A stretch of 43,947 nucleotides of DNA, from positions 1-43,947 of the forward strand of contig CALFNL010000373.1 in assembly GCA_937902875.1 (NCBI GenBank), in the 5' to 3' direction. Shown in pieces: positions 1-43,947 of this stretch; position 1 is the stretch's first letter; every line of letters starts with the position of its first letter. Both the position numbers and the translations under genes were made by a program. The notes beneath the pieces are model-generated. The model was not told the origin of the DNA and made no database searches. It worked only from the letters and a program-made list of their open reading frames with translations. Source of the stretch: an uncultured Bacteroidota bacterium. Lineage in GTDB: Bacteria; Bacteroidota; Bacteroidia; Chitinophagales; Chitinophagaceae.

Positions 1-90
1 GACTAGTTTTTTCATAAATGTTTGCTTTGATTTATTAATTGAATGAAAAAAATTACATTTTATTGAGTGAGAATTATCTGGAATTATCTC

Positions 91-762
91 CTATTGGCCG
101 GCTTCTTTTTTCGCGTCCGCCTTCATTTTCTCGTTAGCGGTTATCAGAAATTCTACACGCCGGTTCTGAGAGCGCCCCTCTTCCGTATCATTGGTGTACT
201 TGGGAGAACTTAAGCCAAATCCCTTCGTTGTGAGTCGCAATTGCGCTATGCCGTTAGCCTTGAGATAGCCGGCAACGGTAGCCGCTCTTTTTTCTGACAG
301 GCCCTGGTTATAGCTTTCGGTTCCCTTGTTGTCGGTATGCCCCTGAACTTCAATATCTGTGTCCGGATATTTTTTCAGGATATTTATCAATTCATTCAGG
401 CTTCTGGTTGAAGCTGAAGTCAGATCTGAGCGGTCGAATCCAAAAAGGACCTTGTCGTTGAACTCAATTTCAATTCCTTCACCAACCCTCTCTACCTTGG
501 CACCGGGAACCTGCTTCTTCATTTCTTCGGCCTGCTTGTCCATTTTCTTTCCGATGATGGTTCCTGTAACGCCTCCAACTGCCGCTCCCACAATGGCGCC
601 CATAGCCGTATTGCCTGCAGCCTTACCGATCACGGCGCCTACGGCAGCACCACCGGCCGTACCGATAACGGCTCCTTTTTGAGTCTTCGTCATACTCTTG
701 CAGGAAAATAATAATAGAAAAATTGCAATTCGCGCCAGAATGGCCAGATGTGTACTTTTCAT
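91..762 (-). CDS. OmpA-family lipoprotein with glycine-zipper segment
   Basis: Likely outer-membrane lipoprotein that binds peptidoglycan through a C-terminal OmpA domain. The N-terminus is a hydrophobic signal ending in LLLFSC, a usable lipobox with Cys at about residue 21. Residues 30-72 are rich in Gly/Ala with GxxxG spacing (glycine zipper, as in YiaD/YMGG proteins). Residues ~105-210 form the OmpA domain, with the typical GHTDNKG stretch, SEKRAATV and the closing RSQNRRVEF. The 223-residue length is normal for this family. It stands alone on the minus strand, with 262 bases to the next gene and no clear promoter box upstream. Family assignment is firm; the exact cell role (envelope anchoring) is inferred. 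Confidence 0.9.
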   Translation of the reverse strand: MKSTHLAILARIAIFLLLFSCKSMTKTQKGAVIGTAGGAAVGAVIGKAAGNTAMGAIVGAAVGGVTGTIIGKKMDKQAEEMKKQVPGAKVERVGEGIEIEFNDKVLFGFDRSDLTSASTRSLNELINILKKYPDTDIEVQGHTDNKGTESYNQGLSEKRAATVAGYLKANGIAQLRLTTKGFGLSSPKYTNDTEEGRSQNRRVEFLITANEKMKADAKKEAGQ

Positions 763-1024
763 AGCATTTAATAATGGTCCTTGAATGGTTTACAGCATGC
801 ATGCCAAATATCATGCCATACGAACAAAATCATGTGGTTTTTGAATAAGCACTGCCTTATTCTTATTATTGGTCAACGGGATTCATGGTCAAACAATAAA
901 TTAAAAACCGGGGAATGAAAATGCATATTGAAACGGATCGGCATGTGTATCTGCAATGAGAAAATGGCATTTTGGATGATATGAATAGCATCCCGGCTTT
1001 TCAATTATGCCTATTCGGAAATAT

Positions 1025-2149
1025 TCATAAATTCTTGCTGATCGCCTCCAGCAAATAGCCTTTTGGATCTCCAAAATATTCCCAGAACATCACACCTCCA
1101 AGGCCGTTCTTCTTTACATATTTGCATTTGGCTTTCACGGATTGTTCATCGTCGTAGGTGACAAATACATGTTCCGGGCTATTGTATAAATAAGGAGCTT
1201 TCGCATGCCGGTCCCAATAGCGTATATAACCGTTTGAGTTGACCAGGCTGTCTTTCAGTCTTGTATAGCCGCCACCTCGAGCGCCTGACCTTACAGAATC
1301 TCCCAGCCCATGTTTTTGAACGCCTGCCGTTTTCCAGGCTCTTCCATAAAAAGCGATTCCCATCACCAGTTTATCCGGCTTAACTCCGGCACCTATGAAG
1401 GCACGGACGGCCTTATCGGCGGATTCACCTTCGGGATCATGTTTGGAATTGTACAAATTGGTATGATGGCCTGTGCTCTGATCTTCTCCAGTCTTAAAAT
1501 CGTAGGTCATGATATTTATGAAGTCCAGATACTGTTGAGCTTTATCCATCTCGGTATGATTCAGGAATTCCTGGAATCCTCCAGCGGCAATAGTGAGTAT
1601 ATATTTTTTTTGGTCGGGTCCCTGCAATGTATTCATGGCATTTCTCAGTTCTTTGAGCATGAGGGTAAAGTTTTCTTTATCCTCGGGTCTGAACTGGTTG
1701 TAATCGCCGCAAAGGCCCGGGTATTCCCAGTCAATATCTATTCCATCCAATTGATATTGTTTCACGATTTCTGCCGCGCTCTGCGCAAAAAGCTGTCTCG
1801 AGCTGTCGGTGAGAGCGGCGTCTGAAAAATTCTTACTCCAGGACCATCCACCCACCGAAATGAGAATTTTGAGATGGGGATTTTTCTTCTTCAGGTCAAG
1901 CAATCTTCCCAGGTTTATGGCATCGGTGTCTGGTTTCTGAAGTACGGCCCTTCCGTTGTGGATATTCACAAATGCATAGTTAATATGTGTGAGTTGTGTG
2001 GCATTGATGGAATCTGGATTGATCAGCTTTCGCGATCCAAATACATAGGCTATAACCACCTTATGAGGCCTGGGTTTTGTTGGCGTAAACTGCAGGTGTA
2101 AAATGGAAAAGGTGGTCAGGATCAAGAATAACCAGGTCGATTTTTTCAT
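1025..2149 (-). CDS. Secreted GH18 chitinase
   Basis: Glycoside hydrolase family 18, expected to hydrolyse chitin or chito-oligosaccharides outside the cytoplasm. An N-terminal hydrophobic signal covers residues 1-21. The fold signatures are SVGGW at 98-102 and the catalytic DGIDIDWEY at 135-143, with D135, D138, D140 and the proton donor E142 all present. Later strands include the MTYDF motif and the closing FWEYFGDP. At 374 residues it is a single catalytic domain with no visible carbohydrate-binding module or secretion tag. It stands alone, with no SusC/D pair nearby, so it is probably not part of a polysaccharide utilisation locus here. Substrate is inferred from family; some GH18 enzymes act on N-glycans or peptidoglycan. 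Confidence 0.93.
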   Translation of the reverse strand: MKKSTWLFLILTTFSILHLQFTPTKPRPHKVVIAYVFGSRKLINPDSINATQLTHINYAFVNIHNGRAVLQKPDTDAINLGRLLDLKKKNPHLKILISVGGWSWSKNFSDAALTDSSRQLFAQSAAEIVKQYQLDGIDIDWEYPGLCGDYNQFRPEDKENFTLMLKELRNAMNTLQGPDQKKYILTIAAGGFQEFLNHTEMDKAQQYLDFINIMTYDFKTGEDQSTGHHTNLYNSKHDPEGESADKAVRAFIGAGVKPDKLVMGIAFYGRAWKTAGVQKHGLGDSVRSGARGGGYTRLKDSLVNSNGYIRYWDRHAKAPYLYNSPEHVFVTYDDEQSVKAKCKYVKKNGLGGVMFWEYFGDPKGYLLEAISKNL

Positions 2150-2223
2150 GGTTCTTGTTTGGTTCAGAAATGAATATTATAAATAGTCATTATTTGCTTA
2201 CGGAAGGGGATACCGTGTCTCAC

Positions 2224-3237
2224 TTAGCCAGACAGTTGATTCTTTATTTTCAGCAGGATCTTGCCAAACTGTTCCGCCTTCTCCATTCTCCTGAAGGCAC
2301 TCCCTGCTTCATTCATAGGGAACACCATGTCTATAACTGGAAGGAGTAAGTGCTGATTCAAAAACTCCAGCATCTTGCTAAAATCCTGATCATTGCCCAT
2401 AGTGGTGCCCAATATGTTTAGCTGTTTCCAATATATTCTTTGCGCCATGAGATTGGTAATGGCCCCGCTGGTGGCACCGAAATTTACAATGGTGCCGCCG
2501 GGATTGCAGAGTTCAACAAGCTTGTAGAATTCGGGACCAGCGGCGCTGTCAACGATGATATCGAACCCACCGGCCATATTCTTCAGCTCCTGTTCCCAGT
2601 TTTCATTTTTATAGTTTACGCCACCGCTGGCGCCGAGCACGATTGCCCGCTCAATCTTGCTGTCGCTACCCGATGTTACCCATGCCCTGCAACCTGCTGC
2701 CAGTGAAAACTGCAGAGCGAATAACGAGGTGCCGGCTCCAATTCCTCTGATCAATATTCTTTGCCCTGGTTGAATCCCTGCACGCGTGAATAAGGCGCGA
2801 TATGCGGTTACACCTGCCAGTGGAAATGCCGCGGCCTGTCTGAGATCGAGGTGCGAAGGTTTTACATATACGTTTTCAGCCTTTATGCAAATAAATTCTG
2901 CAAAACAGCCTTGGTCAGGATTGCCCAGAATGGTGAATTCCCGGCCCTGTGCTTTGGGGTCGGGCCCCCAATGTTGCCCGGGATGTATCACCACTTGTTT
3001 ACCCAGCCACATTCGGTCAACCCCTGAACCCACATCAACCGCAACACCACTGCCATCAGACCCCATCACCAACTCTTCTTTTTTGCCTCCATATTGCCCT
3101 AGTTGCATCCAGAGATCGCGGTGGTTAAGAGCCGCATAGTGTATCTCAATCAATATCTCACCTGCTTGGGGTCTGGGTGCAGGAATCTCCCTGATCTCAA
3201 GGGGCTGGCCGGCGGCCTGCAGAAAAACGACTCTCAT
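2224..3237 (-). CDS. Zinc-type/quinone-oxidoreductase-like MDR dehydrogenase
   Basis: Medium-chain dehydrogenase/reductase of 337 residues, a cytoplasmic NAD(P)H-dependent oxidoreductase. An N-terminal GroES-like domain (residues ~1-150) contains AALNHRDLW, where classical alcohol dehydrogenases have a catalytic zinc-binding Cys; that Cys is absent, so it probably works without catalytic zinc, like quinone-oxidoreductase members. The Rossmann domain has a glycine motif GIGAGT near residue 166 and an AFPLAGVTAYRAL stretch typical of the family. The last part (MEKAEQFGKILLKI) is the normal MDR ending. It is transcribed away from uvrA. Substrate cannot be told from sequence. Confidence 0.87.
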   Translation of the reverse strand: MRVVFLQAAGQPLEIREIPAPRPQAGEILIEIHYAALNHRDLWMQLGQYGGKKEELVMGSDGSGVAVDVGSGVDRMWLGKQVVIHPGQHWGPDPKAQGREFTILGNPDQGCFAEFICIKAENVYVKPSHLDLRQAAAFPLAGVTAYRALFTRAGIQPGQRILIRGIGAGTSLFALQFSLAAGCRAWVTSGSDSKIERAIVLGASGGVNYKNENWEQELKNMAGGFDIIVDSAAGPEFYKLVELCNPGGTIVNFGATSGAITNLMAQRIYWKQLNILGTTMGNDQDFSKMLEFLNQHLLLPVIDMVFPMNEAGSAFRRMEKAEQFGKILLKIKNQLSG

Positions 3238-3332
3238 GTAGTAAAGTTAAGGGAGATCAATCCTTTACAGTTCCATGACCATTAATATTGTCATTTCCTA
3301 TCTCTATAACTCTTTAACCTTCCAATAGTCTT

Positions 3333-3340
3333 TATCTTTG
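3333..3340 (+). promoter_or_regulatory. Candidate Bacteroidota -7 box for uvrA
   Basis: TATCTTTG matches the Bacteroidota consensus TAnnTTTG exactly. It lies only 10 bases before the chosen uvrA ATG at 3351, so the predicted transcript would have a 5' leader of only a few bases. No convincing -33 TTTG is seen at the expected distance. Confidence 0.5.
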
Positions 3341-3350
3341 CAGTCCCAAT

Positions 3351-6290
3351 ATGGCGAAATCTAAGAACAATGATATTCCTCCCTTCCAGACTGCTCAATT
3401 TGATCAAGAGCATATTGATGTGTTCGGGGCCAGGGTGCACAATCTGAAGAATATAGATATCAGTATTCCCCGGAACAGGCTGGTGGTAATTACCGGAATC
3501 AGCGGTAGTGGAAAATCCTCCCTGGCCTTCGATACTATTTATGCCGAAGGGCAACGTCGTTATATGGAGACCTTTGGCGCTTATGCTCGCCAGTTTATTG
3601 GGGATATGGAACGTCCCGATGTGGACAAAATAACCGGACTCTCTCCCGTTATTTCCATTGAGCAAAAAACGACGAATAAGAATCCCCGCTCAACTGTTGG
3701 AACCATTACTGAAGTTTACGATTTCCTGCGTTTGTTATATGCGAGGGTTGGAGAAGCCTATTCCTATAATTCCGGGCAAAAAATGGTCAAATGGAGCGAG
3801 GAAGAGATTGTTGAGAATATTTTCACCAAATTCGAAGGAAGAAGGATCAGCTTATTGGCGCCATTAGTGAGGGGCAGGAAGGGACATTACCGGGAGTTGT
3901 TTGAGGAAATCAGGAAAAAAGGCTTCCTCAAAGTGAGAGTTGACGGGGAGATCAGGGAACTGGTGTCCAAGATGCAGGTGGACCGGTATAAGATTCATGA
4001 TATTGAAGTGGTGATTGATCGCATCAAGGTGGAGGATGAATTCAGAACCCGGATCAGCCAGAGTGTGCAACAGGCATTGCGTATGGGTAAAGACCTGATG
4101 TTTGTGCAAATTGAACCTGGTGCAGGCTCCTCCGCGAAGGACCCGCAGATAACTCAATATTCAAAACAGTTGATGTGTGAAGATACAGGCATCTCCTACG
4201 AGGAACCTTCTCCCAATAGTTTTTCATTTAATTCTCCTTATGGCGCTTGTCCTGTATGTAAAGGACTCGGAACGGTTTACCAGGTGAGTATGGAAGCGAT
4301 TATTCCGGATCCGTCCAAAACTATCAACCAGGGAGCAATCGCGCCATTAGGTGAGGAAAGGGACTCTTTTATTTTCAAACAGGTGCAGCAATTGGCGAAG
4401 AAGCATAAATTCAGCCTTGATGTTGCCATTAAAGACCTTCCCCAAAAAGCGCTGAACATAATTTTGTATGGTGATGAATCCGGGCCGGTTGAAATAATGC
4501 TGGACTTTGGTTCGGTGCAGGGTGACGGAAATGTATATGCGACGGAATTTGAGGGCCTGGTAAACCAATTGAAGAGATGGTTTACCAGTGGCAGCAGTGA
4601 GAGTGTTCAACGATGGGCGGAAGGATTCATGGAGCTCAGAACCTGCCCTGAATGCAATGGTGCCAGGTTGAAAAAGGAAAGCCTTTGGTTCAGGATCGAC
4701 GGGAAAAATATTTCTGAACTCAGCAACCTCAACCTCGACAATCTGGCAGCATGGCTGGACGGGATTGAACTAAGGATCTCCAATAAGCAGCGTATTATCG
4801 CGAAAGACGTTTTAAAAGAGATCAGAGAAAGACTGCAATTTTTATTGAATGTCGGATTGACATATCTCACGCTGAACAGGCCTTCCAGGACCCTGAGCGG
4901 CGGTGAATCGCAGCGTATCAGGCTGGCTACCCAAATCGGTTCGCAATTGCAGGGGATCACTTATATTTTAGACGAACCTTCCATCGGTCTGCATCAGCGC
5001 GACAATCACCGTCTCATTGAAGCGCTGAGGAATCTCCGGAATATCGGCAATAGTGTGCTGGTAGTGGAACATGATAAAGACATTATGCTTTCAGCGGATT
5101 ACCTGGTGGATATAGGACCCAGGGCCGGCGTGCATGGTGGCAGCATCGTGGCCCAGGGTAAACCCTCGGATTTTCTGAAATTAGACACGCTCACATCTTC
5201 CTATTTGAATGGTCTCCGTCATATCGCCGTTCCCAAAGAGAGAAGGAAGGGGAATGGCAAGACGCTGGAACTGAAAGGCGCAAATGGAAATAATCTGCAG
5301 CGGGTGAATGCGAAATTCCCATTAGGAAAATTCATTGTAGTAACCGGTGTCAGCGGCAGTGGCAAATCTACGCTCATCAACGAAACACTCTATCCTATTC
5401 TAAGCAGGCATGCGTATGGATCCAGGATGCAACCATTGGAATACAAATCTGTCAGCGGCCTGGAATATATTGATAAAGTGATTGAAATTGATCAGTCGCC
5501 GATTGGCAGAACGCCTCGAAGTAATCCGGCCACCTATTGCGGATTTTTTACCGACATTAGGCAATTATTTGCTTCGATTCCTGAGGCTAAGATCAGGGGT
5601 TATAATGCAGGCAGATTTTCCTTCAATGTAAAAAGTGGCCGTTGTGATCTCTGCGAAGGAGGTGGGATGCGGGTGATCGAAATGAATTTTCTGCCCGACG
5701 TATATGTGCCCTGTGAAAAATGCCAGGGAAAACGTTACAATAGGGAAACCCTGGAAATCAGGTACAAGGGGAAATCCATAAGCGATGTACTGGATATGAC
5801 GGTGGATGAGGCGGTTGAGTTTTTTCAAAACGTTCCGTATTTGTACAGGAAGATCAAGGTTCTGCAGGAAGTGGGCCTGGGTTATATTACGCTCGGTCAA
5901 AGCGCCGTTACTCTGAGTGGGGGAGAAGCGCAAAGAGTGAAATTATCAACCGAACTCGCCAAGAAAGATACGGGCAAGACATTTTATATCCTGGATGAGC
6001 CCACAACCGGCCTGCATTTTGAAGATGTTCAACATCTCCTTGACGTATTGAATAAACTGGTGGACCGCGGTAATACCGTATTGGTGATTGAGCATAATAT
6101 GGATGTAATCAAAGTGGCCGATCATATTATTGATCTCGGCCCCGAAGGCGGAGATGCGGGTGGAAAAATATTATTCGAAGGAACACCTGAGGAACTCATA
6201 AAAGACAGGGAAAGTTATACCGCTGAATTCCTGAAGCTTGAAATGAATGGGAACGGGCTTCTTCTCTCAAGGCAGGAATTGCCGGCATGA
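3351..6290 (+). CDS. uvrA: UvrA-family excinuclease ABC subunit A
   Basis: DNA-damage-recognising dimeric ATPase of nucleotide excision repair, acting with UvrB. There are two ABC modules. Walker A motifs are GISGSGKSS (residues 49-57) and GVSGSGKST (around 666-674), and LSGGE signatures lie near residues 515 and 855. Cysteine pairs are C300/C303, C432/C435, C765/C768 and C788/C791. The upstream CxxC of the insertion region is degenerate: C276 is followed by E-D-T, so a C4 site pairing it with C300/C303 lacks one ligand. The 979-residue length is slightly over the usual ~940. No uvrB or uvrC is in the window. Bacteroidota often carry more than one UvrA paralogue, so this may be the non-canonical copy; I cannot decide without the rest of the genome. 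Confidence 0.95.
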
Positions 6291-6385
6291 GACTCCGGAA
6301 AATATGAGGATGCATTGCCATTGAGATTCCTCAATTCCTGATTTATAAACGATTGGTGCAAATAGAAATATGAAAATGAATTAAT

Positions 6386-6973
6386 ATGGAAAGAGTTATC
6401 GTTGATATGGATGAAGTAATGGCCGATACCATGGGTGCCATGATTAACTGGTATCAGAAGGAATACGGCTTGGAAGTGGATTCCAACAAAATGGCTGGTG
6501 GATCATGGATGAAAGGTTTTCCGGAAGAACATTACCCCATTGTTAAAGCGCGACTCCATGGCCCGGGATTCTTCAGGAACCTTCCCGTGATGAAAGATTG
6601 CGTGCAGGTATTGGAAGAAATGAACCGGCGCTATGAAATCTTTATCGTATCTGCAGCCACAGAATTTCCAAATTCACTCAAGGATAAATTAGACTGGCTG
6701 CTTGAACATTTTCCTTTCTTTAACTGGCGCCAACTGGTATTATGTGGCGATAAAAGAATGGTATCTGGAGATTATATGATCGACGACCATGTGCGAAATC
6801 TCAGGCATTTTAATGGAAAGAAATACTTGTACACCTGTGCCCATAATCTGGAGGAAACTGGTTATGACAGGATCAATAACTGGAAAGAAGCAGGAGAGAT
6901 ATTCCTGTCTCCCGGATTTCTGAGCCAGCCATCTATTGAAAGCCTCCCCGGTACGAAATCTAATTCCCTCTGA
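6386..6973 (+). CDS. 5'(3')-deoxyribonucleotidase (NT5C/YorS family, HAD fold)
   Basis: HAD-superfamily phosphatase expected to dephosphorylate deoxynucleoside monophosphates in the cytoplasm. Motif I is VDMDEVMAD with the nucleophile D7 and D9, the form seen in the NT5C family. Motif II is the Ser in IFIVSAAT. The acidic motif is MIDDH in the C-terminal third. The 195-residue length fits. The gene sits 95 bases after uvrA on the same strand, so co-expression is possible but no overlap or tight spacing supports an operon. Family call is strong; substrate preference is inferred. Confidence 0.85.
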   Translation: MERVIVDMDEVMADTMGAMINWYQKEYGLEVDSNKMAGGSWMKGFPEEHYPIVKARLHGPGFFRNLPVMKDCVQVLEEMNRRYEIFIVSAATEFPNSLKDKLDWLLEHFPFFNWRQLVLCGDKRMVSGDYMIDDHVRNLRHFNGKKYLYTCAHNLEETGYDRINNWKEAGEIFLSPGFLSQPSIESLPGTKSNSL

Positions 6974-7162
6974 ATACTCAATGGAGCCGTGGCCGGGATT
7001 TTTCTCCCAAAAATACCTGGCTGCACCCGCATTTGTAGAATTGTTACATATAATATGGATATTCGATAATATTTTTATGCAGGGCGCCTGCCATGAATTG
7101 AGCCGAAATTTGATGAGGGAAATTCAAAACGTGGAAAGCTAACTGCATAACACGCTAATTCC

Positions 7163-7170
7163 TAATTTTG
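7163..7170 (+). promoter_or_regulatory. Candidate -7 box for the glycosyltransferase cluster
   Basis: TAATTTTG fits TAnnTTTG and ends 20 bases before the ATG at 7191. It lies in the 217-base gap after the nucleotidase gene, a sensible place for a promoter driving the four-gene envelope cluster. A -33 element is not evident. Confidence 0.45.
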
Positions 7171-7190
7171 CCGAATAGTCAATCCTATTT

Positions 7191-8150
7191 ATGAAAGAGT
7201 TGTCAGTTGTGATTCCGGTAATGAATGAATTTGAAAACGTGGAGCCCATGATCCGGGCTTTGGGAGATGCTTTGCAAGGACTGGACTACGAGGTGGTATT
7301 TGTTGACGATGGTTCTGCCGACGGCACGCAAAAGGAAATCATCAGGTGCGCCGATGAAAATGTAAAGCTGGTGGAGCTGAGAAAAAATTATGGACAAAGC
7401 ACGGCTATGACAGCGGGGATTGACCATGCCTCGGGGAAATTTATTGCCCTGCTGGATGGCGACCTGCAAAACGATCCTACAGATATACCACCCATGCTGG
7501 AAAAGCTCAAGGCCGAAGACTGGGATGTGGTTGCGGGAAACCGTAAGGACAGGAAGGATGGAGTACTATTGAGAAAGGTTCCAAGTAAGATCGCGAATGC
7601 GGTAATCCGGAGACTCACAGGAGTATATATCAAAGACTATGGATGCACGCTAAAAGTATTCAGGAGAGAAATTGCCGAAGAATTGGGCCTCTATGGTGAA
7701 ATGCATCGCTTTATTCCGGTACTGGCGGCTATGCAGGGAGCAAGAATGACGCAGGTGGATGTGAAACACCATCCCCGGCAGCATGGAAGATCAAAATATG
7801 GAATCACCAGAACTTTCAGGGTGATGGCCGATTTGATCACAATGGTTTTTTTCACCAAGTATATTCAAAAGCCGATGCACCTTTTTGGAACGATAGGATT
7901 CGTAGCATTCGGACTGGGAGTCATCATCAACCTGTATTTACTGGTGCTGAAGATATTGGGTCATGATATCTGGGGCAAACCTTTGCTGATTCTTGGCCTG
8001 CTGCTATTGTTGGGCGGCATTCAATTCATAACCATCGGGATTCTCGCGGAGGTGAACATACGCACCTATTTTGAAAGTCAGAATAAGAAAACCTATACTG
8101 TAAGACGCGTATTCAATGGCAAACAGCAAACCCTGGCGCAGCCTTCTTAA
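7191..8150 (+). CDS. Polyprenyl-phosphate glycosyltransferase (GT2, GtrB/ArnC/DPM1-like)
   Basis: Family 2 glycosyltransferase that typically moves a sugar from a nucleotide donor to undecaprenyl (polyprenyl) phosphate on the inner face of the cytoplasmic membrane. The catalytic domain spans residues 1-~225 with VVIPVMNE at the start, VDDGSADGT, the metal-binding LLDGDLQNDP, and RQHGRSKYG, which is characteristic of the GtrB/DPM1 branch. Two membrane segments follow (about 228-252 and 262-290), as in GtrB and ArnC. The end overlaps the next gene by 35 bases, indicating co-translation. Neighbouring flippase-like, GT39 and PAP2 genes support a lipid-carrier-dependent sugar transfer pathway. The sugar is unknown. 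Confidence 0.9.
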   Translation: MKELSVVIPVMNEFENVEPMIRALGDALQGLDYEVVFVDDGSADGTQKEIIRCADENVKLVELRKNYGQSTAMTAGIDHASGKFIALLDGDLQNDPTDIPPMLEKLKAEDWDVVAGNRKDRKDGVLLRKVPSKIANAVIRRLTGVYIKDYGCTLKVFRREIAEELGLYGEMHRFIPVLAAMQGARMTQVDVKHHPRQHGRSKYGITRTFRVMADLITMVFFTKYIQKPMHLFGTIGFVAFGLGVIINLYLLVLKILGHDIWGKPLLILGLLLLLGGIQFITIGILAEVNIRTYFESQNKKTYTVRRVFNGKQQTLAQPS

Positions 8151-8997
8151 GACAGTCGCGAAGCTGGCCATTTCAGGATTTTTCCTGTACATGGTGTTCA
8201 GAAAAATCGATTACAGGGATTTGCTCTTTCAAATGCGGCATACTGCACTTTGGTGGGTACTCCCGGCCCTGTTCCTGTTTGTGTTGTCCAAATGGATATC
8301 TTCCATTCGTCTGAATCTTTTCTTCAATAGTATCGGCCTGCATTTGGGTGAAAAAGAAAACCTGCGCTTATACTGGCTGGGTATGTTCTACAATATGTTC
8401 CTCCCCGGAGGAATAGGTGGAGATGGCTATAAAATATACCTGCTCAACAGGAAATTTCAATCTCCCGCAAAAAGATTGTTCTGGGCTGTTTTTCTTGACC
8501 GGGTAAGCGGGCTCGGAGCCCTGCTCTTTCTCTGTGCACTTCTTGTAGTGTTCATATTTCCAAATACCAGGATCATCCTGAGTATAATGGGCATCCTGAT
8601 CCTGGCCTGCATTGCTTACTACTTCATCTACAAAAAATATTTCCCTTCTTTCATGGGCTGTTTTTGGAGAACGAATTTCCAGGGACTACTCGTGCAAATA
8701 GCCCAGGTGATCTGCGCCTGCTGCATTATGAAAGCCCTGCATATCGAAACACATTATCCTGAATATATTTTGTTGTTTCTTATCTCTTCTGTAGTGGCCA
8801 TATTCCCGTTTACCATGGGTGGCCTTGGAGCCAGGGAACTGAGTTTTGTTTATGGTTCGGAATACCTGATGCTGAACCAGCAATCTTCCGTAATAATAAG
8901 TTTCTGGTTTTATTTAATCACACTTGTGGTTTCCCTGGCAGGAATCATCTATGTGTTTCGTTCGCCTTTTGAAAACGGAAAGGCAACATCGAAATGA
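8116..8997 (+). CDS. Lysylphosphatidylglycerol synthase TM-region / UPF0104 membrane protein
   Basis: Integral membrane protein of 293 residues with about seven to eight hydrophobic segments, matching the UPF0104 family (membrane part of MprF-like proteins, PF03706-type). Typical signs are SxWISSIRLNLFF after the second segment, YWLGMFYNMFLPGGIGGDGYKIYLL, and TMGGLGARE in the C-terminal half; the two Gly-rich loops are hallmarks of the family. It has no aminoacyl-transferase domain, so it is not a full MprF. It starts inside the preceding glycosyltransferase gene. In such clusters it is often proposed to move the lipid-linked sugar across the membrane; that role is inference. Confidence 0.88.
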   Translation: MANSKPWRSLLKTVAKLAISGFFLYMVFRKIDYRDLLFQMRHTALWWVLPALFLFVLSKWISSIRLNLFFNSIGLHLGEKENLRLYWLGMFYNMFLPGGIGGDGYKIYLLNRKFQSPAKRLFWAVFLDRVSGLGALLFLCALLVVFIFPNTRIILSIMGILILACIAYYFIYKKYFPSFMGCFWRTNFQGLLVQIAQVICACCIMKALHIETHYPEYILLFLISSVVAIFPFTMGGLGARELSFVYGSEYLMLNQQSSVIISFWFYLITLVVSLAGIIYVFRSPFENGKATSK

Positions 8998-9023
8998 TAT
9001 TATCTTCGTTTCAATTTTGAAAA

Positions 9024-10595
9024 ATGAATCTGCTGCATACAAATAATTCCCGGCTGGTATTTTGGATAGTTTTTCTATTGGCCGTGATTCTTTATTTTGG
9101 TTGGCTGGGTGCAACGCCAATTTATATTTTGGATGAGGCCAAGAATGCACAATGCGCCCGCGAGATGTATGAGAATGGGAATTGGGTAGTACCGGTATTC
9201 AATGGCATATTAAGAACAGATAAGCCTCCATTGCACTATTGGTTCATGGGTCTCGGATATGCCTTATTCGGTATCAATGAATTCGCCGCGAGATTCTTTT
9301 CCGCCACGGCGGGTGTGGCCACAGTGATTGTTCTTTTCTTCTTTGCCAGGCGATATTTTGGGCTCCGAATAGCCTTCTTGTGCGCATTGATTTTTCTTTC
9401 ATCCCTGAATCTCTCGCTCGAAATGCACTACGCAGTGCCCGATCCATACCTGATCCTCTGGCTGAGCTCGGCCATGTTCAGCATTTTTCATTTTATGATT
9501 TCGGGGAAAAAGAAATTCTGTTATTTATTTTATGTATTAATTGCACTGGCAGTACTCACAAAGGGGCCAGTTGCGATAGTAATGCCGGGATTGATTATTG
9601 GCATTTACCTGCTCATGTCCCGGCAATTTTCTCTGCAGGCCATTTGGCGTTTAAAGCCCCTCATCGGCGCGTTGATTGTGCTGGTAATCAGTCTGCCATG
9701 GTACTATGCGGTTCACAAGGCAACCGGAGGCGAATGGACCAATGGATTCTTTCTTGAACATAACCTTCAGCGGTTTACCAAAATCAAGGAAGGACACGGA
9801 GGGTTTTTCCTGATGACCATCGTATTTGTGATCCTGGGACTACTCCCATTTTCAGCATTCATTTTCCAGGCATTCACAAAGGCATGGAAAGATCGTAACA
9901 ATCCGGTTATCTTGTTTTCATTCGTCAGTTCCATGGTTTTTATATTATTTTTTACCATGTCCCAAACGAAGTTGCCCAACTATACCATGCCATGTTACCC
10001 GCTTGTAGCCATCCTGCTTGGATATTATTTGCAAAATAAGTTGGGCCCGGGTCTCAGAAATTTGAAATTGCCTATGTGGATATTGCTGGTTTTGATGATG
10101 GTACTGCCCTTCGCATTATGGTTTGCCATCAACATGGAACCACTGATCAGAGATATGAAATGGTATGCCCTTGCTTTCCTTAGTTTACCCCTGACCGTTG
10201 GAATCGCCTTGATATTCTTGTACAGGAATCAATTTAACCGCTTCTTTTTGGCTCTTTCAGGTGGATTCATGCTGGTTTCCCTGTTCTTTCTCGCATTCGT
10301 ATATCCGAAAGTATATGAACGCAATCCTGTTCGGCAAAGCCTTGGATTCATTGTTGAGGGATATCCTGTGGTGGCCTACAGGGATTTTAACCCGGGTTAT
10401 ATCTTTTATCTGGGAAAACCCATTCCTGTTCTGCAAACAGATCGGGAGTTGGATAGCGCCGCGTCCTCACATGAACATCTCATCATATTGACTCAGGAAA
10501 GGGAGACTGGTGCGATAGAAAAACTGGGAATGAAAAAAGTTTACGAAGGAAAGAATATATTTGAAACTCCATTTTCGAAATTATACCAGAAATAA
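9024..10595 (+). CDS. ArnT/PMT-like glycosyltransferase (GT39)
   Basis: Multi-pass membrane glycosyltransferase of 523 residues using a polyprenyl-phosphate sugar on the periplasmic side. The first periplasmic loop has ILDEAKNAQCAREM around residues 35-48, the Asp-Glu arrangement of ArnT and protein-mannosyltransferases, followed by GILRTDKPPLHYWF, the conserved KPPL.YW motif. About ten to twelve hydrophobic segments follow and a short soluble C-terminus (about 430-523) closes the protein. It lies 26 bases after the flippase-like gene. ArnT adds aminoarabinose to lipid A; whether this protein modifies lipid A, a glycan or proteins cannot be told, and no aminoarabinose synthesis genes are nearby. 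Confidence 0.88.
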   Translation: MNLLHTNNSRLVFWIVFLLAVILYFGWLGATPIYILDEAKNAQCAREMYENGNWVVPVFNGILRTDKPPLHYWFMGLGYALFGINEFAARFFSATAGVATVIVLFFFARRYFGLRIAFLCALIFLSSLNLSLEMHYAVPDPYLILWLSSAMFSIFHFMISGKKKFCYLFYVLIALAVLTKGPVAIVMPGLIIGIYLLMSRQFSLQAIWRLKPLIGALIVLVISLPWYYAVHKATGGEWTNGFFLEHNLQRFTKIKEGHGGFFLMTIVFVILGLLPFSAFIFQAFTKAWKDRNNPVILFSFVSSMVFILFFTMSQTKLPNYTMPCYPLVAILLGYYLQNKLGPGLRNLKLPMWILLVLMMVLPFALWFAINMEPLIRDMKWYALAFLSLPLTVGIALIFLYRNQFNRFFLALSGGFMLVSLFFLAFVYPKVYERNPVRQSLGFIVEGYPVVAYRDFNPGYIFYLGKPIPVLQTDRELDSAASSHEHLIILTQERETGAIEKLGMKKVYEGKNIFETPFSKLYQK

Positions 10596-10690
10596 TTAAT
10601 GATGGGGGTAGTGGATAAGGAAGATCGGGTTTTGGCCCTTATTTTTTGAAAGAATCAGCCTGGCCTTTTTTGTTATAAAAATTCGATTTC

Positions 10691-11332
10691 ATGAGCAAAT
10701 TCATTCGCAAGGACCCAATTTTTTTTGGAGCTTACCTTGTATTTCTATTGATAGCCTGCTGGTATTTGCTGGAGTATTCGAGAGTTGATAGTCTTATATG
10801 GGTGAATGGGCATAATAGCAAAGGCCTGGACCTGTTTTTTAAATACTATACAAATCTCGCCAATGGATTGGTGATGGTGATCCTCTGCATCATATTATTT
10901 CCAATCAACAAATGGTATGGATGGATGGCAGCTCTCACCTTTGGATTGACTTCTCTGATATCGGTATTCTTGAAGCAGGTGGTATTTCCAGATATGCCCA
11001 GGCCCTTGGCCGTGGTTAAGGATCCGGGATTATTGCACCTGGTGGATGGAGTGGATGTACATCTGACCAACAGTTTCCCATCAGGCCACACTATCACCGC
11101 GTTCAGCCTGGCTGTGTTGCTCACCTATATTGTCAATAATCGTGCTCTTTCCAAGGTCTTGCTGCTCTATGCCATAGCAATTGCATATTCCAGGATGTAC
11201 CTGGCCCAGCATTTTCTAATAGACGCAACTGCCGGATCCATGATTGGAGTGATTTTTACCTGGGTAAGCATTGCAATAGTGGAAAAAATAAGGGCAAAGA
11301 AAAAGGGTAAAATATTAGAAGAAAAAAGCTAA
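10691..11332 (+). CDS. PAP2-family membrane phosphatase
   Basis: Membrane-bound lipid phosphatase of 213 residues with about six hydrophobic segments. The three PAP2 motifs are complete: K96 with R104-P105 (K-x7-RP), P130-S-G-H133, and S167-R168 to H174 and D178. H174 is the expected nucleophile and H133 the general acid. It follows the GT39 gene by 95 bases on the same strand. In this setting the likely substrate is undecaprenyl pyrophosphate or another lipid-linked phosphate, recycling the carrier or removing a lipid A phosphate; that is inference. It is the last gene of the cluster; no clear terminator follows. Confidence 0.9.
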   Translation: MSKFIRKDPIFFGAYLVFLLIACWYLLEYSRVDSLIWVNGHNSKGLDLFFKYYTNLANGLVMVILCIILFPINKWYGWMAALTFGLTSLISVFLKQVVFPDMPRPLAVVKDPGLLHLVDGVDVHLTNSFPSGHTITAFSLAVLLTYIVNNRALSKVLLLYAIAIAYSRMYLAQHFLIDATAGSMIGVIFTWVSIAIVEKIRAKKKGKILEEKS

Positions 11333-11668
11333 CAGAGAGCCCGGTTTTTCACAGGAATGTGATTTGATGCTGTCTGGTTGTTAATTCTTTTTATCTCAAT
11401 ATTTCACCCTCATAATTGCGGTCGTTGCCGAATTATCTTGAGTTTGCAATAAGAGTGTAGGCCACCAGAATGCCAATGACCACTACTCTAATCAATACGA
11501 TGTTGAGGTGCATTTTCTTTTTCATGGTTTTTCAATTAGGAGTGACGGATTAAATTGGATTTCTATATTAGTTTTGAAAAAAATCAATAGGGTACGGATT
11601 ACTGCATGACGACACTTTTTGAGTGTTTCAAATTTTTCTTTCTTCCGGGGGTTAGTGATAAATATCTT
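11333..11668. other. Intergenic stretch between convergent genes
   Basis: A 336-base gap between the PAP2 gene and the DUF6089-like gene, which ends facing it. It contains the 30-codon minus-strand reading frame listed separately. I see no tRNA, no strong terminator hairpin and no TAnnTTTG box. Confidence 0.5.
11433..11525 (-). CDS. Possible 30-residue membrane peptide
   Basis: ATG-to-TAA frame of 30 residues in the gap between the PAP2 and outer-membrane protein genes. It begins MKKKMHLNIVLIR, with four positive charges ahead of a single hydrophobic stretch (VVVIGILVAYTLIA), and ends in NSR. This is the layout of a small single-span membrane peptide. No good ribosome binding site or promoter is visible, which is common in Bacteroidota. 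It is too short to recognise and may be chance, but the charge-then-hydrophobic design is suggestive. Confidence 0.35.
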   Translation of the reverse strand: MKKKMHLNIVLIRVVVIGILVAYTLIANSR

Positions 11669-12652
11669 TTAGAATCTCAATGGACAACGTGTTTGAATGC
11701 TGCTGTGGTCTGGCCTGTCGAGCCTGATGCCCAGCTTTATGGTGCCAGTATAGTAAGCGTCATTATTGGTGGTGGTCCCTCTCTTATTACCGGCGTTATA
11801 TCCGGGTATCCTGGTGCCTGGCCCAACCATCGCCGATTTGTTGGCCACCTGCTTGGCGATCGCGGCCGTTTGTGAACCTGCTCCGAAATAATTATCAAAT
11901 TCAGAGTCCGAAATATAAGTGGTGCTTACGTCATCAATATAATCGGTGAAAGTCTTCCTTGTAACCAGTTCAAAACCTATGCTCACTTTATTGGAAAAAT
12001 AATATCGTATGCCCACACCATAAGGGATATTGATTTGGGTAAGGCTGTATTCTTTACGGTTGGGATAATTAGGCATGCCTTCTCCCTCGGTGCGTAATGG
12101 CTTCAGGTCCACCCATTGTGCCGCTCCACCCGGCGCGATATACTGTGCCTGGGGATTGAAATGAAACACGCCGACGCCAATCACTCCATAAGGGCGGAAC
12201 TTATGATAAAGGTCTTTGTCATCTTCTTCCAAAAATACAAGCGGATAAATTTCAGAGGTGAGTGTTGCTTCAACCAGGGAAGAACGGAATGAAAGGTTTC
12301 TTAGTTTCCTTGCAACTTCAAGACCTCCCTTATCAATGATAAGGCTGTCGGCTCCTTCCAGTCTTGTAAAATTAACCGCAAGGGTAAATCCTATGAATTC
12401 ACTCGGCCTGGCAGAAACGTACAGGCCTTTCATGAAATTTGTTGTCTTGAAACTATTGTCTTTAAGGAAAGTTGTTCCTCTTCCGGGGTTGCCGCCAAGG
12501 TCGCCTAGAAAATTGGATGGCCCCAGATTGATGCCTATTTCATAAATGGGCTTATCAAAGAAGATATACTGGCCAAAAGTTAGGGGGCCGGCCAGGCTCA
12601 ATATTCCAACAAAACACGCACGAATGAAAAGGTTAGGTACATATTTTTTCAT
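11669..12652 (-). CDS. DUF6089-type outer-membrane beta-barrel protein
   Basis: Exported protein of 327 residues, most likely an outer-membrane beta-barrel. A signal peptide covers residues 1-28, ending ...LTFGQ. The mature start EIGINLGPSNFLGDLGGNPGRG is very typical of the DUF6089 family common in Bacteroidota. The rest alternates short polar turns with amphipathic strands (GVGIRYYFSNKVSIGFELVTRKTFTDYIDDVSTTY), as in small porin-like proteins. A low-complexity polar stretch lies near residues 260-310. Function is unknown for the family. It stands alone; its C-terminus faces the PAP2 gene. Confidence 0.78.
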   Translation of the reverse strand: MKKYVPNLFIRACFVGILSLAGPLTFGQYIFFDKPIYEIGINLGPSNFLGDLGGNPGRGTTFLKDNSFKTTNFMKGLYVSARPSEFIGFTLAVNFTRLEGADSLIIDKGGLEVARKLRNLSFRSSLVEATLTSEIYPLVFLEEDDKDLYHKFRPYGVIGVGVFHFNPQAQYIAPGGAAQWVDLKPLRTEGEGMPNYPNRKEYSLTQINIPYGVGIRYYFSNKVSIGFELVTRKTFTDYIDDVSTTYISDSEFDNYFGAGSQTAAIAKQVANKSAMVGPGTRIPGYNAGNKRGTTTNNDAYYTGTIKLGIRLDRPDHSSIQTRCPLRF

Positions 12653-12789
12653 GATACCGGATTTAATGCTTTCAATTAGTAAAGGATCGCATTATTAACG
12701 GTATCGCGGGAGAAAATATTATGAGAGTGGATTGCTTTTTCGACTAATGTGGAAAAGAGAAATGAAAATGGGTCATGCTTAATAAATTA

Positions 12790-13236
12790 TTAATCCTTAA
12801 GCATATGGATATGGTCAATTCCGTCTTCCTGATATATTTCACCGCATCGTACAAACCCAAGTGATTCATAGAATTTTTTGAGGTAGAATTGCGCGCCTAT
12901 TTGTATGGGACTTTTACCGAAAAGCCTGTACACCGATTCGATGGATTCCTCCATCAATCGCCTCCCGATTCCCTCTCCGCGAACCGCAGATGAACTCGCC
13001 ACACGGCCAATGGAAGGCTGGCTGAAAGCCAGTCCTGGCGGCATTATCCTTGCATAGGCAACCAATTCCCCGTTGCGCCAACCCATCTGATGCCACGAAG
13101 ATTGATCTTTGTTATCTGCATCCTGAAAAGCGCAGTTTTGCTCCACCACAAACACTTCAATTCGAAGAAACATGATCTTGTATAATTCCAATGGTGTCAG
13201 CTCTTCAAATGGTTTCAATGACCAGGTAATTTTCAT
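12790..13236 (-). CDS. GNAT N-acetyltransferase, ElaA family
   Basis: Cytoplasmic acetyl-CoA-dependent acetyltransferase of 148 residues. The start at 13236 gives MKITWSLKPFEELTPLELYKIMFLRIEVFVVEQNC, the classic ElaA beginning; a longer in-frame extension upstream would overlap the end of the M28 gene and is unlikely. The acetyl-CoA loop is RVASSSAVRGEGIGRRLM, and the C-terminus has GAQFYLKKFYESLGF and IPHIHM-like DHIHML. It follows the M28 peptidase by 19 bases, so the two are probably co-transcribed. The substrate of ElaA proteins is not known. Confidence 0.87.
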   Translation of the reverse strand: MKITWSLKPFEELTPLELYKIMFLRIEVFVVEQNCAFQDADNKDQSSWHQMGWRNGELVAYARIMPPGLAFSQPSIGRVASSSAVRGEGIGRRLMEESIESVYRLFGKSPIQIGAQFYLKKFYESLGFVRCGEIYQEDGIDHIHMLKD

Positions 13237-13255
13237 ACAATTGATATATGATAAT

Positions 13256-14605
13256 TTATTTTCCGGGTAAGGCGGTAACGGCAATACTTTCATTTCCATC
13301 CGCATTTACACTCTGTACGGCGAAGAAATAATTGTCCTTCGAAATGGGAAGACTCATCTCCGTTTGTGAGGTGTAAAATTTCTTCTGCCAAAAAGCACTT
13401 GTGGTTTCCCGTAATAACACATAATATCCATTTACTTTTCCGGATTTTGGAATTTTCCAAAATAGGTGTGTGGAGTTGCTGAGTTGGCTGACCTCCAGCC
13501 TCACTTCTTCCGGCGGAGCGGGAGCCTTTGCCAGATTGGCAAGGCAGGCAAGATTCAAACAGGTATTCTTCCGCAAATATTCAAAATCCATGAATTGGGG
13601 CAAGTCACCATACTCTATACCATTTTCATTCCTGATCGTTTGATGCTGGTGCTCGTAATTTTCATTCATCTCGGTTATCCGCACGGCGGGGAAATCTCTT
13701 TGCACGAAGGGAATATGATCGCCTCCCCGTAGAAACCTGTCGCTTCTGTAGATCATCACTACTTCAAGGTTAGACAGGTATCTTTCGCCGGTTTCCTTGA
13801 CGTACCTGGCAAGTTGCCTGGATTTGCCATCATTTTCCAACCCGAGGCTTCGAATGCGGGAAGCCTGCTTATCCAGCTGAAATGCCGGCAGACCCTCGCT
13901 GAAAACACGTACGCGTGAATTATCAGACAGCTTGGTTTCACTGCCTTTACTGCTTCCAATAATATCATTATTCAGCACTGCTTCAATATCCCAGTTGTTC
14001 TTTTTCGCCTGATCGGCAAGATAAGTGGAGCCCAGCAGGCCTTGTTCTTCTCCACTAACGGCGACAAATATAACGGTAGAGGGAAAGCGATGACTACTCA
14101 TTATCCTCGCGCATTCCATCACGGCAGCTACTCCGCTTCCATCGTCATTCGCGCCAGGCGCATCAATCATTTTGTCCATAACATCTGAAGCGCGGCTGTC
14201 GAGGTGGCCGCTTATGAGGAATATCCTCTCGTCGGTGGAATCCACTCCTTTCAATATTGCCATTACATTACCCAGGTTTATATTTTCGTTCACCCGTTTT
14301 CCATCCGGTGCCAGCGTGGTGCTGTCTAATTTGCAGGTCATTCTACCGCCAGAAGTCAATGCGAATTCCCTGAACCTGGCCAATACCCATTCTCTGGCTG
14401 CGCCAATCCCTCTCTTCTTATTGGTGATAGAACTCAAAGTATTTCGGGTGCCGAATTTCACCAGGCTGTTCACATAAGATTCTAATGAATCCTTTGAAAT
14501 GCCTTTTAGCATTTGTTCAATTTCCGGATCCTTTTGCACGATGGTTTGCGCAGCACAATATTCCAGGGAAAATGCGAGGAGGATGATCAGCCATATTTTT
14601 TTCAT
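13256..14605 (-). CDS. Secreted M28 zinc peptidase with C-terminal Fn3-like domain
   Basis: Exported di-zinc aminopeptidase-like enzyme of 449 residues. The signal peptide ends near residue 19 (EYCAAQ). Candidate metal and catalytic residues are H134 (SGHLDS), D154 or D155 (GANDDGSG), E186/E187 (SGEEQGLLGS), D214 (NNDIIG) and H297 (GGDHIPF), in the M28 order. Residues ~365-449 look like a fibronectin type III domain: an opening PAPPEEVRLEV, a WKIP core and a closing YFFAVQSVNADGNES, useful for surface or substrate attachment. A possible promoter box lies 45 bases upstream. It heads a small unit with the acetyltransferase. Confidence 0.92.
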   Translation of the reverse strand: MKKIWLIILLAFSLEYCAAQTIVQKDPEIEQMLKGISKDSLESYVNSLVKFGTRNTLSSITNKKRGIGAAREWVLARFREFALTSGGRMTCKLDSTTLAPDGKRVNENINLGNVMAILKGVDSTDERIFLISGHLDSRASDVMDKMIDAPGANDDGSGVAAVMECARIMSSHRFPSTVIFVAVSGEEQGLLGSTYLADQAKKNNWDIEAVLNNDIIGSSKGSETKLSDNSRVRVFSEGLPAFQLDKQASRIRSLGLENDGKSRQLARYVKETGERYLSNLEVVMIYRSDRFLRGGDHIPFVQRDFPAVRITEMNENYEHQHQTIRNENGIEYGDLPQFMDFEYLRKNTCLNLACLANLAKAPAPPEEVRLEVSQLSNSTHLFWKIPKSGKVNGYYVLLRETTSAFWQKKFYTSQTEMSLPISKDNYFFAVQSVNADGNESIAVTALPGK

Positions 14606-14649
14606 AACATGATTTTAACTCATTAAAATTAGCGCAACATCAAATGGCT

Positions 14650-14657
14650 CAAACATA
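14650..14657 (-). promoter_or_regulatory. Candidate -7 box for the M28 peptidase gene
   Basis: On the minus strand the sequence reads TATGTTTG, an exact TAnnTTTG match, 44 bases before the ATG at 14605, inside the 83-base gap between divergent genes. No -33 element is clear. Confidence 0.4.
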
Positions 14658-14688
14658 AAAATGACTATTTTTATTGAAATCATGATCT

Positions 14689-15576
14689 ATGCAGGCAGTA
14701 GACCTAAGTCGCTTTCAGGGCCTGGTGAGCGAATTATTCAAATGGCCTGAGTCGAAATCTGACTGGGAGGAATACAGGCTCACCAAAGAACAGGTTGGAT
14801 TGTTCCGCGAAAACGGATGGCTTGCCGGCGTGCCCATGCTGGATGATAAGCAAATACAGGCTTTGAGGAAGGAATTGACATCACTGGCAGATCAGGATCA
14901 TCCGGGACATGAGTTCTTCTACGAATTTCACAGCAACGAATCTGATAATCCTGAAAAAATATTATTTCATGCATTAGGGGCCTGGAGAATCACACCCGGG
15001 TTTCATGATGTGTTGTGGAATCCGAGGTTTTTGGTAGCGGCGAGCCAGCTCCTGGGAAATAAACCCGTTAGGTTCTGGCATGACCAGCTTTTCTGGAAAC
15101 CCGCCAGGCAGGGGGGAGTAGTGGCCTGGCACCAGGATTATTCTTATTGGACCCGCACCAAGCCCATCGCCCATCTCACCTGCTGGTGCGGTCTCGATGA
15201 TTCAACTGTTGAAAATGGCTGCGTTCAATATGTTCCCGGAAGCCACAAATGGGGACTGCTTGAAAAACCACAATTGGCGGGAGATCTCATGGGAATAATG
15301 GATTATCTCACAGCGGCACAGCAGGAACAATTCAAGCCCATACCCGCAGAAGTGAAAGCCGGGCATGCGATCTTTCATCATCCATTAACGCTTCATGGTT
15401 CAGGAGAAAACAAATCCAGTTTGCCGAGGAGGGCATTCGTGGTCAATGTATTTGAAGATGGGGTGGTATCCGACAGTGACCAGCCCTTGCTGCAAGGAGT
15501 GCCGCCGGTTCGCAAAGGGGCAAAAATGGAGGGCCGGTTTTTCCCATTATTATTTGATCCCCGCACCATAAATTAA
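14689..15576 (+). CDS. Phytanoyl-CoA dioxygenase (PhyH) family protein
   Basis: Fe(II)/2-oxoglutarate-dependent dioxygenase of 295 residues. The iron-binding triad is visible as H148-x-D150 (AWHQDYSYW) and H236 (TLHGSGENKS), with R247/R248 placed to bind 2-oxoglutarate. VENGCVQYVPGSHKWG is the usual conserved loop of the family. The gene is divergent from the M28 peptidase. Its last four bases overlap the end of rarA on the opposite strand, so the two are convergent and cannot share a spacer terminator. Bacterial PhyH proteins act on many small molecules, so the substrate is open. Confidence 0.9.
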   Translation: MQAVDLSRFQGLVSELFKWPESKSDWEEYRLTKEQVGLFRENGWLAGVPMLDDKQIQALRKELTSLADQDHPGHEFFYEFHSNESDNPEKILFHALGAWRITPGFHDVLWNPRFLVAASQLLGNKPVRFWHDQLFWKPARQGGVVAWHQDYSYWTRTKPIAHLTCWCGLDDSTVENGCVQYVPGSHKWGLLEKPQLAGDLMGIMDYLTAAQQEQFKPIPAEVKAGHAIFHHPLTLHGSGENKSSLPRRAFVVNVFEDGVVSDSDQPLLQGVPPVRKGAKMEGRFFPLLFDPRTIN

Positions 15577-16835
15577 TATTGGTATTTGTCTTTCCACAAA
15601 TGGCGCAGATATTTTCTGAGCTCTTCCTCTCTTGCATTTTTCCCGGGATCGTAGAACTTCCTGCCCGATAATTCCTTGGGAAGGTATTCCTGTGGCGAAA
15701 AATTGTTTTCATAGTCATGCGAATATTGGTAACCCTTTCCGTAGTCCAGGCTCTTCATCAACTTCGTCGGTGCATTTCTGATATGCAGCGGCACCGGAAG
15801 ATCGCCCATTTGTCTGGCTACCTCGAGCGCTTCATCAATTGCCGCGCAGGATGCATTGCTTTTGGCTGAAGAAGCAAGATAGGTAACGCATTGCGACAAT
15901 ATGAGTCTCGATTCAGGATAACCAATCTTGATCACTGCGTCGAAGCAGGCATTCGCCAGCACCAGGGCCGTGGGATTCGCATTCCCAATATCCTCGCTGG
16001 CCAGAATCACGAGTCTTCTTGCTATGAAAGCAACGTCTTCCCCGCCTTCTATCATCCTGGCAAGCCAATAAATCGCGGCATTGGGATCACTGCCACGAAT
16101 TGATTTAATGAAGGCGGATATGATATCATAGTGCTGTTCTCCACTCTTGTCGTACAGGGCCACGCGCTTCTGCGCCACGTCCATTACAATTTCATTGGTG
16201 ATGATTACCTTATCTCCCGGGGTCGATCCAACTACCAGTTCCAATAAATTCAATAATTTCCTGGCATCTCCGCCCGAAAGCCTTATCAAAGCCTCGGTTT
16301 CACGCAACTCAATTTTCTTCTCCTTTAACTGAGTATCTGTATCAATGGCATGATGCAGTAATTGAATAAGGTCCTTTTCCTCCAGGGGTTTCAATACATA
16401 TACCAGGCATCTGCTCAGCAAGGCGGAATTAACTTCAAAAGAAGGATTTTCCGTAGTGGCGCCTATCAGCGTGATGGTACCCTTTTCCACGGCTCCCAAC
16501 ATGGCATCCTGCTGACCCTTGTTGAAACGATGGATCTCGTCAATGAACAGGATGCTGTTAGATTCGTGTTTGGCTTTTTCTATTACTTCCCTTACCTCCT
16601 TTACTCCCGAGCTGATGGCGCTGAGTGTGTAAAATGGAACTTTCAGCGTGTGGGCTATGATATTGGCAATGGTTGTTTTTCCCACTCCCGGCGGACCCCA
16701 CAAAATCATGGAAGGTGGTTTGCCTTGTTCGATGGCTTTTCGTAATATACTTCCCTTGCCGGTGAGATGCTCCTGGCCTATCAGCTCATCCAGGGAATTT
16801 GGACGCATACGCTCTGCTAATGGCATCGAATTCAT
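15573..16835 (-). CDS. rarA: Replication-associated recombination protein RarA (MgsA)
   Basis: Clamp-loader-like AAA+ ATPase acting at stalled replication forks, 420 residues. The N-terminus PLAERMRPNSLDELIGQEHL is diagnostic. Walker A is GPPGVGKTT near residues 48-56, Walker B is LFIDEIHRF, and sensor 1 follows in IGATTENPSFEVN. The C-terminal part has the MgsA domain with IKSIRGSDPNAAIYWLARMIEGGED, ending LPKELSGRKFYDPG. ATG codons at residues 1 and 4 both fit as starts. It lies 76 bases downstream of the small membrane protein gene that follows aspS, so read-through from aspS is possible. Confidence 0.95.
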   Translation of the reverse strand: MNSMPLAERMRPNSLDELIGQEHLTGKGSILRKAIEQGKPPSMILWGPPGVGKTTIANIIAHTLKVPFYTLSAISSGVKEVREVIEKAKHESNSILFIDEIHRFNKGQQDAMLGAVEKGTITLIGATTENPSFEVNSALLSRCLVYVLKPLEEKDLIQLLHHAIDTDTQLKEKKIELRETEALIRLSGGDARKLLNLLELVVGSTPGDKVIITNEIVMDVAQKRVALYDKSGEQHYDIISAFIKSIRGSDPNAAIYWLARMIEGGEDVAFIARRLVILASEDIGNANPTALVLANACFDAVIKIGYPESRLILSQCVTYLASSAKSNASCAAIDEALEVARQMGDLPVPLHIRNAPTKLMKSLDYGKGYQYSHDYENNFSPQEYLPKELSGRKFYDPGKNAREEELRKYLRHLWKDKYQY

Positions 16836-16911
16836 TCTGGTGACAAAGTAACAAAAAAGCGGTTCAGATACCCGAACTTAAATGAAAGCCCGGGATGGAC
16901 AATGCCTTGCT

Positions 16912-17400
16912 TCAGTTTTTTTCTGATTTCTTTTTGACCAGGTACATTCTCAGCAGGGAGAAACTCAACAATACATTCAACACTACGCAAAGGCTAAAAA
17001 GGATGGAAATGATTCCGGCCGCGCGAACAATGGATTTGAGGTTAATATCCTTGGTAGGAATAGGAAACTTGATCTGTTTGATCACATCTTCAGTATGCTG
17101 CATGATCACAATGGCATTGGTGATATTGATGACGCCAAATAATAAGGCAAGGGTACCCACGAAGCGGATTCCTATAGGCGTTTGCTTGCCCAATGGGATT
17201 TCCGGATGAATGATACTCTTCCTTAATTGAAAAGTAGCGTAGCTGTGCAATACAATGGAGCCTGTGAGCACTACGGAAACCAGTATGGTTTGGGCATCGG
17301 GAGAAACCATGGTGAGGAGCAATCCACCGAGCACCAATATGCTGCCGATAATGATATTGATCCAGGAGAGGACGGTGGTCAATTGCAGGAGTTTTTTCAT
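16912..17400 (-). CDS. Small four-span membrane protein, unknown function
   Basis: Protein of 162 residues with four clear hydrophobic segments (about 10-33, 38-55, 80-103 and 125-152) and a basic tail ending VKKKSEKN. I do not recognise a named family. The loop between segments two and three (HPEIPLGKQTPIGIRF) and the one after segment three (HTEDVIKQIKFPIPTKDINL) are polar. Its start is 20 bases after the aspS stop, so it is probably co-transcribed with aspS. No catalytic motif is visible. Confidence 0.75.
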   Translation of the reverse strand: MKKLLQLTTVLSWINIIIGSILVLGGLLLTMVSPDAQTILVSVVLTGSIVLHSYATFQLRKSIIHPEIPLGKQTPIGIRFVGTLALLFGVINITNAIVIMQHTEDVIKQIKFPIPTKDINLKSIVRAAGIISILFSLCVVLNVLLSFSLLRMYLVKKKSEKN

Positions 17401-17420
17401 TTCGGCGGAAATTTAAGGGT

Positions 17421-19250
17421 TTATTTTTTGATCCTTAGTTGTATGGATAATTCTTCCAGTTGTTTTTCATCAATAGTTGCCGGCGCATCCAGCATCATAT
17501 CACGGCCACTGTTGTTTTTTGGAAAAGCAATAAAATCGCGGATGCTTTCACTTCCGCCCAAAATGGCGCAGAGCCGGTCGAATCCGAATGCGATGCCACC
17601 GTGTGGAGGAGCGCCATATTCGAAAGCACCCAGCAGAAATCCGAATTTATGCAATGATTCTTCCTCACTCATCCCCAAGGCAGAAAACATCTTCTCCTGC
17701 AATTCCCGTTGGTAAATCCGTATGGAGCCTCCCCCGATTTCGTTTCCATTCAACACCATATCGTAGGCGTTGGCTTTGATATGAGCATAGGGGTGCTGCA
17801 AATATTCGGAAGCTTTTTCTATGACTGGGCTATTGCCGATCATAGTTTCGATTTGATCGGGCTTGGGTGCCGTGAAGGGATGATGCCTTGCCACCCAGCG
17901 GTTATCTTCCTCGCTATACTCAAATAAGGGGAAGTCTAATACCCACAATAGCCTGAATTCATTCCTCTTGCGGAGGCCCATACGCTGACCCAATTCAAGG
18001 CGAAGCTCGCTGATGGCCTTCCTGGTTCTTTCCTCGGGGCCGGCCAGGATCAGGATGAGGTCGCCTGCGCTGGCTCCTGTGGCAGTGGCGATTGATCGCA
18101 GTCTGGCAGCGTCATAGAACTTATCAATGCTGCTCTTGAAACTTCCATCGGCAGCGCATTTAATATACACCAGGCCCTGCATTCCAATCTGAGGGCGCTT
18201 AACCCATTCCGTGAGTTCATCGGTCTGCTTGCGCGTGTACTCCGCGGCCCCGGGCACCGCGATGGCTACAACGGTTTCGGCATTATCGAATACGCCGAAT
18301 CCCGCTCCTGCAATCAGTTCGCCTGTGGCAATGGCCTTTCCGCTTTTTTTAAATGCCGATTTCAGGTTAGCTACTTTCATTCCGAAACGGAGATCGGGCT
18401 TGTCATTGCCATAATCCCACATCGCGTCTTCCCAACTCATCCGTTGAACGGGTTCGCGATAGTCAATTCCATTAACCTGCTTAAAAATATATTTGATCAT
18501 GCCTTCAAACATGTTAAGGATATCTTCCTGCTCCACAAAGCTCATCTCGCAGTCTATCTGTGTAAATTCAGGCTGCCGGTCCGCACGCAGGTCTTCATCG
18601 CGGAAACATTTTACTATTTGGTAGTAGCGATCATAGCCACTCACCATCAGCAATTGCTTAAAAGTTTGAGGAGACTGTGGCAGGGCATAAAATTGACCCG
18701 GGTTCATCCGCGAAGGCACTACGAAATCGCGGGCTCCTTCAGGAGTACTCTTGATGAGGAACGGTGTTTCAATATCCATGAAATTATTTTCATGAAGGTA
18801 ATTCCTGGCGGCACGGTTTACGGCATAGCGAAGTTCAAGATTCTTCTTTACTTCATTCCTTCGTAAATCAAGATACCTGAATTTCATGCGCAGGTCATCC
18901 CCGCCATCCGTATCATCCTGGATGGTAAATGGCGGCGTCACCGATTTATTGAGCACATCAAAAGAAATTATTCTTACTTCAATATCACCGGTTGGAATAT
19001 TCGGATTCTTGTTGCTGCGCTCGGCCACGATTCCATGCACCCGCAAAACCCATTCCCGGCCCAGAGGATTTTCACCGAGCTGCTGATGGAGATCTTCCCC
19101 CAATAACAATTGAGTAATGCCGTAACGATCCCTGAGATCTATGAAGGTGATGGCTCCGAATTTTCTGATGGTCTGCACCCAGCCCGCCAGGGTTATTTCT
19201 TTACCTGCATCCTTCAGCCTTAAATCTCCGCAGGTATGTGTTCTGTACAT
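17421..19250 (-). CDS. aspS: Aspartate--tRNA ligase
   Basis: Class II aminoacyl-tRNA synthetase that charges tRNA-Asp. The chosen start gives [12 protein letters not shown], the normal beginning of bacterial AspRS; ATGs at 19256 and 19298 are alternatives but would add atypical residues. Domains in order are an anticodon-binding OB fold (to ~110), the catalytic core with [11 protein letters not shown] and motif 2 [18 protein letters not shown], the bacterial GAD insertion (~280-420), and motif 3 GIAFGFDRL near the C-terminus followed by RDFIAFPKN. The length of 609 residues is usual. A -7 box and a 14-base tandem repeat lie in front of it. Confidence 0.97.
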
Positions 19251-19297
19251 GTTCATGCAATTTAAATTTCCTTTCAATTCCTCTTTCCAGCAATTCA

Positions 19298-19325
19298 TTC
19301 ACTCGGGCCTGTTCACTCGGGCCTG
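19298..19325 (-). repeat. 14-base tandem duplication in the aspS leader
   Basis: Two perfect head-to-tail copies of a 14-base unit (plus-strand TTCACTCGGGCCTG at 19298-19311 and 19312-19325). It lies directly downstream of the candidate aspS -7 box, so it would form the first part of the aspS 5' leader. Confidence 0.85.
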
Positions 19326-19333
19326 CAAAGGTA
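19326..19333 (-). promoter_or_regulatory. Candidate -7 box for aspS
   Basis: The minus strand reads TACCTTTG, an exact TAnnTTTG match, 76 bases ahead of the chosen aspS start. If real, transcription begins just before or within the 14-base tandem repeat. No -33 element is apparent. Confidence 0.45.
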
Positions 19334-19409
19334 AATGAAATGAGCTAAGAATTGAACTTGGGTATCCTGCTATGCTGTATATTGAGAACTAATTTCCAAA
19401 ACCTATTCA

Positions 19410-20372
19410 ATGCCCCAGGACTCCGGGATCATATCAGTTACACAGCCTGCTTCCGGCGAAAAAATGAATCAAATAGTTGACAGTCTGCGGTGGACGGATT
19501 CGGTGCGCCATGCCGGCGGCCAATTGATGATGAATCAGGATTATCAGGGGCCTGACTTGTTCACGTGGTCTGTAATTGTGGCTTTGGCATTCCTGGCATT
19601 CCTGATTTCTTTTCCCATTGTATCTGGCAAAATCAGGCGAAGACGCATTGCCAGGCAAATTGCTCTTGAAATGGATTTGAAAGGTAAGGAATTGGATATC
19701 ACTCTCAGTGGGCAAAACAGTTTTTACCGTGACCTAAGCGCCGAATACAGGCAACGGTTTCTCTGGAGGCTGCTGCATTTCATGAGCGGAAAAAAATTTG
19801 AATATGTTGGCATAGAGGCGGCTGATGAGATCCCGGTTCTTGTTGGCGCCGCTGCCATTCAACTTACGTTTGGGCTCCGGGGCTACCTTATGGAATTTTT
19901 AGATACGATTTACCTGATGCATCACGACTACTACTATGGGTATTTTCAAACTCCATTCCAGGGTCATGTCAACAGCAGGGGTATCTATCTTTCATGGATC
20001 AATTTTATGAAAGGATATGAAAATTATTCTGACGCGCAGAATGTGGGCCTGCATGAAATGGCGCATGCACTTGCTTATGTGAATTTTTACGGGTATGGTG
20101 TGGAGGATGAAGAATTCAAACACAGGTTCAGCCTATTTTCAAAAATCGCCCGGCCGGTATTTGAAAGTATGAAATCCGGTACACCCTATTTATTTGACTC
20201 TTACGCAGCCACTGATTACAATGAATTCTGGGCCGTGTCTGTTGAAACCTTTTTTGAAAAGCCTCAGGAATTCTATCAGCAATTGCCCGAATATTACCTG
20301 GCCATGTGCTCCCTCCTGAACCAGGATCCTATGAAGAAAACGCCAATATTGATTCCCGCAGAAGCGGGATAG
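19410..20372 (+). CDS. Membrane-anchored MtfA-family zinc peptidase
   Basis: Zinc metallopeptidase of 320 residues resembling MtfA (Mlc titration factor A, peptidase family M90). A single hydrophobic segment at residues ~51-71 is followed by a basic cluster KIRRRR. The zinc site is H215-E216-M-A-H219 with a downstream NEFWAVSVETFFEKP (E272 or E279 as third ligand), the MtfA pattern. E. coli MtfA is soluble; the membrane anchor seen here is common in Bacteroidota members. The residues ahead of the anchor (1-50) show no motif, and Met19 is an alternative start. The stop is seven bases from the end of the convergent next gene. Role is inferred only at family level. Confidence 0.88.
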   Translation: MPQDSGIISVTQPASGEKMNQIVDSLRWTDSVRHAGGQLMMNQDYQGPDLFTWSVIVALAFLAFLISFPIVSGKIRRRRIARQIALEMDLKGKELDITLSGQNSFYRDLSAEYRQRFLWRLLHFMSGKKFEYVGIEAADEIPVLVGAAAIQLTFGLRGYLMEFLDTIYLMHHDYYYGYFQTPFQGHVNSRGIYLSWINFMKGYENYSDAQNVGLHEMAHALAYVNFYGYGVEDEEFKHRFSLFSKIARPVFESMKSGTPYLFDSYAATDYNEFWAVSVETFFEKPQEFYQQLPEYYLAMCSLLNQDPMKKTPILIPAEAG

Positions 20373-20378
20373 GTGAAT

Positions 20379-20813
20379 TCAATTTGCCGGATTGGAAAAT
20401 TCTTCCCTCACCAATTCCTCCGCTTTTTCATGCATCTTCTTATGAAATGCCGGATCGGGTGCCAGTGCCAGATAATAATACACTAATATGCATAAACCCA
20501 ATCCAAATGGAATAAGCGCCATGTGACGTAGTCCGAAAGTTCCTTCATCCCATCCAAAAAATTCCCCTATCATCCAGAGGCAATTCGCGGTGATCCAAAA
20601 TACCACCGCCAGGTTATGCAAGAGCTCTGCCTGAATCTTGCGCGTTTGCCATGTGATCAGGATGGCCACTGTTAAAGTGGGAATAATCATGAAAATTCCC
20701 AGGGTCCGGAAATTGGTGGCCCAGCAGGCGTCTTTGATCAACCAGAGCAGAATGTGTAAATTTTCCACCCGCCTGAAACGGGCCGGAATTGAATAGATTC
20801 GGTATTGGCTCAT
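20379..20813 (-). CDS. Small membrane protein, unknown function
   Basis: Protein of 144 residues with three hydrophobic segments (about 37-56, 65-88 and 97-118), rich in Trp, and a charged C-terminal tail (FHKKMHEKAEELVREEF). The N-terminal third includes ENLHILLWLIKDACW, which I have an impression of seeing in other uncharacterised Bacteroidota membrane proteins. No catalytic motif. It is convergent with the MtfA-like gene. Met at residue 1 is the only ATG that keeps the whole frame. Confidence 0.65.
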   Translation of the reverse strand: MSQYRIYSIPARFRRVENLHILLWLIKDACWATNFRTLGIFMIIPTLTVAILITWQTRKIQAELLHNLAVVFWITANCLWMIGEFFGWDEGTFGLRHMALIPFGLGLCILVYYYLALAPDPAFHKKMHEKAEELVREEFSNPAN

Positions 20814-20949
20814 CTTGTATGGAAGAAAGGTTTATTGAAATGCATCCCGAATGCGGGCCTTATCCATTCAAAAATAAAAGGAATATATTCCCGGAGAAAA
20901 ATAAATTCAAAAATAAACTCCGGGGCATGTGTACGCACAGGTGCTCTCG

Positions 20950-23900
20950 TCAATGGGCCACCCTGATCCTGATCCCTTCAGAATGACTGCTGAACTCAGG
21001 AGCATACATGCATTGAATGGTTGCCACTCCCACAGAAAAGTTTCCGGAATTAGACACAAACAACGGATATTCGAATACATAAGTTCCTTTTGGAAGCCAA
21101 TTGAAGAAGAAATTGGTGCTGGCATCCCTGGTGCTTTCATAGTAACCCAAGCCTCCCTGCCATCTATAGCCGCTCAAAACATTCACTGGTTCCGTTCCTG
21201 CGGCACGCATGTCTTTCATGTGCACGTATTCCATGTCGCGGTCTGCCCTTAGTTCAATCCTCACTTTTAGCTTGTCACCGGGTTTTAGTTCGTCTCCGTC
21301 ATTTACCGGCTCAAGTACCGGCCCCCTGCTGCTGTTCGTCTCCAAGAATATTTTTTTGCTGAGTTGCAACGGCGTTGCTGAGGGGGTTATCTTGTCAAGG
21401 TATTCAAAGTATTGCCAGTAAACCGCGCCCCAGGCGGGCGGGCCTGAGCTATCTCCTGCGGATGGATTGGCTTGCGAACCAACTGTTACATGTATATTGC
21501 CCATGGCAGGTTTCACATTAGCTCCCGGAATTGTTTCGCGGAAATACCCGGTACCGGCTTCTGATCCTGAATCGGATTTGAACGTCCTTTCTCCTAGACT
21601 GATGGTTACCAATGGTTCTTTCTGCAGCCAGTTTGAGCCACCTAACAGCAAAGCATAGCAGGCATCGGCGGTGGCCTTGGTGCTGGCCCAGTTCTGCGTT
21701 TGTTTTTGTTTGAGCAACCAGGTCTTCATTTCATTCACCGACTTCATGTCTTTGGCAATTTCACCGAAAGCTTCAATGAGCAGTGACTGTATTTCTGTGG
21801 GCGCCTGGTACCAGTAATAACCTCCCCGATTCTCTTTCCAATACATTCCGAGTTCTTCATTATGCATTGCATTTTCCTTCAGCGAGGCGAGAATGGATTT
21901 CGGCGTCTTCATTTCACCTGACCTGAACAAGGCAAGAGCAATCATCCCCTGCATATAGGAGCTTTGCTGCAGCCAGAATTTTTGAGACTGACTCCTGTAA
22001 AAATTATAGGCCGCTTCCGTGCCTGCCCACAACTTTTGATCTCTGAAGAAACTCCGCATGTACAGGTATTGAATAGCGTTATTGCTCAGTTGATTCTTTT
22101 TAAGGTTGGATTTCTTCTTGAGCAGGGCGTCATAATCTTCCCTGATCCGCTTGTCCAGGTATTGCAGGGCCTTTCCTGTGATCCCTTCCCAGGCCCGGAT
22201 CTGGTTATCTGAAACCGCTTTGAGTTGCCGGAGATGGCCGATTCCTGTTAGGATATATTGGGTGATATAACGGTCATCGGGTCCACCCTTAAACCATGAA
22301 AATCCTCCGTTGGGCGATTGTAAGTCGCGCAATTTATCGAGACTTCCATTCAATTCCCTGCTCATTCGCATCATGTCTAAAAGCAATGCCAGGTTCTTTT
22401 TGCGTTCTGTTTCATTCCTGGCTTCCAGCACCCAGGGCGTTTCTTCGAGTAATACCGATTTTAAATCTGCATTCTTCTCCAGGTTTGAAAGCATGGCAGC
22501 GCTGTCAGTGGTCTTCCATTTTTCCAAAATAGTTTTGATGCGGGGAGAACTATTTGCAATGGCCGTGGCCAGCGCATTGGCATAGTAGCGATTGAAGGTC
22601 TGTTCCACACATTCATATGGAAATTCCATCAGGTAGGGCAGGGCCTGAATTGCATACCAGGCCGGGTTGGTTGTGAATTCAACGGTCAGGGAACGGTTGC
22701 TTAAAGATTGGCTTGCGCTATCGGAAGCAGTTTGAATTAGCTTCTCAAACCTGAAATCCCTGGCCGATTCCCCATTCATGGGTAATGAGAGGCTTTCAGT
22801 AACCAACATACGATTGGTCAGCACGGGCAGGATATTCTCCTCGCCATCGCTGTAATTTCCTGATTCGGCAACTATGCGATACTGTAATAGTTTGTTATAG
22901 TTGAAGGGTATTGTAATAGGAAAGTACGTGACCGTGCTCTGTCCGGCACCTATTGTGAAATACTGCACCGGAAATAGGTTCTGGAACCAGCCATCAACAG
23001 CCTGGTTGGTAGTGGCATCTATCAGTTGAAGCATTGCCTTGCCCACCATTTCCTTATCGCTGAGGTTTACGATCTTGGCACTGAATTCCAGTTTATCTCC
23101 TTCCCTTACGAAGCGTGGAGAATTGGGCTGGACCATCAGTTGTTTTGCGGTGATGATAGATTTTGTAGCATAACCGAACCCGAGGTCCTTGGTATGTGCC
23201 AATGCCATCAACTTCCATTGCGTCAGCGCCTCGGGCATCTTAAAAGAGAATTCAACGGCCCCGTCTGCACCAGTCCTCAGATCGGGGAAGAAGAAAGCCG
23301 TTTCATTGAAATTTTTTCTTACACTGATATTGGAGGGTTTCGATGGAGCTTCCTGCGGAACCTGCTCCGAAACTGCTTCAACCTGCAGCCCCGCTACCTT
23401 CCCTTGCAGTTGAGATTTTTCCATTAGTGCCGCGGCAGAATCTGCGGCAACGGCTCCATATATTATTTTCCCGTTATTTGGTTTTGCCGCCGCCATATTA
23501 CGTCTTCCATAGCCCGCAACCTCAACATTATTCCAGAATGTATTGAGTTGATCATAATTCTTTTGAAAATATCTTGCATTGTTTTCGTTCCACCATTTTT
23601 GGTTGGATTGAACGCTGGCGAAACTATTTTGTGCAGACCAGTAATGCCAGCCTGCATATTCATTCCAAATGCCCGGCTTTTCCCAGCCATGGGGCCTAAA
23701 CTGATCCAATGAAGCGTCGTACATGGCCGCGAGTAGTTCGGCTGCCAGTTTCTCGCCCTTGTTACCACTTATCCTGAGTTTCCATTTTTCCAGGCTTCCG
23801 GGTTCCAGTTTGTCCCGCACAGTCTCGAAGCTGATAGAAAGTTCCCTGTTTGTCCAAGGAACCGAAACATCCCATCTGTTGCTATAAAAGCGATTGTCTT

Positions 23901-26900
23901 TTACGAAGAATTGCCATATGCCAAATCCACCACGATCTTCCTCCGTAACCGGGTATTCGAAATATTTCTTTTCGCGATTCAGCGTAATAAATTCATATTC
24001 CCCCCGGGCCTCATTTTGTTCTTGCGGTTTTTCTGTTTGCAGAATCATAAAGAGGTTATCAGCGCCGGTGCCGGTCAGGAACCTGGCCTTCTCGCCTGGC
24101 TGGGCTTCATCCTGAATGGCTGTATTCCACGAATAAGTTGGAGCGGGAGTGCCAGGGTCTTTCTGTTCATACAACTGGAAATATTCAACGGCCTTCACTT
24201 CTTCACCATAACGGTCATGGGCAATGGCTTCAGCTATATACCAGCCTTGTAGGAGCGCGACGCGTGGAATATTGAATCCCGTGGCCCGGGAAGTGTTCAG
24301 GGTATCACTAAAAACCGGTTTCCCCTTTTCCCAGGTGAGCGGATCGGTCTCGTTCCTATATTCATCATGAGGAAAATATTTCAGAAATTCCGCTTCGCCG
24401 TACACAAATTGATCAGGATTAATCCAATATCTTTTGCGTATCAAGCGCTGCGGAACGCTCAATGGATAGACATGGAGTTCCACTTTTGCCGGTTCAGATT
24501 CACCGGCCAGGTTCTTGCTTGAAACCGCGATATTCCTGAAGCTATCTACATCAAGAATACCTTTTTTAGGCAATCGCAATTGCAGGACCAGAGATATATA
24601 ACCCACAGGCACAAGCGCGGAGGCGCTCCGGGTTTCGCCGTTGATATCGGTAACATCGGCTTCCACCGTGTAGTCAAACACAGGATCCAGTTGCTGCGCC
24701 ACTGACAGATCGGGTATGGCCGGGAATTGAATCTGGAATTTCCCGGCAGAATCGGTGATGGTCTTGCCATTTGTAATTTCCATTGTTGAAGTCCGCGGCA
24801 TGCCCCTGCGGCTATACAGCCAGGGATAAACGAATCTTGCCTTCCTGGAGACGTGGTATTTTACCTGAGCTCCGTCGAGGTTATTTCCCGCATAGGCGCG
24901 GGCATATCCTGTAATGGTAACTGTATCATTCACGCGATAACTGCCCTTCAGCTTTTCCAATTCAACTTGGAATTTTGGCCGCTTGTATTCTTCAACCGAA
25001 AAATCCAGTTGGCTGTTTGTATATTCTGGTATGTTAATCTGGAAGGCTCCATGCAAGACATTCTGCGGAAGCCTGAACTGACCGTGAAAGGATCCAAATT
25101 CATTGAAGCTCACGTACACCGAATCAATGGTCTGGCCATTCGCGTCGAGCAAATCAACTTCAATGCTGTCTTTTGAACGAATAATCCTGGGTTTATGAGT
25201 GATGGAATCTTTTGTGATCCCAATTCCTTTATAAAATAGCAGTTGGCCGGCACGGTAAATACTCCGGTCGGCAAAGAGGTACACCCTGGCGTTCTTTTGC
25301 TCATAGTTTTTCGCTGTCAATTGGTCAGAAGGGTCTCTGTAATAAAACAGGCTGTATTGATAATCATCCATGAATAAATGGTCGTTCTCCCAGTTTATTT
25401 CGAGCCTGATATTTCGCTGCGATTTGGATTTTGACTGAATCCTGAAAAAGCCATTGCTGTCGGCAGTCAGGTTCTCCGCTTTTTGAAGTGAATTCTTCCT
25501 GTTGTTGTAGTCATATTGCAGGGACCATATCTGTATGGCGGCATTTGACAAGGGTTTGCCCGTTTCCCGGTGCAATGCAAAATAATCATTACCGTTGCTG
25601 GTGTAGCTGATATTGGACACATAGAAATATTGAATGGCCAATGGATTTTTTTCAAGGTTGAAATCAGCTGTTGCACTAGTGAGCAGCGCGTATTCCCCTA
25701 CTGGTAATGGATCAATTTTTATTTCCACGCTATGGCTTCGAAAATCGTTGGAAGGAGGCAGGGCTTGTTGCCAACTGCGAATTGGAGAAAGAGACTGGAG
25801 TTTTTTCCAATAGGCTTCGTCACTACGATTTTGCAATTGGTCTTTCAGCGATTTGTTTAGTTTGATCAGGCGCAGGTAGAGCGTATTAAAGTTATTGTAA
25901 CTAACGAGTGTCCGAAAGGGCTGGTCCGGCAGATTCACTTTTTCTGTTTGCAATTGTGCCGATGGCCTCAATATCTGGCTCAACAGGTTTTGGCAATTGA
26001 TGGCTCCTTCCGTTTCTGGTAAATTTCGAATGGTTTTTTCACAAATTTCCTTTGCAATACGATATGCGTATTTGTAACGGTCATCGCCTTTCGCAGGATC
26101 ATAAGCTCCTCCTTTTTCAAAATAAAATTGTGCCAGCAGGCTCCAGGCCTGGGAAGCGGCTGGCTGATTTTGATATTGGGTGGTCAGGTGATCCAGTGCA
26201 TCACGGTATAGCTCGTCTTTACCGGGCATAACGGCATATTGTTTCATGAATTGAAGGCGCAACAGGTCTGCGTCCAAAAGCGCGTCCGTGTTGGCATCAT
26301 GCAGGTGAAATGCCAGCAGGTTCTGGTAAATGAGCAGCGCCTTGTGGAGGAGCGAAGCCGAATCACTGGTGGCAAAATGTTGTTGCACGAAATCGACAGC
26401 TGGTTCGAAAGCCCATTTCTGATCGATCTGGAATGCAAATGCGGGTTTGGTGATATCTCTTTCGTCATTTTGAAAATAGGTGAGGGCACGGTGAGCCAGC
26501 AAATCGTATAATGTGGGTCGCAGGTAACGCGCATTGCCCTTGAGAATAATGGGGTCAAAGGGAGCCAGGGGTTTCAGTTGAAGCAGATTTTCTTCTTGTA
26601 TCGATTGCAAGTAAAGCTCGCCAATCTTGCTATGGAAGTCTTCTATGCCCCAGGTGGCGATATCTTCTTTGCTGAACTGGCTCGTTTGGGTTCTGCCATA
26701 TAATTTCCAGCGGTTGTTTTGAAAATAATTCCAATACATTTCTGCCGCCAGCGAATTGAGAATGGATTTCGCCGGTTCCCTGGCCGACTGTATTTCCTTT
26801 TCAATTTTCCGTATGTTCTTCCCGGCGCCATTTTCCTCAAGGTTTTGTTCCAGGTTTAACTGGTATAACAAGGCCTTGATCAGTTGTGCTTCGTTCTTTT

Positions 26901-27138
26901 CCTTCTTAGCCTTTTCATATATTTTATTAACCTCGCTGAGCGCCGATTTATTCAATCCTTTTTCCAGGATGAGCCGATCAATCTTTTTCCAGGCGCTGTC
27001 ATAGCCTGTCATTCTGGTCTGCGCGCCTGCGTCGCCAGCCAGGAGGCTGAAGAATAGAAGGAGGCCGGTGCAGATTCTGACCAGGGTCTTGCTGGAAATC
27101 ATCATTTCAATATTTGTTGGGTTCATCTTCCTGTTCAT
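20950..27138 (-). CDS. Alpha-2-macroglobulin family protein (Bacteroidota type) with SusC-plug-like segment
   Basis: Very large exported protein of 2062 residues. A signal peptide (about residues 14-40, ending DAGAQ) suggests the real start may be Met12 or Met13 rather than Met1. Residues ~40-400 are helical and repeat-like. Macroglobulin beta domains follow, with the MG2 hallmark RVYLFADRSIYRAGQLLFYKG near 630. The A2M core (FFFPDLRTGADG...MPEALTQWKLMALAHT) is near 1275-1320, and the thioester motif C1510-V-E-Q1513 is intact. An alpha-toroid and a C-terminal MG domain follow. Such proteins trap proteases through the thioester in the periplasm or on the surface. Residues 1206-1256 resemble a TonB receptor plug start, an oddity. 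No pbpC neighbour is present. Confidence 0.92.
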   Translation of the reverse strand: MNRKMNPTNIEMMISSKTLVRICTGLLLFFSLLAGDAGAQTRMTGYDSAWKKIDRLILEKGLNKSALSEVNKIYEKAKKEKNEAQLIKALLYQLNLEQNLEENGAGKNIRKIEKEIQSAREPAKSILNSLAAEMYWNYFQNNRWKLYGRTQTSQFSKEDIATWGIEDFHSKIGELYLQSIQEENLLQLKPLAPFDPIILKGNARYLRPTLYDLLAHRALTYFQNDERDITKPAFAFQIDQKWAFEPAVDFVQQHFATSDSASLLHKALLIYQNLLAFHLHDANTDALLDADLLRLQFMKQYAVMPGKDELYRDALDHLTTQYQNQPAASQAWSLLAQFYFEKGGAYDPAKGDDRYKYAYRIAKEICEKTIRNLPETEGAINCQNLLSQILRPSAQLQTEKVNLPDQPFRTLVSYNNFNTLYLRLIKLNKSLKDQLQNRSDEAYWKKLQSLSPIRSWQQALPPSNDFRSHSVEIKIDPLPVGEYALLTSATADFNLEKNPLAIQYFYVSNISYTSNGNDYFALHRETGKPLSNAAIQIWSLQYDYNNRKNSLQKAENLTADSNGFFRIQSKSKSQRNIRLEINWENDHLFMDDYQYSLFYYRDPSDQLTAKNYEQKNARVYLFADRSIYRAGQLLFYKGIGITKDSITHKPRIIRSKDSIEVDLLDANGQTIDSVYVSFNEFGSFHGQFRLPQNVLHGAFQINIPEYTNSQLDFSVEEYKRPKFQVELEKLKGSYRVNDTVTITGYARAYAGNNLDGAQVKYHVSRKARFVYPWLYSRRGMPRTSTMEITNGKTITDSAGKFQIQFPAIPDLSVAQQLDPVFDYTVEADVTDINGETRSASALVPVGYISLVLQLRLPKKGILDVDSFRNIAVSSKNLAGESEPAKVELHVYPLSVPQRLIRKRYWINPDQFVYGEAEFLKYFPHDEYRNETDPLTWEKGKPVFSDTLNTSRATGFNIPRVALLQGWYIAEAIAHDRYGEEVKAVEYFQLYEQKDPGTPAPTYSWNTAIQDEAQPGEKARFLTGTGADNLFMILQTEKPQEQNEARGEYEFITLNREKKYFEYPVTEEDRGGFGIWQFFVKDNRFYSNRWDVSVPWTNRELSISFETVRDKLEPGSLEKWKLRISGNKGEKLAAELLAAMYDASLDQFRPHGWEKPGIWNEYAGWHYWSAQNSFASVQSNQKWWNENNARYFQKNYDQLNTFWNNVEVAGYGRRNMAAAKPNNGKIIYGAVAADSAAALMEKSQLQGKVAGLQVEAVSEQVPQEAPSKPSNISVRKNFNETAFFFPDLRTGADGAVEFSFKMPEALTQWKLMALAHTKDLGFGYATKSIITAKQLMVQPNSPRFVREGDKLEFSAKIVNLSDKEMVGKAMLQLIDATTNQAVDGWFQNLFPVQYFTIGAGQSTVTYFPITIPFNYNKLLQYRIVAESGNYSDGEENILPVLTNRMLVTESLSLPMNGESARDFRFEKLIQTASDSASQSLSNRSLTVEFTTNPAWYAIQALPYLMEFPYECVEQTFNRYYANALATAIANSSPRIKTILEKWKTTDSAAMLSNLEKNADLKSVLLEETPWVLEARNETERKKNLALLLDMMRMSRELNGSLDKLRDLQSPNGGFSWFKGGPDDRYITQYILTGIGHLRQLKAVSDNQIRAWEGITGKALQYLDKRIREDYDALLKKKSNLKKNQLSNNAIQYLYMRSFFRDQKLWAGTEAAYNFYRSQSQKFWLQQSSYMQGMIALALFRSGEMKTPKSILASLKENAMHNEELGMYWKENRGGYYWYQAPTEIQSLLIEAFGEIAKDMKSVNEMKTWLLKQKQTQNWASTKATADACYALLLGGSNWLQKEPLVTISLGERTFKSDSGSEAGTGYFRETIPGANVKPAMGNIHVTVGSQANPSAGDSSGPPAWGAVYWQYFEYLDKITPSATPLQLSKKIFLETNSSRGPVLEPVNDGDELKPGDKLKVRIELRADRDMEYVHMKDMRAAGTEPVNVLSGYRWQGGLGYYESTRDASTNFFFNWLPKGTYVFEYPLFVSNSGNFSVGVATIQCMYAPEFSSHSEGIRIRVAH

Positions 27139-27230
27139 ACAAGATATAAAATGCCTTTGCCAATTATGATGCCTCTTTCAGAAACTTTGCATATTTTTTT
27201 GGGATAAATATTTTGTAAAACTGGGGCAAT

Positions 27231-27253
27231 CAAAAACCCCGCACAAGGCGGGG
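27231..27253 (-). terminator. Rho-independent terminator after sucD
   Basis: Read on the minus strand: a perfect six-pair stem CCCCGC / GCGGGG around a five-base loop, followed by TTTTTG. It lies 32 bases past the sucD stop. The stem occupies 27237-27253. Confidence 0.9.
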
Positions 27254-27284
27254 CGGGGAATATTTGGTTCGCTGAAATCATATT

Positions 27285-28181
27285 CTAAATCTTGGCAGGC
27301 CTGAAGGCTTTTCTGCCTATCACCTCGGCCATCATTTTTCCGATGTCCGCAGGGCTGTCCACTACGGTGATGCCGCAGTCCCTCATGATTTTCATTTTAG
27401 CAGCGGCAGTATCATCGGCGCCTCCAACAATCGCTCCCGCATGGCCCATTCGCCTTCCGGGAGGAGCCGTTTGGCCGGCAATAAAACCTACAACAGGCTT
27501 TGTGCCTTGGTCTTTGATCCAATACGCGGCCTCGGCTTCCATATTGCCGCCTATCTCGCCGATCATTACGATTCCATCGGTTTCACTATCATTCATAAAA
27601 AGTTCAACTGCTTCACGGGTGGTGGTTCCAATGATCGGGTCACCACCAATACCAATGGCCGTGGAAATGCCCAATCCTGCCTTAGCCACCTGGTCTGCTG
27701 CCTCGTATGTGAGCGTACCAGACTTGGAAACAATTCCGATCCTTCCTTTTTTGAAAATGAAACCAGGCATGATGCCCACCTTACATTCATCTGCTGTGAT
27801 CACTCCGGGACAATTCGGCCCGATCAGCCTCGTGCCGGTGCCCTGCAAATAATTCTTCACCTTTACCATGTCCTGTACCGGAATACCTTCCGTGATACAG
27901 ACCACCAATTTGACGCCGGCCTCAGTGGCTTCCATCACCGCGTCGGCCGCGAATGCAGGAGGAACAAAAATGATGGATACATCTGCTCCTGTCTGTTTTA
28001 CCGCGTCATCTACTGTATTGAACACGGGCCTTTCTATATGGGTTTGCCCTCCTTTGCCAGGCGTAACCCCGCCCACTACATTGGTTCCATATTCAATCAT
28101 TTGAGAAGCATGAAAAGTTCCTTCTGTGCCGGTGAATCCCTGAACAATTATTCTGGATTTCTTATTTACTAAAACAGCCAT
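27285..28181 (-). CDS. sucD: Succinate--CoA ligase, alpha subunit
   Basis: Alpha subunit of succinyl-CoA synthetase of the citric acid cycle, 298 residues, carrying the phosphorylated histidine. The CoA-binding start [17 protein letters not shown], the PNCPGVI loop and the active-site [11 protein letters not shown] with H247 are all present. The length is normal. The partner sucC is not adjacent, a separation seen in some Bacteroidota. The gene is closed by a strong terminator. A hairpin that would terminate the preceding mla genes lies between the candidate sucD promoter and its start codon. Confidence 0.97.
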
Positions 28182-28199
28182 AGCCAGTCATTGAGATTT

Positions 28200-28225
28200 T
28201 TAAAAAGCCCCCGCGATGATGCGGG
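28200..28225 (-). terminator. Rho-independent terminator after the Mla ATPase gene
   Basis: On the minus strand: stem CCCGC / GCGGG (five pairs, six-base loop; 28210-28225) followed by GGGCTTTTTA. It lies about 70 bases past the ATPase stop and 19 bases before the sucD start. Confidence 0.75.
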
Positions 28226-28234
28226 ATGGGTGGG

Positions 28235-28242
28235 CAAAAATA
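28235..28242 (-). promoter_or_regulatory. Candidate -7 box for sucD
   Basis: The minus strand reads TATTTTTG, an exact TAnnTTTG match, 53 bases before the sucD ATG. It lies upstream of the terminator-like hairpin, so a transcript starting here would carry that hairpin at its 5' end. Confidence 0.35.
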
Positions 28243-28292
28243 GGGGATTTCGGGGAGAAACAGTTCCGGGGAAGACCGGCCACCACCAGAAT

Positions 28293-29108
28293 CTACTTCA
28301 GCAGGTCGTCCATATTCCTCTCATTCGAAATCTTTCCTTTGAGTTCCAGCATGCGCATATCCTTTGCGTCCTGCAGAAATTCCGAAGCGAAAATAAAGTC
28401 ATTCAGCAATTTGCTTTTGCTGAAAATGATTTCCTTGTTATTGCCTTCCCATTCTTTTTTGCCCTGGTACATATAAATGATATGATCTCCTATTTCCATC
28501 ACACTGTTCATGTCGTGTGTGTTCACAACTGTGGTAGTATTGAATTCTTTCGTGATCTGGTAAATGAGTTTGTCAATCACCAGGGCTGTCTGTGGATCCA
28601 GTCCGGAATTGGGCTCATCACAAAAAAGGTATTTGGGATTCAGTACGATGGCCCTGGCGATTCCTACGCGTTTTTTCATGCCACCGCTGATTTCGGCGGG
28701 AAACTTGTGGTTTGCATCCTGAAGGTTCACCCTGTCCAACACTTCGTTTACCCTTTTCAGTTTTTGGGTGAAGGTCCATTGCGTAAACATGTCAAGGGGG
28801 AACATCACATTTTGTTCAACGGTCATACTGTCAAACAGGGCCGATCCCTGGAATAGCATCCCGATCTGCTGGCGCAATTCTTTTCTTTCCTCCTCATCCA
28901 TCATAGTAAAATCCTTACCATCATAATAGATTTCTCCACTGTCTGGCTCAAATAATCCCACCAGGCATTTCATCAGCACCGTTTTTCCACTCCCGCTGGT
29001 GCCAATGATCAGATTGGCCTTGCCCGGCTCCAACATGGCGCTGACACTGTCTATAACAACAACGTCTCCAAAACTTTTTCGAATATTTTTGATTTCAATC
29101 ATAATCAA
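28293..29108 (-). CDS. mlaF: MlaF-like ABC transporter ATPase (MCE-type lipid transport)
   Basis: ATPase of a Mla/MCE phospholipid transporter on the inner face of the cytoplasmic membrane, 271 residues. Walker A is GTSGSGKT near residue 36, the signature is ISGGMKKRVGIARA, and Walker B is YLFCDEPNSGLDP, where the Asn-Ser-Gly-Leu-Asp form is typical of MlaF. The final part (KGKKEWEGNNKEI, LLNDFIFA) also fits the subfamily. Met3 is an equally good start. It follows the permease gene by 77 bases. No MCE-domain (mlaD) gene lies in the window; a terminator follows instead. Confidence 0.92.
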   Translation of the reverse strand: MIMIEIKNIRKSFGDVVVIDSVSAMLEPGKANLIIGTSGSGKTVLMKCLVGLFEPDSGEIYYDGKDFTMMDEEERKELRQQIGMLFQGSALFDSMTVEQNVMFPLDMFTQWTFTQKLKRVNEVLDRVNLQDANHKFPAEISGGMKKRVGIARAIVLNPKYLFCDEPNSGLDPQTALVIDKLIYQITKEFNTTTVVNTHDMNSVMEIGDHIIYMYQGKKEWEGNNKEIIFSKSKLLNDFIFASEFLQDAKDMRMLELKGKISNERNMDDLLK

Positions 29109-29185
29109 TTGCTGGTGAAAAATCGCCTGTATGTATGGATCGAGAACGGATTTTATATTTTATTATTCCCCATTTATTTTCTGCC

Positions 29186-29926
29186 TCATGGCAATAAGAT
29201 CGCGGCCAGCACATAGTCTGCAAACAGGATCATGATACAACTAGATACTACTGCGCTGGTACTGGCACGTCCTATTTCCAAGGCGCCTCCTTTTACAAAA
29301 TAACCGTAATAGGCCGGAATGCTGGATATGATAAATGCAAACGTATAAGCCTTCACCAGTGAAAATGACACATTGTATGGAACAAAATTGGTAAGCAGAC
29401 CCTTATCGAATTCTGCATGGGAAAGAATATGCGCCAGGGTGCCGGCCATGCGACCGCCCCAAACGCCAAGTACCGCTGCCAAAATCACGAGCATGGGAAT
29501 TACAATCAGGGCCCCGAGTATCTTTGGCATCACCAGGTAGGCCTTGGTGTTGATACCCATGATTTCCAAAGCGTCAATTTGTTCACTCACTCTCATATTG
29601 CCCAATTCACTGGCGATCTTGCTGCCCACCACTCCCGCTAATACTATACAGGTAAGTGTAGGTGCAAATTCCAGGATTACAGTATCCCTCACTATTTGGG
29701 CGATGATGCTTTTAGGAAGCACAGGGCTCACCAACTGATAAGCCGTTTGAACAGTTGAAACCGCCCCGATGAATACCGAAATGATTACTACTATGCCCAG
29801 GGACCCGATGCCTATTTCCGCGCATTGGTGCATCAGCTCTTTCCAATACATCTTCATGTTCTCCGGTTTGGTGAACATCCCTTTGATCATGAGGAGGTAC
29901 CTGCCAAAATGTGTGAAAAATAACAT
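29186..29926 (-). CDS. mlaE: MlaE-family permease (MCE-type lipid transport)
   Basis: Integral membrane permease of 246 residues for lipid trafficking between the membranes, working with the MlaF-like ATPase encoded next. The hallmark region is FAPTLTCIVLAGVVGSKIASELGNMRVSEQIDALEIMGINTKAYLVMPKILGAL in the middle of the protein, with five or so hydrophobic segments and the family ending near AYYGYFVKGGALEIGRASTSAVV. It is first in the pair, preceded by a candidate promoter box 20 bases from the start. Confidence 0.93.
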   Translation of the reverse strand: MLFFTHFGRYLLMIKGMFTKPENMKMYWKELMHQCAEIGIGSLGIVVIISVFIGAVSTVQTAYQLVSPVLPKSIIAQIVRDTVILEFAPTLTCIVLAGVVGSKIASELGNMRVSEQIDALEIMGINTKAYLVMPKILGALIVIPMLVILAAVLGVWGGRMAGTLAHILSHAEFDKGLLTNFVPYNVSFSLVKAYTFAFIISSIPAYYGYFVKGGALEIGRASTSAVVSSCIMILFADYVLAAILLP

Positions 29927-30259
29927 TCGGTGTATTTAGTAAAGGCAAAAATAATTGAAAAGGTATAAGGAATCATTGTTTTTTCAGTTCGGCCAAAATC
30001 ATTTCATGAAGGTGCAGCCGAAGCCGGAAATTCATATTGGTGAGCAGGCGGCAATTTCTTCCGCTTACATGGAGCCACGGATCAAATTTCATGGTAAGGC
30101 TGTACTCTTGGATATCGCCGGGATTCCGGTGGCATCTTAAAACATCTCAGTTCAAATCTTACAGGTTCGCCTGAGCGATTCATTTAGAATTGGATTGCAC
30201 ACCCGAATTATATGGCGGGATGATTATTGTTCTGAAGGTCCCGGAATTTCATGCATCAC
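29927..30259. other. Intergenic stretch before the Mla permease gene
   Basis: A 333-base gap. It contains the candidate mlaE promoter box. A plus-strand frame of 61 codons (29955-30140) runs antisense to the mla operon leader; it has no recognisable homology or promoter and I do not accept it as a gene. No tRNA or terminator seen. Confidence 0.4.
29946..29953 (-). promoter_or_regulatory. Candidate -7 box for the Mla permease gene
   Basis: The minus strand reads TATTTTTG, an exact TAnnTTTG match, with 19 bases between it and the ATG at 29926. The spacing resembles that seen before the M16 gene and the GT2 gene. Confidence 0.45.
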
Positions 30260-30721
30260 TCATTCCATGGTGATCTTGCTATCCCGGTCGATATTGGTTC
30301 GGGGATCGAAGCGGAAATCGTAGAACCTGGCATCGCCGGCTTTTCCTTCAATCTTTTCGGTGGACCTTCCCATTTCAAGACCTGCATTGTCAAAAGTCTT
30401 ACAGGTAATATTTCCAATAAAGTTTTTTTGGAAGATAAAATAGACGCTTAAGAGATTATCCTTTCCTTCCTTGTCGTTGGCAAGCCTTACCTGTCCGAGT
30501 TCGATGCCTTTTTGCTTCAGGCTGTCTGAAACCTGAATGCCCACGCGAAATGCATTTTCAACGCCGCTACTCACGCCATGCACCACCTCTCCCACAACTT
30601 CGCCTGCTTTCTGGCCCGCGCTATTTAGCTTTTCCTTCACGGAATGGCCCGAGCAGGCAGGCATCGCGGCCAGGAAAATAATACCTGCAAATAAATTCTT
30701 TATCCCGCAAAGATTATTCAT
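30260..30721 (-). CDS. Putative lipoprotein, unknown function
   Basis: Small exported protein, 153 residues from the chosen start. The start MNNLCGIKN at 30721 gives a signal with a possible lipobox MPAC near residue 22; an ATG at 30736 would lengthen the signal. The start codon overlaps the end of maeB by eight bases (ATGAATAA arrangement), indicating translational coupling. The mature part begins with an amphipathic helical region rich in Val/Gly ([21 protein letters not shown]) and ends with a beta-rich domain closing [19 protein letters not shown] do not recognise a family. Confidence 0.75.
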
Positions 30722-33071
30722 GCTGAACATCTGCATCTTTTGTTTTTTTGAGTCCTTTCCACCAGGGAGATTTTTTTACGGCCTCCTGGGTATCGGCTCC
30801 CGTTTTGTGCTGGGCATCCAACACGGAGATGAGCACCATATTGATGATGCTTCTGACCGAGCTTCCCAGTTGTAAGATATGTACTGGTCTTTTCAACCCC
30901 AATAGTACGGGGCCGATGGCATCAAAATGACCCACTTCCTGCAGCAGGTTGTAAGCGATATTACCGGCGCTCAGGTTGGGGAAGATCAGCGTGTTTACGT
31001 CGCCATGAACCAATTCACTGAACGGATAATTATCTCTCAGGATTTCTTTGTTGAAAGCCACAATGCCCTGCATTTCGCCGTCCACAATGAGACCAGGATT
31101 TTTTTCTTTAACAATTTCCCTGGCCCTGCGCACCAAAATTGCTTCGGGAGTATTACTGGTACCGAAGTTGGAATAGCTGAGCATGGCGATGCGCGGCGTG
31201 ATGCCAAACATGCGCACTTCATTGGCCACCATAAGGGTTATGTCTGCCAATTCTTCGGAGCTGGGATTAAAATTCACAGTAGTATCTGCCAGGAAAAGTG
31301 GGCCTTGTTTGGTGAGCATGATATACATGCCGGCAATATTTTTAACTCCCTTTTCCGTGCCAATCACCTGCAGGGCCGGCCTCACGGTCTCCGGATAATT
31401 ACGGGTGAGTCCTCCAATCACGGCATCCGCCTCACCAGTTTCCAGCATCATGCAGGCAAAGCGTATTCGGTCCCTCATAGATTTGTAGGCTTCGTATTGG
31501 TTAACACCGCGACGCTGGCGTTTCTTAAAATAAAGATCGGCGAATTCCTGCCTCTTGGATTCCAATTCGTCGGCACGCGGATCTATTATAGGAATACTTT
31601 CGAGGTCAATATTATTCGTCTCCGCCAGCATCCTGATCTTCCTTTCTTCACCTAACAATATGGGATAAGCGATACCATCGTCCAGCACTATCTGCGCCGC
31701 TTTCAGGATCTTCACGTTGTCGGCTTCGGCAAAAACCACTCGTTTGGGATCTTTTCTGGCCTTATTCCCAATCACGCGGAACAATTGGTTGTCATTGCCC
31801 AGTCGCCGGTCCAGTTCGGCACGGTACCGGTTCCAGTCATCGATCGGGTGCTTGGCCACGCCGCTTTCCATGGCCGCGCGGGCCACGGCAGGGGATACCA
31901 CGGAAATCAACCGCGGGTCCAGTGGTTTTGGAATGATGTAATTGGGGCCGAATGAAATGGTTTTCTCATTGTATGCCATATTCACCATGTCGGGAACGGG
32001 CTTGCGGGCGAGTTCGGCTAAAGCCTTCACCGCGGCCATCTTCATGGTCTCATTGATCTGGGTTGCCCTCACATCCAGGGCTCCCCTGAATATATAAGGG
32101 AATCCTAAAACATTATTTACCTGGTTTGGATAATCGCTCCTGCCCGTGGCCATGATGATATCCTTACGGACAGCAGTAGCTGCTTCCCAGCTAATTTCCG
32201 GATCGGGATTGGCCATCGCAAATACGATGGGGTTTTTGGCCATCGACTTCACCATTTCGGGAGTGATCGTATTGCCCGCGCTCAATCCTATGAACACGTC
32301 GGCGCCTTTCATGGCCTCTTCGAGACTGATATCTTTTTTGCGCGTGGTTGCAAAATGGAGCCTTGTCTCGTCCAGCCCCGGCCTCTCCTGGTGCAGAACT
32401 CCTTTTCGGTCGAACAATAAGAAATTTTCATTCTTCGCACCCAGCGCCTCGTACAAAAGCACACAGGCAATAGCGGCCGCGCCGGCTCCGTTTACCACAA
32501 ACCTTACCTTATCAATTTTCTTTCCCTGCAGCTCCAGCGCATTCAGCAGGGCGGCCGAACTGATGATGGCCGTACCATGCTGGTCGTCGTGCATCACCGG
32601 AATATTCATGGTTTCTTTCAGCTTCTTTTCAATATAAAAACATTCCGGCGCCTTGATATCCTCCAGGTTTATACCGCCAAATGTGGGCTCGAGCGATTTT
32701 ACTATGCGAACAAATTGATCAGGATCCTTCTCGTTGATTTCAATATCAAATACATCTATATCGGCGAATATCTTGAAAAGAACGGCTTTTCCTTCCATAA
32801 CAGGTTTGCCTGCTTCAGGACCAATATCCCCCAATCCCAAAACGGCCGTGCCATTGCTGATTACGGCCACCAGGTTTCCCTTGGCAGTGTATTTGTAAAC
32901 GGATTCGGGGTTTTCCTGAATTTCCTTGCAAGGCACAGCTACGCCGGGAGAATAAGCCAATGACAGGTCTCTTTGCGTTTTGGCCTCTTTGGTGGGTACA
33001 ACTTCAATCTTTCCGGGCCTTCCTTTGGAATGGTATTCCAAAGCCTGCTGTTTGCGCAATTCATTTTGCAT
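30714..33071 (-). CDS. maeB: NADP-dependent malic enzyme with phosphotransacetylase-like domain
   Basis: Hybrid malic enzyme of 785 residues, converting malate to pyruvate with release of CO2 and NADPH. The N-terminal malic domain has [25 protein letters not shown] and [11 protein letters not shown], all strongly conserved. The NAD(P)-binding domain follows with [12 protein letters not shown]. From residue ~425 to the end lies a phosphotransacetylase-like domain, known in MaeB as a regulatory part that binds acetyl-CoA and is not itself an active acetyltransferase. It is divergent from the M16 peptidase gene and overlaps the lipoprotein gene downstream. Confidence 0.96.
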
Positions 33072-33167
33072 ATATCTGTAAGATAAGGTGCTGCAATATA
33101 ACTAAAAGCGATTTCATGGCTTATTTCAGAATTTGTTGAATGGGATGAGAAGGATGCCAGCTTTACT

Positions 33168-33175
33168 TATATTTG
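33168..33175 (+). promoter_or_regulatory. Candidate -7 box for the M16 peptidase gene
   Basis: TATATTTG, an exact TAnnTTTG match, ends 19 bases before the ATG at 33195, in the 123-base gap between divergent genes. A TTTGTTG at 33132-33138 is too far away to be a normal -33 element. Confidence 0.5.
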
Positions 33176-33194
33176 AAATCAAAATTATCGAACC

Positions 33195-36100
33195 ATGAGT
33201 TGGCAAACTTCTAAGAGGAAGGCATTACTCGTTGTGGTGGTCATGATCACCAGCACGCTTTGGGTGCAGGCACAATATGATCTCAACGACAAAATGCCGC
33301 TGAACCCTCATCTGCAAACCGGTAAACTGGCCAATGGGCTAACCTACTATATCATGAACAATCCGAAGCCCGAGCAAAAAGTGGAGCTTCGTTTGGTTGT
33401 TAACGCGGGTTCCATCTGTGAAGACCCTGACCAATTGGGTTTGGCCCATATGGCAGAACATATGGCCTTTAATGGAACAAAAAATTTCAAAAAGAATGAG
33501 ATCGTTTCTTTTTTGCAGGATATAGGGGTGGGATTCGGGAATGACCTCAATGCCTATACAAGCTTCGATGAAACGGTATATATATTGCCTATACCAACAG
33601 ACAAACCCGACAATCTTGAAAAGGGATTCCAGGTATTGGAAGACTGGGCTCACAATGTTACTTATAAAGATGATGACATCGACGGCGAAAGGCCGATCAT
33701 CCTGGAAGAAAGTCGCTTGGGAAAAGGAGCCAATGAAAGAATGTTCAAGAAGATATTACCGAAATTGTTCAAAGGTTCGCTATACGCCGACCGGCTTCCG
33801 ATTGGGAAAGACAGTATTATCAAGACTTTCAAATACGATGCAATACGCAGGTTTTATCACGATTGGTATCGGCCAGACCTGATGGCAGTATTAGTGGTGG
33901 GAGATATAAAAGTAGAAGATGCCGAAGCCCTGATCAGGAAACATTTCAGTGGCTTAACCAATCCGCCTGACGAACGCGAACGTAAATACGCCAGCGTGCC
34001 TGCATACGATTCCAGCGATGCATTGGTGACTACCGACAAGGAATCCGTCCGTTATCAAACCGGGCTGGAATATCCTGCTTACAAACAAATGCCATCGGTA
34101 ACTTATGGTGACTACCGCAAAGACCTGGTGAAAGATTTATTTACTACGATGCTGAACCGTCGCATGCAGGAGCTGACGCAAAAGGAAAACCCTCCCTTTG
34201 TGTTTGCCAATGCCAGTTTTGGCGGGTTTGCAAGGGGATACGAAAACTTTAGCGTATCCGCGGGTTCAGGCGATCAGCCGCCAGCCAGGGCGCTCCAGGC
34301 AGCCGTTGAGGAAGTGGAAAGAGTGAAGCGGTTTGGATTTACGGCTGCGGAATTGGAAAGAGCAAAGAAGAGCATGACAGCTTCCTATGAAAGGATGTAC
34401 AACGACCGCGACAAGACGGAATCTTATTTGTATGTGGAAGAATTCATCCGGAATTTCCTGCAGCAGGAACCAATTCCGGGAATAGAAAAGGAATATTACC
34501 TGGTACAGAATTTTGTACCAACCATCACCTTGCAGGAAGTTAACAGTGTGGCCGATAAGATGAAGGGCCAGCAGGATTACTTCGCCTACCTCATGGGCCC
34601 CGAAAAAACCGATGTGCAACTTCCATCCGGCACGGATTTGCTGACTGAAATAGCCCAGGTTGAAAAAAAGGATATCAAACCCTATGAAGAGAAAGCCATC
34701 GCCAGCCAGCTACTCAAAACAAAACCCAGGCCGGGCATGGTGATTTCTGAGAGCCAGGACGCAAAAACCGGTACAACAGAACTGAAACTATCCAACGGAA
34801 TTACAGTAACGCTCAAGCCAACCGATTTTAAGAATGACCAGATATTGATGTCTGCTTCCAGATATGGAGGAACCAGTAATTATGGAGTGGCAGACAAGTA
34901 CAATGCCGCCTACGCGGTCAATGTGGTTAACGCAATGGGTTTCGGAGAATTTTCACCCACCGACCTTCAAAAAATCCTTTCCGGCAAGTCAGTTTCCGCG
35001 AATCCTATATTGATTGCCGAAAAGGAAGGCATGAGCGGAAGTTCCACTGTGAAGGACCTGGAGACCATGTTTCAACTGGCCTATCTCAAATTTACGGAAC
35101 CCAGGAAAGATACTTCCCTGTTTAAGTCGTTCATTCAAAAGAACAAATCGCAATACGCGTTGATCGGAGCTAACCCCCAGGCGGCTTTTATTGACACGGT
35201 GATGAACACACTATATAATGGAAACCCACTGGCGCCGATTGCGGTTCCCAAATCATCGTATTTTGAAAAAGTGAATTTAAACAGGGCTTTCCAGATCTAT
35301 AAGGAAAGACTCGGCGACCTGAGCGGAATGAATTTCGTTTTTGTAGGAAGCTTCAGGAAGGATTCTATTCTGCCACTCATTAAGACTTATATCGCGAGCC
35401 TGCCGGCCACTGGCAAAAAAACCAGTTATGTAGATCAGAAAGTGCGGCCCGTCAATGGCAGGAAAAAGATGAATGTGTATAAAGGCAAGGATGAAAAAAG
35501 CCTGATACTCACTTTTTATTCAGGCGAAGTGCCATTCAGCGAGGATCTCGAATTAAAGGCGAAGGCAATAACCGAAGTGCTGAATATCCGTGTAATAGAG
35601 GAATTGCGGGAAAAGATCCAGGGCATTTATGGAGGCGGCATATTCGGCGGGTTGGAAAAAACTCCTTATCCAGGCTACCAGTTCGTGGTGCAATTACCCT
35701 GCGGACCCGAAAAGGTGGATACCCTCCTCAAGGCAATGCAAAATGAGGTAGATGACATCATGAAAAATGGCCCCTCGCAAAAAAACCTTGACAAGGTGAA
35801 GCAGCAGTGGCGGGAAGCACATAAGGATGAAATAAAACAGAATGCCCCCTGGATGAATCACCTGATTGGCGCTAAAGTGGAAGGTGAAAATATAGACAGG
35901 TTTGTAAACTACGATCAATATATAGACAAGCTGACTGTGAAAGATTTGCAGGAAGCGGCACGGCTATTATTAAGCGGGAAAAATCGATTCACCGCGGTGA
36001 TGATGCCCGAAAGTTATGCAGACGCTGCCACCACTACGGCTAACCGAAATAACAAAGTGGTGGAAACCATTCAACTGACCAGTCCGGAAATCAAAGTAGA

Positions 36101-36377
36101 TCTCTATGACAATGCTGAAGTTGACGGAGATGAAGTGACACTCTATTTCAATGGCAATAAAATACTCACTAAGTATAAGCTCACCGACAAGCCATATTCC
36201 ATTAAGTTGAAAGCCGAGAAGGGCCAGACCAATGAACTCGTGATGTTTGCCGATAACCTGGGTACTGTTCCACCCAATACCGCTTATATGAGAGTGAGCG
36301 CCGACGGGAAAATCTATCAGGTTAGAGTGGATTCAGACCTCAAGACCAATGGGAGCATAAGATTCAAGATAAAATAA
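33195..36377 (+). CDS. Secreted M16 metallopeptidase (pitrilysin/PqqL type) with extra C-terminal domain
   Basis: Large exported zinc peptidase of 1060 residues. The signal peptide ends near residue 26 (WVQAQ). The inverted zinc motif is H85-M-A-E88-H89 (HMAEHMAFNG), with a downstream Glu in the EESRLGKGANE stretch. Two M16 halves follow: the N-terminal half is active, while the C-terminal half, beginning around ELKLSNGITVTLKPTDF, lacks HxxEH and is the usual inactive half. Residues ~966-1060 form an added beta-rich domain (VDLYDNAEVDGDEVTLYFNG, ADNLGTVPPNTAYMRV) not part of the classic fold. A strong terminator follows. Confidence 0.94.
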   Translation: MSWQTSKRKALLVVVVMITSTLWVQAQYDLNDKMPLNPHLQTGKLANGLTYYIMNNPKPEQKVELRLVVNAGSICEDPDQLGLAHMAEHMAFNGTKNFKKNEIVSFLQDIGVGFGNDLNAYTSFDETVYILPIPTDKPDNLEKGFQVLEDWAHNVTYKDDDIDGERPIILEESRLGKGANERMFKKILPKLFKGSLYADRLPIGKDSIIKTFKYDAIRRFYHDWYRPDLMAVLVVGDIKVEDAEALIRKHFSGLTNPPDERERKYASVPAYDSSDALVTTDKESVRYQTGLEYPAYKQMPSVTYGDYRKDLVKDLFTTMLNRRMQELTQKENPPFVFANASFGGFARGYENFSVSAGSGDQPPARALQAAVEEVERVKRFGFTAAELERAKKSMTASYERMYNDRDKTESYLYVEEFIRNFLQQEPIPGIEKEYYLVQNFVPTITLQEVNSVADKMKGQQDYFAYLMGPEKTDVQLPSGTDLLTEIAQVEKKDIKPYEEKAIASQLLKTKPRPGMVISESQDAKTGTTELKLSNGITVTLKPTDFKNDQILMSASRYGGTSNYGVADKYNAAYAVNVVNAMGFGEFSPTDLQKILSGKSVSANPILIAEKEGMSGSSTVKDLETMFQLAYLKFTEPRKDTSLFKSFIQKNKSQYALIGANPQAAFIDTVMNTLYNGNPLAPIAVPKSSYFEKVNLNRAFQIYKERLGDLSGMNFVFVGSFRKDSILPLIKTYIASLPATGKKTSYVDQKVRPVNGRKKMNVYKGKDEKSLILTFYSGEVPFSEDLELKAKAITEVLNIRVIEELREKIQGIYGGGIFGGLEKTPYPGYQFVVQLPCGPEKVDTLLKAMQNEVDDIMKNGPSQKNLDKVKQQWREAHKDEIKQNAPWMNHLIGAKVEGENIDRFVNYDQYIDKLTVKDLQEAARLLLSGKNRFTAVMMPESYADAATTTANRNNKVVETIQLTSPEIKVDLYDNAEVDGDEVTLYFNGNKILTKYKLTDKPYSIKLKAEKGQTNELVMFADNLGTVPPNTAYMRVSADGKIYQVRVDSDLKTNGSIRFKIK

Positions 36378-36398
36378 ACGATTCAGTCTGATCTTCAA

Positions 36399-36429
36399 AG
36401 GGTTCCGGAAATTGCCGGGACCCTTTTTT
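36399..36429 (+). terminator. Rho-independent terminator after the M16 gene
   Basis: A ten-pair stem (AGGGTTCCGG with CCGGGACCCT, one G-T pair) around a six-base loop, followed by a run of six T. It lies 21 bases after the stop codon. Confidence 0.93.
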
Positions 36430-36491
36430 ATCCCCCATAATTTTTTTTATAAAATTTTCCGAAAAATAATAGGAACTATGAATTCTTGTAT

Positions 36492-36499
36492 TATATTTG
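36492..36499 (+). promoter_or_regulatory. Candidate -7 box of the double-ABC operon
   Basis: TATATTTG fits TAnnTTTG exactly. It lies one base before the palindromic operator at 36501-36524 and 38 bases before the first gene, so a bound regulator would cover the transcription start. No good -33 element is visible. Confidence 0.6.
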
Positions 36500-36500
36500 T

Positions 36501-36524
36501 AGTGTACTAATACAATAGTACACT
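36501..36524 (+). promoter_or_regulatory. Palindromic operator, probably for the GntR/YtrA regulator
   Basis: A perfect nine-base inverted repeat, AGTGTACTA and TAGTACACT, with a six-base spacer. Its outer halves AGTGTA and TACACT match, as I recall, the half-sites reported for Bacillus subtilis YtrA, with nearly the same spacing. The fourth gap-free gene product encoded downstream (38182-38553) is a short YtrA-type GntR protein, so autoregulated repression is the natural reading. The position just after the -7 box supports repression by blocking initiation. Confidence 0.75.
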
Positions 36525-36537
36525 AAAGCACTAAGCA

Positions 36538-37368
36538 ATGATATCCATTCAAAATCTACATTTTGCCTATCGCAGGAAGAAGGTTTTCACGGGTCTTAGC
36601 CTGGACCTGAAGTCGGGTCATATTTATGGATTATTGGGAAAAAACGGCACCGGCAAATCCACTTTACTTAGAAATATCGGTGGTCTGCTTTTTCCCGACC
36701 AGGGTGCTGTGCAAGTGATGGGGCATATTCCCGGCAAAAGGGAACCGGCTTTCTTACAGAAAGTGTTCATGGTAGCAGAGGAATTCTATCTGCCCAATAT
36801 CAGTCTCACTAACCTGGTATCATATAATGCACCTTTTTATCCGCGCTTCAGCCAGGAACAATTCAACCGATATATACGTGAATTTGAGATTCCCACGGAT
36901 GCGACCATCCAGGACATGAGTTATGGGCAAAAGAAAAAAGCATTGATCAGTTTTGGCCTGGCCTGCAACACTTCCCTGCTACTGATGGATGAACCTACCA
37001 ACGGTTTGGATATAATGAGTAAGAGCCAGTTCCGCAAAGTAATGGCCGGTGCCCTGGACGAAGATAAATGCGTTATCATCAGTACCCATCAGGTAAAAGA
37101 TCTCGAGAATCTTATTGACCGCATAACAATAATTGATGAAGGCCGCATACTTTTCGACCAGACGGTAGAACAAATCACCGGCAGGCTTAATTTCAAAATT
37201 TCTTTCGATCAGGAAGAAGTGAAATCCGCCATCTACAGCGAAAGTTCACTGAAGGGTAATGCCATCATAACCCGCAACACAGGAGGCGAAGAAAGCAAAC
37301 TCGACCTGGAAATGTTATATAAAGCAATCGTCACCAATCGTGAATCCATTCAATCTGTATTTAACTGA
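36538..37368 (+). CDS. ABC transporter ATPase (YtrB/BcrA-like), first exporter pair
   Basis: ATP-binding subunit of an export-type ABC transporter, 276 residues. Walker A is LLGKNGTGKST near residue 36. The signature region is MSYGQKKKALISFG, a departure from LSGGQ that is common in YtrB-type ATPases. Walker B is LLLMDEPTNGLD and the switch His is in IISTHQ. The tail after residue ~215 is a short accessory domain. It is first in the operon, 13 bases after the operator, and 14 bases ahead of its membrane partner. Ytr-like systems respond to cell-wall-active stress; the substrate is unknown. Confidence 0.9.
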   Translation: MISIQNLHFAYRRKKVFTGLSLDLKSGHIYGLLGKNGTGKSTLLRNIGGLLFPDQGAVQVMGHIPGKREPAFLQKVFMVAEEFYLPNISLTNLVSYNAPFYPRFSQEQFNRYIREFEIPTDATIQDMSYGQKKKALISFGLACNTSLLLMDEPTNGLDIMSKSQFRKVMAGALDEDKCVIISTHQVKDLENLIDRITIIDEGRILFDQTVEQITGRLNFKISFDQEEVKSAIYSESSLKGNAIITRNTGGEESKLDLEMLYKAIVTNRESIQSVFN

Positions 37369-37382
37369 TAAAGATATCCAAC

Positions 37383-38156
37383 ATGAATAATGCATTTAGT
37401 TTTTCAAGACTCTGGCTGCTTATCAAGAAACAATGGTTCGATAACGTGAAACTATACACGCTCTCCATATTGGCAGTTTTCGGATTGATGGCCATTATCT
37501 TCTTCATCTGGACGTGGACCAGCGGTCCCAATTATGATGAGGCAGAGACTTATATAATCTTTTTCGTAGGACTTTTCGTAACCGGGCTGATTTTCGCCAG
37601 TATATCATTCGGTGCGCTGGGCGACAGACCCAGGGGGATCTACTGGCTTTCCGTTCCCGCTACCCATCTGGAGAAACTCATATGTGCTATCTTTTATTCC
37701 ACCATCCTGTTCACCGCATTTTATTTCGCATGCTTCTATATCATTCAGCCAATAACATTAATGGTACTGGAAATGAAACCCGCGTATTCAGTGAAAAGGA
37801 TTCCTCATTGGAATGAAGCCATGAAAGTGGCCATGTATATATTCTTCGCATTGCAGGCATTATTCTTACTGGGGTCCGCATATTTTGAAAAATACAGTTT
37901 CATCAAAACGGCACTGGCCGGCCTGGTGTTCTTCCTGCTCGTCGGGCTATATGTAAATTTTATACAACGCAATCTTGTTCCACATAATGCCGGAATGCGG
38001 GGACTCGCGAGTTTCGCGGTCTATGAAACGAAGCAGATGAAAATATACAGGTTGGACCAATGGGTGGAAGACACGTGGATTTTCCTGCTGAAGTATATCT
38101 GGGTGCCAGTTTTTTGGGTAGCAGCATATTTCAGGCTCAGGGAAAAGGAGATATGA
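37383..38156 (+). CDS. ABC transporter permease, first exporter pair
   Basis: Integral membrane protein of 257 residues with six hydrophobic segments (about 26-48, 58-80, 103-125, 155-175, 180-198 and 233-250). This is the usual layout of an ABC-2-type permease, although no diagnostic motif is visible and I judge it mainly by position behind the ATPase gene. The loop RPRGIYWLSVPATHLEKLICA after segment two resembles the coupling region of such permeases (LPATHLEKL-like stretches are frequent there). It ends 25 bases before the regulator gene. Confidence 0.8.
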   Translation: MNNAFSFSRLWLLIKKQWFDNVKLYTLSILAVFGLMAIIFFIWTWTSGPNYDEAETYIIFFVGLFVTGLIFASISFGALGDRPRGIYWLSVPATHLEKLICAIFYSTILFTAFYFACFYIIQPITLMVLEMKPAYSVKRIPHWNEAMKVAMYIFFALQALFLLGSAYFEKYSFIKTALAGLVFFLLVGLYVNFIQRNLVPHNAGMRGLASFAVYETKQMKIYRLDQWVEDTWIFLLKYIWVPVFWVAAYFRLREKEI

Positions 38157-38181
38157 TCCAAACTTTCTAAAAATTCAAATC

Positions 38182-38553
38182 ATGCAATTCAAAGATACTC
38201 AAGCTATATACCTGCAGATCGCCGACTATGTTTGCGAGAAGATTCTCCTGAAAGAATGGAAGCCCGAAGAACGCATACCCTCGGTGAGAGAGCTCGCTGT
38301 GCAATTGGAAGTAAACCCCAATACTGTAATGCGCACATACGATTTCCTGCAGCAGCAACAAATTATTTATAACCAGCGGGGAATTGGTTTTTTTGTGTCG
38401 CCCGATGCAATAAAGCATGCCATTGCTTACAGAAAAGAGGAATTCACTCAAAAAGATCTCCCGGCTGTATTCAGGAATATGTACCTGCTTGACATGGAGG
38501 TGGAAGAACTCAAGCCTAAGTTTGAATCATTCGTAAAACAAAATTTCTCCTAA
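38182..38553 (+). CDS. GntR-family transcriptional regulator, YtrA type
   Basis: DNA-binding repressor of 123 residues. The N-terminal winged helix-turn-helix (about residues 8-75) is typical: IYLQIADYVCEKIL, then the recognition-helix region IPSVRELAVQLEVNPNTVMRTYDFL, then the wing RGIGFFVS. The C-terminal part (76-123) is short and helical with no effector-binding FCD or UTRA domain, the feature that defines the YtrA subfamily. It is encoded third in the double-ABC operon and probably binds the palindrome at 36501-36524. What releases it is not known from sequence. Confidence 0.92.
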   Translation: MQFKDTQAIYLQIADYVCEKILLKEWKPEERIPSVRELAVQLEVNPNTVMRTYDFLQQQQIIYNQRGIGFFVSPDAIKHAIAYRKEEFTQKDLPAVFRNMYLLDMEVEELKPKFESFVKQNFS

Positions 38554-38570
38554 GGTCATAAACATCGAAC

Positions 38571-39245
38571 ATGAAAACAAGTAACAAGATATTATTAGCA
38601 TTGGCACTACTGCTGTTTGCCTTATTTACTGCCACTGACCTGGCGCTTTACGCGAAGTATAAGAAAGGAGACTTCATTACCCAGGCACAACTGGATGAAT
38701 CAATTAATAATTCAAAACAGCTGGATAAGTTCAATAATATCAGCATTGAAAACTGTAATGGTATTTCCCTGGTGCCTTCAGACAGTTTTCTTCTGAGAAC
38801 CAACCGCAACGACAGAACCGAGATTAGTTATACTGTTGAAGACGGTACATTGTATATCAAACCCGCCGGCAAATATTCAGGCGAAAGAGCCTATGCTAAT
38901 GCCACCATATTTTGCCCCTCCTCAATCAATCTTTCATTGAACAATAGTGAGCTGGGGTTGGGAGAGCTGAGTTGGAAATGGATCAGCGCCCATGTAGTGG
39001 CCAGCGGATTGTATATAAGCGCCACTATTGATTCGTTGACTATTGAGGCTGACAATGATTCCGAAATCCGCCTGCAGGATGAGGGCATAGTGCGCAAGCT
39101 GAACCTCCGGCTTAATCAGAAGTCCAGATTTACCATGGATCAGGGCCATTTGGAAGAAATTGGAATGGTGAATTTATCAGATAGTGCCAGGCTTGAAGTG
39201 GACGGTAAAACCCTGAAGACCTTTATCGAAAAAAACAACCATTAA
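38571..39245 (+). CDS. Membrane-anchored protein resembling the DUF2807/GIN adhesin fold
   Basis: Protein of 224 residues with an N-terminal hydrophobic segment (about 8-27) and no clear cleavage site, so probably anchored and facing the periplasm. The rest is beta-rich with short repeated strands and Ser/Asn turns (LNNSELGLGELSW, VVASGLYISATIDSLTIEADNDSEIRLQ, LSDSARLEVDG), the style of DUF2807/GIN auto-transporter-like domains where each turn of a beta helix carries a similar motif. Placement inside the transporter operon, 17 bases after the regulator, suggests an accessory envelope function. Family match is by pattern, not certain. Confidence 0.65.
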   Translation: MKTSNKILLALALLLFALFTATDLALYAKYKKGDFITQAQLDESINNSKQLDKFNNISIENCNGISLVPSDSFLLRTNRNDRTEISYTVEDGTLYIKPAGKYSGERAYANATIFCPSSINLSLNNSELGLGELSWKWISAHVVASGLYISATIDSLTIEADNDSEIRLQDEGIVRKLNLRLNQKSRFTMDQGHLEEIGMVNLSDSARLEVDGKTLKTFIEKNNH

Positions 39246-39270
39246 CTAAAACAATTTTAATACCTGTTTT

Positions 39271-39447
39271 ATGAAAAAGAATTTATCAGGCATATTGATG
39301 TTGGCAACTCTGCTCTGCCTTTTCTTTGCCATATATTCCAGGCTCGAAAATTTTTCACGTGTTGAAAAAGCCACAACGCCTTCTGGAACAAATGCGCCCC
39401 TGCCTGCCGTAAGCCATGAGCCGCATATGTTATTCCTGCCCGAATGA
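39271..39447 (+). CDS. 58-residue single-span membrane peptide in the double-ABC operon
   Basis: ATG-to-TGA frame of 58 residues placed 25 bases after the adhesin-like gene and 24 bases before the second ATPase gene, the same spacing as other genes in the operon. It starts MKKNLSG, has a hydrophobic stretch ILMLATLLCLFFAIY (residues 8-22), and a mainly polar, Pro-rich tail (APLPAVSHEPHMLFLPE). A single-span protein with the tail outside the cytoplasm is likely. No known family. The regular spacing and the signal-like start argue that it is real. Confidence 0.7.
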   Translation: MKKNLSGILMLATLLCLFFAIYSRLENFSRVEKATTPSGTNAPLPAVSHEPHMLFLPE

Positions 39448-39471
39448 TTTCTCTAATTCCACTAACGAGTC

Positions 39472-40383
39472 ATGAGTCACTACATCATAGAAACTCAAAA
39501 TCTCTCTCATGAATTCCGAAGAGGCGAGAGAGTGCCCGACGGACTTGACCTGAGAGTGCCTTCGGGAAGCGTGTATGGTTTCCTTGGTCCTAATGGCGCG
39601 GGGAAAACCACCACAATCCGCCTGTTACTTGGCCTATTAAGAACCGATGGTGGAAAGATTGAAATTTTCGGCAAAGAGTTTTCAAAAAACCGCATTTCCA
39701 TCCTGCAACAGGTGGGCGCACTCATTGAACAGCCTTCATTGTATGGCCACCTTACCGGTCGCGAAAATCTGGAAATATTAAGAAAGACCTATGGATGCGA
39801 CAGGAAGAGGATTGACCAGGTGCTGGAGATGGTTAGCCTCACTTCTGCTCAACGCAAGAAAGCCAAAAACTACTCCTTTGGAATGAAACAGCGTTTAGCC
39901 ATTGGCTTGGCCTTGCTGAACGATCCCGCCTTACTCATCCTGGATGAACCCACTAATGGCCTGGATCCGGGCGGGATCATTGAAACCAGGGAATTGATCA
40001 GGGACCTGAATGCGCAACATGGAAAAACAATTATCGTATCCAGCCATCTTTTGAGCGAAGTGGAAAAAATGGCCACCCACGCAGGCATCATACACAAAGG
40101 ACGCCTCTTATTCCAGGGTTCCCTGGAGCAGTTGCACCTCCTGAAATCAAAACAATCAGCCATCGAAATAGAGGTCAGCAATACGAAGCATGCAGCCGAT
40201 TTGCTCGGTGCTGGATTTCGCATAAAAAATATTAATGGCAGCCGGATAGGACTTGAGTTCGAAAGCAAAGAACAGGTAGCGCAGATGAACCGCATTCTCG
40301 TGAATGGGGGTGTGGAAGTGTATCAAATGGCGGTCACGCAGAATGACCTGGAAAATTTATTCATTCAAATCACATCTGAATAA
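39472..40383 (+). CDS. ABC transporter ATPase (BcrA-like), second exporter pair
   Basis: ATP-binding subunit of 303 residues of the bacitracin/lantibiotic-exporter type. Walker A is FLGPNGAGKTTT near residue 33, the signature region is YSFGMKQRLAIG, Walker B is LLILDEPTNGLDP, and the switch region is IIVSSHLLSEVEKM. The C-terminal ~85 residues form the added domain typical of BcrA-like ATPases. It differs clearly from the first ATPase of the same operon, so the two pairs are not recent duplicates. Only three bases separate it from its permease gene. Confidence 0.92.
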   Translation: MSHYIIETQNLSHEFRRGERVPDGLDLRVPSGSVYGFLGPNGAGKTTTIRLLLGLLRTDGGKIEIFGKEFSKNRISILQQVGALIEQPSLYGHLTGRENLEILRKTYGCDRKRIDQVLEMVSLTSAQRKKAKNYSFGMKQRLAIGLALLNDPALLILDEPTNGLDPGGIIETRELIRDLNAQHGKTIIVSSHLLSEVEKMATHAGIIHKGRLLFQGSLEQLHLLKSKQSAIEIEVSNTKHAADLLGAGFRIKNINGSRIGLEFESKEQVAQMNRILVNGGVEVYQMAVTQNDLENLFIQITSE

Positions 40384-40386
40384 ATC

Positions 40387-41163
40387 ATGGCGGCGAAATT
40401 TCTCAGCAACACAAGCGGCGAATTCTTAAAAACAAAAAGAACGGCTGCATTTTGGCTTACTCTCCTTGGCGCGGCCTTTGTGCCCATCATAAACTTCATA
40501 AAGTGCGTAGCAAGGCCTGACGTATTTGTGCCGAGGTATAAAGCCAATGTTTGGAACATATTTATCAATGAGAACTGGGAAGTGGCTTCTGCCTTCCTGC
40601 TCGTGGTTTATATCATTTTAGTAACAGGACTCGTAATTCAAATTGAATACAGAAATAATACCTGGAAACAGGTATATGCTTCACCCAGAACCTATGCCGA
40701 CATATTTTTTTCCAAGCTGATCGTAATGCTGGTGATGATACTGCTATGCTTCATCCTGTTCAATGTATTCATTATTCTTAGCGGTTTGGCCATCAATCTT
40801 GCCAGGCCCAATTACAATTTTTATTCTACCCCAATACCCCTAATGAAGATGCTGCTATTGTCGGGACGAATGTTTATCGCTATTTCAGGTATCATCGGTA
40901 TTCAGTATTTCCTCAGCCTCCGGTTCAGGAATTTTATTGTACCCATGGCGATGGGGCTGGGTCTGCTGATCGCTGGCTTCATCATCCGGCAATGGGAGCA
41001 TATCGATTACTACCCTTATATGTATGGCATCCTGGCCTATTTCAAGAACCCTGGCCTGCCACAGGATACTTTGCAGAAAGTATTAATTCATTCCGTACTC
41101 TGGTTCGGTTTATTCCTGGGGCTGGGTTTTGGCTATAGCGTTTGGAGAAGGGAGCGGGGATAG
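40387..41163 (+). CDS. ABC-2-type permease, second exporter pair
   Basis: Membrane protein of 258 residues with six hydrophobic segments (about 18-36, 60-82, 107-133, 153-172, 177-195 and 230-248). The N-terminal FLSNTSGEFLKTKRTAAFWLTLLGA is the usual opening of BcrB/lantibiotic-immunity permeases, and EYRNNTWKQVYASPRTYADIFFSKLIVML is the typical coupling region of the group. It partners the ATPase encoded directly upstream. It seems to end the operon proper: the next gene is 99 bases away, with no terminator visible between. Confidence 0.88.
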   Translation: MAAKFLSNTSGEFLKTKRTAAFWLTLLGAAFVPIINFIKCVARPDVFVPRYKANVWNIFINENWEVASAFLLVVYIILVTGLVIQIEYRNNTWKQVYASPRTYADIFFSKLIVMLVMILLCFILFNVFIILSGLAINLARPNYNFYSTPIPLMKMLLLSGRMFIAISGIIGIQYFLSLRFRNFIVPMAMGLGLLIAGFIIRQWEHIDYYPYMYGILAYFKNPGLPQDTLQKVLIHSVLWFGLFLGLGFGYSVWRRERG

Positions 41164-41262
41164 AGTCAATTTGAAATTACTCATTTCTGATTGGGTAATG
41201 GATCAACTAGGATCTCCACTATCTGAAGTGAAAATAATTTATTCAATTAAAAAATTCAAATC

Positions 41263-41715
41263 ATGCGCAGACAATTATTATTTCTGGGTTTGACGCTGTT
41301 GCTGGCCAATATAGCTCTCGGCCAGTGCGATAAACAGTTGAAGTTGAAATGCGAAAAAGCCACCAGGATGAATGCAGATGGATCCATGGGGGAAGATCAA
41401 GATGTGCATGTTGACATTGTTTTTTCCAAAGACAGTATAAATCTGGCAGTCACAATGCAGGATGGCCGCCAAATGGAGATTCATGGTTTCATAAGAGAAA
41501 AAGACTGTAAGATGAACAGCGCTTTTACAGAGGGAAGCATGTTAGCCAAAGTAAATGGTATCATGCTTCGCGACGGAACCGAAAAGGAAGAGAAACTGAT
41601 ATTCACGCTTGAAGCGAAGAATGGCAAATTCAAATTGTTCGGTGCAAAGGATGTGGCTCCCGGAGCCGATCCCGAAAAAATGTATTTCGAGATCATGGAC
41701 CAAAAGCAGGATTGA
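41263..41715 (+). CDS. Secreted protein, unknown function
   Basis: Exported protein of 150 residues. The signal peptide covers about residues 1-20 (LLLANIALGQ), followed by CDKQLKLKCEKATRMNADG. Four of the five Cys-like or charged features are near the start; C22, C29 and C82 are the visible cysteines. The remainder is beta-rich and acidic-basic mixed, with no recognised domain. It is followed 30 bases later by a thioredoxin-like gene on the same strand, so the two may be co-expressed and the cysteines could be its substrate; that is only inference. Confidence 0.7.
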   Translation: MRRQLLFLGLTLLLANIALGQCDKQLKLKCEKATRMNADGSMGEDQDVHVDIVFSKDSINLAVTMQDGRQMEIHGFIREKDCKMNSAFTEGSMLAKVNGIMLRDGTEKEEKLIFTLEAKNGKFKLFGAKDVAPGADPEKMYFEIMDQKQD

Positions 41716-41745
41716 AACTGCTGATCAAGGCAGTCCCATTTTCAT

Positions 41746-42339
41746 ATGCGAAACTGGCTTAAATATACCATCTGCTCCGTGCTCATCATACCCTTTATAG
41801 CCTCAGGCTGGGTGATATGGAGAACTTCCTATAAGGGATCTGATAAAATCAGGCTCATGCAGGAAGATTCTGCCTTTACTTCTTTGTCGGATGTTCTCAG
41901 TCTTCCCCAATTCAGAAACAAAGTGGTTTATGTGGATGTGTGGGGAACAACCTGCACTCCTTGCATGGAAGAATTGAAAAATTTTACGCCTAAATTGACA
42001 GCGCGCTACAGGAATTCGAAGGACATGGCCTTTCTGTATTTATGTTTGGACCGTCATCCTATTCCGGAGCTCCGATGGAAAGAAAAACTGCGTCTATTGC
42101 AGCCCGAAGGATATCATGTTTTGATAAGGGGAGGCGCCGGGGAGAGAAAACTTGCACTCGAAATCACGGGAGAGGCCAGTGAGGGAAAATTTTTCCCCTA
42201 CCTGCCCTATTATTTTATTGTAAACAGAGAAGGCCGGATTGTTGGCAGGCAATCGGCAGATCCGGAGAATTCAGAACTCAGACCAAGCGACGGAGCATTG
42301 CTTTACCAAAGATTGGATTCAGTGCTTGCGAGCCATTGA
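41746..42339 (+). CDS. Membrane-anchored TlpA/ResA-like thioredoxin
   Basis: Thiol-disulphide oxidoreductase of 197 residues, anchored by an N-terminal segment (about 8-26) and facing the periplasm. The active site is C70-T-P-C73 within VYVDVWGTTCTPCMEEL, the usual TlpA/ResA surroundings. The later LPYYFIVNREGRIVGR holds the cis-Pro loop and the closing strand of the fold. Family is firm; whether it reduces cytochrome c, membrane sensors or the preceding secreted protein is unknown. It ends 84 bases before the Clp-like fragment. Confidence 0.9.
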   Translation: MRNWLKYTICSVLIIPFIASGWVIWRTSYKGSDKIRLMQEDSAFTSLSDVLSLPQFRNKVVYVDVWGTTCTPCMEELKNFTPKLTARYRNSKDMAFLYLCLDRHPIPELRWKEKLRLLQPEGYHVLIRGGAGERKLALEITGEASEGKFFPYLPYYFIVNREGRIVGRQSADPENSELRPSDGALLYQRLDSVLASH

Positions 42340-42423
42340 GATTTTTCGCCGGTGGCTTAAGTTATTGCATTGTTCCAGCTTCTTAAAATGATCTCTTATT
42401 CAGTTCATTACTCAATTCTTTTT

Positions 42424-42591
42424 ATGCGAAATGAATTTTTAAGAAAGCTTAAGGAAATATTTTCTATGTCTTTGGAAGAAGCTTTGCGAACAGGAGCTAA
42501 ATATATCGGGACGGAACAAATCTTATTAGGACTGATCAGGGATAACGATAATAATGCGCTCTGGTTAATGACTAAAGCCATATTGAGATAA
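42424..42591 (+). pseudogene. Fragment matching the first Clp N-domain repeat
   Basis: Frame of 55 residues, MRNEFLRKLKEIFSMSLEEA then LRTGAKYIGTEQILLGLIRD, corresponding to the first repeat of the ClpC/ClpA N-terminal domain (consensus EEALRLGHxYIGTEHLLLGLIR). It stops at a TAA where the full domain would continue into the linker and second repeat. The start at 42424 fits the family; earlier in-frame starts add unrelated residues. A piece matching the second repeat is found 1.1 kb further on, beyond a CPBP gene. It could also be a functional half-domain peptide, so the pseudogene label is tentative. Confidence 0.65.
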
Positions 42592-42654
42592 TTACCTTGT
42601 TAAAAGCATTGTTGGTTATAATGCCGTGGCGCCCTTCAAAAGCTTAAAGATGAT

Positions 42655-43503
42655 ATGAAAAAGAACTTATTTAAAACACAGGTTGCCAAGATCGTCTTCT
42701 TGTTTATTAGCTTTGTACTTACAACTTTTATTCTTGGCGGCTTTGTATTAAATGGACTATTAAGAGTTCCTTCCCAAATAGCCAATGTAATAGTTATCAT
42801 TGCTATTTTGGTGATTACATGGCAGGCTTATAAAAAAGAAGGTAAAAACCTTTCGGAATTAGGTTTAAATCCAAGATTACGAAACTTTGGTTTTGGATTG
42901 TTGGGCTTAATTATTGGAGGAATTTTTGTTATTCCTCTTGTTTACACAATTTCGTTTATCAAAGGATATCCTGTAGTATTCAATCCAAACTTTAATGGCT
43001 CTTATGTTCTCAGTGGATTATGGCTTTTGCTTCCCACCGTAATGCTTGAAGAATTAGCTTTCAGAGGAATTTGTTTTAAAAAAACCGTCGAAATTTCAAG
43101 CGTGATGACAGCAAACATTATTTTCGCTGCGCTTTTCATTTTGTCTCATTGGTTAAATCTTGCTGCATTCGGAAACCCTGTACTTATGACAATCTTGCTT
43201 ATTTCTGGTTTGGGACATGTACTCTATGCGACTGCTTTCTTAAAATCAAAAACATTATATTTTCCTGTCGGTCTTCACTTGGGAAACAATTGGGTTAGTC
43301 TATTTGTTTTTTCAAACATGCACATTAATGATCCTACGATAGAGCAAGTAAAACCATCTTTGATATATGTAATAAGCGATGAAAAAAATTCTCAATTTAA
43401 TGGACAGTTTATTTTAACGACAATAGTAACTGCCATTTTTTTTGTAGTTTTCATTTTAGCTATCGGCAAATGGACGCCAAATAGAAAACTAAAATTCAAT
43501 TAA
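42655..43503 (+). CDS. CPBP-family intramembrane glutamic endopeptidase
   Basis: Integral membrane protease of 282 residues with about eight hydrophobic segments, of the Rce1/Abi (CPBP) type. Motif 1 is E132-E133-xxx-R137 (EELAFRG), motif 2 has H165 (FILSHWLN) and motif 3 has H208 to N212 (HLGNNW), all conserved. CPBP proteins include prenyl-protein proteases and bacteriocin self-immunity proteins. Hand counts on three 60-base rows give 30-38% GC, against 40-52% in two rows sampled upstream; together with its position between two Clp-like fragments, this suggests recent acquisition. Confidence 0.9.
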   Translation: MKKNLFKTQVAKIVFLFISFVLTTFILGGFVLNGLLRVPSQIANVIVIIAILVITWQAYKKEGKNLSELGLNPRLRNFGFGLLGLIIGGIFVIPLVYTISFIKGYPVVFNPNFNGSYVLSGLWLLLPTVMLEELAFRGICFKKTVEISSVMTANIIFAALFILSHWLNLAAFGNPVLMTILLISGLGHVLYATAFLKSKTLYFPVGLHLGNNWVSLFVFSNMHINDPTIEQVKPSLIYVISDEKNSQFNGQFILTTIVTAIFFVVFILAIGKWTPNRKLKFN

Positions 43504-43663
43504 GGACTACAGCCAGCAAGTGCATTTGCAATAGCACGGCCGACCATTAAGCACTCGTCTATAAATCATTTATCGGCCCCGATAGTTATCGTGGTTCAGG
43601 CAGGACATTGGCCATTATGCAATTATTTTTATCTTCAGCTTTAGTATTTGAATTTAGCATTAG
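43504..43663. other. Non-coding stretch after the CPBP gene
   Basis: 160 bases with no reading frame I can support. It holds a small inverted repeat GTGC...GCAC at about 43521-43538 and a palindrome CGATA-GT-TATCG at about 43579-43590. The latter resembles short CGATA/TATCG palindromes that I recall as frequent in Bacteroidota intergenic DNA. Confidence 0.4.
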
Positions 43664-43947
43664 CTCGGGCTCACAGTCCGTTATTGCCATGCCATCACAA
43701 ATGCTTCAACGGAGCATGGCATTGCCGAAAGGAAAGAGGATAGTGGTTTTGGCAACTCGAAAGTGACCCGGTTCAGTGGTTTATTTAAGCGGTCGGGATT
43801 GTCTTTGAATCAAGAGGCCGAACAGATAGTCCGCGATATGATTTCCGATTCGGGCCCATCCAGAAATTCAACAATCGATACGGAATATTTGTTGCTTGCC
43901 ATATTGAAGAACAAGGATAGTAAGGTCTGCGAAACCGTGACCCAGTT
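43664..43947 (+). pseudogene. Fragment matching the second Clp N-domain repeat (runs off the window)
   Basis: Open frame from just after a TAG (43661-43663) to the window edge, with no ATG until deep in the domain. From 43790 it reads RSGLSLNQEAEQIVRD and then STIDTEYLLLAILKNKDS, matching the second ClpC N-domain repeat (consensus PLTxxAExVLK...xIGTEHLLLxILKNKDS). The linker-like residues before it (ERKEDSGFGNSKVTRFSG) would follow the first repeat in an intact protein. Lack of a usable start and the stop just upstream suggest a broken gene, but the downstream part is not visible. GTG at 43763 is a possible start. Confidence 0.6.

Follow-up and report, generated by a model that had tools for sequence, protein, structure and literature searches.

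The window analysed here, the whole 43,947-nucleotide stretch of contig CALFNL010000373.1 from an uncultured bacterium of the Chitinophagaceae (Bacteroidota), encodes an alpha-2-macroglobulin (A2M) of 2062 residues (20950..27138, minus strand) whose bait region resembles the plug of a TonB-dependent receptor. Comparison with its relatives across the Bacteroidota indicates that many of the baits carry, in some cases as mosaics, pieces resembling segments of self envelope proteins that face the periplasm, and such a self-protein-like bait suggests a trap baited with likenesses of the targets of the attacking protease. We assign a probability slightly under one half (about 0.48) to the reading that the baits of two A2M families, built from pieces or whole modules resembling periplasm-facing envelope proteins of the cell itself, act as decoys. 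Bait anatomy and mosaic composition were observed directly, and the decoy function is what we infer from them.

Pfam domains and a fold match assign the window protein to the A2M family, and by its sequence it is a member with a thioester motif. Three domains were found above cut-off and in order, namely, MG2 (aa 618-710, 25009..25287; E 5.6e-15), the A2M domain PF00207, which is the macroglobulin domain following the bait (aa 1280-1365, 23044..23301; E 5.2e-20), and bMG10 (aa 1925-2048, 20995..21366; E 4.6e-34), while the match to the bait region domain A2M_BRD (aa 1009-1143, 23710..24114) reached 20.2 bits, slightly below the cut-off of 22.7. The CxEQ thioester motif (Type I) is present as CVEQ at aa 1510-1513 (22600..22611). 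As judged by eye from the sequence, residues 1-40 (27019..27138) form a probable Sec signal peptide without lipobox, and the protein is probably periplasmic; a lipobox-like motif was noticed in 6 of 214 homologues. All these features lie on the minus strand. Among the scanned neighbours, three ORFs have no assigned family; the others are housekeeping genes or encode an MlaE permease and peptidases of families M90 (a metallopeptidase) and M16. Of note, a single ORF (30714-33071, minus strand) combines malic enzyme and phosphate acetyltransferase domains, an ordinary arrangement.

The plug-like stretch sits within the A2M bait region, as the earlier note had proposed. In an AlphaFold2 model of aa 985-1420 based on 57 sequences, confident macroglobulin domains flank aa 1199-1274 (23317..23544, minus strand), where pLDDT falls below 50; this low score fits disorder, but the unalignable nature of the stretch could also cause it. 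A Foldseek search with the same segment retrieved native E. coli A2M (5a42) as the best match (E 6e-15), along with other A2M and complement chains. Human A2M carries its bait at the same place, the window protein from aa 1267 onward aligning with the human protein from residue 725 onward (6tav chain A), a residue that marks the end of the human bait on its C-terminal side. Predicted disorder, fold match and human alignment together identify aa 1205-1253 as bait region, and the region is hypervariable among homologues. The motifs formerly assigned to residues 1206-1256 are all present, with a numbering off by 1-3 residues. They consist of a TonB-box-like VEVAGYG (aa 1205-1211, 23506..23526), the sequence GAVAADSAAAL (aa 1228-1238, 23425..23457), which is the least convincing portion of the likeness, and the plug signature LQGKVAGLQV (aa 1244-1253, 23380..23409), whose residues 1-9 are the same as in L241, a receptor of the same genome. 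These minus-strand elements follow the order and approximate spacing of a receptor plug, and the TonB box is degenerate, with VEVAG in place of VVVVG.

Generic models miss this bait: Pfam Plug (PF07715) at its gathering score and NCBIfam gave no match either for the window protein or for the bait alone. When six whole genomes were searched with the bait, nothing clearly identifiable as a receptor came up at E≤10; the hits consisted of a weak match to a 1012-aa ORF (E 1.17) and one to a 67-aa ORF. By contrast with the generic profiles, a plug HMM built from ten SusC-type receptors encoded in the genome that carries the window detected the bait with E=9.8e-5 among 230 baits, at 17.5 bits, a score reached by none of 19,727 shuffles (best 10.5). 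An independent HMM, built from 22 SusC proteins of other genomes, gave 14.7 bits, and none of 19,763 shuffles scored higher (best 11.5). The resemblance to a TonB-receptor plug announced in the earlier note is thus confirmed as real and beyond chance at the level of the sequence. Its further suggestion of a derivation from a TonB receptor stands with regard to likeness only; as the window bait and L241 share 12 identical residues with the same codon at 2 of them, a recent DNA copy from the own receptor is unsupported. Taken alone, the window bait is a modest finding, which becomes strong together with the rest of the family.

Homologues were gathered by searching genome collections starting from the window A2M, and the stretch between conserved flanks was taken as the bait. 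The loci taken were 90 from 220 genomes matched, 69 from 127 in another search, and all 80 of a third. They yielded 239 ORFs in which both flanks are present, three others with a single flank being excluded; merging identical ORFs brought the 239 to 230, and merging 8 duplicate baits left 222 distinct ones. Since the loci are the best matches of window-centred searches, the sample is weighted to the window's own A2M family. The CxEQ motif is present in 202 of these 222 first-family A2Ms; the 20 others, among them L214, L215, L220, L222, L230, L232, L235, L236, L238 and L239, do not show it in the searched stretch, and may be devoid of the thioester or misplaced by the search. The baits are mostly short (65-121 residues, median 83, for 99 measured) and unalignable across the set, with mean column identities of 9% and 12%.

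A k-mer count free of prior assumption, performed on 99 of 110 loci, ranked EVVVT, VVVVG, VVVGY and VVGYG among the top recurrent 5-mers, with the 6-mer VVVGYG found in 8 of the 99 baits for a maximum of 2 in shuffles. The top recurrent 4-mer among these 99 baits, EVVV, occurs in 45 of the 222 distinct baits, and the DEVVV-like TonB box pattern [DNESQ]EVVV[VTI][GA] in 29. At E≤0.1, the plug HMM detected 64 of 230 baits. Among the controls it detected a single reversed bait out of 230 and nothing in 690 body segments or 690 shuffles, and a barrel HMM at the same threshold detected none of the 230 baits. With the NCBIfam SusC/RagA model, 15 of 115 baits matched at E≤0.1, the best at 3.8e-24. Segments similar to that of the window are present in the baits of many homologues, and complete plugs occupy the same place in others. 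Neither of the outcomes that the earlier note named as refuting, lack of a significant plug-profile score or of a similar segment in any homologue, was thus observed.

The view of a plug insert turned out to be too narrow, as the same place also hosts likenesses of TonB, OmpA-family proteins, LptD and GldN, which makes the window one case of an envelope-protein-like bait. With blastp against an envelope protein library (26,642 aa) combined with the plug profile, at least one such piece was recognised in 107 of 222 baits and none in the remaining 115. In a separate count with its own thresholds, no piece was found in groups f11 (0/4), f35, f29, f48 and f2 (0/3 each) or in non-Bacteroidota (0/2). 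At E≤0.001, the envelope library was matched by 61 of 222 baits, 1 of 1110 shuffles and 0 of 1110 body segments, and the control library of other ORFs (285,792 aa) by 0 of 222 baits. At E≤0.1, 93 baits matched any envelope source versus 20 for the other ORFs, with receptors accounting for 60 baits, TonB for 16, OmpA for 12, GldN for 9 and LptD for 5. Seven ORFs (second-family A2Ms, TonB receptors and an OmpA-type protein) had been removed from the control library, which lowers its counts, and GldN and LptD had been added to the envelope library only after two single-bait searches pointed to them. Body segments matched the other ORFs in 487 of 1110 cases at 0.1, presumably through leftover A2M stretches.

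The source regions are restricted to the TonB box and plug of receptors (never the barrel), the linkers of TonB and of OmpA-family proteins, the part of LptD preceding its barrel, and GldN of the type IX secretion ring. According to their established topology, the OmpA linker, the LptD front part and GldN all face the periplasm. Every receptor match has its midpoint upstream of the plug end; in a detectability control with 30-residue pieces, barrel pieces were recovered in 121 of 264 cases and plug pieces in 120 of 132. OmpA matches fall in the linker ahead of the OmpA domain and LptD matches ahead of the LptD_2 domain, and the recurrent bait words KFTPPKIVKDEE and GxKDEGIxAPP are found in TonB, from the own genome and from relatives, before its C-terminal domain. 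When searched alone, the L090 bait matched OmpA-family proteins with 73-74% identity over about 77 residues (59% in the genome of the window itself); the match lies in the linker that connects the front part of these proteins to their OmpA domain. The L150 bait matches GldN, and that of L149 both GldN and the part of LptD preceding LptD_2. A piece reading EMFVHGE, at one point taken for another receptor class, belongs to the LptD matches. Two or three sources are combined in 11 of 222 baits, such as that of L015, which carries TonB, GldN and LptD pieces.

In some relatives, the N-terminal part of SusC-type receptors (NTE PF13715, TonB box, plug PF07715) is complete in the bait, whereas the window harbours short pieces of it. 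The function of the NTE domain of SusC is given as unknown in PMC7782687. The baits differ from these receptors in having no barrel, short ones are in addition often permuted, and the window copy is degenerate. In group f5, tentatively named Flavobacterium-like, many baits comprise an entire CarbopepD_reg domain together with the TonB box and the plug, and the module stops before the barrel would begin. Pfam reported CarbopepD_reg_2 in 19 of 115 baits and Plug in 12 (E≤0.01); in a separate search, Plug was reported in 1 of 115 (E≤0.1). The orthologous A2M baits from two congeners are 65% and 51% identical to the module of L224, and the receptors of its own genome about 35-50% over long matches. 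As the module is closer to the orthologous baits than to receptors, it is old and retained, and its origin as a recent copy of an own receptor is unsupported. A structural model of the whole-module bait of L059 has a pLDDT of 42. In group f19 (L203, L205 and L206), the bait shows a CarbopepD_reg-like domain, no recognisable TonB box, and then a proline-rich stretch.

A second A2M family adjoins the first in some Chitinophagaceae genomes (L059:2-4423, plus strand; L091 18081-22142, minus strand; L326-L357). The thioester motif reads CMEQ in L059 and L091, and CxEQ is present in 30 of 30 ORFs as first selected. Most members carry at the corresponding bait place the whole module of CarbopepD_reg domain, TonB box and plug: the plug HMM scored E≤1e-10 in 21 of 28 and E≤0.01 in 26 of 28, and the barrel HMM matched 0 of 28 at 0.01. 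For the second-family protein of L059, Pfam reported Plug with 48.3 bits (cut-off 23.9) together with CarbopepD_reg_2.

Hypervariable baits are a known feature of the A2M family, and bait content turns over fast in the present one. Of 78 independent pairs, the four whose bodies are most alike (96.8-97.5% identity) have baits that are 30-72% identical over aligned residues; L008 and L025, with bodies 96.8% identical, share 8 of 27 aligned bait residues. L015, with its three sources, and L017, in which none of these three was recognised at the same thresholds, have bodies 91.8% identical. When mapped on the body tree, OmpA pieces (12 tips) require 11 changes for a shuffled mean of 11.7, and TonB pieces (16 tips) 12 changes for 15.5. 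Plug pieces (77 tips, 42 changes versus 63 when shuffled) and full plugs (14 tips, 7 versus 13.7) are more heritable. Of the 12 short baits having both motifs, 10 have the plug motif ahead of the box, the reverse of the order in receptors, with some close kin among these baits. Bait identity is modestly higher at motif (303/633) than at non-motif (1571/4434) positions, the motifs having been picked after the baits were viewed, and pN/pS of baits is saturated, so that the test of motif versus other rates is weak.

In the A2M family, bait cleavage triggers a conformational change and covalent capture of the protease; once cut, the disordered bait is free to displace the domain bearing the thioester, which becomes exposed and binds the protease (PMC5764988). 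Under the decoy model, the bait loop would display self cut-sites on a protease trap. A protease entering the periplasm and able to cut exposed parts of TonB or its receptors, of OmpA-type proteins, of LptD or of the type IX ring would cut the bait instead; the trap would then close and the thioester bind the protease covalently, while quick bait turnover would track changing attackers. The model presumes a periplasmic site, cleavage at the pieces, a benefit to the cell and makers of such proteases. The complete domain pair of the Flavobacterium-like baits, if folded, would make a poor bait and counts against it. Going further, we tentatively propose a periplasmic immune system of Bacteroidota, in which a fast-evolving bait made of self envelope likenesses would amount to decoys integrated into a protease trap of the suicide type and record the envelope parts that foreign proteases attack.

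The chief rival to the decoy reading, which we consider rather unlikely, is self-tolerance: periplasm-exposed segments, pre-selected to resist the cell's own proteases, would be reused in the bait, which foreign proteases would still cut. The same choice of periplasm-facing regions speaks for it, and it accounts for the variety of sources, including linkers without evident value to an attacker; however, the similarity expected from it is loose, i.e. one of composition and lack of cut sites, and not one of peptides of 9-20 residues and whole modules. Neutral filling appears improbable. Under it, nearly every hydrophilic insert that keeps the frame would be accepted in the bait, with large paralogous families as donors of DNA through ectopic recombination, and the likeness would serve no function. 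Hypervariable baits, pieces gained and lost across the tree, and the abundance of TonB-receptor genes (two genomes gave 73 and 92 matches) would all suit it, but the choice of source regions makes it fail as an explanation, since barrel pieces are absent and the other-ORF library gave zero matches at E≤0.001. TonB is, moreover, much scarcer than receptors (4 to 9 TonB_C matches per genome), LptD and GldN being likewise much less numerous, residues are shared with L241 without their codons, and the reversed order of box and plug is unlike the simple decay of an insert.

The earlier note had also envisaged a docking element, and a bait TonB box could let TonB bind or pull the A2M, which would thereby be positioned at the Ton machinery or mechanically armed. 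The recurrence of EVVV argues for this, as does the mapping of the SusC TonB box to VDEVVV in PMC7782687. Nevertheless, docking to TonB accounts for the box only: that of the window is degenerate, the LQGxVAG pieces lie outside the TonB box, and no such role as a TonB box is known for the pieces from the TonB linker, OmpA, LptD or GldN. The docking claim is therefore not supported, and we regard this explanation as quite improbable. Chance likeness of a low-complexity loop could be invoked on the grounds that single pieces are short and that Pfam, NCBIfam and the six-genome search miss the window bait; it was rejected, its probability being next to nil, given the two plug profiles that no shuffle equals, the nearly blank family-wide controls with shuffles and body segments, and the library controls.

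With regard to known systems, ECAM (YfhM) of E. coli and SaA2M of Salmonella, both Type I bacterial A2Ms, likewise comprise MG domains, a disordered bait ahead of the next MG domain, and CxEQ (PMC4498604, PMC5764988). The same sources describe them as periplasmic and anchored in the inner membrane, whereas the window A2M has no visible lipobox, and as encoded often, although not always, beside the PBP1c gene, whereas none of the ten ORFs scanned around the window A2M (15573 to 36377) is a PBP gene. In what these two papers say of the ECAM and SaA2M baits, no account of self-like pieces was met. In the open PMC literature, no description linking A2M with the TonB plug or with bait mimicry was met. 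To our knowledge, envelope-protein mimicry has not been reported for the human A2M bait. In plants, immune receptors with integrated decoys have the likeness of an attacked host protein built into a defence protein. The A2M baits would be analogous to these, with no kinship, and their readout would be covalent capture of a protease. If the baits are self decoys, their survey across genomes would reveal the envelope proteins that proteases attack, and the decoy reading, if true, would offer a direct test of A2M function and a bacterial instance of decoy-based immunity.

Isolated plug pieces may also occur in other proteins: Plug-like matches were noticed on contig C1 of G625 (1806158-1806340 and 4286485-4287207) in ORFs of 149 and 398 residues, too short to hold a barrel. 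Furthermore, two large ORFs, L279 (822 residues) and L272 (888 residues), harbour a TonB C-terminal domain, and L279 additionally encodes the sequence DEVVVVGYGS.
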